From the NCBI GenBank assembly GCA_009869945.1, contig WIXG01000085.1:62001-126000 (forward strand): DNA of 64,000 nt, read 5' to 3'. Below, in pieces: positions 1-64,000 of the stretch; positions within the stretch are counted from its first letter, which is position 1, and each line of letters begins with the position of its first letter. A program made the position numbers and the translations under genes. The notes beneath the pieces are model-generated. The model searched no databases. It worked only from the letters and a program-made list of their open reading frames with translations, and had not been told where the DNA came from. The DNA is from Mesaphorura yosii (lineage: Eukaryota; Arthropoda; Collembola; Poduromorpha; Tullbergiidae).

Positions 1-2991
1 TAATGGGAGTCTATTCAGCTACGCAAAAGAGTTGCCAAAAGTTTTTGAATACGGGAAGGCAACTTTTCAAGGGTAATAAATTCATTCGGGCAACTCGCGA
101 GAAAGGAGAAACTTTCACGCTCAGACTCTTTTTATGGTCTTTTGCATCTCGGTGAAAGCCAAGACAGCAAAAAGTCAACAAAGTAGCGAGCTCGGCCACT
201 TGAGAGCGACGATGACGACGGGCGCGGGATTTATGTTTTGTAATTACTGCACGCGCCAGGCGCGAGTACGTGCAGCAATGGACCACAAATTACGACAATT
301 ATGTCACTTAATTTAGAATTACAAGGCGGCCCTACATGACCGTATGGAAATAACTCAGGTTCATTTCAACACGATTGCCTATAAAAGACCATCGCAGGCA
401 GCGCAGGCACGAGCGGCTTAGGCTTCCCAGAATTTATGATCACGGTCGTCATTGGTCGTGCATGGTCTTTAGGCTCATGAATTATGGACCATTTTGCCGC
501 TGCTGCTGGCCACTCGACAACGTCAACGTGCACGACGGACGATCGATTTTGCACGTCCCATCGACTTTAATGTCTCTCTCCATTTTCAGTCCCCAGTTTA
601 CAGAAATAAAGTTCCATCGAGTTCCGAGTCGTTTGAAACGGAGACGGAGACGAAATCGTCAGGCAGGAACGCATTAAATATTTAAAAAGGTCGGAAAAGG
701 GAAAAACAAAGGATCGATACTTTAAATTGCGATGCCGTACCGCAAACATTCCAATACTGCAATTTCAAATTCGAGTAATAACTCAATTAAATTGGTCGGA
801 TCGATTTCTGGTTGTAATTAAAGCTCCGGCGAGCGAAACCACACGCTACACGAAGCGGAGTTCGATCGAAGCAAACATCATGCATAATGAATTTGGGAGC
901 GATACGGCTTCGAGGAGACAAACGCCAAGCTAAAAAAAAAAGTCGAAGGCTGAAAGCAGTCGTAAAATAAAGTAAAGCAAACAACATGAATTATTATGGG
1001 AATGAGTTTCGCCGTTCGACTTTGGCCAGGTGAACTTTCTCCTACCAAGCCGCGATTCCGCCGCGATGGTTGTGTTTATTAACTTTCTCAAGTTGTTCTT
1101 CTCTCTCGTGGGACTCTTCTCCTTCGCTTGCACTCTGCCCACTTGTACACGACTCCTGCTGTAGTCGAGAATGCAGATGAGATCGCGAATGAGATGTTGA
1201 GTTGCGTTGAGACGCGATGGAGAAAAGTTGGAGTGCGTGGAAGGAAAAAGTAAATATGGGTTGAGGCAATGCAAATGATTGAATTACAGATGCGATGATC
1301 TCTGCCATCCACCAATTTGTATACACGCGCCCCGAGTTTTATTGAAAAGCGGTGCGGAGTAAAAAATGCGGACCATTTTGAACCCATCATTTTTCACGAT
1401 GATGCTCAAAATGATCAAAATACAACTGCTCTGTTGCTTGCGTTTGCAGTGGAAGTGAAGTGAGAGCCTCCTCGATTGAGATGCTTTACGGCAGGCAGGC
1501 AGTCATAACAATTTATCCGATTCCGAATCTCGAGTCTGTCTGGTCTGAGCTGAGCCATCATCTGCAGTACGCGCAGTAAAGTAGGAACAAGAAGACGTAA
1601 TGCTAAACGCTGAACGCAGTTCAATGAATCAAAAATATGCCGTTGACAAAAGAATCCTTTGGTGAGGCACTCTAAAAAGTATGAAATAATTTCTCTGAGC
1701 ATTTATCGAATGAATCGCAAAATCTAACCAAAGCTGCTAAATGGAACTTCAAGTTATCTAACTTTTTATTTTAGAGTTTTTAGTGATTTTAGAGATTCCC
1801 CTCATTTCCATGGCAAAACAGAGCCATTAAAGCGCGTTCAAGGATTCCCGATGCAAGCGTGTACAAATCGAAGCATACGATCCGCCCAACTTTAGACTCA
1901 TATCTCAAAATCCAGACACTCAATTTTCGTGATCTAAACTTCGCAGGAAGGGTCGAAAAATCGGAAAAATTCCAATAAAAACCTTCACTGAAAATAGTTA
2001 TTCGCGAAAAAAATGTTTTTTTTTTACCTTAAAAAGAGCGAAAGTGGGTCAAATATCGGTCAATTTGGAAATTTGAAAAAACTGTACAAGTCTACGTCAA
2101 AATACGCGACTTTTTTGTTTGTCATTTTTTCGATATCTAGCACCGTTTTCAAGATTCGCTTATTGACAGATTTTGGACATACCTAAAATGGGGGTAACCG
2201 CTTACCTTTAGTTAAGTTTGTGCCGTTGCCATCGTATGGCTTCTAACCAAAGGAAAACAGAGATTTTTCAACCCGGAGAAAGTTTTCAGCTTAAAAATGA
2301 CTTGAATGGCTCGAAGCTCCGATAATGAATGACTTTTCTTTAGTTTGCTTTTGACTCCTTCTTTCGCTGTCTCGTGTCTCGAATGCGAGAGATTTGCTGG
2401 CATATTTTTAATTGGCTGTAAACCAACAACGTTGAGCGCCTCCGTCTCAGCAATTTGAATAAGAGCACAAAGAGAAAATCTGCTCTGTGCAGTGAGAGCC
2501 GAGTCGAGTCGCGGTGAAAGCACTTTTGTCATATTATTGTGTTTATTTTTCATTTTGTTTTATTGCGTCTTGTACTCGTACGCGAGTCTTTTGCTCATGC
2601 AGCAGGACTGCAGCAGGCCATCAGAATCAGCATCGCAATGGTGGAAAGATGCTGCTCGAGCACGAGCGAGCCCAGCATCTGGCATCTGCATCCAATGCGA
2701 CAAGTTCTCATAACCCGATATGTCTCTTGTTCTGCCTGCCGTGCCGTCGTCCGTGGCTGTTCTTTTTAGCAGCGTTTCGCGTTTTTGGTCCATAACGCTT
2801 TATCGTGTACTGTTACGAGCCATGCCACGACCGGCTACGGTTTCACGCTGAGCAATGGCGAAGAGGTCCAAGATTAAGAGCCCCGTTTATGACGGGTCAT
2901 TGCCATGCCACGCCACACTTTAAACTAAAACCCCGTCTCTCGTCTCTGTCCGCGTCCGAGTAATTCGTGTATTTGTGTATTTGCACTGCAG
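1..2991. other. Gene-poor left flank, first exon of the SLC35F-like gene not located
   Basis: I see no convincing coding exon here. The open frames are short, start at non-ATG codons or lack splice signals and protein character. The SLC35F-like gene that begins at 2992 needs a further upstream exon ending in phase 2. A possible one is the ATG near 2854, whose frame reads MAKRSKIKSPVYDG before a weak GT, but I could not support it. The DNA is AT-rich with homopolymer runs around 2000-2200. Confidence 0.5.
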
Positions 2992-5832
2992 GAAGCGGCT
3001 GTTGGCCCTCCTCGTCGGCCAACTCTGCTCATGTCTTCTCTGCTGCACCGCCATCGCGAACGTGTACTTGATTGATGTCCATCTGGTCCAGCTCCCAAAC
3101 GGTAAGCGACCGACAGAATGACAAATTGCTGCAGACAAGTACAAAATATGAATTCATAAACCGAGCGAGTGCATACATGCAAGAAGTAAAAGGATTTTCG
3201 TGTCGGGTGCGGGTCGCGACGCCCGGATTGGTCCCTGGCCGGCGTTAACCCCAAATTATTATTTCTCAAGAAACTGCTGCTGCTGCTGCGTTGTTTTATA
3301 CACGCGTGGGGTCGAGCACTTGATTTCCCACAAGGCTCATAATTTCCAATATTAAAATATACACCTGCGATTCAAGAAAAAGAGAGCGAGTAATTTAATT
3401 ACAGCCTGAGCCTTGTACACTCAGCCTGCACGGTGCTTTGTGCTGTTGTATCGGATTCCCAGTGGAGAATTGAATTATGTACAAAGATAATATTGGCACA
3501 GCCACTTCACTACTTCAACGCTTTGTCCTGGCAACTAGGCTCTTTGATCTGTTGTGACTGTGACGTGTTTCCGCTCTCACGGCTCTGTAATTAGAACACA
3601 GGCGTTTCGGACGGCTTTGTCCTGGACGTAGCAGGTCGCAGTTCACGTCTGCCAATGCCACGCCGTACCATGTCAGCATCTAAACAAAATCCGAATATTG
3701 ATTAATATTTCATTTCGCCATGTCGTCTCTTTTCTTGTATGCTAAAACTCTAAACGTTTTGCACTCTTCTTTTGTGGTTTGGCTTTACTCGCCTTCGCTT
3801 CACATTTGTGTTTGTTTGAAGTAAATGTAATTTTGAATTCGATTCTTTTATTCTCGTACGTCGTGCAATCATCAAAGAGATGCCAATGCCTTGCCATGCC
3901 GGAATGAACCGCAGATGAATATTCTCCTTGGCCTAAACGCCAAAAGAGTTGGAGTTTGAGTTTTTGCAGAAGTTGGACGGAGGAAAGGGCAGACGGCGGA
4001 CGGACGGGAAACTTTTTCTACTTTCTCCTCCGCCACATTGCATTACAGTTACGGCATTTGTTTTACACGCCCGGCTGCACAGCAGTCGGCTGCTGGCTCG
4101 TCTGGCGTCTCGTTCGCAAGTCGTCGTCAAGTCTGCGTCCCGACTTCAAGGCTGAATGATTGATTAGAGTTTGATTCATTGCATTGGCAGTTGGAAGGCA
4201 GGCATTTTAATTGAAAATTGGGGCAGCCCGACCACAGACAGCTTGTAAAGTGCTTCCCATGCTTACTGCTCTCTCCCGCAGTTGGAATGCTGGCCACGTG
4301 CTTGCTTTCTGTGCCCCGCCTGTGTAATGCGATCCTGCTTTGCCCGGTCCCCAGCGACGACGCGAGATGAGGATGCTGATGATGATGATGTGAGACGCAT
4401 ACAGGAAACCAGGAGCAGCACGGAGAAAGTCGTGAAAGTGAAGCCTGGCTGGAGGCAATGACTTGCTTTCATTGCAATGGCAAGAATATTATTGAAGACG
4501 TGCGCACCGCTAATAAAATGTGATGCTGCACAAGATGTTGAGATGAATAAATAAAAACACCTTCTGCATGATGAGAGCTCGCGCAGCAGAAGTAGCAGCA
4601 GCGGTGGTAGTGCAGTTTTTGGCTGGCTGATGGCTCGGAGGCAGGAAAAGGAAGCAACGGGGGAAACAGAAACAGGAAGCCCACTCAATGCACGAACATC
4701 GACTTGAATTACCGCATCTGTCGTCGTCGTGTCTCCATGCTCGTCTTGTCTCTTTGCAGCTCAAAACTTTGCCTTTTACCTTCTCCTCTGCCTCGTCTTC
4801 ACGTCGCTCCTCGCCCTTCGTCGCGGGGACCGGAACCTGTTCCCCGTGCTCAGGCTCCGGGGCTGGAAGTACGTGGCCGTGGCGGTGCTGGACGTGGAGT
4901 CGAGCTACCTCGTCCTCCGCGCCTACCAGCGCACCAACGTGGCGAGTGTCCAGCTGCTCGACTGCTTTGCCCTCCCCACAGTGCTCTCCCTCTCCTGGCT
5001 CATCCTCCACGTCCGCTTCAGACTCTCGCACATCCTCGCCGTCTCCATCGCCCTCCTCGGCATCTCCTGCCTCGTCTGGGCCGACATCCACGCGGACGGA
5101 CGCTACATGGGCACGGGGCGCGACAGGTTCATCGGTGACATGCTCTGCCTGGCTGGTGCCTTCCTGTACGGCGTGACTGCCGTGGCCGCAGAGTTTGCGT
5201 GCAAGACCTTCGACGTGGCCGAGTACCTCGGCATGGTGGGGCTCGCGGGCAGCTTTGTCTCCGGCATACAAACCATTGCACTCGAGTACTCCGCCGTGCT
5301 CGACTCTGCAAACTGGAACTCGACCGTCATCCTCCTCGTGGCACTCTACGCCGCGGCCCGTTTTGCCCTGCAAACCCTCTCCGCGCTGGCACTCCGCTCC
5401 TCTTCAGCAACCGCCCTCTGCCTCTCGCTGGGCACAGCAGATTTTTATGTTCTGGCTGCTGGAGTGCACTTATTCCAGTATGAAATTCATCCTCTTCTGC
5501 ACGTGCTTGCATTCTTCTTCGTGATGACTGGTGTGCTTGTGTTTCTAGCCAAGGACACGAGCAGTACGGGCAAGAATTTGTTCTACAGGTGAGAACATGA
5601 AAATAATCGTGCTCGAATTCCATGAAGGTAGTCTCTTCTTGCTGGATAATACGTTTGTCGTTTTGTACGCAGGTCGCTCGTCCGAGAGCAGATGACAATC
5701 ACGACCGACCTCGAGTTACTTGCTGCGGCCGTCGGTTCAGGTGTCGGGGTGGCCTCGCCCTCTGCGGGCGCTGGCGCTGATAGCCACTGTCACTGCGCTG
5801 CGGAGGAGGATGATGATGATGGCGTGTGCTGA
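2992..5832 (+). CDS. SLC35F1/F2-like multi-pass solute carrier (5' incomplete)
   Basis: Nucleotide-sugar-transporter-type membrane carrier of the SLC35F branch; the substrate of this branch is poorly defined. Three coding exons are visible: 2992-3101, 4760-5588 and 5673-5832, with matching phases and GT-AG borders. The first encodes the hydrophobic stretch RLLALLVGQLCSCLLCC and joins to AQNFAFYLLLCLV in the second. The large exon has about eight further membrane segments, and its motifs WKYVAVAVLDVESSY, RAYQRTNVASVQLLDCF and LGMVGLAGSFVSGIQ follow the order seen in SLC35F1/F2. The C-terminus is a soluble tail rich in Ala/Gly and then acidic, with HCHC before the EEDDDD run. The 1.66-kb intron at 3102-4759 is unusually long for this window. 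The start codon lies upstream and is not found. A canonical AATAAA follows at 5939-5944. The family assignment is firm; the terminal exon is less so. Confidence 0.85.
3102..4759 (+). other. Intron of the SLC35F-like gene
   Basis: This 1.66-kb stretch separates two exons that join in frame. It holds no open frame I can support. A short GATGATGATGATG microsatellite lies at about 4375-4390. The frames overlapping 4263-4700 are low in protein character and are read as intron. Confidence 0.7.
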
Positions 5833-5938
5833 TCAAAGTTCCTACTTAGCCATCGATTATGGATTAATTAGTCTGATTAAAGCAATGACAAAGACAGTTT
5901 ACTCTCTCCGAGTGAAATGCTAACTTGATTGCTATTCA

Positions 5939-5944
5939 AATAAA
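5939..5944 (+). terminator. Poly(A) signal of the SLC35F-like gene
   Basis: AATAAA lies about 107 bp after the stop codon, 21 bp before the stop codon of the convergent minus-strand gene. Confidence 0.6.
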
Positions 5945-5964
5945 GCTAAAATACAGAAATTTTG

Positions 5965-6675
5965 CTATTCGTACAGTTGGGGTTTTAGAGAGTGATGATT
6001 GACCTCTAGATCAATTTGAGGCTCACTTTTCGTGACGCTTAGTTCGTCCAAGAACACACCAACCACAATAATTCCAAGTATGTCGAAAGCAATGTGCAGG
6101 AGGATGTGATACCACTGGACTCGCATGTACAAATTCAGTGCGAGGAACAGCAGCGCGAGTACAGTGTTGGCAACCAACCACATATTACATTTTGTTCGAT
6201 GACCCTGTGCAGTAAGAGAACAAGATAAAAAGGTTCAACTCATTTCGGCATCAGCGATGCGCCCTTGACTTGGTGTTTACCTTGGCGGCTCCCGACAGCA
6301 AAATCAAGTTAATAATCGCCGTACACACGCAAAGAAACAGGATGGCTCCAATTATCAGTTCAAAATGCAAGAATTCGTCAGCTTGGTTGTTGACCGAAAA
6401 AGGAATAAAAGAAATTGTAGGATAAAGTCATTTGGATTCTGAAACCAGCGATTAAATAGCTGCTTACTGTTTGTATCGTCTTCTAGCTCAAACTTCACAA
6501 TGGTCATGAGAATGAGAAGCGCTAAGAGAAAGCCAAGGAGACTAAAGACCTAAGGACAATGAATGCGAGAGCCTGTTTTTTTAGAACGTCAGTACATCTT
6601 CCTGCTTCAACTTACGATGTTTAATACGGCCCAGATGCAGCACAAGATCCTCATACCGCTCCAAGTCGGCTCCAT
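5965..6675 (-). CDS. Four-pass membrane protein, 160 aa, unknown function
   Basis: Four exons on the minus strand: 6616-6675, 6468-6549, 6281-6381 and 5965-6204. Together they give an uninterrupted 160-residue frame starting MEPTWSGMRILCC. The exon 2/3 junction uses a CCAAG acceptor. The protein has four hydrophobic segments: around WAVLNIVFSLLGFLLALLIL, ELIIGAILFLCVCTAIINL, WLVANTVLALLFLALNLY and HILLHIAFDILGIIVVGVFL. A short polar tail follows. The topology and the early Cys pair recall small arthropod four-pass proteins (DUF4728/LAPTM-like), but I do not recognise a specific family. It is convergent with the SLC35F-like gene. Confidence 0.7.
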
Positions 6676-7338
6676 GTGGAATGGAATTTAGTGACTGAAA
6701 TAACGTGGAAATAAAATCTATGTACTTATGCGCGTTAGAATAATTAAACTGAAATAAGCTATTATATATCGTTCGTACTGTGTTATTCTGACTCTTCAGG
6801 GAATTAAGAATTAATCATCGACGAGTTCTGACGAATTAGCATTAGCCAGTATATGTCTTTGACTTGACACTCATTACGCTCCATGTAATGATATAATATG
6901 CTTACTTGCATTGAAATATGAGCAAGCAAGATTATCAGGATTTAGTTGTGCAAAAAAAGTAGCAAGCACACACGAAGATTATCAGTATTCGACGTGCATT
7001 CTCAGGCTTCGATTTCTCACGAAATCGAAGGTCAGATCATTTCGTACAAGTTTTGCAGACATGATATTAACTTGCAGAGTTGTACAGTGAAGCTTATTCT
7101 GCGTTCAGTCGGAATGTACAACAACCGTTGGTTCATTCGGTTCGTGCGCTAGAAATGAAATGTTAGTGGATCGTTTCTGTTGATGATTTAACACTTGCGC
7201 ATTCTTTTATTTTCAACTTTCTTAGTTGCTTTTCAACATTTCGAAATACAATTTGGTCATGCCATAATTTTTTTATTCGTGTGTCACCTGGCTACTGGCT
7301 CATAAAATTAAGGGCTCAGGTAATTTTTTTTCACAAAT
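6676..7338. other. Intergenic, AT-rich
   Basis: Separates the four-pass gene from the dehydrogenase. One 68-codon plus-strand frame at 6946-7152 has no recognisable character. Nothing else is seen. Confidence 0.5.
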
Positions 7339-8488
7339 TCACCAACACGTCACTCCACCATCAACCAACAAATCTGTGCCCGTCATAAAATCCGACCCGG
7401 GGGACGCCAAGTACAGAATGACGCCCACCAAATCATCGACTTCACCCAGTCGACCAATTGGTGTGTCTTTAATCATGAGCAGTTTCAATGGATCCAAATC
7501 AGGACTCGCGATCAGCGGCGTGTTAATGTACCCCCTTAAAGTTCGATACATGCACTCGTGACACTGAATCCACTGCAAATTCATATCATTAGTGAACTTA
7601 CGGTGAAATTGAGTTCACTCGCACTCCGCTCCTGGCCCACTCAGCCCCCAGTGTCCTGGTCAAATGTCGGACGCCAGCCTTTGATGCATTGTAAGCGGCT
7701 TGATTCTGCAGGCGTACCGAGATGTGTGCACAAATTGACGCAGTGTTTATGATTCGGCCGTAATTCTTCCGTAGCATGTATTTGGCTTCGGCTTGACAGC
7801 AAAAAAACACACCATTCAGGTTCGTGCCTGAAAATTAACAGATACGCGGAATTGGAATTGCGCTTTGTACCCTGAACGCTTCATAGAAACTGACGTTTGC
7901 TCACCTTTTGTACGACTCCAATCAATCTCTGGAACCACTTCACTATCAGAAGCCGGTCTCACAATTCCTGCATTGTTGCATGCGATATGCAAGTCGCCCC
8001 ACGTGTCCAGAACTTTTTCCACCATTTTCTCCACCTCTTGCTTGTTTGACACGTCCACGTGAATGGCAATGGCGTCCACTCCCTTCGCCTCCAGTTCGGC
8101 TGCCACTGTTTCAGCTCGACTGAAGACAATGTCGGCCACCGCCACCTTGGCACCGGCTTCGCCCAGCGCATGGGCGAACCCACGTCCAATTCCCTGCCCA
8201 CCACCAGTCACGAGAGCAACTTGACCGGACAAATTGAAGTTGGCCAGAATTCCTGAGGATGTGTTTACCTCCAACTTCGTGACTAGCGAACGACATTCTT
8301 GAATACGCTGTCGCAATGCGGGGCTGTTCACGCCCAGATAATGTGATTCAAGGTCTTCCAAGATTCTCGCAAGCAGCTGCGTGTTGGAAACTGCTTCTGT
8401 AAAGATCCCTAGAGTTGGAATATTCAGTTGGATGGCAATCCCAGGTGTACTAACCCGGCTTTGGAGACTTTGGACCCAAGCAAGCCAT
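7339..8488 (-). CDS. Short-chain dehydrogenase/reductase (classical SDR), 315 aa
   Basis: NAD(P)-dependent oxidoreductase with a Rossmann fold. Four exons: 8455-8488, 7905-8396, 7602-7827 and 7339-7534, with continuous phases. The nucleotide motif TGGGQGIG is at about residues 75-82, NNAG follows, and the catalytic pair YNASK is at Y221 and K225. The C-terminal exon ends with the family-typical [11 protein letters not shown]. The sequence most resembles fungal and bacterial L-xylulose/arabinitol/mannitol dehydrogenase-type SDRs, but the substrate is not known. An N-terminal extension of about 65 residues precedes the Rossmann core, and its short first exon is the least certain part. By alignment with ASMSxHI-type relatives the catalytic serine, 13 residues before the Tyr, seems to be Cys208 (read as ASICAHI). 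A degraded copy lies just upstream. Confidence 0.85.
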
Positions 8489-8753
8489 ATTGCAATGAAC
8501 AGCTGGAATTAATCAGTAGAATGCAATCTCAGCACACAAGCAACCGCCACCGACGTATGTTCTTGCAAACTCAGAGGACGAACACATATAAAAAGCAAGA
8601 GCTAATCTCCGGCCTATCGCCTTGAGAAAGAAGACCTTATGAAAACTAGGACAGACGAGTCAGAGACAAGATTACGTGTTTATTCCTCAAGTGGACATAC
8701 ATCCGTATTACATAATTGATTAAAGGGTATCGCATTCATCTCTTAATGCCTAT

Positions 8754-9148
<395 letters not shown>

Positions 9149-9535
9149 TATGCGTGTTGCAACGATACAGAGGAGGATAGAAATCGTCTGGATCCTGGAA
9201 TCACTATAAACTTTTCAGCATTGCTTGAAGTCATTATTCATGTTCTGAGGATACAACGAGACCCAGATTTTTCACATTCTGACGATTCAGAGCATGATAG
9301 GCCAACGAATGGCCGAGATTGCGCAATGTTGTTTCATTTTGTCAACGTTTGTTTGTGCGTTATTCCACTGCATGAAGGTTAATCTGACTTCTTTCAGTTT
9401 AGGTAAGTTTGTACTGCTATGCAAGAAATGCATACTGATAAGAATGAGGTTGTTCAACGGCGAACTGTATTCTATATCATAATTATAATTTGCAGCTGCC
9501 GAGTGGAATGCCGCGAGGTTTTCGTCCACCACTCT
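9149..9535. other. Intergenic
   Basis: No supported feature. Overlapping short frames on both strands here are low-complexity and lack protein character. Confidence 0.4.
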
Positions 9536-10090
9536 TCAGGTAACTGGAATCTGACGTGTCGCCGTTGGAAGGGCAGAATCGAGGATGGGGCTCGAGTACA
9601 GCTGTGTGTAGTGGCAGAGATATAGAAAGTCGTACAGCACGCAGAAGAAGTAAACTTGCGTCAGGAGCCCGCCGAAGAGCGGTGCCGTGAGAAACCAGTG
9701 CACGTTGAGGATCAGCAGCCCCACCACTCCACCCGCCGAGCCAAATATGTTGACTAGGCTCAGGCCAAGCCCAACACGGAGGAGAGTTACGTGCGAGCGC
9801 AGCGCTCCACATCCAAACACCAGACCGACGATACACATGGAGACTGTGAAGAAAAGGTAGGCATTGACAGCTTCGTCGAACTCCGCCTCAGAAATGCCAA
9901 CCGTCAAGGACTCGTTCTTGTCTGGCTCTGTCGTGATGTTGAAGTGGCTCAATAAGTGAGGCACGTCTCCAGTGATATGAAGCACGAGATATGCGGATAC
10001 CACGAGACCACTCGCTACGTCCCAGGCGCACACTGCCAGACAACGATGGAGTGGAGGCACTCGACACCTGCGCTCAGACTCGACTAACAT
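9536..10090 (-). CDS. Four-pass membrane protein, 184 aa, unknown function
   Basis: A single open exon starting at the ATG at 10090 (MLVESERRCRVPP). It has four hydrophobic segments: around CAWDVASGLVVSAYLVL, AYLFFTVSMCIVGLVFGCGAL, LSLVNIFGSAGGVVGLLIL and APLFGGLLTQVYFFCVLYDFL. The loop between the first two carries two possible N-glycosylation sites, NIT and NES. The frame is open upstream of this ATG to 10168 without another ATG. Size and topology resemble the other small four-pass gene in this window, but I see no clear sequence identity between them. Confidence 0.65.
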   Translation of the reverse strand: MLVESERRCRVPPLHRCLAVCAWDVASGLVVSAYLVLHITGDVPHLLSHFNITTEPDKNESLTVGISEAEFDEAVNAYLFFTVSMCIVGLVFGCGALRSHVTLLRVGLGLSLVNIFGSAGGVVGLLILNVHWFLTAPLFGGLLTQVYFFCVLYDFLYLCHYTQLYSSPILDSALPTATRQIPVT

Positions 10091-10320
10091 CGCCAGGCGG
10101 TTGAAAGACGAACACTGCGCATCGAAATTCAAGTGAAGAAGACACCTTTCAGACAAGTCCTTGAGCAATGAAAGAGATTTATGGAATTTTAATTGGTCAC
10201 GAAAAGGAATTGAATTGAATTAATCAAAATTACTCTCATCTGAGTACAAAAGAAGTTGAATTAATAAATGGTCATTTTATGCGTATATGAAGAGTACAGT
10301 ATTGGTGAATGTCGAAGAAA

Positions 10321-10380
10321 ATCGGTCAAGCAGCCAATCTTGCAGATTTTGTAGCCATTCGACGTCATAAAGCATACACC
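10321..10380 (-). promoter_or_regulatory. Possible SECIS element in the SelW 3' UTR
   Basis: A 3'-UTR SECIS is required for eukaryotic selenocysteine insertion. On the minus strand, about 75 bp after the stop, there is an ATGA (10365-10368). An AAAA follows about 14 bases later and a TGAC (about 10325-10328) about 36 bases after the ATGA, which is the usual spacing of the quartet and apical A motifs. Helix pairing by eye is weak, so this is only a candidate. Confidence 0.22.
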
Positions 10381-10442
10381 AGACACCAACAAATCATTCC
10401 GCGGAAGGCACTCGTAAATACTTTTTCGGATCAAGGTCAAAG

Positions 10443-10960
10443 TTAGCCCAGCATCTTTTGCAGAGCCTTCACAATCTTGGCCATCTTCTCGTCATCGTCG
10501 ACGAATCCATCTCCGTCCTACGCAATATGCAACTAGTTAGTTTTGATTCTTGTAATATTCTCAACACGCCCCCGAAAAGGAAGGACTCGTTCCATACCTC
10601 CTTGGAATGCAGGAGCAGCTCCTTGCCAGTCTCCGGGTCTTCGACGATCACCTTGAAGCACCCCGCACGCCCTTTCACCTTCTCTCCACTCTAAACAACC
10701 ACAAAGCACAAGGACATAAGATTCAGGAGCTATCGGCAAGGGACGAAATTTCCACTTACGATTTCGAGGCCAGGAAGCTGACGCTCGAGTTCCTTGCTCA
10801 GGCCCTCGAAGCGGCGGCGGTAGCTTCATCCACCACTAAAAGAGAAAATGGAAGAAATGAATGGTAGATTCAGGAGGTCCGAAGAAGCAAACAGGAGCAG
10901 TGGCACAGCCTAATAATGGACTTACCCATAAACTATCTGCACTTTCACTGTGCTTCCCAT
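10443..10960 (-). CDS. SELENOW: Selenoprotein W with in-frame TGA (Sec15), 92 aa
   Basis: Small thioredoxin-fold (Rdx family) redox protein of the cytosol. Four exons: 10926-10960, about 10756-10835, about 10598-10686 and 10443-10517. The reading MGSTVKVQIVY, then GGG, TGA (10826-10828), SYRRRFEGL aligns with vertebrate SelW, whose VYCGAUGYKPKY has Sec at exactly this place. Downstream, LPGLEI, then CFKVIVED, LLLHSKE and DGDGFVD keep the family order and spacing. The first Cys of the CxxU motif is Gly here, giving GxxU. The exon 2/3 junction is odd: the consensus-looking GTAAGT at 10759 would break the frame, while a GT four bases later joined to TTTAGAG|TGG restores it and matches the family length. 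Translation past the TGA needs a SECIS; see the separate candidate. Confidence 0.8.
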
Positions 10961-11400
10961 GACACTTCCTTGCTAACTTTAAGACTCAAGAGGCTACAAA
11001 ATAATGTTTAATGAATTAAATTGCACGGACAGATGAGGTCGACTTGCCACGACTTTGTTTCAAACCCCTCGATGCTGTCGGTACATTCGGTACTTTGACT
11101 TTGACTGATTCACAGCAAGATACTTTCCTTTGTGTGCTGCATTCAAATTTCCCATCACCACTCCGTTCAACTCGAACAAAGAAAACTGTGCCGGGCGCAA
11201 AAGAGCCCTGAAAACCATTCTTTCGAAAATTTGCAATGAAAGTACCAAGTAACTAAATATAACTCCTGCTGAAGCTGCTTTATTCCGGTCACGATTGAGC
11301 GGTTCATTCATTCGTGTAAGGGTGCAAGCTGTTGCACTTTTATTCACTTCATGGATATCAATAATTGGTAGAAGTGTGAAGCTTCAGATGTTTTTTCTTC
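10961..11400. other. Intergenic
   Basis: Promoter side of selenoprotein W and 3' side of the methyltransferase. No supported feature seen. Confidence 0.4.
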
Positions 11401-12535
11401 TCATTTCCTGGCCATGAGCAGATACGCGCTGTTTCTTTCGGTGAAAGCGATCTCTAACTTGTTCATGCCGTCCACATCCGAGCCAAGGACATCTAAGACG
11501 CTGTAATGCAACCCGATAAAAGAATATTAACGTTAACGGCAAGGAGCGTTAACTCTCTCCAGTGCTGCTCAATGGACTTACTCCTGCACGTATTTCTCGA
11601 TTTGCTTCGCAACCTTCACCCCGTCTCCCTGCTTCACCGCGTTCCGGTACGGGGACATCGTCTGGAAGAACTTTGGGTAGTCCACCAGTCTCATCTGCCG
11701 CTCAAATTCGAAATCGGGGGTGCACCGCGTGAAGTCCCGCATCGGGATTTTGATGTCGACGTAATCGTCCAACGCAAGGGCGTTCGCTTCCGGCCAGTAC
11801 GGCTTCCACTCGTCGTACAGCAACTGGATAATTAGATGCGTACGATCAGGGTGCTAAATTGCCAAAGCCAAGGGTAAATCCGACATACGTGATTCATTAG
11901 GCGGTTCAGCTCCTCGTCCTTCGACGGGTTTCGGGCCCAGTGCACTTTCCAGTACCCGTAGCCAACAATTGCCAGCACACCGTTCGGGCAGAGGACCCGT
12001 TCCACTTCCTCGTAGAATTTGGCCAAATCGAACCAGTGGATCGAGGCGACCGCGAGAACGAGTTGGGCCGAGTTGCTCACGACGGAGATCGATTCGGCTG
12101 GCGACACTCTGCAGACAAGACCTGAACTTGCATTGTGACGCTTTGAGCATGGATATTGAGATTAGAGTAGGAGCAGTTACTTGTAGTCGACATTCATGAA
12201 TCCATTCCTTGTCTCGACGGCGAGCTTGATTTGTTCCGGACTCACGTCACAGGCCAATACGTGCTTAAAGTACGGCGCGAGCACGAGCGTCGCCTGGCCA
12301 GAGCCACAGCCCGCATCGACAGCCAGTTCGAGGTCGCCATTGTACTAATCAATTAAAGTAACAGCATAGCATAGCACAGCGTGCAAAGCATCAAAGCCCG
12401 CGATTGTAAATTAAGGGCGCCGACCTTCTCCTGGAGGAACGCGACGACTCTCTGCACGAGCTCCCACGGCGGGCGTGGGCGGTGCTGCAAGTAGAGTTGT
12501 GCTTGCTGCTTGTCCTCAAAGAAGCGGTTCGCCAT
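11401..12535 (-). CDS. Class I SAM-dependent methyltransferase, 278 aa
   Basis: Five exons: 12425-12535, 12181-12344, 11889-12108, 11582-11823 and 11401-11500, with continuous phases, starting MANRFFEDKQQAQLY. Motif I is LAVDAGCGSGQAT, followed by YFKHVLACDVSPEQI (motif II acidic residue) and AQLVLAVASIHWFD and VLCPNGVLAIVGYG (post-I region). This is the UbiE/trans-aconitate-type fold found in animal proteins annotated as putative methyltransferases; the substrate is unknown. The first intron's donor (AAG|GTCGGC) is weak, but the AAG to TAC AAT junction reproduces the family sequence EKYNGDLELAVDAG. Later exons are rich in aromatic and charged residues, as in the lid of this family. Confidence 0.85.
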
Positions 12536-13221
12536 TTCACCGACACCCGGAACGGACACTGATCTATTTTATTTCATCTTAGAAAAATATATCTCGTATT
12601 TAAAGCTTCTAGTTCAAGGTCATACGTTTCGTGTCATTTTTCATGCTACACACACGGACGTCTGTCTGGCCGCCTGGGCAATTAAATTTATCTTAATTTA
12701 ATTCAGAGTAATTAATTCAAGCTGATTGTCGGCGCGAAAGGGACCCCGTCACTCAACCGCAAGCGACGAGATTGCGGTCGTAGGGCAGCTGCGGTGCCTT
12801 AAATATGCTACTTTGACATGCGATCCTCGCCACAATTGCAATTGTGATTTCTCAATGCTGATTCTCCTGAGTGTCTGTCTGGACGGATGAGACCATAATA
12901 AAGACGAGGGACGACTAAGTTCATGCTTTTATGAGTTCGGCTACTTTTGCCTTGTCTAAACCAAAGAAAGCAGCACCGAAACTGTAAATTCTTTGCCTTT
13001 GCCCATGAAAATCTGAATACGAGTAGAATTGAGTTTAATTCGAAATTATGTGACAAAAGACTGAAAACACCGGGCACCTGGCCGTGCGATTGAACATTGA
13101 AGGAGCGGTGCAATATTTTATTACGGTGGGGCTAAGCAAATGAGTTAATACAATTAATTAATATGCGTGTGACTGAGGAGTGAGGACTAGAAATAAGCGC
13201 TATGGCTAGGTCCGTTGGAGG
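12536..13221. other. Intergenic, AT-rich
   Basis: Lies upstream of the methyltransferase and downstream of the DCAF6-like gene. No feature supported. Confidence 0.4.
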
Positions 13222-15317
13222 CTACTCGCCCTCTTCGTCCTCTTCCTCCTCCGTGGGCGGGCGTGGGGGCCGCACGGTCACCGCAGGTGCCGACTGTCTT
13301 CGAATATGGTTCAGCGTGGTCAGCATGCGGATCATGAAAGCAGCGGGGACGGTGATCGTGTCCTTCGTCTCCTCCAGCATCACTTTATTCCGATTGACCA
13401 GCTGATCCACCGCGTCCCCGTCGTATGTCGACTCCTCCGCGACGGGAGCGAACAGTTTGATGTTATAGTCGATGCCAGAGACGGCGAGCAGCGGATACGT
13501 CGGATGAGGCTGAATACAGTTGACGACGTGCGAATCAGCTTCAATGACAAAGACCAGCTTGCCTGTTGCCTTCTCCCAGAAAAATACGTGGCCACAGTCC
13601 GAGCCACTCATGACGTACTCGTGGCCCCAGTAATTGCACTCTTTGATCATGGTGCGAGAGTTGCGGTGACCGCCGTACTCCTGAAGAAGCTTGGCGGTGG
13701 GGAGTAGGCGCCCTCGAGGTGCTGATGGCGCCGTGGGGCTTGAAGGACCCGCACCGTCGATGACGGCACTCGCATCATCCGCTGAGGAAGAATTCAAGCT
13801 CGCGGCGATCCCGCCGTCTGAGCTCTGAATCGGTGCACTTGACACTGATAAAATGTCTTCGATCCCGGGGGATACTGCTTCCGAACCGGGCCCAGGTTGT
13901 GGCGGGTCCGGTCGCCACTCCTGGTCCTCCCCGATGCTCAGTTGGAGTGGGGCGCTCGTCGAGGTTGAAGGAGCGTCACGGTGCAGCCGTGAACGGGGAA
14001 CCTCGCGCAGCATTTCAGACATAAACATCGTCATTCGGTCCATAAGGGAGGGTTGAAGCATGGGTCGAGCTTGGCCGATGTCTGATCAAGAATGCAAAAA
14101 TTCATTACATGACCTGTGGTCAATTTTTATATGCTACTGTATTATCGGTTCTTACCTCCTGCATTAATGGCCGGCCTTGCTGCTGGTCCGGTATCTGACC
14201 AATCTCCCCTCAGTCGCAGTCGTTTCGATCTTGTCGATCCCGACACTGCAGCTTTCGACTCTGGATTATTACAGGGAGCCGCCTCTGAGCAGTCCTCGTC
14301 CAATGTCGACCAAAGGTAAACGTTATCAGAACTGAAACTTGCTATTAACTCCAATCCGTCGTGCGAATACACCACGCTCGTGATACGGTGGCCCTTCGAG
14401 CCAAGGTCGGGCACCAAAAACTGTTTGACAGCATGATTATTGGCGGGAGTGCCAAGATTTCTCCGATCGTACACACGAACGCAATCTGTGAGTCCCGTCG
14501 CCAGCTCGTACTGGCGTCGAGGGTTCGTGGACATCGACGTGACTGCCCGACGGTGCATGATGAGGATGTCCTCGCTATTCCTTAGCATGGTGCAGTTGCA
14601 GTGAGATTTGGCGCGAAGGTCGTAGAAACGCACCGTTCCATCTTCGCCGCAAGAGTAAAAAGTATATGGTTCGCCAGGCACCGTCATGACTTCGTAACAC
14701 GTTGCTCCATGACACTTGTACAAATTGCGGGCGTTATCTTCAGGAGCAGCATTCAGATCTAAGGAAGGATCAAAGGAAGAGATTTGTTAGCATAAATATA
14801 ACCGATTAATCGCCATTAATATACTCAAGTTAAACTTACCCGTGTAAAGAACTTCGCCGTCACCGGCACAACTGACAATTTTAGTGTCGTCCCAATTCGG
14901 CATGAACTTGGCTGAGAAAATGTTGGATTTGTGACTTGACTTGTAGTCGAATAGCAGTGGATCAAAGCGAAACGGGTCGAACAGAATCAAATGCTGGTCA
15001 TCGGCTCCAGATAAGAGTTTGGTGCCATCTGAGCTCCAGTGAATTGTGTTGACACATCCATGGTGGCCGGCAAGAGGACGCCGGTACGGTGCGAAGCGAT
15101 GGATCAGTGACAGATTATCTGAAATGGTCGAGTGAACGAACGTGATCTCATAATTAAAGAAAATTTATTCACCAGAATTGACGATCGACTTACCCTTTGT
15201 CAACGTCTGTACGTTGTATCTGTTATCATTGATAAGAGGATACTGCGACACTGCTTCGAATAGTGTCTGTGGTTTATGTAACGGGCGATGGATGCGACTG
15301 CGGTTGTAATTGTCCAT
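13222..15317 (-). CDS. DCAF6: DCAF6-like WD40 protein (CUL4-DDB1 substrate receptor), 621 aa
   Basis: Four exons: 15194-15317, 14840-15118, 14156-14758 and 13222-14081, with continuous phases, starting MDNYNRSRIHRPLHKPQ. WD repeats begin with HHGCVNTIHWSSDGTKLLSG and continue through HKSNIFSAKFMPNWDDTKIV and YTFYSCGEDGTVRFYDLR, which closely follow DCAF6/DCAF5. A low-complexity Ser/Pro/Ala-rich insert separates the N-terminal repeats from a C-terminal pair (HEYVMSGSDCGHVFFWEKAT and HPTYPLLAVSGIDYNIKLF), the split propeller typical of the family. The tail ends in an acidic EEEEDEEGE. Family members recruit substrates to CUL4-DDB1, and DCAF6/NRIP also binds nuclear receptors; that role is inferred. 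It is divergent from the gene at 16178, with 860 bp between. Confidence 0.85.
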
Positions 15318-16133
15318 CTTGATTGACCTTTGGCTCGATTGTTAAACCAGCTGATTGTCTAATTTACCGCTTGGTAACTCCGTCCATACCCTCATTGTCA
15401 ATATGCTGCTCCAATCAGGAAGGTTCTTTAGTTAAATTATGCACTTCGCCTACATATGGATTTGTATTAGAATTTCGAGTTTAGGAACTTTTCTTTTGAC
15501 TAGCTGAGTTTGAAAGAGCTGCGTGGAAGAAGTCGACAGACTGAACTAACGTCATCAGCCGCTCTTGCGCAAAGTTGCATCTTTCATCTTGGCATCTCGT
15601 GCCAAGTTGGGACGAAAACAAAGAAGAGCAAGCGCATCGAGTGAATCTCTAGTTCGCACTGACTCGCTCCAGTGAACGGAATCGCGAAGGAAGAAAAGTA
15701 AAAATTTTGCTAGTCTACTTCTCATCAAGACAATAATTAACACGGTCGTTAAACGGAAGCGTTGCATGCACCGCAGTAGTCATAATTACTGATTACGGAT
15801 GCAGATAAAGAATTGAAATCGCAGCAGCTCGCATGCATGCGTGCACGAATCGCGTGGAGAGTCAGGCAGTGAAGATCCCACTCTGAGCAACAACATCTCA
15901 CTTAAGCTGGGGAACGCTGACATGACAAGTAGAGCTCTCGGTTTGCCCGAGTGCACTCCAACTGGGTCAGCCCGCCTGACTTGACTCCAATCTGCTTGAC
16001 CTGCTCCTCGCTTGGTGGGCATTTTGTATATGTGTGTAGCAATCTGTTCGCAATTAATATGTGGCAATTTGGGATCTGCTGTCTGTCTGTCATTAGTTGC
16101 GAGTAAACAAATCCTGTTGATCAACGAGTGAAG
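15318..16133. other. Divergent intergenic region
   Basis: Lies between the minus-strand DCAF6-like gene and the plus-strand gene at 16178, so it should hold both promoters. I see no coding exon. No clear TATA box. Confidence 0.4.
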
Positions 16134-16181
16134 ATGAAGTGGAAGCCACCAGTGCCAGTAGGCCCAGTGTCAGTGAAATGA
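16134..16181 (+). promoter_or_regulatory. Upstream ORF overlapping the next start codon
   Basis: An ATG at 16134 opens a 15-codon frame (MKWKPPVPVGPVSVK) whose TGA at 16179-16181 overlaps the next ATG at 16178-16180 in the four bases ATGA. The two are in different frames. If the mRNA starts upstream of 16134, the uORF would limit or couple translation of the main frame. Confidence 0.4.
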
Positions 16182-16816
16182 TCTTCCCACGGGAATCGAA
16201 CAATGCCACAACGGCGGCTCGGACCATCGCCTCCTTCGAGATTGCAAACTTCAACATGAAAGACTCAAAGGAGGCGGCCGAGGAGCACATTTACGAGTGG
16301 AACCTTGATGGATACTTTTACCCCATCGCCAATTTTCTGGGGCTGGACAAAATCATTCAAGTGCCTGACCACGCGGACGTGATGGAGTACGGAGAGAATC
16401 ACGCCCACACTGCACTCAGCCTCGGGGTCCTCGGCGGTGTGGTGTGGGTAATTTGGAAGGTAAGCGATCAGTGACGGCCGACCAATTCAACTCTGGAATT
16501 TATTGGCTCCGTTTCTTTGGTTCTGCAGTTAATACAGCACCTGCCCACAATCCTACACCATATGAGCATCGTCCTAAACTTTTACAAACGCAAAAGAAGG
16601 CGGCGGATTGATCGCAGGAAGACGCTCCGTCGTAAATCTAATCAGAACCAGCGCCAAGGGTGGGGCTGGGGCGACCACAACCATCACAGGCTCGACAACT
16701 ACTATACGACGCTTGTGACGTCCAGGGAACTCTACGAGAACGAGCGGTACAACAACGAGATGCTCCACGAACTGCTGGACGTCGATCTGCCGCACCTGGT
16801 CTCAGTTTATCAGTAA
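16178..16816 (+). CDS. Unknown single-pass protein with basic tail, 189 aa
   Basis: Two exons, 16178-16459 and 16529-16816, joined in phase 0 (IWK|LIQH). I do not recognise the family. The start at 16178 is the first in-frame ATG after a stop at 16118. The first exon is mostly soluble and acidic. A hydrophobic stretch spans the junction (ALSLGVLGGVVWVIWK, then LIQHLPTILHHMSIVLNFY). It is followed by a strongly basic run (KRKRRRRIDRRKTLRRK), an aromatic HNHHR stretch, and an acidic C-terminus. This looks like one membrane anchor with a positive flank, but it could also be a peripheral protein. AATAAA lies at 16924-16929. Confidence 0.6.
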
Positions 16817-16923
16817 CGAGTAAAGTTTGCGATACGCCAGACTGTTAAGATTGTACAGCCGCGGCGTATGAATTTTGTATATAATCTCTTGAAGTGTGTT
16901 AAGAAAGTTTGATTTTGTCATCA

Positions 16924-16929
16924 AATAAA
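16924..16929 (+). terminator. Poly(A) signal
   Basis: AATAAA about 108 bp after the stop codon of the unknown two-exon gene. Confidence 0.55.
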
Positions 16930-17573
16930 TCCTATTTACACTTGACACAGTATTCAATTAGAAGCTAACGGCACTTCGTCCTGCTTTCTGTTTTGTCGTT
17001 ACTTCGAAAGAAAAATCCTGGAACCTGCTTTATTATAAATTCTCACTTCGTTAGATTCCTTGCATATTGCATTAACACAAGCAGGCGAATAGACGCTAAC
17101 CAAAGCTCTGTGACTTCGTTCTTATTCTTCTTCGGTTCTACTTCTCGGCTTCGACTTGTTCGCAGCATACCGTTCTTTAGTCCAACAAGCACGCCATTCT
17201 TTCGGCAAGCACCGATGTGGCTGGGGAAGGAGGAAAACAGCTGTGCGAAATTGTCCGGACTTTCTTTCCAGATTTCCCGTGTGCTGCTGCTTCCTCACAT
17301 GGATAAATGTCAAATGCACACAGACACCCACACAGCCTCGCTGTAGCACTAAGTACTGGTTCTCTGCTTCAGAACACGAACAGCAAGTCCCATGCAGATC
17401 CAGATGCCACTAAATTCAACAGGCAGTCGGCCAAGAGCAGCCTGGCCACGTCCACAATTGCTTATCAGTACTCGTAGGCTTCACAAATCTTAGAATAGAA
17501 TTAGAATAGACTAGTTTGACAGACAGCAGTTTAAACTAGGCACTAGACTCGCTTGAATCCATTTGGCCTGGCG
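16930..17573. other. Intergenic between two plus-strand genes
   Basis: Frames at 16993-17413 show no protein character and no splice signals that join them to a neighbour. The region likely holds the MFS gene's promoter and 5' UTR. Confidence 0.4.
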
Positions 17574-19130
17574 ATGGATGTGCGTGACAAACTGGTCGTC
17601 AAATCCGTAGAGAGCTACACGGCCCTTCCGCAGACGGATCCGACCACGGCTGGAGCAGCAACGAACCCCGACGATGTGCCCGGTCACCGCTTCTGGCCAC
17701 TCACGCTCCCTCGGCGCTACTTTGTGGCCGTCCTTTCTTTCATGGGTTTCTGCAACCTGTACATCCTCCGAGTCAATCTCTCCGTGGCGATCGTGTCGAT
17801 GACAAGCACCGACAAGGACGTGTCTGGCTCCAGCACGCCAGAATTCGATTGGGACTCCAAAACGAAAGGTTTGATTCTGAGCTCGTTCTTTTGCGGGTAC
17901 ATCGTGACTCAGCTGCCGGGCGGATGGCTCGCTTCTCGCTATGGTGGCCGACTAATTTTTGGGTACGGCATCGTCATCACGGCTGTTCTGAGTCTGCTGA
18001 CCCCAATCGCAGCCAAAGGAGGAGCCGGGATGCTCGTCGTGCTTCGAGTGCTGCAGGGACTCGCTGAGGGCGTGACCTACCCTTCCATCCATCACTTGCA
18101 TTCGAAATGGAGTCCCTGCATCGAGCGGAGTCGCCTCGTCACCATCGCGTTCTCTGGCTCGTACGTCGGAACGGTCATCGCTCTGCCCGTCTCGGGGCTC
18201 CTGGCAGACAACTACGGCTGGCCATCCATCTTCTACGTCTTTGGCATCGTGGCACTCATCTGGGCGGGATTCTGGTTCGGGACCGTGGCGGAGACACCGA
18301 GAGAGGACAAGTGGATCAGCGAGGAGGAGGTCAACTACATCACCTGCAGTCTCGGACCACCGTCGCCGACCGTAAGTGATCGTGCCCATTGTTGTTAAAC
18401 ACAATTACGTGCCTTCACTTGAAATGAGTCAGGAGACTCATTCCAATTCTGTTTGCAGCACAAACTGCCATGGCGCACGATGCTTCGTTCGCAGCCGGTG
18501 TGGGCGATCAACTGCGCCCACTTTGCTGAGAACTGGGGTTTCTACCTCCTGCTGACGCTGCTTCCGACGTACATGTCCCACACTTTCCACTACAACCTCT
18601 CCAAGTCAGGCTTCATCTCTGCCCTGCCCTACCTCGTCATGGCCATCATCCTGCAATCGTCTGGCGTGCTCGCCGATTGGCTCCGCGTGCGAGGCTTCAC
18701 GACGACCCAAGTGCGGAAATTGTTTACGTGCGGAGCTTTCCTCGCCCAGACGACCTTCGTCATGGCTGCTGCGTTCATCACCACAAACTCCGTGGGCGCC
18801 CTCGTCTGTCTCACGGCGGCCGTAGGGCTCGGCGGCTTCTGCTGGACTGGCTTCGGAGTCAACCACCTGGACATTGCGCCAAACTACGCCGGGCTCCTGA
18901 TGGGCGTGTCAAACACATTTGCGACCATCCCCGGCATTCTGAGCCCCATCGTGGCCGGGTTCATGACAGTGAATGGGACGCCGGACGAGTGGCGTGCCGT
19001 TTTCTTGATCTCAGGAGTCATCTACTTCATTGGCTGCTTGATGTATGGCTGGATGGCGTCGGGCGAGCCGCAGAAGTGGGCCGAAGCGAGGGAGATGGAC
19101 CTCACGACGAGCTGCATGGACTCGGATTAA
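17574..19130 (+). CDS. SLC17-like MFS anion/phosphate cotransporter, 489 aa
   Basis: Two exons, 17574-18371 and 18459-19130, joined in phase 0 (PPSPT|HKLPW). Starts MDVRDKLVVKSVESYTALP. About 12 membrane segments in two six-helix halves; the first, RRYFVAVLSFMGFCNLYILRVN, is followed by LSVAIVSMTS, the typical SLC17 opening. Other family marks are SSFFCGYIVTQLPGGWLASR, VLQGLAEGVTYPSIHHL and CAHFAENWGFYLLLTLLPTYM. It belongs to the sialin/inorganic phosphate cotransporter (Picot-like) cluster expanded in arthropods; the actual substrate cannot be read from sequence. An AATAAA is at 19344-19349, and the gene is tail to tail with LLPH. Confidence 0.9.
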
Positions 19131-19343
19131 TTAACACTTCGGTTTAGTTTTAGTTTGTGTTCACCATTCTCCGTTCACGGCACTCTGCACATATCTTGCA
19201 TGGCTTCCTGCCTCCTACTACATAAAACTATGACTATGACTGTCCTATCAGTATTACTCTCGTTGTGATTGTGACTGTGACTTCTGACCTGATCTGAGTG
19301 TTAACTATGGTGCACCTGTTCTAGAAAATTAGCCAAATTACGA

Positions 19344-19349
19344 AATAAA
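19344..19349 (+). terminator. Poly(A) signal of the MFS gene
   Basis: AATAAA about 210 bp after the stop. A minus-strand AATAAA for the convergent LLPH gene lies at 19376-19381. Confidence 0.55.
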
Positions 19350-19375
19350 TGTGTACAAATGAAATATTCATCGAA

Positions 19376-19381
19376 TTTATT
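19376..19381 (-). terminator. Poly(A) signal of LLPH
   Basis: AATAAA on the minus strand begins 2 bp after the LLPH stop codon, so the LLPH 3' UTR would be very short and the two convergent transcripts would abut or overlap. Confidence 0.5.
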
Positions 19382-19382
19382 T

Positions 19383-19969
19383 CTACGTCCGTTTAATAGA
19401 GACTGCGCGTGCACGCTTAAGGCGTTTGTTCTTCTTCTGCTGCGTCCGCATCTTGCGCTTGTTCATCCATTCCGGGTAGTTTCCAAACTGGTCTCGCATC
19501 GTCCGCTTGTTGAATACTCGTTCCACGCCGTCGACGCTCATCTTCTCGGGTGCCTCGTCATCGCCAGTGGACTGCTTCCTGGAACGGCGGTCCTTTCCTC
19601 GCTGTCGTCTGTCGACGCGAGTAGAGGCTTTCTTAGTCTTCTGGAGTGGAATGAAGGCACCTGGCTGAATCACTTGCACGTCACCGTCGTCGACGTTCAT
19701 TGCTGCTGAATCTGCCTCTGCGTCGGGTTCCTCCTTGATTTCTGAAAGAGGAAGGTAGCAGGTATAACTAATATCTCGTATCGCATCCCACTGTCCTCTG
19801 GATTAAGTAATAAGGGGACTTCTTCATAATGTTAATTACCTGGTTTGAATTGGATATCGCCAGCCTTCTCCAGCATGTCATTTAACCGCTTCAGTTCCTT
19901 GGCTCCATATCGCTCCCGCTTCACAGCCCTCATTTTACGCTTCCACTTGCTCCGTAAACTCTTCGCCAT
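19383..19969 (-). CDS. LLPH: LLP homologue, nucleolar/chromatin basic protein, 162 aa
   Basis: Two exons: 19840-19969 and 19383-19741. The start MAKSLRSKWKRKMRAVKRERY is nearly identical to the N-terminus of animal LLPH, a small basic nucleolar protein linked to ribosome biogenesis and transcription. The C-terminal half has FNKRTMRDQFGNYPEWMNKR, which matches the LLPH motif LDQHGxYPxWMNQR, and a Lys/Arg-rich tail (KKNKRLKRARAVSIKR). The middle is acidic and Lys/Arg-rich, and the protein is longer than the roughly 130-residue vertebrate form. It is divergent from PPOX with a 578-bp gap. Confidence 0.85.
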
Positions 19970-20547
19970 GGCGCTGATCAGTGAACCTAATCAATATAAT
20001 CAGTCAGTAAGATCAGCCAGAATAAGTAAGCCGCAACACACAAAGTGTCGATATCGTACAACTGCAGTACCGAATGAATGCAGACTAATATTAGGCCTCA
20101 ATACCTATTAAAATTATAAAAATTACTTACCAAGTTCTTGTCTGTTAACAAATCACAAAATCACAAATTAATTCAGTAAAAATTCGATAACTGATAATAA
20201 CTGAAGACCCACTCACGGAATTCAGTACTTAATACTCAAGCACACGAGGCACGAGTTGTTACTTGGATTTGAATCGCATTCCTCGCACGTGTCGACTGAA
20301 GCGCAGAGTTTAACTTGCCACAAGTTTGAAAGTGTCCATCCATGAGAAAAGACTCGAGCTTCTGCTTACAGCTCTCTGTGATAATTAACTCCAGTGCAAG
20401 TTACGATAAATCAGCAGGAACTGACCAGACCAGCTCCAGACTCCAGTCACAGGATGTGACATTATCGTCTGACGCGTGACGGGTGGAACTCACTGCCACT
20501 GCCAACTACCTGGCGATTACTACAGGAGCCTGAATCCAGGACTGGAA
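19970..20547. promoter_or_regulatory. Divergent LLPH/PPOX promoter region
   Basis: These 578 bp separate two start codons on opposite strands, so both promoters should lie here. Minus-strand 5' UTR introns are possible, since CTTAC-type donor complements occur near 20127, but I cannot prove them. No TATA box was recognised. Confidence 0.4.
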
Positions 20548-22219
20548 ATGACGGGTGGTGCGCGACAAACACAGAAGACAGTGGCCGTTCTCGGTGGGGG
20601 CATCTCCGGTCTCTCGGCTGCGTACTACATTCGGAAGAAGTTTGGCGATCGCGTACGACCCGTGATCCTGGAGCGAACACCACGAGTTGGCGGCTGGATC
20701 CGGAGTTTATGTGATAGACACAATGTGTTTGAGACTGGACCTCGAAGCATCCGACCTGTGGGCTTGCCGGGCATGAATACGCTGGACCTCGTTGAGGAGC
20801 TTGGCCTGGATCGTGATGTACACTACGTTCCTCCTTCGCAGCCTTCAGCCCAGAATCGCCTCATCTTCACTAGGGGCAAGCTGGTTAAGCTTCCGTTGCA
20901 AGAAGGCCCCCGGCTCCTGTTCAAAACAGCGCCACCATTCGAGAGGCCGTTGTATAGGGCGATACTTCGCGATATCTTCAAGCGAAGAGTGGTAAGCTTT
21001 TAACTTTGTAACTGTCTATTTGATCAAACAAGGGAACTTTTACAATAAATAAAATTTGGTTTGATTTGATGATTTGTAGAAGGATGACGACGATGACGTC
21101 TACGATTTCTTCGAGCGGCGATTTGGTCGAGACATTGCAGAATACCTGGTCGACCCGATGATACGAGGCGTTACTGCGGGTGACGCACGCCAAATTTCAG
21201 TCAAGTTCATGTTTCGTCAGCTATACCACTACGAGCAAAAGTACGGCTCCGTTGTGCTGGGCACCCTCATAAATCAATTCCGGAAGAAGCCGTCGCTCAT
21301 TGACTTGGCACACCGCATTCCGGGACACGAGCGCATCGGGTTCACAAAACTCGCCTGCACAGCACTCGAGCAGAACTGGTCTCAATGGACGCTGGAGGAG
21401 GGACTGGAGCAGCTTCCAAAAACACTTCGAAAGAAGTTGGAGGACGACGGAGTCGATATTCGAGTCCAGTGCGGAGTGAAGACGATCAAGTTTGGAGAAG
21501 TGCGAAATGTGCCCGCAGACCATGTCGAGGTGAATTACTTGAGAGGCCCAAGGACAGGCCCAGACGGCTCCATCACTCCAGCAGCGGAGGAAGTGCTACA
21601 CTGCGACCACATTATCAGCACGATCCCCGCATGGAGGTTCAGCAAGATCCTCCGCAAGTCGAAGCCCAGCCACCCCAGCCTGTGGCAGCTCCTCAACCTC
21701 ATCTCTGCGGTGGACGTCATTGTGATCAACCTCCTGTACCGAGGTCGCCTGGACATTCTCGAAGAGGAGGCGTTTGGGTTCTTGGTCCCCTCGTCCGAGG
21801 CGGAGCACACTCCTGCCGTCGAGGGCCTCCTGGGCGTCGTGTTTGACACGTGCAGTCGGGCGCAGGGAGACGACACGGTGCTGACAGTCATTGCGCAACC
21901 CACTATCGGGATCGTGGAAGCTGCCCCGCAGGAGGCGACAGCCGTCGCCCGCTCGCTGGCCCGCCAGTACGTGAAAGCAACTCTCGGAGTGGAAGTCGAG
22001 CCGGACCGGTGCGAGGTGACGTTCTCGGAGGACTGCATTCCGCAGTACCAAGTGGGACACTTCGAGAAGGTGGACGGAGTCCGGATGTTCTGCAGGGCGG
22101 CCAAGCTCCCGCTGCTCGTGGCAGGGGCGTCCTACGACGGAGTCAGCGTCAATGACTGCGTGTACAGCGCGAGGAAGGCCGTAGAGGAGTTGCCCTTTGC
22201 CAACCTGCTCCAGTCATAG
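20548..22219 (+). CDS. PPOX: Protoporphyrinogen oxidase, 527 aa
   Basis: Oxidises protoporphyrinogen IX to protoporphyrin IX, the penultimate step of haem synthesis, at the mitochondrial inner membrane. Two exons, 20548-20991 and 21080-22219, joined in phase 0. The FAD motif VAVLGGGISGLSAAYYIR is at about residues 11-28, followed by LERTPRVGGWIRS and ETGPRSIRP, which are diagnostic for PPOX. Later signatures are FGRDIAEYLVDPMIRGVTAG and the C-terminal VAGASYDGVSVNDCVYSAR with the second FAD contact. It is about 50 residues longer than the vertebrate enzyme, through a loop near the exon junction (KDDDDDVYDFF) and a long mid-domain. No mitochondrial presequence is obvious, which is normal for this enzyme. 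Confidence 0.93.
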
Positions 22220-22615
22220 CCAAAGCCGATTCGGTTCACGCATATTTTGTTACAACAAGAATGGAGACGGAGGAAATAAATTCGAGACACGACGGGAGTT
22301 TGTTGTGCTTGAACTTGTCTGAAATACGAACGAATGTACTTTCTAAGTTTTGTTGCTTGTTGACGATGACGATCACCCTCTTGACCTATCCTTGGACTTT
22401 GTCTTCGGCTGGAGTTCGCATGTTACACAATCGCATGCATGTCGAGCAAGTGGTCAGAATTATGTGTTATCTCTATTTAAAGAAGTAATCCTTTCAATTC
22501 TTGATTGGCTTGTCATTCTCAACACGGTTCATTTCTCTCTTGCATCTTGTATTGCATTGTGGTGATTTTGGCCGTTCGATTCAATCTTCCATCTTTTGGG
22601 CGTCGCCGTCAAACG
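22220..22615. other. Short intergenic between PPOX and fRMsr
   Basis: Same-strand gap of 396 bp. Overlapping 70-codon frames here are AT-rich and start without context. The PPOX 3' end and fRMsr promoter are expected here. Confidence 0.4.
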
Positions 22616-23283
22616 ATGTACACGTACAATTTTGACCCCAAACTCACCAAGTCGGAGTTCTACGCTGAGCTCCAAGGCCAAATCAAGTTGATCATCGAGG
22701 GCCAGTCGAATTGGGTAAGGAAACTGAGTGTTGGGTGCTGGGCGGCCAGAATTCAGAGAATTCATAGCCCGGGGTCTCTCTTGCATTGTGCTTTGTGCAG
22801 GTCACGAACTTGTCAAATGCGGCGTCCCTGATTTACCACGGCCTCAACACCGTCCTCGGCCCGAAGTTCAAAGTACCGCTGGTCGTAAATTGGGCTGGAT
22901 TCTACATGACGGACTCCACGAAGCCCGGCTTCCTCTTTCTGGGTCCTTTCCAGGGACGCGTGGCCTGTACCATGATAAAGTACGGAAGAGGTGTTTGTGG
23001 GACGGCAGCAGCCCGTCGGGAAACGCAGGTCGTTCCGGACGTGAACGCCTTCCCCGGTCACATTGCCTGTGACGCGGAGACCAAGTCTGAGATTGTTGTG
23101 CCGCTCAAGACCGCAATTGCCAATGCCAAAAACACGGGCTCGGGCTCTGATTCTGGTGTCGCCGGAGTTCTGGACATCGACGCGTTGTTTTTGGGAGTGT
23201 TTGACGAGGAGGACCGCAAAGGCCTGGAAGAAGTGGCCCGGCTGTTGGTGGAAGCCTGTGACTGGAGCTACCCCAACTTGTAA
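22616..23283 (+). CDS. Free methionine-(R)-sulfoxide reductase (GAF domain), 193 aa
   Basis: Reduces free L-methionine-(R)-sulfoxide, using thioredoxin. Two exons, 22616-22714 and 22801-23283, joined in phase 0 (QSNW|VTNLS) with a normal GTAAGG donor and TTTGTGCAG acceptor. The single GAF domain carries GPFQGRVACTMIKYGRGVCG, then VVPDVNAFPGHIACDAETK and SEIVVPL, the full fRMsr signature. The three cysteines fall at residues 89, 99 and 123, the same 10 and 24 spacing as Cys84/94/118 of the bacterial enzyme. An insertion of about 15 residues rich in Gly/Ser (near NTGSGSDSGVAG) lies before the last strand. The family is best known from bacteria and fungi and is largely absent from animals, so its presence here as a spliced gene is notable. 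Confidence 0.9.
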
Positions 23284-23332
23284 GAACAGTGCAGTGCTAT
23301 AAAACTTCGGAATTTTGAAGTCAACTCAACAA

Positions 23333-23352
23333 TTTATTAACGAGTAAATAAA
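23333..23352. terminator. Paired poly(A) signals of fRMsr (+) and innexin (-)
   Basis: A plus-strand AATAAA at 23347-23352 serves fRMsr. A minus-strand AATAAA at 23333-23338 serves the convergent innexin, whose stop is at 23478. The two transcripts would overlap at their 3' ends by tens of bases. Confidence 0.5.
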
Positions 23353-23477
23353 AATTAGAATACAACAAATTAAATCATGTAACGTCTCATTCAATTACGC
23401 AATTAGCCACAGCTACAAGGAAAGGGAGAAATACGAGTCTGTATCTTGCATACGAAATCTTGCAAGTCTGTATCCTT

Positions 23478-24919
23478 TTATGTCCTGCAGTGGGCGTAGT
23501 TCGTTGACGCCAGAGCCTCCACTATTTCGAGCTCAGGGTCGCTCTCGTCGTCTTCATCGCCCATCTGTATCTTCTCCTCCAGTTCCTTGCCCATCTTCGG
23601 CATGAGGTTCGGACCTCCGTTGACCTTGACGATCGTGACGTTATTCTCGACCTCAATTTCTTCTTCCTCGTTCTTGCCAGCCATGAAGCCAGGAGGCAGC
23701 TCCTTGTAAATGTACCAGCAGATTTCCCCGAACCGATTCGCAGTCAAGTTGTCCGAAATTCTCTTCAAAATGAACCAATCAGAGTAGCCAGCTCGTTCGA
23801 GGACGGCCTCCACAAACTTTCGGTCCCTCGGGTAAACTCTTCCTCGCAGGATGTTCGTCCTAAGCCTCGGCGACATGATGACGATGGTCCGGTATGCGGC
23901 AATGATGCAGGAGGCCAGGAGGAGGAAGAGAAACCAGAGCCAGATCACCACAAATATCTTCTCGTTAATCAGGTTGACCCCCAACACACAAAACATGTCA
24001 CGCTTCTGCCAGGTGCCCGAGGGTCCAGTAGTAGGAAAGTCACACTTGATTGCTTTAGGAAAGACGAGGTTAAGGGGATCGTTGCGAACGAACGGGTCAT
24101 CCATGATGATATGAGTCAGCACATCCACGGTGTAGGTCCGGAACTCGCCGCCGAGCAGCATGTCAGCCATCCACATGGACACGAGAAGGACGGGAAAATT
24201 GAGCGCCTCACAGAGAGCAAACCCGATCGCGTAGCCTCGATTCAACCCGCTTCTTCGATAGTCGACCAGAACCTTGGCAGATAATACCATGAAACGCTTC
24301 CACTTGTCGTTGTCCGGTGTCCTGAGGCCGGACGTGCGAAGGGTAAAGTCCCCGTCGACCTTCATGTCAAGCAACAAGGCAAGTCGCCTGCCCTCAAGCT
24401 TTTTCCAGATAAAGTACGGCAAGCGGAAGGCGAGGGCGAGCAGGAAGAGAATGTAGGGTAACCAGATGTAGTAGTTGTGGTAGCGGATCTCCTTATCGCC
24501 CAGAGGCTGCTGAATTCCAGGTTGGGCGATGATGTCGGGTCCTCGGGTCAAATTCCTAAATAAAAACGTATGTAGTCGCAAATCGCTGCAGTTTTGCTAG
24601 ATTAAGAAGAACCAAGAACTGAAGAACTCACTCACCTGTCATGAAGCGTATAAGAAGCCTGAATTAAACAGTATGCCTCCACCGCCTTAACGCGTAGATA
24701 GGGTTGGTCGCCGTCCTTGAGCACGTTCGTGGTTGTGCACTTAATCGGACCGCCCCACGCCTGGACGAACATGGTGTAGATTGAGAAAAATGCGAACATG
24801 TTGAATGTGATATCTGCAAACAGGCGGAACCCTGGATTGTCGATGTAGACACCGCTCCTCTTCCAGGCCCAAAAGAGAGTTTTGGCCTTGTCGTAATCCG
24901 CTTTAATTTCGATACCCAT
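23478..24919 (-). CDS. Innexin gap-junction protein, 453 aa
   Basis: Four-pass subunit of invertebrate gap junctions. Two exons: 24636-24919 and 23478-24555. Starts MGIEIKADYDKAKTLFWAWK. TM1 is around FRLFADITFNMFAFFSIY. The innexin mark before TM2 reads HNYYIWLPYILFLLALAFRL (family consensus YYQWV). Extracellular loop 1 has Cys in GGPIKC and VEAYC; loop 2 has IKCDF and KRDMFC. TM3 (CEALNFPVLLVSMWMADML) and TM4 (IFVVIWLWFLFLLLASCII) follow. The cytoplasmic tail is long and acidic. The N-terminal segment is more diverged than in insect innexins and I cannot assign an inx number. Confidence 0.9.
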
Positions 24920-25379
24920 CTTGACTTCCGATTGTTCCGATTCTGATGATTAAGAGTGGAAATGTCAAACACGTGGGAGCTGGAAGGAGTAAATCGACTT
25001 ATTGCAAAACGAGAATCAGAATTATGAGTAAAGGAATTACTGAGTTACTGAATACGCTCTCCGTACGTCGGACAAACTTGTAAATCGCAACGAATCTCTT
25101 AACCCGAGAGTCGAAAATGCGACGCCACATTCAAAAGGTTCGCGACGTGACGCATCACCCAAGGAGACAAAACCACTAGACCCTTGCATTACGAAATCTC
25201 CTTTGAACTTCTCTCCACACAAGTCCTTGTATAAAGCAAGACGACACGGGATTACGTAAAGGCGCCTTGTAGCGGCAGCTTACTTTATTACAATCAATTT
25301 GATTGACAGGTTTTATAATGTGAATAAATAAATCAATGTGATTTGAACCAACAAAGATGATCGCAACAGTTGACTGTCG
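24920..25379. other. Intergenic, upstream of the innexin
   Basis: Innexin promoter side and 3' flank of the Roquin-like gene. No coding or repeat feature supported. Confidence 0.4.
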
Positions 25380-27213
25380 CTACACGTTGAGTCGCTGGAC
25401 CATGCTGGAGGCCGCCTCCTCCAGCCCCTCGGCCTCGGCTTGGAGCTCCAGCTGCTGGAGTGTCTCGCCCGGGATTTTGTCTTGAAGAACCTTTATTTTA
25501 GCACGCAGAAGCCGTGACTCGGCCAGAAGCTCGTTGATTTGTGCGGGATTCGCCTCGGGTGCCCCCGCATTCGTTGCCGTCGACATCGCTGGCACTGGAG
25601 CTGAGTGCTGACGCCCAAGAGGTTGGAGGCCCCTTCGCGCAGGCGTGGATGCCTGGAGAGTGTTCCCAACGCGGAGCAGAGGACGATGTGCACGTGGACG
25701 AGGATCCGCGGGTCCGAGGGACAGAGAACGCGATTGCTGCAGTTGATAATGTGCGTGTGCGTGGGACAAACCGGCGGCGGCTACTACCGCGTTGGGTTTA
25801 GTCCCAGTTTTTGGGTTGAATGTGACGAGGCCAATGAGGACAGCGGATACAGAGTCCAATACGTCGTGAACGACACGCCAGGTTGGAGGGGGCGATTCTG
25901 AAGCAAAAGTTAGCATGTTGTGAGTATTGACATTGTCTAGTTCTAACTGCCAATTAGGAAGACTAGGATGAATGTGTGGTGAAGCTACCTGGCTGGAGGT
26001 CGATCGCTGCAAGTGCCTGGAAGTGCGGGTGAATGGAGTACAAGAAGGCTGCGTCTTCGGGGTCGCTCATTCGTTGGATATTTACCAGGAACTCCGTGAC
26101 CATCTGCGTGAAGCTCTGAGGGGCGAGGAGTTTGTCTGAAATTCGATAGAGGTCATGAGTTATAATCGCTCAGCTGAACTAATAATTACTTATGAGACAT
26201 GGGTTGAGTCCGTTACCAATTATGCTCTGCATGTGAGGCTTGTGGGTGTTGTCGCCGTAGAGAATACTGCTCCACTGTTCGGGGCTGAATCGAATTCCCG
26301 ACTCTAGTGCAATTTTGACAATCTGCGCGTCGTGCTCCTTGCGTAGAGCATCGTAGCACCTGTACTCTGGGCGAAGTGTCATTAGGCTTGATGTGTCCGG
26401 TCGCTTGAGGACGTCGAAGCAGGAAGCCCGATAGAGGAGCTGAATAACGTGACCGATACTTGTCTTAGATGCTTGTGGGAACTGTGGGCTTAGTCGCTGC
26501 ACCACAAACATTACAAGCACCTTGCGACTCAGCGCTGATCCGTCCTCCAAGGCAAGTAGCACCAGTTTGAGAGCCTCCTCCTGCATAGCGGGCCCCATGA
26601 ATTGGCAGGCGCGTGCTCTAATAGCAGCCCACAGCTGTTGTTGAGCCTGATAGTGACTCAGATTGCTACAGGAGCCAACGAGTTCCACGAGCACACGTTC
26701 ACCCACTCCTCGAGCTGCTCGACAGAGACGAGTTTGGGAGGTGGAGGCCAGCACATTGACGAGGTTGAGTACTTTGCGGTGAATGGCTCTGGAGAGGGTT
26801 GAGTGCGACTTGAGGAGCAGGGCGATGTCTCGGAGCGCAAAAATCGATGCTAGGCACTCGGGTTCGTTGATTCGAGGCAGGGGGACCGGAGGAGAGTCCA
26901 GGAAAACGAGGAGAGCGATGTTGGGTATGGCAGAACTTGCTCCTGGATCGGCGGCCCCAGCAGGGTACAGTCTCCGCATGCACTTGAGGCAGATGAGGTG
27001 GCTGCAAGACAGACCCATCGGAATCTTTGTTTCCGAATCGTATTTGGAGAGACAGACGGGACACTGGCCGTGGATTTCGGTGTTGGTCGACACGGAGCCA
27101 GGACAAGAACACCAGGATCCATTCTTACGTGGTGCGAGTGGAGCAGCTGAGCCAAGACCAGGCCCGGGCGGCAAGCTCGGTGACAGGGCTGCAGGAGTCT
27201 CGGTCGAATTCAT
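25380..27213 (-). CDS. Roquin-like RING-ROQ protein without a visible CCCH finger, 553 aa
   Basis: Roquins bind stem-loops in mRNA 3' UTRs and recruit decay factors. Three exons: 26217-27213, 25989-26135 and 25380-25897, with continuous phases. An N-terminal RING-like region (C51, C54, C70, H72, C75, C78) is followed by the ROQ/HEPN core with near-identical family blocks: QLWAAIRARACQFMGPAMQ, EEALKLVLLALEDGSALSRK, FPQASKTSIGHVIQLLYRAS and PEQWSSILYGD. The third exon continues SPPPTWRVVHDVLDSVSAV, which in Roquin is followed by the CCCH zinc finger; here the sequence goes directly to low-complexity Ala/His/Gln-rich residues and a C-terminal coiled coil (LLAESRLLRAKIKVLQDKI). The RING also lacks the last metal pair. 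Confidence 0.85.
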
Positions 27214-27690
27214 ATTGTCTGTTGGCACAATTTGTATGTACAGACGGCTGGCGACCTCAATTCATAATTCATAATTACACACCAGCAAGAATAATTTACG
27301 CGTTGCAGACTAGAATCTGAATCACTGAGGAGCTAATTTAATCTTGACTCGGGTTAGAGGCATGCTGCGCCCCAAAAGATTCCAAGTTAAATCGTGATTA
27401 ATTCAGAGTAAAGTGAAGATTGACAATAGACAAAAAGACAACACACAAGAGCCAAGATCCTGTTTCGATTTCGATTCAGTTCAGCTGATGCACGGAATTC
27501 TCAGACTCGCCGTCGCGAGGCGCAGAGAACGAAGAACCCAAAGAGAGAATTTCTCATGTTTCTCAACTTAATGCTCGTATTTATTTAAATCCTTTAAAAC
27601 TTGGTGAATTCTTGAATAAATAAAGCGATAAAGATAATTACCATAAATATGTTTAAAACCTTATGCGTTTGCGATTAACTAAAGCCTAGC
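27214..27690. other. Intergenic
   Basis: Roquin upstream region and 3' flank of the next minus-strand gene. No feature supported. Confidence 0.4.
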
Positions 27691-28726
27691 CTAGCCATCG
27701 AACTCGTCGTCTTCATCATCTTGATCGCTGTCGCTGTTATGCCGTTCTTGCTTGAAGGTGGCAGGCAGCACTTTGTGCGTGAGTTCGTCGACATGCGCCT
27801 GGTGGGCTTTGGTAACGTCCTGTGGCACGTCGCTCGAGTCATCGGTAGACCGACGGAACTTCTTGTGAGTGAACGCTTCGGCGATGGCCCACTTCTTGGC
27901 GAGGAAGGGCACGAGCAGAGCGAGCAGGAACTTGATCACGATAATCACGCCGACGACGGCAAAGAGGAAGATGGCGATGGGAAAGAGGAGGTCACCCTTG
28001 GCGGCAAGCGCGGAGCCCCACCATGTGGCCGGGATGTACTGCGGCCCGAGAAACCACGGCATGCCCAAGTAACCACCACCAATCGGAGGAACGTCACCCA
28101 CGGGAACTTCACCTGCGAAAAATATAAAATTGAAGTTCAAGTTCGGGATAAATTATGAACAGACGGGCTCGTGTGTTATGAAAGCTCTTGGGCAACTTAC
28201 CATCTATTGGCGGAGGTGGCAATCCACCTAAGGCGCCGAGTCCTGGAATCAGACCGAGGAGAGATCCAAAACCCTTGTTGAACTCAAAACCCAGGTGCTT
28301 GTTGAAGTTGAATCCGGCTCCAGCACCGACAGGCAGTATCGGAGGCACGACGGGGCCGGGTGGCGGTGGCTCCACGACGGGAGGCGGTGCAGACCTGCAA
28401 AGCACAAGCAGGCGTGAAAACAGAGTCTCGTCTCGCCTCAATACTCAATCGGTAGCCCAAAGTGTGAGGTTGCAATGCAGAGCAGGTCCAGATTGGACAC
28501 AGTCAGCAACTTACCCTGTGGCACCGGATCCCGACGCCGCTGCTGCTGCTGCCGCCGCCGCCGCTGCTGCTGCACTGGAGCTCGAACCTCCCGTCACCGT
28601 CGACTGGTCCTGGATAACTGCTGGGTCGGGATCAGCGATGACCCTGCCGGATCCAATGAGCAACACAAGAGTGAGGCCGGACAGGAGTGACAGAAGACAG
28701 CGATACTGACAACTACTCGAAGCCAT
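27691..28726 (-). CDS. Secretory-pathway one-pass protein with Ala and Pro/Gly-rich ectodomain, 275 aa
   Basis: Three exons: 28515-28726, 28201-28394 and 27691-28112, with continuous phases. Starts MASSSCQYRCLLSLLSGL with a signal peptide (LTLVLLIGSGRVIADP). It continues with a 13-residue poly-Ala run coded by GCA/GCG-type triplets, then a Pro-rich stretch (PPPVVEPPPPGPVVPPILP). A hydrophobic Gly/Phe/Leu segment follows (NFNKHLGFEFNKGFGSLLG), and then a single membrane helix (LLFPIAIFLFAVVGVIIVIKFLL). The C-terminal tail is basic and then acidic (SDSDQDDEDDEFDG). I do not recognise the family; it resembles arthropod cuticle-associated or epithelial apical proteins in composition only. A TATA box lies upstream. 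Confidence 0.6.
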
Positions 28727-28895
28727 TACTGATTAACTTGGCTCTACACTCAGACTAAACTAAAACAAGTGCTGGCTGCGCTGCGGTTGCGAAGATGGAA
28801 CGTCGGGGTAAACTGGAATTTCAACTAAAAATCGGGCAGAGTTTCCCCTCGGATGGCTGGCAGACGAATGAACGCGCGGCCGGCAGACGGAGGTC

Positions 28896-28905
28896 GTATT
28901 TATAG
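28896..28905 (-). promoter_or_regulatory. TATA box of the Ala/Pro-rich gene
   Basis: The minus strand reads CTATAAATAC, a close match to the TATA consensus, about 170 bp upstream of the start codon at 28726. The 5' UTR would start about 30 bp further down. Confidence 0.5.
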
Positions 28906-29189
28906 GCTGGCCGTCGGACGTTGACACGGTGAGCCAATGCAAAGGACGGACCGACCGACGAACTGCCGTGCTATCGAGTTGACTCGCACTGGACTTTTGC
29001 CCTGCACATGAACGAAGAAGGGAGGTTTTATTGAACTCAGTCTACAGTTGTGTGTTGTGTTGTACTTGGATCATTTAATTAATTTAAATACTCTGGACTT
29101 GGCAATCGGCTTTGGCTTTGGCTTGGGTTGTGAATGTTGCGATGCGACTACATTGCATTGCTTGCGATTTGGGTACGGCAGCCTTTCGA

Positions 29190-30262
29190 TCAGAGCTGGG
29201 CGTTTATCCAGCCAAGGAAGAAGGCGACGTTCGTAAAGACGGAGGGGTACTCGGGGTCGGAGGCGCATGGTTCGATGCCCCACGACACGATCCCCGCAAG
29301 GTACGTCCCTCGTCCGTCCTGACACACGAGAGGGCCGCCCGAGTCGCCACTGCAGCTGCCCTTGTTCTCAAATGAGTCGCCTGCACAAACCATGCCCGCA
29401 TTGATGATGTTGATGCCGTCGTACGCGAGGGCGCAGGTCCCACGCGGGACGACGTGGAGAGTGACTTTCTGCAGGCGTTCGGGGTACTCCGTGCCTCCGT
29501 CGTTACGGATGTTGCCCCAGCCCGTGTTGATGCATTGCCCACTGGGTTCGTGGTCCGCGCTGCTCGGGAGGAAGGGCACCGGCGCCACTCGCGCTGTGTA
29601 CTGCAGGGCGTTGCTCAGCGTGAGCACCGCTACGTCGTTGTTGTACGTCCACTTATCGAATGCGTCGTTCACCACCGCCCCCGCCACCTGCACGCGCTGC
29701 TCCGTGCCATCCGGGTTGAAGACGTTGTGCACGCCAGCCACGACGTCAAGCGTGGACACGTCCAGGTCGTACACGCAGTGCGCCGCAGTCAAGATTTTGG
29801 TCGGGCTCAGAATCGTCCCGCCACAGAAGGGCGACGCGGAGCCACCCGGGTTGCGGACCTGGATCGATACCTGCCACGGGAACTCCGCGATGCCCGCGTC
29901 CGATCCACCGATGATCCGGATGGAGTTGAGCAGCTCGATCCCGTGCCGGAGGTCAAGGCGGGGTCGTAGCTTTATCAGGGGACCGGATGGGGCTGAATCA
30001 TTTTGTACCGGTCTGCCATGGCTTGACCGCAGGTGGAAGTTTGAGTTTGGCAGAACGGCTGCATCTGAAAGGCAAAAGCCTGAGTTAGGTGGAGTGCCCA
30101 TCTTTGGCATCTTGCCGTGCTTTCATACGTCAGAACATTTCTTGGTGCAATAGAATTTGTGTTTTCATTCATTTTACCTGTGCAGTAAAGAAGGAGGAGG
30201 TCGATGGCCAGTGCGACTGTGATAAGCAACGTCTTCACGTTCAGATTTTTTACTCTTAGCAT
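29190..30262 (-). CDS. Chymotrypsin-fold serine protease with pro-region, 319 aa
   Basis: Two exons: 30178-30262 encodes a signal peptide (VKTLLITVALAIDLLLLYC) and 29190-30064 the rest. A pro-region of about 60 residues precedes the activation site RIIGGSDAGIAEFPW. The catalytic triad is in TAAHC, NNDVAVL and SGDSGGP. The residue at specificity position 189, six before the active Ser, is Gly (KGSCSGDS) and 226 appears to be Ser, so this is not a trypsin; elastase- or chymotrypsin-like cleavage is more likely. Secreted, probably gut. It is followed on the same strand by a related protease, but the two differ in introns and pro-region. Confidence 0.9.
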
Positions 30263-31072
30263 TGTGAGATAATAACAGTAATTTAAAGGACTCCCAATCA
30301 AATGGGCATTTGTCAGTGCAGAGCTACCGTGCTGTATAATGCCAGTGAACTGTAAAGTGAACTTCTGTGAACTGCGATCGAGCAATTATCGACTGATGAC
30401 GACTGGCATTCAGAGTCTCTTTTTATTCCAGGACACGCTGTGTGTGGCTTTTGAGTTCAATTCATTCGTAATCTGCATTGCAGTCTTTGCAGTGACCATT
30501 GCCCATAAATTAGCATGAGGGCAATTGGCAACGTAAATTGTGAATTGCATCAAAGCCGAGGCCACAGCCAGAACGATACGGCGGTGGAAGGTCGGACGGG
30601 AATTTGAGCTGATAAGCTGCTCGGTCGCTGGCTGTCTGATAAGCATCAACATCAACATCGAGCGAGCGAGCTGATGTCTTAATGACTAATTTCGCTGGCA
30701 GAGTCGACGCTGAATGCAAAATGCAAAAATACTTGAGAATTGACGGAGATAAAATTTAGCACGAATCACAAATGGGCCGTGAATTGACGAATTACGTACA
30801 TTGTCAACTGTTGTATAACTACATTCATTGTCTATCGTTGTGGTATCGGAGGGGTTCAGTTCGGATCAGTGGATGACGTCAGTTTATTTCCTGCATTTTC
30901 AACTGCCCAGCCTCACGCAGACACATAAACGGCATAACTCAATATTTATTACTCTGATTGATTGCGCTGCGATGTAAAAAAAAATAGAAAAGTCGTTCTG
31001 CCTCACAAAGCTCAATAGTCAATAGTAAATTAGCAAAGCAAGGGAGCTTAAAACTTAATTGCTTAATTCTAA
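30263..31072. other. Intergenic between the two proteases
   Basis: Upstream region of the first protease. The minus strand reads AATAAAAAG near 30418-30430, a possible TATA-like element about 160 bp upstream of the ATG. No coding exon seen. Confidence 0.35.
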
Positions 31073-31933
31073 TTAATCCGAGATGACTTCATCCACGAAG
31101 CGTCTGTATATGCCCACATTTGAGAACACGCTGGGCTGTTGGGGCAGTGCGCAGATTCGCTTACCCCACGATACGAGCCCGGCCAGGTACGGCCGTTGCG
31201 TGGTGGGCGCCTCTCCGTCGCCCTCGAGGTCGGTGCACACGAGAGGCCCTCCGCTGTCTCCATGGCAGGCGCCCTTGTTGCCTTCCGGTACGCCCGCGCA
31301 AACCATTCCCTCCGTCACGGGACCCGTCGTCGCGTACAGCTCGCGACAAGTCTCCCGCCTGATGACACTCAGCTCGACATGGTGCAGGACGCCCGGGTAG
31401 TGCTGCGACTCGTTGTGGTTGAGCACGTTTCCGTACCCCGCAGTCATGCACGTCGCTCCGGCCGCGGGGTCGTGCCCCGATGGCGCCAACGCAATTGGCC
31501 GCACAAACTCATTCAGGTCGAAGGGTCTCCGCACTGTGATGACTGCGATGTCTGCGTCCATGATCCATCGATCGTAGTGCGGATGCACGTCGACGTGGGC
31601 GATTTCCCTCCGCTGCTCCGTCGGCTCCGGCTCCGGGTCGTGCATGCTGATGGAGTGGGTCCCTGCAACGACATCCATGTTACGCGTGTTTTGGTTCACG
31701 ACGCAGTGCGCAGCTGTCAGCACGTGCTGGGCGCTGATGAGCGAGCCGCCACAGGCAAGCACCCGCGCTCCGACGTAGTTGTAATATTGCAGCGAGACGA
31801 CGTACGGAATTTCGCCGGGCGCCGCTGGAACACCGCCGATTATTCGAGGAGAGAAACCGGTGGCGGTCGTGCTTGCCGAGACTACGAAGACTGCCAAGAG
31901 AACCCAGAAAATCCAGGTTCGTACGGAACTCAT
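31073..31933 (-). CDS. Chymotrypsin-fold serine protease, intronless, 286 aa
   Basis: Single exon from ATG at 31933. A signal peptide (TWIFWVLLAVFVVSASTT) is followed by a very short activation peptide ending in R before IIGGVPAAPGEIPYV. Triad motifs are TAAHC, MDADIAVI and HGDSGGP. Position 189 is Gly (KGACHGDS), as in the neighbouring protease, and 226 reads Ser (QQPSVFSNV). Acidic and Pro/Glu-rich surface loops (HDPEPEPTEQRR, EGDGEAPTTQ) are present. The mature enzyme should be secreted. Absence of introns, unlike its neighbour, suggests either loss or an old retrocopy; the frame is fully intact. Confidence 0.9.
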   Translation of the reverse strand: MSSVRTWIFWVLLAVFVVSASTTATGFSPRIIGGVPAAPGEIPYVVSLQYYNYVGARVLACGGSLISAQHVLTAAHCVVNQNTRNMDVVAGTHSISMHDPEPEPTEQRREIAHVDVHPHYDRWIMDADIAVITVRRPFDLNEFVRPIALAPSGHDPAAGATCMTAGYGNVLNHNESQHYPGVLHHVELSVIRRETCRELYATTGPVTEGMVCAGVPEGNKGACHGDSGGPLVCTDLEGDGEAPTTQRPYLAGLVSWGKRICALPQQPSVFSNVGIYRRFVDEVISD

Positions 31934-32689
31934 GGCCTTTGCCTTGTCCCGAATTTGAGAATTGAAGTTTCCGAAATCTTTACTGGCTGGCTGGGCTCAA
32001 TTCCGAATTTCGATTTGCTTTCGTACTGGCTAAAAACGATCTGATCTGAATTTATACGCACTGCGTACGCTGTACGCAGTGATTTCTAAATTGTTTACAT
32101 TTACATCGAGTTCAATGTCATCTGTCGCAGATTTACATTTACAAAGTAGACAAACCCAAATCCGGCTGTGAATTATTAACTGTGAATATTTGAAATGAAA
32201 TTTGCATCTGCGACTTCTGCGACGTAACTAACATAGATTTGACGAGTCAGGGGCAGACGATGATTGAGAACTACATGAGATTGATGAAGGTGAATACAAT
32301 TTGCATTCGGATTGAGATTTACGCTAATTCATTGATGATTTGAAATGAATTGTGTATTTAAATGGGAGTTGAACGAGATGTAGATTCGAAGCAGAAGGAG
32401 ACGCGTGAACGTGAAGGTAATTGAACTTTGACCTGCCATTCGCTCGAAGCGGTGCGCTGCGGTGATAAGTTGACGCATGACGGAATACGGAATTCTACTG
32501 GACAAGTGACAGGAGGACGTAAACACTTGAGGTCACGGACAAGTAACGAACAAGGGCTTTAATTACGTAACAGACTCGTGAACGCGAAATAATTACAACA
32601 TATAGTGATTGAATCGTGTAAATGAATAAATACTGAATTATTGCGATTAAGGAATACGTACTTAATCAAGGCCATTAAACATTACGCTA
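31934..32689. promoter_or_regulatory. Protease upstream region with TATA and palindrome
   Basis: The TATA box TATAAA (minus strand) is at 32051-32056, about 120 bp upstream of the ATG. Right beside it, upstream in transcription direction, is the 23-bp inverted repeat described separately. The rest to 32689 shows nothing else. Confidence 0.45.
32059..32081. repeat. Perfect 10-bp inverted repeat, 3-bp spacer
   Basis: CACTGCGTAC, GCT, GTACGCAGTG: a perfect palindrome of 10 bp per arm with a 3-bp centre, placed 2 bp from the TATA box of the intronless protease gene. It is a plausible binding site for a dimeric transcription factor. Confidence 0.7.
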
Positions 32690-33059
32690 ACCAGGGAGCC
32701 ACGCGAACTGTTTTTGAGCAAATTTTCCCGAACTCAATTTTTACGCTCTTTCGGGTCTGTAATGACTCGTGGCATACGGCCAATCCGCGGTTCAAAATCC
32801 CCCTACCACAACCCCTTGCGTATCCCCCTTGGGAGATATGGCGGGGGGATTATGTCGTAGGTTTGTTCAAAAGTAAGCAGTCATATAAGGAAAATCTCGT
32901 GCAAAACTTGCAAGCCATGCGAACTTTAAAATTCCATTGTGCAACGAAATCGCAAAACCGGTGGATTTGCCGTATGCCACGAGTCATTACAGACCCGAAA
33001 GAGCGTAAAAATTGAGTTCGGGAAAATTTGCTCAAAAACAGCTCGCGTGGCTCCCTGGT
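32690..33059. mobile_element. MITE-like element with 91-bp terminal inverted repeats
   Basis: The outer 91 bp (32690-32780 and 32969-33059) are inverted copies starting ACCAGGGAGCCACGCG and ending CCCTGGT. The arms differ at only one visible base (CGCGAACTG against CGCGAGCTG). The central 188 bp carries no ORF of note. Long, nearly identical TIRs and no coding capacity fit a non-autonomous DNA transposon with snap-back structure. The flanks are TA and AA, so no clear target-site duplication is visible. High arm identity suggests recent activity or gene conversion. Confidence 0.8.
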
Positions 33060-33190
33060 AAGTAATACATATTAAGTATTGACAAGAACTCAAGACAAGA
33101 ACCTCCTTAGAAAACTTAGAATGACTATAGTAGATCACTACCGAGTTGTATCATCACTGATGAATGACTCACGAATCGCCCACCCATTGA
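33060..33190. other. Short gap between the MITE and EMRE
   Basis: Contains the 3' flank of EMRE. No additional feature. Confidence 0.4.
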
Positions 33191-33508
33191 TTAATCGTCG
33201 TCGTCATCATCCGTCGGCACGAAAAGTTCGTTCTCCTCCAGGAAACTGGCCATGTTCTTACTGATTGTGGCTCCGAGCATCAGCCCGGCTGAGACTGTAG
33301 CTGCCGCACCAAGCAACCCGAACGGAGCCCGGCTGGGTTTCGGTAGGTACTCCCCCGTCGGCTTTGTGATGACTGTGCGGCAAGGCACACGAGACGAAGC
33401 GGCTCCAATGGCGCGCCCTAAACTAGAACTGGCTCCAGGTCGACCAGCGGTCTGAAGAACGGCTCCCGAAGCCAATTTACTGCTGATCTGTTTCACAGCT
33501 GCTGCCAT
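33191..33508 (-). CDS. SMDT1: Essential MCU regulator EMRE, 105 aa
   Basis: Single-pass protein of the mitochondrial inner membrane that links MICU1 to the MCU pore. Intronless frame from ATG at 33508. The C-terminal half is diagnostic: KPSRAPFGLLGAAATVSAGL, then GATISKNMASFLEENELFVP and a terminal poly-Asp tail of six residues. This matches the family pattern PFGLL, membrane helix, GATISKN, FLEE, FVP, DDDD. The N-terminal part is basic and Ala/Ser-rich, a plausible mitochondrial presequence. The helix is more Ala/Gly-rich than in flies or mammals. It is head to head with ZNF830. Confidence 0.92.
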   Translation of the reverse strand: MAAAVKQISSKLASGAVLQTAGRPGASSSLGRAIGAASSRVPCRTVITKPTGEYLPKPSRAPFGLLGAAATVSAGLMLGATISKNMASFLEENELFVPTDDDDDD

Positions 33509-33759
33509 TTCACTGAATAAAATGCATATATTCTAGATTAATTAGTTATCGTCAGTGAATTACTCGATCATTTAGTAATTATTAATTTACCTGAACCAAT
33601 TCCGAATCTTGCAGATATTCAGTCGACTCGAGCAAGGATTGGAGTTTGAGCTACAACTTGCCGCAAAAAAGTGGAAAGCAGAGTTCGAATTACGATTTTT
33701 GTGTCGGTGTTCTCGAATTTAAAGTAAGTTGGCCATTTTCTATCAGTAATTCATTCAAG
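33509..33759. promoter_or_regulatory. Shared EMRE/ZNF830 bidirectional promoter region
   Basis: Only 251 bp separate the two divergent start codons, so the genes probably share a promoter. No TATA box recognised. Confidence 0.45.
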
Positions 33760-34751
33760 ATGAAGAAAGTTGACTTCCGTGCACTCGCCAACACCAAGAA
33801 GAAGATTGATTCGCCGCTGGCCAAGTACAATAACGTGGGTCAACTGTACTGCGTGTTGTGCAATACGCCAGTCAAGAATGAAATGCTTTGGACTGGGCAC
33901 GTGAATGGGAAGGCGCATCGGGAGGCATTAGCAAACCTCAAGGCGGCGGGTGCTGGAGCAGTCTTATCCACACCAGCAGCTGGAAAGCGACCCGCTCCTG
34001 CAGCACCGCCGAATCCAGCTGCTAGAACAAGTGAGCAGGAATTCTTGCAACCACCTCCAGTTAAGAAACCTGCCTTGGACATGGACCCTTCGTGGACGTT
34101 TAAGGTTCCTTCCATGCCTCCACCAAAGCCTTCGACAAATTCATTACATGCCAACCTCGCATCAGACAAGAACGGGCACAAAGACGAGGAAGAAGAGGAG
34201 GAAGTGATGGAGGAAGACGATGGCAACGACAATGCGGAAAGTGAAAAAGTAAAACAATCTGAGACTCCAGCATCCAGCCAAACCAACGCTGCGCAGTTAC
34301 CCGCTGGCTTCTTTGATGACCCGAAGGAAGATGCCAAAGCACGAGGCCTCGAGTGGCGGAACCCGGAAGAAATTGAGTGGGAACGCTTCATGAAGGAAAT
34401 TGCCGGTGAAGAAGTTGTCTCCTCGACAATGCGTACGATGGACGACGAAGAGTCCACCAAGAGCCGAGAGTTGGAGGAGATCGAGGAGCAGATGGCGCAC
34501 TGGCAAAAGTTAGTCCCTTGGCAGTCACAACTTTCTTACTTCTTTCCTCTTGTCATAAGGTAACCGCTGTAATTCCTGTAATTTTGCCTACGTTATTCAG
34601 GGTCGTCGATCTCGAACGCAAGGTGGAAGCCGTCCGTAAGGAGCAGCAAAAGCAACGAGAAGCTGGCGCCTCTTCAAAGACTCCCGGGGACGATTCGGAT
34701 GAGGAACTGGAGTACGACGAAGACCTCGACTGGAGAGCGAAGCGCCATTGA
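33760..34751 (+). CDS. ZNF830: ZNF830 homologue (CCDC16), 299 aa
   Basis: Nuclear protein of the splicing/cell-cycle machinery. Two exons, 33760-34508 and 34601-34751, joined in phase 2 (CAAAA|G). Starts MKKVDFRALANTKKKIDSPL. The C2H2-type finger reads LYCVLCNTPVKNEMLWTGHV followed by NGKAHREAL. The rest follows the family: a Pro/Ala-rich linker, an acidic block (EEEEEVMEEDDG), and LPAGFFDDPKEDAKARGLE then WERFMKEI, then a coiled coil. It ends with YDEDLDWRAKRH, the typical ZNF830 terminus. AATAAA lies at 34807-34812. Confidence 0.92.
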
Positions 34752-35117
34752 CAGACGGGAATCCGTGAATTGTGGATATTTTTGTCTTTTATGTCGATGC
34801 TGACTTAATAAATTATTTAATTTTTATTTAACGGTGCGGTGCTTGCTGGCAATGTTAACAGTGATTCAATGACAACGCCTTGCCCACTAACACCGTTTGT
34901 TGATTTCTTTTGTTGTCAAGTTATTAAACGGCGCATGCATTTCAGCCGTGGATTGTGCATCAAGATTCTCAAGATTCAAGAATTCCGAATGCGACCTACT
35001 CTGCTAATAATTTTTGTTATTTCTTGTCAATTAACTGAAGGCACCAAGCGTAATTAATTCCGTAATTTTATGACACGTAGTGCAGTGTCCCTCTAATTTC
35101 GCCTCGTACTGTCAATC
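34752..35117. other. Intergenic
   Basis: Holds the ZNF830 poly(A) signal and the upstream region of the next gene. A 72-codon plus-strand frame at 34839-35057 is not supported. Confidence 0.4.
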
Positions 35118-35791
35118 ATGCCACCGAGCAAGCGCCTTCGCCCAACACTCGTCAAGCTGTGCACCCTAACCTTGGGCCTATTGCTCTGCATCAGCATCGT
35201 GAACATGAAACCCGTGTCTGGCCAGTGGGCACCTCAGAGATCCCCCGGTGGCCAGCAGCGTCCGGCCTCTCAATCAGGCCAGCTACTCCAGCAACAGCAG
35301 CAGCGGCTCGGACAGCGACCGGGGGCAGGAGCATCAGGGGCAGCTCAACAACGGCCATTCATGCCAGGAAGACCCGGCCAAGGCGGAGGAGGTCAGCAGC
35401 GTCCTGGGATGCCACCTGCACTCTTCGGAGGAGGACCCGGCGGCGGTGGCCCAGGATTTGGACCTGGCCCTCAAGGAGGAGAACCGTTGTCTCAGCAAGT
35501 GGATGAGCTACGTGAGGAGCTCGTCCAAACGGTCTACGAACTGGGCGAGGTCAAGGAGGAGGTGGCGGAGGTAAGGAGAGAATGAAATGAGGTTGAATCT
35601 CGTTCGCTATTCGATCTGAATGAATGCTGTGATTTATACATTGACGTTGACTCCAGATTCCTGACGCCGTCATTAATGAAATGGAGAATCATGGAGATTT
35701 CGCCGAGGACTACGCCACAGGTGACGGAGCGAAGCTACGAAGTCTTTTGACATTGGGGTTTCTTGCTTTGGTGGAAATAATGGATCGATAA
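35118..35791 (+). CDS. Secreted/anchored Pro-Gly-Gln-rich protein with coiled coil, 195 aa
   Basis: Two exons, 35118-35570 and 35657-35791, joined in phase 0 (EEVAE|IPDAV). A basic N-terminus (MPPSKRLRPTLVK) precedes a hydrophobic segment (LCTLTLGLLLCISIVNM), either a signal peptide or a type II anchor. A low-complexity region rich in Gln, Pro and Gly follows (QSGQLLQQQQQRLGQRPGAG; GGGGQQRPGMPPALFGGGPG). Then comes an acidic coiled coil (LSQQVDELREELVQTVYELG). The last exon ends MENHGDFAEDYATG and a short hydrophobic tail. No family recognised, and a further exon is possible because a GT follows GCCACA at about 35720. Confidence 0.55.
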
Positions 35792-36332
35792 CTATAGGAA
35801 AATAAGAGGTCAATTGAAGAAGCAAGGAGACGGCGAACTAAGGCAAGGTTAGCTTGTAAACCATCGGGACAAAAGTAATGACTGAAATACGATGCAAGCT
35901 AGCTCATAAAAGACTGCTAAATAGCGAAAACTGATTAGAAATGTGTGCTATCACAACAATAAACTATCACTATCAGAATAAACTGCCGACTCCCAATTCT
36001 TGTTGGTCGCCTTCTTAAGAGGCGTGGATCTCTGAAACCAGTTCAAGGAAACGTCTACGAATGGACAAACTTTATGCTTGTTGATATTGTAATCAGTTAA
36101 TTAGACTTGCTAAATTCAAGAGAATTTGCGTCGCGTGTTCGCATTTCTTCATTTCATGAGAATATTTCCCTACCCTTTGTCGCTTCAGCCTTTTGCGTTT
36201 TGCATCCTTTCGTCATCTTCACAGACGAGCCTTGAATCAAAATTCAAATTCACGTAGTCCAATGAGCAAAGTCCAAGACTGAGCTTGTGACTTGTGAGCC
36301 CCGTCTCGCAAAGTTTCGTCATTGCCATCGTC
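35792..36332. other. Intergenic
   Basis: Upstream of the adrenodoxin reductase gene; AT-rich with no supported feature. Confidence 0.4.
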
Positions 36333-37964
36333 ATGCTCCGAGCATTTCAGCAGACTCGGAGCCTATTTACCAGCGCCTACTCAACTGGAGGAACGCAGCC
36401 CCTGGTGCTAAGCCCAGCCACTCGCCAAGTGCATCATGTCGCAATCATCGGAAGTGGTCCGGCTGGATTCTACGCGGCACAACACCTTCTAAAAGTAGGT
36501 AACTTGCATTTGCAATGTTTACATCGAAAAGCACTTATCAGTAAGCGAGCGAAGCGCAAGTTAAATGATTTTTCTTTGGTCCAGGTGCTGCCCGACAGCA
36601 GGATCGACATTTACGAGAAATTGCCGGTCCCCTTCGGTCTAGTCAGGTAAACTGAGAAATTTGGCCAAAGATGTAGATGATACCATTCGAGGACTGTTGA
36701 CTAAACATCTTATAATCTGTCCAGGTATGGAGTCGCCCCCGATCATCCTGAAGTCAAGAACGTCACACACACATTCACGACCGTCCTCCGCAGTCCGAGA
36801 GTCCGGTTTATCGGGAACGTTGAAGCAGCGCGTGATGTAACCTTCCATCAATTCCGATCCGCGTACGATGCAATTCTCCTGAGCTACGGTGCCTCCGAAG
36901 ACCGAAAACTAGGCATTCCGGGTGAATCGGAGCTCGTGGTGTCCGGTCGGGAATTTGTGGGCTGGTACAATGGGCTACCTGAGAATCGTCAACTTCGCCT
37001 CGACCTCGCCAGCGCAGAACGAGCCTTCATAATTGGGCATGGAAACGTAGCGCTCGACATTGCCCGGATTCTTCTGACTCCCGTCGACGTCCTTCGCAAG
37101 ACTGACATCAGCACCTACGCGTTGGAGGAACTCAGTCGCTCCAGGTGCAAGACCGTCTGCATTTACGGCCGGCGTGGACCGATGCAAGTCTCATTCACAA
37201 TCAAAGAGCTTCGCGAGCTTATCAAGCTGCCAGGCGTGAGCGCTCGCTTTGATCCTCTTGACTTCAGTACGGCGGGGCTCAACGACGAGTTCATCGCTCA
37301 GCTGCCACGTCCGAAACGACGGCTGACTGAGTTAATGCTAAAGACTGCACAAGAATCGAACTCTCCCGCTGCCTCCGTTGGCCGCAATTGGTCTCTGCAC
37401 TTCATGCGTTCTCCTTTGAAACTGGAGCGAGCTCCTCAGCGCAGCAGCTCCATCGACGTGACTTTCGGTCTGAACTCGTACAAAGACGCCAATGCGGCAG
37501 GGAAGGAGAATGGCGCCGTGACAAGTACGGGTCGAGTTGAAATTGAGTCGTGTGACCTCGTCTTTCGCAGCATCGGCTACAAGGGCCGGCGGCTCTTCGC
37601 CGAGCTGCCCTTCGACGAGGCAAGAGGAGTTGTGCCCAACGAACGAGGTCGAGTCCAGAACGTGTCTGGCGTGTACTGCTGTGGGTGGGTTGGGCAGGGA
37701 CCCCGTGGTGTCATTCTCAGCACGATGCAGAATTCCTTCGACGTGGCCAACATGGTCGCAGAAGACTTGCTTCAGCCGACGACGACGACGGAAGTTGACA
37801 GTGAAAGAGCGACAGTAAAAGGCGGTGGTGATGCCATTCTCCCTGCACTGCGCCACAAACGAATCACATCGTACGAAGACTACCAAAAGATTGCCGACTA
37901 CGAAGACAAATCGGGCACGAAGGTGACGACGGTCGACGAAATGTTGCGGATATGCGGCAGTTAA
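36333..37964 (+). CDS. FDXR: NADPH:adrenodoxin oxidoreductase, 487 aa
   Basis: Mitochondrial flavoprotein that passes electrons from NADPH to ferredoxin for P450s and Fe-S cluster assembly; the fly gene is dare. Three exons: 36333-36494, 36585-36646 and 36725-37964, with continuous phases. The N-terminus (MLRAFQQTRSLFTSAYSTGG) is a good mitochondrial presequence. FAD motif: VAIIGSGPAGFYAAQHLLK. Then [20 protein letters not shown], a hallmark. NADPH motif: AFIIGHGNVALDIARILL; then GRRGPMQVSFTIKELREL. The second FAD site reads SGVYCCGWVGQGPRGVI. Length agrees with vertebrate FDXR. Tail to tail with the NB-ARC gene, 118 bp apart. Confidence 0.95.
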
Positions 37965-38082
37965 TGAACGGTTGTGCTAACTAAACTCTATTTAATCGAA
38001 CTAGACAATACGCTATATTTTGTTGTAAATGTAAATTGTGTTTCGTGAATTAGGAGTATGCAGGACAATGATTGACGATTGA

Positions 38083-39969
38083 TTAAAAGAACTTTACGCT
38101 TTTAAACCCGCAGCAAGTCGCCTTCTTTTCGCCTTCTCGCATTCTCTTCTGCAGCTCGTTGACGTATTTCTCTACGGCCGTGGTCCGTGAATGCTCCGGA
38201 CCGAAGATACGGGCGTAGCCCGCACGAACCTCCGCAAAGATGCCAAACGCAGCAGTCGTCTGGTTCTTCCTGTAAGTGATGTAGCCGAGGCAGTAGTTTG
38301 TAAAGACCGACGCCCAGTTCTCTGTCCCAAACAAATCCACGTTTCTCGCGTGCACAGTCTGCAAAAACTGCTCGTCGGGCGTGCCCCACTCGGCCAGGGG
38401 CAGGTAGTCCAGGATTGCAGGCAGAAGCATGCGCCAGAGACCCAAGCTCTCGTCGGTGTTCAGCCCGAGTTTGATGGCGCGCTGCACCAGCCGATGAATC
38501 GTCACTTTCACCCCTTGCACGCGTATCAGCCCGAATTTGTCCAGGATGTCCATGCTTGACTCCACAGGCTCATCCGGCAACACTGCTTTGACTGTCTCCA
38601 TGTTGATCTCCAACTCATCATCCGGGTCTAGAATCGCGAGAAACTTGATCACCTTCAAAGGCGTCTCGCTGTCCCCATCGAATACTTCCATGATCCGCTT
38701 GCGCGCAATGCCCCAGCAGAATCTCAGCGCTGTAAGGTCGTGGTGTTGCGACTCGCTTGGCCGGAACGCCGACTTGAAGAACTCCTGGATGTACTTTTTG
38801 CCAGCTTCCGGATCGCCAGGGTACTTGTCCTTGATGTAGTCCACCGACAACTGCAACACCAGCGGACTCTTGAACTCCTGAGCCAACCCCTCCACACTGG
38901 CTGCGTTGCAGCCGAGCAGCTGCCTCCGCACGAGCTGCACCGCGTCTTCCATCTGCAACTCACCAAGAGTCAACTGATTCTCCGGAGGCAAAGTGGAAAT
39001 CAAGCCCTTACTGTTGCTGGTGATCAGCACGTGCGGCGTGCTATACTTTGGGTCTTTGGTTTGCGGTCTGAACTGGTTGAATTCGGCTCGGAAATTCACA
39101 TTGTGAAATATGAACAGACTCTTCTCTTTTCGAAATCTTCTATAGACACTTGCTGCCAATTTGGCGTTGGAAATTGTCTCCGTCAGACCCGGCACGTTGA
39201 CGTCTGGATGGCCCGCAATTCGAAAGAAGACGGCACGCATTGACGCCAAGGACCCGCCGTCGATCCACAGCACGTTTCCGTCGTAAAACGCCCGGTTGTC
39301 ATGCGCGTACTTGCAGGCAAGCGACAGCTTGCCTATTCCATCCGGGCCGTAAATGCAGACCACATTTGCGGACGCGGATGCTGTGCTGTGCAGCACGGAG
39401 AGCTTATCGTGGACTGCCTCAAGCTCGCTACTGCGGCCGGTGAATAGGAGCATTGCTTCTGGAACTTCCAGCCAGACGCCCTTCCTCGTCGACCGTCCAA
39501 AGCATTCCTCTTCGATCTTGTCTTAACGAATGAGCAATGTTGAAATGTTGTTAAGTAAACTTGTTTGCTTAATTCTCTGCTAAAATGCTTCAGTGGCTAA
39601 CCTGCTAAGTCGTACAGATTATTCTTGTGCAGTACCTGCAGCAAATCCGCCCTGTCGTCCCCTTCTCCGTATGCGCGAAGAATTTGAAGCGATTCCAGTA
39701 CGGCTTCTGAATACTTGTGCTGGGCCAGGAGATCTTTCAGTCTGCGAGAGTCGGCTGGAGTGGTGATGATGCCATCCAAGACGGTTGACCAACAATCGAG
39801 AGCATACGAGTCGGCCAAAGCGAGATCTCGCATCTGAACCAGCTCCTCAGGGCTGGCTGCAAGTATTCAGAATCGGAAAACTAAGTTACCTTCAGAAGCT
39901 GAAAATGCTGGCTGTATCTTTTTACTCTTTTCTTTCGCCAATCCACTTACCATCTCGAAAACGAGACAT
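38083..39969 (-). CDS. Death-fold-like/NB-ARC STAND NTPase with TPR-like tail, 570 aa
   Basis: Three exons: 39951-39969, 39602-39856 and 38083-39521, with continuous phases. The tiny first exon (MSRFRD) is the least certain. Residues about 10-90 are all-helical (RRLKDLLAQHKYSEAVLESL, LLQVLHKNNLYDLA) and resemble a CARD/death-fold, but this is a visual call. The NB-ARC NTPase begins LLFTGRSSELEAVHDKL; the P-loop IYGPDGIGKLSLACKYA is at about residues 148-164. The Walker B position reads SLFIFHNVN instead of hhhhDD, so catalysis may be lost. The winged-helix-like part holds FLAILDPDDELEI, then IHRLVQRAIKLGL. The C-terminus (TTAAFGIFAEVRAGYARIFG, then HSRTTAVEKYVNEL) looks like one or two TPR units. 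STAND proteins act in apoptosis or immune sensing; here the role is unknown. Confidence 0.8.
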
Positions 39970-42900
39970 TCTTTTCCTGTGTGATCTTTGATTCTCTGTT
40001 GCTGCTAATAAAACTGAATCTGAGTGTGAACAGTTTACAATCACTCGATGAATGTGAATAGCGCAACCTGTGACTCGTTAATTAGGGCGGATTCACGATC
40101 CATCCAAAGTCTTGATGACACTTGAGCGAATTGCTGATAAGATTACTTGCACATTAGGTGATTCATTTCAATGCATATTTGCACAGCTAAACTTTCAAAT
40201 GATAATGCATGAATCAACCCTTACATGGGAATTTATTCACATGCTGTTTCTGTCGTCGTCAGGACATGGACCTTTTTAACAAATGACAATATTCACGACT
40301 GCTAAGCACTCAGTAACTCAACTAGCCCCAATTCTTACGAAATGTGTATGGAACGTCAGATTACCAAAATTACTAAACTGACTTCTTTCTGCCGACTTCA
40401 TTTTAATGATATTTAGTGACAGAAATCAATTGAGGTTTCGTGATTATCGGTTCGTCAAAATCGGAGGATGAATTGCATGACTTTAGTGGATTAAAAGGTG
40501 CGACCAAGCTCACACTTGATTCGTAATTCTAATTGAGTCTTAGCATGTCAGGCAAGTGCGAATGCAGTGCATGTCTTGTCTCTTGAAGTGTATCGTGAGG
40601 CAATGGCAATTACGTGTAGAAAGAATCGGACACCCATTTCGCATGTCGCACGACGAGAAGAGCATTTTGTCTCTTTAAATCGCACTGAACATCACGAAAG
40701 CTAGAGCACGCAGCACGAACGACCAAGAGCACTTTCACTCTCAGGCCAGCAGTGACACAATGAAATTAAAGCATAGAACTGCAATTAATGTTAAAATTGT
40801 GTATGTTTTATGACTGCTCATGAAGTTAATTTTAATTTAATGCAAAGTTTCCCACATACTGAAGACTTACAGCCACGAATGTGATTTCCTGTGAAGAAAG
40901 TGAAGAAAAGGAGTCAGCCTGCGTTGAGTCCAGCCTGCCGTGCTAACTTTAACGTTAAAGCTTAATTTCAATACAAAATTAAATTATTAACTGAAGGAAT
41001 TAGCATTTGGCTGTGTTGTATTTTAAGAGAGACGGAGGTCCTCGTGCCTCACAGTTCGTTATTTATTATCGTAATAATTCCAGTTCTCATACTCGTATCT
41101 TTTATGTAATCCACTCCACAGGCACAGCCCATAGTCGAGGTTCCATTACGCGTTTACGAGTATTGTTCTTTGGGGCAAGTAATTATTGTTTTGATATAAA
41201 AGTAGTAAAGTTAAATACAATAAAAGGAAGCATAATGCAGGTGAGGTGATTTTGATTGGTTAGCTGTTTCCATTTCTAGAGAAGCTCTCATCGCTTCACA
41301 TTCCCAAGAAGTAGTGTTATTAACTCAATTTTAGCAGTAAATTTCCCATGGGTAAATGCACAAATCGAAATCGTAATTATTGAACTGAAACTTGACGAAC
41401 TCAGAACCAAGCTGCCAGAAGCGAAAGAAAGAACGCCAATACAGCCAATTCAGCGAGATTCAAAATAAGCATCTTGTGCCCAAAGTTTTATGGACCTTTT
41501 TTTTCCAAACCAGAGATTCGGCTAAGGCAGGTTGAATAGAAATCAATCAACTATTATTGCAATTTGGCTCAGGTTTTGTGGTAGTGTTGTTTTACTTCAA
41601 TCGCAAGTCTTAATTCCGAATTTTGGTGGAATTATACGACCCAAACTGTAATCCAGCATTAAATATTTATTTTATTGGCTTCTTTGTTATTGTTATCATT
41701 TCATGTCCAAGAATACTTCAAATTTCATTCAATTATTAAATGCAAAACTTACAAAGTGCAATAAAACTCATAACTGCATCGTTGTGCTATCGCTATTATG
41801 ATAAGCGTCGTCTGTATAGGTTCGGCTGTCGTACTTGCACTGGCATTTTTTACTACCAAGCAGCCCGAGAAAGTCGCCTTGTTCTTATCGAACGAAGTCT
41901 ATAAATTCTCATTATTATTATTACCGCGATATAAATTAAGATAATGATGAGATGCGGTTCGAGATAGTGCCCGAGCCGAGTAATGCGATACTTGTGCCAT
42001 GTCTGAAATGCAGAGGACAGTTTTATGGGTCCACTTTGTACCGGCGAAGACGACCCGACCGACCCTCCGTGAGCCGCGCTGCGGCGTGGCGTTTTGCCTA
42101 ATTTATGAGTTTACATCTTGCCTGCACTGCAATGCAGTGTCACCGTGCCATTCTATGTCCAGGTGAGCCTCGAATCTCGACCTACCGTGAAAATGCGGTA
42201 ATGATAATTTACGGTGATGCACTTCTCCTGTCCTGTCCTGTTCTCAAACGCTCAGGCACTGCTGTGCTGAGCTGAAAAGGGTTACCGGAAGTGTTTGACG
42301 GCTTTATTTTACTTTTTGTCAGCAAAAAGGAAAATTAAACACACAGACTTGGGAAAGGGTTGAACGATTCATACGATTTAAAAGGTGATGCCATGGTTGT
42401 GGTTTGGATCGGGAATTCCATTCATTAACTAACTCTCTGTTTTGCTGCCATTCCGTCCTATCACGGCTACAACAGCAATTAGATTCTTCCGTTGGTATTT
42501 ATTTCAACAGAGCAGTCCTGTACATTACGTGGACATGATAATCCATCTCATCCCTTGTCCATTGCTGCTTGCTGCACTACTCACTTAACGATCATGTCAC
42601 GATATTGCACTAATATTTTGTACGAAGTCATGACGTGCACAGTCAGAATTATGATTTACAAATCCCAGTCCAGTTTTCTCGCGACTCGTCTGCCCGAGTG
42701 TGGTTTTTATGCCCAAAGAACGAGCACGAGACTCCGCCCAGCGTCCGTCCCGAGCATGTCCCTCCCTGCCACGCCACGTATGCGTATCGATATTTACCGT
42801 TTCTTCAAAATTTCGTCGTGGTTTAAGCCAAGCAATTTACTTTCGACTCTTGTAAAATTTGGCGCGGGCACGTAAAAAACCGATCAAGTGCCGTGTCATG

Positions 42901-43780
42901 TTCAAAGTGCCCCGCAACCTGGTGAAATTTATGAGCCCGAGGTTAATGGATTGCATCGCGTGCATATGTACGACAAGAAAACTGGACTTAATTTCGAGAC
43001 AATTTTCTTATCAAAAGGTGCATTCGAGCCAGCGACGGAGAAACATGTTTATTGCGACCCGGATCGCATCTGCGACTTCGGGTCACAGCTGCAACGCTGC
43101 TGCACTGCATTCAGTCTGGTCACGATCACAAACTGCAAACTGCCAAGTCTCGCTTTTTTTGCATTGAGCATTGCAATGAGAGACCAAATGGACAAGCTCG
43201 GACAGCAACACACTTTCAGGATTGATAAATGCGGACAAAGACAAAAGGAAAAGGCGAGAAGATCAATTTCATGCCAAAGGCACACGTCGAAACGAGCACC
43301 TGCTCCGTTGTTTTCTTTCTGCTTTAAATCTGGTGCACTTTGACCGTGGCGTGGCATTGATGGCATGTGTCTGATGCGTGGCTGTGTGAGTCATCAAGCC
43401 TTCGAGTCATAAATATTCAAGTCCTGTGGCCCTTAACTGACTCTTTTAATATCGTGATAAGGTGATGATTGCCATGTAAGGCCAAAACCATAGAGCACTC
43501 GACCAACTAAATCACAAAAATTTGTTATTATTTCTTAATTCTTCTCCATTGAGCGGCGGCCACTTGGCTGCTACGTAATACGAGTTTCGTGATGTGAGTT
43601 TTGCTTTTTGATTTCACGGGTTTGGGTTTGGCTTCGTGCTTGGAATTCTTCGAGTAATTGATCAACTGCTCTTTCAGAATCTGGTAATCATTGACATTGA
43701 ATCATTAGTGTGTAGCAGCTAACAGGCAAGTGAATAAGTTAATATCATAACAGTCGAAGTTATGACTTCGTTCACTTCGC
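39970..43780. other. Gene-poor AT-rich region, left part of desert
   Basis: No exon supported in 3.8 kb. A 150-codon frame at 42888-43343 includes EPATEKHVYCDPDRICDF but has no start context, splice partner or recognised domain. A TGTCAGGCAA word with similar surroundings near 40545 recurs at 48305 and 51543. Confidence 0.5.
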
Positions 43781-44376
43781 TCACTTCGCTCGCAACTGCC
43801 AAGCCTGCGCTTTTCTGCACTGCGGAGCTGCAGCCTCGGCAGAAGCCGACGACTCCAACCCTGTGGTGACCGACAAGGTGTACTTCGACATCCGCATCGG
43901 AGACAAGGACGTCGGCCGCATCTGGATTGGGCTTTTCGGGAACATGGTTCCGAAAACGTTGCGCAACTTTGCTGAGCTGGCCAACAAGACGGAGGCTGGC
44001 GAGGGGTTCAAAGGAAGCACAGGGTCATCAAGAACTTTATGGTGCAAGGCGGCGACGGAACAGGAGGAAGGAGCATTTACGGTGACAAATTTGAGGGCGA
44101 GAACTTTGAGCTGAATCATTACGGAGCGGGCTGGGTCTCGATGGCGAATTCGGGCAAGGGCACCAACGGTTCCCAATTCTTCATCACGACAAAGGACGGG
44201 ACGGGAAGCAAATCGTATTCGGGAAGGTGCTCAGTGGGATGGAGACAGTGAGGAAGATCGATTACGTAAAAGCGGGAGCCGACAACAAGCCAGAAGAGGC
44301 TGTTATCATCACGGACTGTGGAGCCGAGAAGGTGGAGGAGCCTTTTGCAGTGGAGAAGAAAGATGCGACCGAATAA
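43781..44376 (+). pseudogene. Intronless frameshifted cyclophilin B (PPIB-like) copy
   Basis: Peptidyl-prolyl isomerase similarity runs without introns but in at least three frames. Frame 1 gives [20 protein letters not shown] and [20 protein letters not shown]. The frame breaks near 44012 where a few bases are missing in the FHR region. Frame 2 gives [20 protein letters not shown], with four codons absent before it, and [20 protein letters not shown] second break near 44197 leads to frame 3, [19 protein letters not shown], ending at TAA 44374-44376. An ER signal-like lead with a [11 protein letters not shown] cleavage region precedes it, so the parent is the secretory cyclophilin. An A-rich tract follows the stop. 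A processed retrocopy fits best; assembly errors could mimic some breaks. Confidence 0.8.
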
Positions 44377-46492
44377 AGTTTAAAATAAGAAAATGAATAA
44401 TATTCATAGGAATGCATGCACAATAATGATAATGAACAATCTGAAAATCGAGCGAAGGAAGGAACCGCCAAGGGACTTGATGTTTGTGTTTCTGTCATAA
44501 TTCTGCCCTTTTCGTCTTCCGCCGCTCCTTCGTCTGTTGCTTGGATGCCCATTACACAGCGGAACCACAACAAAGCGAAGTCAGTCAGTAAATTGACTTG
44601 AAATGTTAGTACGATGCTTATCTCTGGCGTTCTGGAACAGCGTTGTTCATTGTGGCCATAAATTCTGGCCAATTCAAGTGGGAGATCGCGTGTCGACGCA
44701 CAACCATGGGCCACAATCGCAATCGCACCGGAAGCTGAACTCCAGACTCGAACCAATGGACTCCTACTCGACTGCTTTGTACGGGGAGTAGTTTGTAATT
44801 GCTTTCTCCCACATTAACATCAACTGAAACAACTGCGCAAAGTAAACACAACAAAGCAAGACACTTAAAAGGCCTGAACACGAACACGCAATATTTGTTT
44901 GCCGGTGCTCGCTGGTGGTTCTTTTCTATTGCCTTCAGTTTTGGTCCCTCAAATTGAAGTCGAAGTATGAAAACATCCGAAAACTGACTTGAAGAAGCAC
45001 TTGCATCGGTCCATGCCTCATTAAAATTCAGATCTCGTCCAGCACGTCGTGAATTGAGTCTATATTTACCACGCCGAGGTGATAATTGTTACATGGACTC
45101 GTGGACGTGCTCCGCCCGACCCACAAATTAAGGATTAAACACATGTTGACCTAAACACTTGTCAAATACAAGTGTAGAAGACATTCTTATTGATTTAGTA
45201 TCTCGTTTATGGCTTGCCAGAAATAATGACGGCATTAACAGCATAGCCAGCTCATAATTGTACAATATTTATGCCAGCAATTCATACTACTTACTGCCGT
45301 TGCTATAAAGCAGTGGTTATTATCTCGATTCTCGATCCTTCTGCATCGAACATTTCAATGCTCTGCACTCTGTGCCCGCTTTCCTTGTTGGTGGCATCGG
45401 AATTGGAATTTTGTATGTATTTGGCCCTGGAATTTGGAATTCAAAGCATTCTGGAATTTAATGTCATAAAACAAGGCCCAGGTCAATAAAATCCGACTGC
45501 CTGGGTTATAAAACTTTGAGCAGCGGCCGAAGTCTCCAGTCTGCTCTCGCAATCTCAATTCAAACCGGTCTCGCGTATTGTTGGCGTTATTATGATAATA
45601 TCGCCCGCTGAGAGCTTATCGATAGCGTGACTGTGGTCCTTTTCAGTGGCGCATTTCGGTCGTGGCATTAATTACGGTCTGGGCTCGCAAAAATTAATAA
45701 ACGGGAATAATAAATTCAGGCAGGCCAAGACCAGCACAACTGTCGCCTAAATTCCTCGACTCTCCACTCAGGCTTTCGCGGCTTGGTTCCCACAATTCTG
45801 AGGAAGGTAATACTTTGCGATGCGACAAAAATTCTGCAAATTCCTCGACCTGGATGGAAAAATGCTCGACCGAACGAAGAAGATCCACGATTCACAGCCA
45901 GCATTCCGATGTTCTCTGTATTGGTCATCAATTTCAATCTTGTTTACGTTCCTAATCAAGAAATCTTGTTCGAGAGCGACAACCGCAGAGCGCGTTGACA
46001 AGTGTAAATTTACAGAGCCAGATCAAACTGTATTACAGTGAATTTGCTCTTTGCTGTTGCAGGTCGGCCGAAGACGGAGAAATACAATGCAATGCAATGA
46101 AACGAAAGCCATAAATTTCGCCTGCCCGGCTGCACAGCAGCTGACACTTTTTGTTTCAACCGGCTTGAATTCGGCAAAGAAAAGCAACAAGCCAAGCACT
46201 AAAGAATAATTCTTATATTATCATTGTTGCGAACGGAGGCCTCGACTCGAACTCAAAGGCTTTCACGGGCCATGGGATTCGTGCTCAGGTTATTATTAGG
46301 CGAGGCGGTGGCATTGTAGAATTGAAGTTATTATTTATTTCCGTCCACCATTTTCTCTTTTCTTCTCTTCTTCTGCCTCTACTTTCAAGTACATCGAATT
46401 GCACGAATAATTCCCGGCCAAGCTGCCCAGGCATGTTTGATGCGTTCGATGGGTTCACTCATAAATGCAAAATGCATGACTTTTGTTCCGTG

Positions 46493-46640
46493 GCGTGTCG
46501 ATGATCGCAAGTCAACTCGAAATTGGTCCTTTCCCGTGCCGTGCGATGCCTTGTTTGCTGAATGTCTCATTTGTAATTGTAATATTAAATGACCACATCG
46601 AACAACAGCCGAGCCAAAGCGGCAGAGACATGCAAATGGC
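46493..46640 (+). repeat. Diverged direct repeat, copy 1 (pair with 50969-51137)
   Basis: Both copies read GGCGTGTCG, an ATCGCAA, CTCGAAATT, GTCCTTTCCCGT, TGTTTGC, GTCTCATTTGTA, TGTAATATTAAATGACCAC and GCAGAGxCA in the same order. Copy 2 carries an extra 20-25 bp. Not a low-complexity match. Confidence 0.75.
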
Positions 46641-49600
46641 AAATGTAAATGGCAAATGACTTCGTTCTCGTTTCGCATTCAGAATTCGCACGAAGGCTGG
46701 ACGGTAATTATTTCGCTGCATGTGGGAAATTGCTTCTACTTCTGAAATTACACATTAGCATTATACACGATATGAAATTGAAATGAAAATGATGGCTCGT
46801 TATATTTCACATTCGTTTTCGTATTCATATTCCCGTTTTTTTGTTATTAATTTCTGTCCCATTTTTTTGCCCTCAACGTAATTATGTTTATGAGAAAAGA
46901 ATCGAATATTTTTCTTTTGTACACTTTCCTCGTTGAGTCGACCTCCAATTAGAAGTCATTCGTGAATTTCCTGTCGTATCGCATTGCAGTGCCATCAATT
47001 AATTGGCTTGGATCTGAATTTTGGCTTGGCACTTGGCGAGCAGAAGCTGTGATGTGCTGCAATACCAATTTGCGTAATTCTTCGAAATAATTTGAGGCAA
47101 ATGGCAAATTATTACCAGTTCGAGTATGTTTTGATGTAGAGCAGAATGCAGCACAAGCACAGCACGCAATTAAAGGCCAAATACAATCTGCCCTCGGTAT
47201 TCATTCGTTGTTCTTCTTGTTGGCTGTCTGTGAGATAATTGATGGGTTCGGAATTCGATTCTCGATTGTGAAAAGATGATTGAAAGGTACAACAGCAAGA
47301 GAGCCAAAATGAATATCCTCAGAGAGGTACAAAATATGAAAATTACAAGATACAGAATCTCAGGCTCTGATTCAAGGAACGGCGACGCGATGCCGGACGC
47401 CGTCGTCGTTCGTGGTACTCCATTCCGGATCCGCCAACCGCCCATTGCAAAAGAACAAAATGTGGTCGAATTTGACGATTCTCATTCCTGGCAGACTGGA
47501 GAGTGAAAGCAAAAGCACTCTGAATTTGCCATCGTCGTGCTCGCGTTCAGTGCTCGCGTTTAAAGAGACCGAATGCTCGTTGCACTCGCTCGCACACGCT
47601 CGTGCGACATGCGAAATTGATGTCCGATGCCACATTACGCTCACGTAATGATGATCACGATACACTTAAAGAGACAAGACATGCACCGAGCCGAGTGACA
47701 TGCCAAGACTCAATTAGATCGTACACTTTGTTCGGGACAGCTTGACCAAGCCATGGCTTTAGTCATTTAATCCATTAAGTCATGCAATCCATTGCAAATG
47801 TACAATTGTGCCTAGATGGCAAAAGCAAAGTAGCGTTTGGTCATTTTCGTAGTGTCCATTCTCCAATGTGAGGGGAAAGGTCACTAATGCACAGTGAATA
47901 ATTAATTTTGGTCCCCGGAGGCTCAAAAATTTCCTACAATGATCTAAAGTATGAATTGTATGGAGAAGAATCGAATCTGATTTTGTATTTCATGAAACGT
48001 GAAAGCCTATTGTGCACGTACGATTGCATGCTCCCTTAAATCCAAATCCAGCTCGAGGTCTAGTCCAAATGTCTTGAACGCAGTCTTACGTGCCAGTCAG
48101 TCTGCTTGGCACTGGCGTGCCCTGGCTGGTACGTGACACTCGCGTACGTGTCCCTGCACTTCGTGCGTGGGCCCCATTTCGTGTTCAATTGGTCATCTGA
48201 GAACTAAACACTTGTTAATGCGTTAATCACGTTAATAATGAATGAGAAATCGTTTAACCCGCACTCGCAATTGTCTTACGTGCCTGTGTCTGGGTCTCGT
48301 GATGTCAGGCAAGGTAACGTGGCCGATACCAATTGCAGCTGCAACCACGGATTGATGAGATGATCGAGCATCACGAAACAATGCAAGTTGGTCGGTCGGC
48401 TAAAGTTAAATGACTGCAGTCATGTCATCATGCGTTTGCGTTCTCAGGTGAACTTGAACTATCAACACCTAATTATCGCGCAAGACGAACACGAGATTCG
48501 TGATACACTTCGTTCATTCATTCACCAATTCATTGCAGCGCAGCAATGATGTTTAGCGTCAGTCAATCAACACTTGAACGAGATCTTCTCAGGTCCGAGC
48601 CTGCTTGGCTTGGAATAAAGAAGAGGAAGATTCTGGGAGACAGGACTTGGTCTTGGTCTGATCAAGCACAGTCTGGAGAAGGTTGGCTGTCATCTAAGCC
48701 TGAACCGTACAATTAAAGTGCGCGTTGACTGACAGCCTCTCATTGTTTACATTTCACAAGCCAACTTGCCGAATTCCCTTTAATTATTGTGAGTCCAACT
48801 CAGTTCTTAGAGTTTGGTACCTGAATTTCGCGTACCTGGCCTCAGAACCTGGCCCTGTCGTCTGTGGATTAAAAGTGGTGAGCAGAAAGGCCATAATTCA
48901 GGCGAAACAGTGAAACATATCAAATGAGAGCTTGCGTGCGCAGTTTGTCGCACCGGAAACTGGTCGAATTCATAAGCCAGAAATTTGAAGGTTTCAACGG
49001 GAGTCAAAATATCAAAACCAAAGAGCATTCGAATAGTATCCAAAATACTGCAAACGAATTCTGCCGCACTGCCTCGCCTCAATCTAAGAATTTACTGGTC
49101 CTGTTTCTTATTTGCTTATGGACAAGAATCACGGAAGAAACCGATCAACTCAGGTGATTGGTTAAAAAAAGTATTTCAGAATTATGGTAATTAATTACGA
49201 CTCGGCCCCGCTCGCCAAAATTAATAAATGAAGTCAGTGCAGGCACAACTGTTACCAAAATTCCCAACTCGCCTTCGAGATTCAAGCAGCATTCCTGCGA
49301 ACAAGAACAAAGCTGAGCTCTGGGTTTGATTTTAATCCGATGTCCGATGCGATGTGCTTTGGAGTGGACATGTGTTTATCACGATCTTGTTCTCGTATCC
49401 CGCGCCGAGATCTCTCAGCAGCAGTGAAAAAGTGGACTGAATGTGTTGACAGGTGAATTTACGACGCTTGTTTAACGGCCAGTTTGGATTTGAGTGAATT
49501 TGTTGCGGGTCGGTAATAAATACGCACAGGCAGGCAGGCACTTAAAAGCGGGCCATAAATTGTGGTCCAGCTGACACTCTCCTCCAACTTCTGTACTTCT

Positions 49601-50074
49601 GCACGCCGGGCAGATCTCGTTCTCAGTCCCAGTCTCACGTGGACTGAAATTGAAGCTGACATCCAGCAAGACAAAGACCACCAGAAAGCAGCACGGCCAA
49701 TTCAGGTTTCAGGCTCGAACCTGTTTACTACTTCTTACGAGTTTTCATCATGCGTCGGGAAGCCATCAACTCGTAAATTCTGCAAACTGCCACAGACAAA
49801 AACCACCAAAGCTAAGCGAAGGAGAGCAGAGACACGGTCAATTTAATCCGAATTACGACGGTGATTAAGAGCACTAAAACGTGCCAGTACTTTGTGCCTA
49901 CATTGCGTCATAAACTGTCTCCATAAAATTGCGCAACGCAATTCTCAACGCGGAGCCCAGCATAGTTCTTCTCCAAACTGGCGTTGGATCTTAATCCGAA
50001 CTCCTAAAGCCAAAGTTTTCGTACGTGCACGCGATCTTGTGTATTGTGTCATGTGGCTAGTTTTCAGCCTCAAG

Positions 50075-50365
50075 GTTTTATCAATTTAATAATTACGATT
50101 TATGCACTCGAAGCAAACTGCGGCTGAGAGAATGTGGCTGATGCTGTAATTGGGCTTAATAATACAGACATACGCTCTTTACTTGGCTTGGGAAATGTGG
50201 TGCAGGTTCTCAAGAAATACCAACAGCCAATCACCTGTGCTCTTGTGTTTTATATCAAAAATATTCTGGCACTTGGCCCCAGAGCATTACCATTACGATA
50301 ATAAGCAGCCAGCCAAGCACGACACGCAATCGCAGTCTCAAATACAAAAACGGTACAAAATTACA
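50075..50365 (+). repeat. Diverged direct repeat, copy 1 (pair with 53763-54140)
   Basis: Shares with the second copy, in order: ATCAATTTAATAATTACGATT, GGCTGAGAGAATG, GTAATTGGxCTTAATAA, TTCTCAAGAAATAC, CCAATCAxCTGTGCTCT, TATTTTATATCAA-like, GATTACGATAATAAGC-like and CGCAGTCTC. Overall identity is moderate with small indels. Confidence 0.8.
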
Positions 50366-50968
50366 CAAAACACAGAACCCAATTCGAAATAATCCCAATC
50401 CAAATTTACAACTTACACAAGTTTACACAACAATCGAATCGACTGTCGAGTCCACGAATTAAAGCGCAGTACACTTCTATCTTGGCCTTCCATCGCTCGC
50501 CCTCCGTTTGGGTGTAACTCGACTGGGCCCAGTTTGAGTGGTGGAAACGGACTTCCGTCGCCTTCCATTGTTGTAGTGTTATTATTTATTGTGTGATAGC
50601 CATCTTGCACCAATGCTGCGGTCGTACAATGCTCAAGGGAGTTGCTTCAATTTCATAATCACAAAAATCCATTCTCATGCGTATTATTACGATGGAGAAG
50701 AGTGGCACTCGAAATTATTACGAGTACATTATCATTATTATGAAGCATCATTATCCAAAAGCAATTTTCGTTGTCCTCGACCCTATCCACCATATTGCCA
50801 CCCACAAAAACAAAATTTCTTGTCTCGAGCGCAATCGCTCATAATCCATTATGTTTTTATGTCTGAGCAACTGGTTTCACGTACGCGAGACGCGACCGAG
50901 TCCAATGTCAATATTTGGATGAACGATCCACTCGTCGTTCACGAGTCTCGACTCTCATGGCGTTGGCT

Positions 50969-51137
50969 TGGCGTGTCGGGCAACATCGCAAGGCAGCTCG
51001 AAATTTGTCCTTTCCCGTATCGTGTCTTGTTTGCATTTTTCAGGCGATGGATGACACGGAATGGCGAAAAGTGTCTCATTTGTACCCTGTAATATTAAAT
51101 GACCACGCAAGGCAGAGGCAGAGCAGTTGCATGTCAA
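50969..51137 (+). repeat. Diverged direct repeat, copy 2 (pair with 46493-46640)
   Basis: Second copy of the block described at 46493. It lies about 600 bp downstream of the other repeat pair's first copy. Confidence 0.75.
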
Positions 51138-53762
51138 TGAGAACTGAACTCAGTCAGACTATTCTCTGAAGTGAAGCTCATTTTGAAGCATTGTCACGCG
51201 TAACACTGCAGTAATTATTTTGTATGGGAGAAAATTATGCAGGGGCACCGAAATGAATGAATTGCACAATTGCAGACTCGTTAAAAATCACAACTCGTTG
51301 AATTTACGTTCGTACGAAGACATCTTCCATTTATACGAGGAAATTCATTCAGCTAGCTACGATTCTGAAATTCTAATTTGCTTGTTGCTTTGCGATGAAT
51401 TCTGCTCAGAAGAAATTCAACTGGCACACGATGCTTCATGAGACACGAGAAAATCTTGTACGTGCCTTGTTAACACGTTAGAACCATTTAATAGTTCGTG
51501 TGATCATGAAACTGCAATTGCATTGTAATTGTCTTTCGTAATGTCAGGCAATGTGCTTTACTGCGTTGAAGCAAGCGAGATGATCGGCTGCACGAAATAG
51601 TTGTCATCATGAACTTGACTTGGGCTTCACCAACTCGGACTTGAAGCTTTCAAGGCCTGATTAAAGACTGGACACGAGACTCGACTCATTCAGGAGTCTG
51701 ACTCTGAGTCTCGGTTTCTGTCTCGGTCTTGGGTTTCTTAGAAAGTGAAGGTGAAAAGGTACAAAATGATTGACAGCCAGTAGACCAGACATTGTTTTTA
51801 CTGAGCGTATTGAGCCTTTGTCTCTGGTCGTCGTCATGCGCCGTGTTCTTGTGTGAATTTCCGACACCGAAACACAAACCGTCAATTTTATTGTCATAAG
51901 CTTCCGACACAGACCGACCAACTTCTGCAATTGCGAGTCTTCGGTCAGGGCTCAACCACCCTTCGACATTTGATGCTCATCTCAACAGTGCTCTGGCGCT
52001 GGTTCTCCTGCTGGAACCCACTCGCATCCGTTCCGAGTACATTGCAATGTACAGTGTTGGTGATTACGGTCGTAAATTCAGGTAAATGGTGAACGGTTGA
52101 CTGAACCAACTGCGAGATCGCGTGAATCGCGTCGACCGGAAGCTCGAGCCACAAAATATGTCCACGCAATCCGCTGCGCTGCGGAGCGAAGCTGGCCTAT
52201 GGGAAATGGGTTGAGCGATGTGAAGTGGTTCGGTCGATGAGGGTGTACATTCTCTACTCTCCTCGTCTGGTTCGCTCCCACATTACAATTTATCCACAAT
52301 TTACGCTGTACAATGTTGCAGTAACAGAAAAATATGCCGTACCACTTTCATTTCTTGCGCAATAAAACGTACAAACTGTGAAACGCCAACTAATAAAAGC
52401 AAGGGCCATGAGCACTTGATGAGTTGGATTGGCATGTCTTTGTTTCTGCTCGATTACGTAGCAAATGAGAGCAATAAGAATGGCAATTGCAAAGCATCGA
52501 GATTCCAGACTGCGCTTTCCTCTCAAATCTGGTGTTATCTAAATTGGAACGTGGACACCGAAATTGCATCGAGTCCAGGCTGTTTTTTACGTGTCACATG
52601 TCGTAAAAATGATAAGGCGCGCTGGCGCATGGCACAAAACGGCGATTTCATTCATTCGAGCAAGCTGTTCTCCGACGTCCAAAATGCGTGTATACTTGAA
52701 GATTCGCTTAGACTTGTCTTACCCCGCGTGCGTATAAACAAATTTTAATTAGTTTGCGTTGCAGAATGCAAAAATGCAATGGTCGGTGTGTCACGGCCAA
52801 GGTCGATCGCAGTACAAATGCATGCAATCCGCATTTGCAAAGACAAACCGATGCTGGCGAGCAGACTGACTGTTCTGATCATGCAACGAGAAGCGAGAAG
52901 TCTGCACGTAAAATGCTTGTTCCGACGCGATATTGTGGAGCATCATGCAAGCATCGCCATCGTCATCGTCGCATCGCACGACACAATACTCGGCAGACTC
53001 CACGGCTCGACTCGACCGCTGTAATTTACGATGATGTTGTCCAGCTACTGTTTTAGCTAAAGAGTTTCCCCAAAATGCAGTCTGCAGTCCCAGATCCCAG
53101 ACTTTGTTGTCGGAAGTTTGTATTTATCCATTATCGGTCCCGAAAGGGTTCGTGTACGCTGTATGGCAATTAAGGACAGGATGACAGCTTTATTACACCG
53201 GCATGACCACAGTCCCTCACGGTGCGGTAGTTGACAACGAAATAGCAAGCAAGCGAGCCTTGTCTAGTCTTGAGTTGGGTGGCAAGTCCAAAGCATTTTT
53301 GGGAGTTTCAGTCATTAACAGGAGCAAAAGCCACGGCGCGCCGATTACAACTTGAAAATTATGTTCACATTTCGACCATCATCACAAAAAATTGCTCGTG
53401 CTTTTTTCAACGTTAAGGCGCACATGAACTCTGCGAACTCAATCTTTCAATCTTCAATCTCATCTTTCTCAATTGTGTAATTATTTTTCTTACTTGCCTG
53501 TTCTATTTTTAGGGGCTACATGTGTTTTTTTACTGCTTGGAAAATATCGACCATGCAATCTTTAACGTGATTACGACAGGTGTGCTGAAGCGGCTTGCAA
53601 AAATTAACAAATATGCATCAAACTGAAGGTGAAGGCAGGAATGGACGGACACCTTTTGTTGGCTTGGCCTGACTCTGGCGTCTTTCTCTCTTTACCATGA
53701 ATTTTGCCGCAAGGTTTCGTTTCGTTTCATCGTCGAGCTTCATTTTCTTGTCTTGTTCTTGT

Positions 53763-54140
53763 TTTTTCGGTATCAATTTAATAATTACAATTACGATTTG
53801 TGCACTTGAAACGGGCTGAGAGAATGCGAGACGTAATTGGACTTAATAACACGCAGACTCTCTACAAGGCTTCGAGAATGCGATGTGAGTTTCTCAAGAA
53901 ATACGAAATGACGAAGCAGAAGAACGAGCAACCAATCATCTGTGCTCTGTCTTGCCGTATTTTATATCAAGAGCCTGGTCCTTGGTTGGTGCTTGGCAGC
54001 GCCTCGAACCAAACCGTACACAAAAATGTACGTACAACAGAATTGGAATGATTACGATAATAAGCGGTCGCAGTCTCGCAATCGCAATCGCAGGCTTGTC
54101 GGTCGGTTCGACATGCGATCTCAAAATTGTACAAAAATAC
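53763..54140 (+). repeat. Diverged direct repeat, copy 2 (pair with 50075-50365)
   Basis: Second copy of the block described at 50075, about 3.7 kb further right. It holds extra sequence (about 25 bp after AAGAAATACG and about 60 bp before GATTACGATAATAAGC). Confidence 0.8.
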
Positions 54141-57135
54141 AAAGTGCGAGTGAACAAAAAGTCAAAAGCCAAAAAATATTTCTTGATTTTTTGATACGTC
54201 GCTCCGAGCCCATAAAAGCTACGTGGTTGGACGGAATGCAATGTCAAAAAACCAAATTTCGAGTTTAATGATGATTGATTAAAGTCGGCGTTTGAGTTTC
54301 TGAGGTTCTTATCGCCTGCAATAAAACTCGGAGTAGAAGCCACTCGCTATCTCGGGTAATGAATTTTGCTGATAAGAGCAGGAACAGGTTCGGCTGCCTG
54401 GCAGGAGGCATTTTTGGAATTTTGCGGGCTAAGTCAACCTTTTAACTATACGTTTCTGTCAAATACCATCGCTTGCAAATGCGCAAATGGCGACACTGAC
54501 AAATCATCGTTTATTAAACGAATCAGGAAAGCAGGGCCTGAATTTCAGCGCCTGATTAACACGTAACTTTCAATCTGCGCGAAGTTTTAACAAGGTACAC
54601 GGGAACTTGACGCGGACACGAGATGCAAGTTCATTCATTGATCGGTCCAGTCAATCAAGAGAAGAATTCTGATGGAGATCTCAGCACGCAGACAAGCTAT
54701 GTACAAACACTTTCGAGTTCGAGACATTTTGCAGATGCAGGCCTTATGAGTATGAAAAATCCACTTCCACGAAGATGGGTGCTAAGAGGATTTCCTGGAG
54801 AAGAGCCAAACGTGGAGTGAAACGTGCAATTACTTCGTGAATGATTGACGGACGTCAACGGTCAGCCAGACGCCACCACTTTATTCCAAGAATTCCAATG
54901 TAACACAAGTGAAGTTCCAGTTTAGTTGTGGTTCACGTTTATGAAATAAATTCTGATTTCGTTACTCTTTCATTCGTCGCAGTTTCATTAGCTTCAGGTC
55001 CCAGTCCGATTGCAGATAGCACGGAGATGTCATAAGTAATCTGGTCGTTTTGTTTCGGGATCCTTTTAACTTAATTTATTAGCTCATCGAGCTTCGTGCA
55101 GGTAACAAGAGTGGGGAATTTGAGACGCATTCCCTCAGTTGTGCCTGACCTGACCTGAGCCGTTACCGCTTTTAATTACTGCTGACGACTCATCGCACGC
55201 AAAGACACCGCTGCTGACACGACATGGCATGGCACACAACGTTGGTCAGTGCCGCAGTGTGTCAAGGCCGGTCTCATGCAATTGTAGAATTGCGCCGAAA
55301 TTTGCGTTTCTCATGCAATTCGACACTGGCACAAGCACGGCACCAGGAATTTTCGCCGGTATGAGCGACTTGAGACATGATAAGTGTAGAGCATCATGCA
55401 ATCATGCACGTGAAAGCAGCCGAAAGCTGGTGTCCATTCCAAGGCCAAGATGCACTCGAGGAATCTATTTTTAATGCTCGGTTTTGCAGAAAATTCGTAC
55501 CATGGCAAGGCGATGGACCAAAATGGTCGGTATTCTTCCTTCAGCACCGTGTCGGCCATTTTATTAATATTTCACGGTACGGATCGCGAGAATGAGTGTT
55601 ATGAATTATGATTTACAAAGTGCACGACAAATAATTCGTTCCCAACTCGGTGTGGCTGTGTGGATCAAAAGAACAGACGGTCGAATGGTGTGTGGCCTCC
55701 TCCGAATCGCTCCGCCTCGTGTCGTGTCTCGAGTCCAACCCCGCGCAAGAGCCAGAGCCGAGAGTTCTCACAGCAGTCGAGGTACTAACAAAGCTTACCA
55801 AACACAATAGAAGAACCGAGAACAGGCTCTGCTCGAGCATTTAATCATCTCGCAGGCTCAGGTAAGCGTACGGTCGTAATATTTCCAAGCCTCGCATCGA
55901 GTTGGCGCTTCGAGCTACTCAGGTGAGTTAACGAGAGTCCAGTCTGCTGAGTCGTCTGCAGTGTACGGGCACGAGTAATTTGATACCTGTGTGAAAAGGG
56001 TTGGATTAGCCCACTACGAGTACGAGTTAAAGCCAAAGCCAAGGTACGGGAATTCTACTTTTACTGCAATGTGCCTACTTCTGATTCTGAGTCACAGGCA
56101 AACACGCACACGGTGACCAGATCTTGACTGAGACGGTTGTCCTTCGTTCTTCGTCGTCCTTCGCGTTCTCACGTCAATTAGTCAACTCGGATCAGTGGGC
56201 CTTTAATTAATTGGAAGAAATCGAAGCAAAGCATTGACAGCTTGACAATTTTCAGTAATTTTGTGCCCGAAGTCTCAACTCCTATATTTTGTGTTAATTC
56301 AACACTTCACCCAAAAAAGTAAATCGCGAATTCAATTGAGATTGTTTATGTTTTATATTTACGCCACGTTAATCAAAGCAGGACGGTACAGTTCGTTTAG
56401 TGATTCGCATCTAAATGTGATCTTTGTCTCTTAGTTGTGGTGTCGTGCTTTTGATTCAACTTTGTCCTGTGTCCCAGCACGCCAGTGATTATCTATACTG
56501 CATCTTTTGACGGACTGTGACTGTGGCTTGACGCACTTTTTCACTACGCCGTGGTACTCCGCCTGCAAACAGCGCTTGCAGCATTAAAAAGAAATTACCG
56601 AGAGAAAAGGGTGCAGATAAAGATAAGGATCAGCAGCGGCGTAACGTGAAGATCTGTGCCGCGTCGTGCAGGAGATCAGCATCAAATAACCTGCGACTAC
56701 GACGGAGACGTGGATTTAAATTATAACTATCAAGAGCAGTGATCTAATCGCAGAGATAAAGCATCAAGAACGAAAATATGAATCTCAGCCCTCGTACGCT
56801 GTGACAGTTGACAGTAATCTTAATCTGAATCTTCTTTATTTACTCTTGTGCGACAGTGACTTTAATTCTTCAAGATTCTTTTCGAGTGTTGACAGTCAGC
56901 GACAGCAAAGAATCAAGACCAGAGCAGCAGCCAGCCAAAACTCGTTCTCGTTCTCTGCATTCTATTCTCGTCCGTGGCCCTTATCGCGGTATTCCATCAG
57001 AATGCGAAGTGAGTGCGTGGTCTGAGTCCACGCAGTCCGCAGTGACATTTTCATCTCATTGTTGCCAGATCCAAGACCAAGAAAGACCGATCGCCAAGAC
57101 TCGAAGCAGCGGCGCAGCCACCAGCAGCAGCACAA

Positions 57136-60100
57136 ATGTTAAACGTGGCGATGAACCAACTCGGGACGGTGTACGCTACCAAGCGGAGGAGACGAAATGG
57201 GAAAAGGTAAGTCAGTCATAATATTTTCGAATCCATCGCCTAATCTCCAATTATAATTCTGTCAATGTCACCCAGCCAACCTCAGCGTGGCAGTGACAGT
57301 GTCTTGTGTCTTGCTTCGCATTTGATTGACAATGACTGACACGGCGCAGTGACTGGTGGCTGAATTCACTGGTTCGCAGCCACGGCCGCCGCGCGAGTTA
57401 CGTGGTTCGTAGCTAATTAACGAACCGCAGTGCTTCGGCTGTCATTGTTGACGACGACGTAATTATCCAAAGAATTCAGATAGCCGATAAGAGTGCAAAA
57501 GTGGACAAATACAAATACGAAACAAATATTGTAAAATTTTACTGCAGGGCAATGGCAAATGACATTAATGAGATTTTATAAATATTCAGTAATTATCTCG
57601 CACAGCGGCAGCCAGCAGGACATTAATGACATAATAATCATTACCGCAGCAGACAGGCAGGGAAGGCAGGCAGGAGCGCACGACGAGATTAAGACCTGAG
57701 ATTAGACTTCTTTATGGCCCACTCTCATTGTGTAATCCTTTTCTATTGTCTTGTAATTGATTCCCGTACCTTGCCTACGCAGTGCGGGACAGAGCGGCCA
57801 GTGTTTATTAGTCCGGGCACCGGGCGCGCATAATTACAGGGTTAATTCGTTGATACAATAGCACAGAACGGGTAGACAATGATAAATTCATGAGTTACCA
57901 GTGTCCGGTGTGTTCAGCAGTGTGAAACTCCGTGTTGTGTCCATTGTCCTTGCTTATTTGTACAGTAAATTACGGTTTACGGCCAATTGTGCATGCCCAC
58001 TTGCTCAAATATTGATTCCTATCTCCAGCATCGGACTTTTGTGCTGGATAATGATTTAATTACGAATTTAGCATTGCCGCTGACTTGGCCTACCTCAAAT
58101 CTTGCAGTTTACATTAAGAAAGTGCAAGCGCAAGCAGTTGAGCAATGACCGATGATTACTCGTCGTGTAGACGTAATATTTATGAACTTGAAGTTGATGA
58201 GCACCAGGCACGTCAACTCGCGAACGCAAACGCGAACGGAACCAAAACGCAAAGTTAGTTAAAAACGCGAGCACGGGCCTGGCCAAGCTTTGGTTCGGGA
58301 TTGGAATTGCGTGTCAAACACAAATGCAGCTCACAGCAATCACCCGCTGCTACTTAACCTACCTTGCCTGCACTGCACTACGCGGCACGAACGATGATCA
58401 TGAACTATTTTTAGCACTGATTGATTGCGGATCATCACCAAACAGCTGACTAAACTGTGCCTCGCATGAATGGCCTGTCCCTTGGCCTTGCTAACCTTGG
58501 GAAGATGCACTTTCTGCCCACTCTCTTGTGTCCTGTCATCGTCATCTTGCGACCGACTCCGATGTTTAATCTTCACACAATTCCACTTCCACGAGTGTTG
58601 AGATCAGGTGCCGAAGATGAAGATGTTGGCCGTGCTTAATTTACAATTCTAATTGAGCCGTGCGGTGCGGTGAGAGTTCATAAATAATATTCACCAGCCT
58701 TAAACGGTAAAATTGAGTGCCATAAAGTTCAAAACATCTAAATCTTGGACTTGGCTAGCTTTGGTTCAGAATCCCAATCTCACACCTTCCTAAAAGCTTG
58801 GTCTGGTCTGAGAGTTGATCTTTACTCGCTGCACTCACAGACCGAGGCTGCAAATGGCCAGAAACCATTTACACAAATGTACGAGAAGGATTTATTTATG
58901 GCCCAGCATAATAAAGTCGTAATTCATAAGTGCTTCGCATTGCATACGAGTACGCGATCGGAGAGTGAAAGAATGTGGATCTTAATTACTTTCCTGGGCA
59001 ATGGCAAGCTCAATAAAGTGAAGATCCACTTTTGCAGTGCCCCGAACGTAATAATTGATTTATGTACAGATGTATTTATCAATCATTTACAGTATTACGG
59101 TGCCTTTGCCTTGCCTTGCCTGCTATTCAGTCTTCGGCGCATTTTGAGACTCGAAATCCTTTTAAATGTGTTGCTGTTGCTTGTTTCATTGCTGCTGCGC
59201 CTTGATGCATTTTATGACTGTTAATGGGAGTAATGAAGTCGGGCGCGTTCCATACTACAAAGGGATTCTGTTGCTGTTTAAAGTTCGTCTGGCCTGAGTG
59301 AGTCTGTGTCCTGAAACAAAAGAAAAGAAGCTGAACCAAGCCAGAGATTCTTCGTCGGTTGCTTTATACTCCACTATATTGTTGTTGTTTATTAATGGTT
59401 TATTTACGGCAGCCAGCCAGCAAGGGATCCCTGCTTAAAGTAAATGGGGCATAAATCATTCTTACTCGACTTTCGCAGTGCGACGCGGGTGGACGCGACG
59501 ATGGACGAGGTTTATGAGTGCGAATGCACATCAGCACATTTCATTGCAGATTGCACATAAAGCTTCCCTGGTCGCTGTATCAGAAGTAAAGTGAAAGCGA
59601 GTTGAATAGCTTCCGTCCTAAATGACCAAATGAACGACCGCACGACGGCTGCCGCTGCAATGACGATGACCAGCAGATGAAATCGCAATTAAGTAATTGC
59701 CTATGCTCATGCTTAATGCTTAGTACGCTGTGGCTGTGTCGTTGTTACCCGGAAGTTCGTTTCATTGGGTTTGACAATGAAAACAGGAGAACAGAAAGCA
59801 GATAGCAAGAACAATGAAGACGAGCGACGGCCGCTGCTGCCGCCGCAGCAGTCGTGAAGGGTCATCAAATGCTTTTGCTTTGCGAGTTGCTGCGACGGCT
59901 GCCGCTGAATACTGCATTGTTGTTGTTGCAGGAGAGTCGAGTTAATGAGATCCATTATAATTTATGTGAGAAAAAGATGAACCCTTTTCATTTCATTTTC
60001 CATAAAAATCTCGCATCTCGCGCATCTTCTGCTGCCTCTGCCTGTCGACTGTCTTGTCTTCTTTGCTGGCGCTGACTACCCAAAGCAATTTGTTCGTCTC

Positions 60101-62380
60101 GACTCGGTCCAAGTCCATCCATCGCTCGTCTCCTGATTCTCTACGCTTCTGGTCGTCCACACATTCTTGTTCTTCTCTCATTTTCTTTCCACATCCACGT
60201 AATCTTGCATTATTTTGATACGCTTTGATTTGGATTCGATGAGAACCAGATTTGATTCATGGACCTGTTGGCCGCTGTTGCTGTTGTTGGTTTTACATTT
60301 TTTGCGGCAGACTTCAGCAGAGAATCTTGGCTGCATGCATTATACGAACCAGTGTAATGAAATTTTAATTTCTTCGAGTCGGAGGGGGGCTGACTTGAAT
60401 CGAAGTACATTAAAATACGACAAGATTTATTGCGACTTTTACTTTGCTTTTGCTTTTGCGTACCTTCGCTGCGCTCCTACTAGAGTCTTTAATCACTGGC
60501 TCCTGCTTCTGTTATCTGCGGCTGCGGCTCTTGGGTGAAGACTGAGCGCAGTCTCGGTGTGGTCCAAGTGCAAAGGCGAAGGACGCGAATGCGAGTCCGA
60601 TTATGATGATGATGATCCGGTTTAATTAATTAGCTCTCGTGTCTTTGTCTTTGCCTGTATTGTTTATTGTCTTTGTGCCACAGCCAATTTGTTCTTCGTC
60701 TTGTTGTTTTGCCGCTGGACCGGTGATTCGTGTCTTGAGTTTTGCACGACATTCTTGAAATGAGGCGAGGTTAATCTTATGAACTCACGTCAAGCCACAT
60801 TTAATTAAAGAAGAAGCCGTGATCTGCGAAATGGAATTAATGCAAATGGAAAAAACGTGTTACGTTTTACGTGTAGAAATTAATTAGCCATGAGAGACCG
60901 ACATGAGGAGACAAGAGACAAAAGGAACAAAAGGTGCAAAGATGTGAATTGTGAGACAAGATCAACTTTGCACTGCCTCGCGTCTCGCGTGGTTATGTAA
61001 ATGGAGTCAGCATCTGTTCATTCACATACACGACGAGAGGATTTGGTCTGGATTTCATTTTACGATCTTGATTGTTATTGTTGATTCATGATTCGGATTT
61101 CGCGTACAAGTGACAAGAGTTTTACGACCAAACGGCTGCTGCACTTCTGCGCTTGAATTTTACGACTTTCATTTCACATCTTCACTTTATTCAACGGCTT
61201 TGCACAGAAGTTAGACAAAAAGAAGAATTCAAATGCAAATACAACGATTTAATTCGAAGATTGACACCTTTGCTTACCGTTGTAATCATTTCCTATCACG
61301 GCACTCGTGAACATGTAAGCACGCGCAAGTTGGAGCGGTGAGGATACGGGACGGACGGATGCGGATCTGTTACACTATGAGAAGGAAAGACCAAAAGCAT
61401 AGAGCACAATACGAGAGAGTGTGCAAGTACGAATGGGATGCGATACAAGATTTATTAATCCAGAAGAGGACAATTGTTCCCACCCATCGCCATCGCCCAT
61501 TGCGAGCCAACCCTCCTCAGCCTCAGCATCTTTCTGTGCTGTACGCCTTTCTCTTACCGTCTTGCTTCTCGCATGATCACATCATAAATATGTCCACACA
61601 GCCTCTTAATTCCTAATCGGGCGGTTGCGCTCTGCGTGCGCATGTCGCGAAGGTGTGAAAAACGCACACTTAAATTAATTTATGGAAGACTCATGATTCA
61701 AAAAGCACAGATATTTTGAAATTCGGCCAGCCGAGATTATTGCCTTTTATTGTACCAATTTCATCGATTTCCGCATGCATAAGATGGATCTCGGCTCGGA
61801 GTCGCGTACCGTCGTGCCATTCTTGCCAGAAATTCGAATATTCGAAGGCCGATGTTGACTTGGCTGTTGTTTGACGGATGAAAGCCTGTAATTGAACCCA
61901 ATTACCATCAACTGACGGACGGGCGGACGGGACGGATACGTCTTGTCCACGTTGCGTTGTAAATATTTGTTGTGCCTTCAACAACCAATGCAACAATGAA
62001 TTTTTAAAACACGGCGAGGATATTACATAATTACGCTGCAGTCAGTGCCATTATCATAACATTGTTGTTCGACTGACAAGGCAAGGCGTAAGGCAATGTG
62101 ACGTTTGGCGTTTCGGTGCCTTACTGTTAATAGCTGCTAATTATACGTGTGCGGTTCCTCTGACTCTCGTCTCTGTTCTGTCGTTGCAGTCTCAAGCCAC
62201 CACCGAAGGACGGGCCGACCAAATCCAACCCCTCAAAGCGGCATCGGGAGCGACTCAACGGGGAACTCGACACGCTCGCGTCGCTGCTCCCGTTCGAGCA
62301 GAATATTCTGTCGAAACTGGACCGACTCTCCATTCTGCGGCTGGCTGTGAGCTATTTGAGGACAAAGAGCTACTTTCAAG
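57136..62380 (+). CDS. ss: Spineless/aryl hydrocarbon receptor homologue, first two coding exons (3' continues beyond window)
   Basis: bHLH-PAS transcription factor; in insects it specifies antenna, distal leg and photoreceptor identity. Exon 1 is 57136-57206, with ATGs at 57136 and 57151, and reads [18 protein letters not shown] from the second ATG. A normal GTAAGT donor starts an intron of 4983 bp. Exon 2, 62190-62380, encodes [20 protein letters not shown], then [19 protein letters not shown] and [20 protein letters not shown]. This is the complete DNA-binding basic region and helix-loop-helix, almost the same as fly Spineless. It ends phase 1 at a GTAAGA donor (SYFQ|), so the PAS domains lie beyond the window. 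The basic region [11 protein letters not shown], which reads GCGTG-type half sites, is intact. Confidence 0.93.
57207..62189 (+). other. First coding intron of the spineless/Ahr homologue
   Basis: 5-kb intron, about 50 times the usual intron here. No other coding exon supported. It is AT-rich with stretches of short tandem words; enhancers are likely but not shown. Confidence 0.7.
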
Positions 62381-64000
62381 GTAAGATTATACGCTTGTCA
62401 ATCCATAATCGCCGAACGAACGGCAGACCGACTCGAACACGCCGCACCGCTCCGCGCAGGCTCCCTGCGGAGCCGGTGGGTATTGAATGACAAATAAGGG
62501 TTGGCATGAGCCACAGTCAGGTGTATTCCTTTCGTGTATCTTTCTCCTTCTTCGGCGTAAAAGAGAAAGAGAAGGCGAGTCGACCTCCTGCTGCCCGCTG
62601 CCAACCGCCGGCGCTCGTAAATACCGACAAATACCAACAAACTGACAATTACTGAACAATTCATCAGAAATTTGCCATTCACCAATTCGCAACGTTAGTA
62701 TCAACTTTTTTGGCTGTTGCCAGCTGCCAATTGTGAATTGTGTGGTCTCGATTACGACTGGGTTGTTGACAAATTGAACTAGCTAATTCATTGACTGACA
62801 ACCTGTGTACGGACTCAGAGCGGAGCAGACGATTAAATTCACGACGATGTGATGTGTACTATTTAAGCGACAAGATACCGGGATCGATTCACTGTTTCCT
62901 GTTGACTGGCTGATTTGATTCAATTTGAGTTCGGTGTATTGTTGCTTTCGCTTGTTATTCACTTGATTAAATTACAATCTCGGAGCCCTGCCACGACCGC
63001 AGCCAGATTGTCGAAGTCATGATGATCCATCATCCTGTCAAAGTCAAAGCACTGTGCAGTGATGGAAAATGTCACATCTTCATCATCTCGTCCTCCTCGC
63101 ACGTATTAACATTAACGTGCTATCACTGCAGCCGAGCCGAGCTCATTATTTATGTATGCCGCGCATTCAACCGTGTACGAGTACGCGAGTTCCCCTTTTA
63201 TGTCTGCTACGCGCACGGTCCAATTCAATCACGATGATGATTTTTATTTAATAAACTCAACACAATACAAAGACGACACGGATCAATACACGTACACATA
63301 TACAGTATACACGAAGAGGGCCAGTTCCAGTTTGTAATTGATACGAGGATTAGATTACAAAAGAGGGGCTCAGATTCAGTCAACCGTGCACAGCGTAAGC
63401 ATACTGGCAGACTCGCAGACCGCAATTCTCTGAAGCCTAATTAATTGATCGATACGAGCAAGTTAATTTGTTAATGGAGCTGCAGTGACTGATCCGAAAC
63501 CTTCGAGCAGAAGGCAGATGAAGTCCTTAAGGCTGAGCCCGAATAGAGTTCAGTGTCGTTGTGCTGCTGTCGTTGTTAATGTTGGTTGTGGTTTTCCCAT
63601 GCCAATGTCAAGATCGTAAGACACTGCAAGAATGAATGAATTCCTCATTTTGTGGTCAGGAATACAAATTCGTTGCGTTGTTGCGTCGCTGAGCCGGAAA
63701 ATCTTGAGCAGATCATTATTATTACTATTACAGTAATTTGGAGCCGGAAATCGTCGTCTCCATCGCGTAACGCAAACGAGTAATGACAAGAAAGGAGTTT
63801 CTGTGCCTGGGCATCAGTGTCATTGTTTTTGCTCTTTATTATTGTGTGTGTACCTCGAGCGTAATGCATAATTACGATCTTGTGCCCTGCCACTGTAGCA
63901 GGCAGGCGTGCTGAACATGATCGTTATGACAAATGCTAATTTGGAGAACAAGATCATAATTTTCGTATTCCGCCGAGCCGGCAGTCGAGTCGTTGTCCTT
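62381..64000 (+). other. Following intron of the spineless/Ahr homologue
   Basis: Begins with the GTAAGA donor after exon 2 and runs off the window. No PAS exon is present. Short frames here are not supported. Confidence 0.6.

Follow-up and report, generated by a model that had tools for sequence, protein, structure and literature searches.

The gene on the minus strand at positions 10443-10960 of the window (the whole 64 kb stretch of DNA analysed here) is a genuine and intact selenoprotein W gene, the second SelW of its genome, and is referred to below as SelWb. Its product carries glycine in place of the first cysteine of the family motif, so that CxxU becomes GxxU. A paralogue with the canonical motif (SelWa), a candidate SECIS element behind each copy, a tRNA-Sec gene and exons of the SepSecS family were all found in the same genome. 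The account that we favour, with moderate confidence, is that SelWb is an intact paralogue which receives selenocysteine (Sec) by way of its SECIS element, which has lost the motif Cys and which would work through a single selenolate resolved externally.

Gene structure, family membership and fold

SelWb consists of four exons (Table 1) with GT-AG boundaries at all three introns, and its conceptual protein of 92 residues reads MGSTVKVQIVYGGGUSYRRRFEGLSKELERQLPGLEISGEKVKGRAGCFKVIVEDPETGKELLLHSKEDGDGFVDDDEKMAKIVKALQKMLG, where U is the in-frame TGA. The first-pass annotation had given this gene span, this TGA and the motif VYGGG-U-SYRRRF, and had claimed both that the frame depends on Sec and that the TGA lies at the Sec position of the family. 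All of this was borne out, the frame being open solely when the TGA is read as Sec (U15) and U15 falling at the aligned Sec position. Expression of the gene and insertion of Sec would be expected from the sequence. Other genes recognised by Pfam between 4708 and 39522 of the window encode an SLC35F protein, an MFS transporter, an amine-oxidase-like flavoprotein, a GAF-domain protein, an innexin, Roquin, a trypsin-like protease, a Pyr_redox_2 flavoprotein and a methyltransferase, and a short-chain dehydrogenase gene lies in the same interval. The innexin gene indicates an invertebrate animal; a telomere repeat of tardigrade type was absent, which has no weight either way.

Table 1. Positions of SelWb features in the window
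Feature	Positions	Strand	Details
Exon 1, MGSTVKVQIVYG	10926-10960	minus	3' end TAT GG, donor GTAAGT
Exon 2	10760-10835	minus	starts T GGT GGA TGA AGC TAC; acceptor TTTTAG
In-frame TGA, selenocysteine U15	10826-10828	minus	family Sec position, by alignment
Possible downstream acceptor GAAG/CTACC	10823-10824	minus	in frame, Gly-Gly-Sec-Ser skipped; weak context
Exon 3	10598-10690	minus	
TGC codon of C48	10658-10660	minus	TGxFEV-like motif RAGCFKV; coordinates counted from exon 3 start
Exon 4	10443-10517	minus	TAA stop included
SECIS element with flanks	10307-10382	minus	own scanner; leave-out covariance model

SelWb belongs to the SelW family on the evidence of its profile matches, its fold, the position of Sec and its SECIS element, and it lacks one usual feature, the motif Cys. 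The protein scored 41.1 bits against the Pfam family Rdx (PF10262, cut-off 22.6) and 56.0 bits against the NCBIfam model TIGR02174 (CXXU_selWTH, cut-off 34.2). The best sequence match in the PDB was mouse SelW (2NPB, E 5.1e-12); MIEN1/Rdx12 (2LJK) was a far weaker match (15.5 bits, E 0.14) and SelWb is therefore taken to be of the SelW1 type and not SelW2/MIEN1. An AF2 model built from the single sequence (pLDDT 74.2) predicts strands at residues 5-12, 35-42, 49-55 and 60-67 and helices at 17-31 and 77-91, and the best Foldseek match to this model was again 2NPB (TM 0.76, E 2.8e-6). U15 is placed between the first predicted strand and the first predicted helix, which is the position of Sec in the SelW/Rdx family.

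A canonical paralogue in the same genome

When SelWb was searched by tblastn against its own genome (93 Mb in 1127 contigs) four matches were obtained, three of which were exons of SelWb itself and the fourth a weak match (E 0.63) on contig C211, in a search that took in only three first-look candidates and could therefore miss further weak SelW copies. The weak match belongs to a complete second SelW, SelWa, which begins MAKLKIHVVYCGAUGYGPRFQRLWKELE, has the canonical CGAU and is followed by a SECIS candidate of its own. The two proteins are identical at 40 of 90 residues by BLASTP (E 5e-27) and at 42 of 91 in a separate alignment, and the differing sites fall at first, second and third codon positions in 34, 21 and 46 cases over the 91 aligned codons, a coding pattern. 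Intron 1 interrupts the same codon in both genes (TAC TG/T in SelWa, TAT GG/T in SelWb). Both copies also have the same SECIS layout and a common loop (PETGK in SelWb, PDTGQ in SelWa) that is absent from mouse SelW. The presence of a canonical SelW with the same split-codon intron identifies SelWb as a paralogue. SelWa differs in having Cys in its motif and Trp at the position of C48 in SelWb. One further match to SelWb in the genome-contig collection (L039) was out of frame inside another open frame and is not SelW, and no relatives of SelWb were found in viral contigs.

The SECIS element

A check for a SECIS element in the 3' UTR had been called for in the first-pass annotation, and an element is present there, downstream of the stop on the minus strand. 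It is made up of an ATGA core (10368-10365), a helix II, an A-rich apical bulge, a mini-stem and a CGAT core ending at 10321. Its ATGA starts 74 nt past the stop codon, the equivalent distance in SelWa being 87 nt. The element was detected with a scanner that looks for ATGA, then AA after 10-14 nt, a GA core and a helix II whose apical loop contains AA. In the 294 nt 3' UTR of SelWb this gave one candidate, with a score of -12.4. After dinucleotide shuffling of the UTR some candidate was seen in 74 of 2000 sequences and an equally good one in 5 of 2000, a figure that is not blind since the spacing limits from ATGA to AA were fixed after the SelWb candidate had been inspected by eye. The minimum-energy structure of a 111-nt stretch covering the element includes a SECIS-like helix II, and this stretch is of ordinary stability overall (z -0.49).

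Over the whole window, both strands included, the scanner returned 10 candidates, of which that of SelWb ranked second. The better-scoring site, at 61878-61928 on the plus strand (-15.0), has no recognisable selenoprotein frame upstream and is absent from the six window matches of the covariance model described below, and is probably a chance hairpin. Used strictly, the scanner gave a top candidate in each of the genes for SelWa, SelS, SelT2, two glutathione peroxidases (GPx) and Sep15 (the last with a second, weak one). In SelK the candidate was the best of three on that strand, and in thioredoxin reductase (TrxR) no SECIS was detected, so that with SelWb counted a candidate was present in eight of the nine genes with a Sec codon. 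Two loci without a known Sec codon gave none (L037) and two (L038; -13.7 and -5.9). The stronger of these two, near position 712 on the plus strand of L038 (contig C36), scores above SelWb, is absent from the covariance model matches and sits downstream of exons matching a TrxR-type family model.

A covariance model (R1) was built from seven other SECIS candidates of the genome, with SelWb left out; its structure was drawn by hand on the GPx element of contig C141, and the elements used for training had been supplied by the scanner described above. When R1 was run over every position of the 64 kb its best match was the SelWb element, at 10382-10307 (23.2 bits, E 0.041), the next-best match in the window reaching 18.9 bits; within the 1.3 kb from 9900 to 11200 the same match had an E value of 0.00083. 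SelWb is a weaker match than the training elements, which score 40-57 bits by construction. On 14 further loci, some of them overlapping, the only strong match was the SelK element again (in L034), and the best among the remaining 13 loci was 15.0 bits. Rfam gave no match in 9900-11200 at E values up to 10 and no SECIS match at gathering scores in the whole window. Genome-wide, the Rfam model SECIS_1 has one match listed, in the SelS gene, with 133 of 1771 first-look candidates scored. This model is thus insensitive in this genome and its silence at SelWb is weak evidence.

Selenocysteine decoding and other selenoprotein genes

The capacity to decode UGA as Sec is represented in the genome by a tRNA-Sec gene (74.6 bits, the sole one above the cut-off among four matches), with the anticodon TCA according to ARAGORN, and by the SepSecS-family exons. 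Besides SelWb, eight genes were read as having an in-frame Sec codon, namely SelWa, SelT2, SelS, SelK, Sep15, the two GPx genes and TrxR, and SECIS candidates were found in all of these except TrxR (seven of eight). The Sec contexts are CSSU in SelT2 (by reading), GGUG-stop in SelS, GGGUG-stop in SelK, CGU in Sep15 and CUS in TrxR.

Several observations were made on these genes in passing. There are two SelT genes (L001 on contig C264; L002/L023 on C196), one with CSSU and the other, by reading, with CxxC, and in both an intron appears by reading to interrupt the first Cys codon, as it does in SelW. SelS (L007, about 1500-1720, minus strand, contig C322) apparently has GGUG-stop on a short last exon of its own, with a SECIS 139 nt further on; read without that exon, the preceding one runs into an ordinary TAA. 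Behind the Sec-GPx gene of C141 (L021) there are perhaps two SECIS elements in tandem: 1817-1890, a training element of R1 that scores 57.0 bits, and 1969-2043, not used in training, which reaches 33.0 bits with the same model. The scanner gave the first only. TrxR (L035, about 591-698, contig C7) ends in GRTDESEQCUS-stop, with Ser and not Gly after Sec. A doubtful SECIS candidate lies about 100 nt past its stop (20.6 bits with R1); the core of this candidate reads ATGG by eye.

The glycine at the first motif position

The codon for Gly12 is split by intron 1, exon 1 closing with TAT GG and exon 2 opening with T. The first-pass annotation had claimed that Gly replaces the first Cys, as is the case, and had raised the possibility of a different exon 1/2 junction that would restore a Cys codon. 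No donor that would give Cys was found between 13000 and 10820 on the minus strand with the patterns TA[TC]TG/GT and TG/GT[AG]AG, a scan confined to these two patterns and this interval. By reading, the next possible donor past exon 1 leads immediately to TAA. In the absence of the motif Cys an internal CxxU selenium-sulphur bond, between residues 12 and 15, is impossible in SelWb. As one species was sampled, the Gly codon may be a private allele.

Three other explanations of the missing Cys or of the Sec codon were weighed. The family's paired Cys is gone and a canonical copy remains for the job, which is what would be seen if SelWb were a decaying duplicate in which the Cys had been lost by drift. 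This is improbable given that four exons, all splice sites, the Sec codon, the stop and the SECIS element are intact at an identity of 42/91, indicating a long divergence, and that differences from SelWa are commonest at third codon positions. TGT and GGT are one base apart, and had the junction codon been misassembled or misread the true residue could be Cys. We consider such an error very unlikely: SelWb departs from the paralogue at further motif residues (GGGUSYRRR against CGAUGYGPR) and has a new Cys at position 48, although neither is direct evidence on the junction codon itself. It is equally hard to credit that the Sec codon is skipped through use of the in-frame acceptor 12 nt downstream of the main one, which would yield a Sec-free SelW reading VYG-YRRRF. 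This site is present and by reading keeps the frame, but the pyrimidine fraction before it is 0.53 against 0.93 at the main acceptor and there is an A at -3. The corresponding AG in SelWa shifts the frame by reading, meaning that the skipping acceptor is not conserved between the paralogues, and its use would leave the SECIS element without a function.

A possible mechanism and the role of C48

Under the account of an intact, Sec-containing paralogue, the UGA of SelWb would be decoded as Sec by the host machinery via the 3' UTR SECIS element. A change from TGT to GGT in the SelWb lineage, at the codon split between exon 1 and exon 2 (TG/T to GG/T), would have turned the first Cys of CxxU into Gly without loss of Sec, the fold, the introns or the SECIS element. 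SelWb would then most likely serve as a small reductase or peroxidase of thioredoxin fold whose one catalytic selenolate sits at the N-terminal end of helix 1. Without the motif Cys the simplest cycle would take the selenolate to an oxidised selenium, which glutathione or some other external thiol would resolve; such a single-selenol mechanism is plausible. A monothiol-type mechanism or a role as glutathione target had been suggested in the first-pass annotation. Human SELW made synthetically contained an S-Se bond in its CxxU motif, and glutathionylated SELW has been made and is also cited from rat muscle, the residue not being given in the passages available from that paper (PMC5364654). These passages make a glutathione route without the motif Cys thinkable.

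The only Cys or Sec residues of SelWb are U15 and C48, while those of SelWa are C11 and U14. C48 stands at the variable position of RAGCFKV, a motif resembling TGxFEV; the residue at this place is Trp in SelWa and Phe in mouse SelW. In thioredoxin folds the side just before strand 3 faces the active site. The AF2 model, at a pLDDT of 74, places C48 directly before the third predicted strand (49-55) and U15 in the loop between strand 1 and helix 1. It is conceivable, though we regard it as rather doubtful, that C48 replaces the lost Cys and that a U15-C48 selenenylsulphide would support chemistry like that of atypical two-Cys peroxiredoxins. The occurrence, beside U15, of a single Cys at a position where SelWa has Trp, and the placing of the two residues in the model, point in this direction; against this, the model derives from a single sequence at modest confidence, one species is represented and the arrangement was noticed after the fact. 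External resolution may accordingly be ranked first and a U15-C48 bond second. A little more speculative is a rewiring after duplication, in which replacement of the motif Cys by Gly and the gain of C48 in a selenium-facing loop would have turned a CxxU thioredoxin-like protein into a single-selenol enzyme of peroxiredoxin-like character, its resolving Cys displaced, that acts alongside the canonical SelW.

Comparison with known forms of SelW

A CxxU and a GxxU SelW in one genome, both with SECIS candidates, amount to a natural mutant series. Should the Gly form prove conserved and active, SelW would be able to do without its motif Cys, and selenol-based peroxide or glutathione chemistry would be favoured over exchange of the dithiol type.

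SelWb resembles mouse SelW (SELENOW, SelW1 type; 2NPB) in its fold, in the position of Sec and in the GDGxVD motif, and differs from it in having GxxU for CxxU, a longer PETGK loop and C48 in the TGxFEV-like motif. No GxxU SelW was met in the open-licence PMC literature searched, and the comparisons that follow draw on extracts of the papers cited. On this basis a GxxU SelW is a new form of a protein for which departures from plain CxxU are already known. Forms of SelW without exon 1 have been described (S. japonicum SelW2 isoform B, Lottia SelW1_a and Trichoplax SelW2; PMC3828610), and judging from the intron position they presumably lack the first half of the normal motif. These are cases of exon loss, whereas SelWb keeps exon 1 and has the Cys substituted. 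SelW proteins with two Sec residues are reported from amphioxus (PMC3473315) and O. lucimarinus (PMC2375036) and, like SelWb, depart from the usual SelW, but by an extra Sec, probably at the first motif position, rather than by a missing Cys. A pufferfish SelW2c has CxxR (PMC3316567). Sec without Cys at the first motif position, as in SelWb, is found in bacterial peroxiredoxins with TxxU and in radical SAM and TsoC selenoproteins with GxxU (PMC13188914); these are other families, and the SelW-like family is tabulated in the same source as CxxU.
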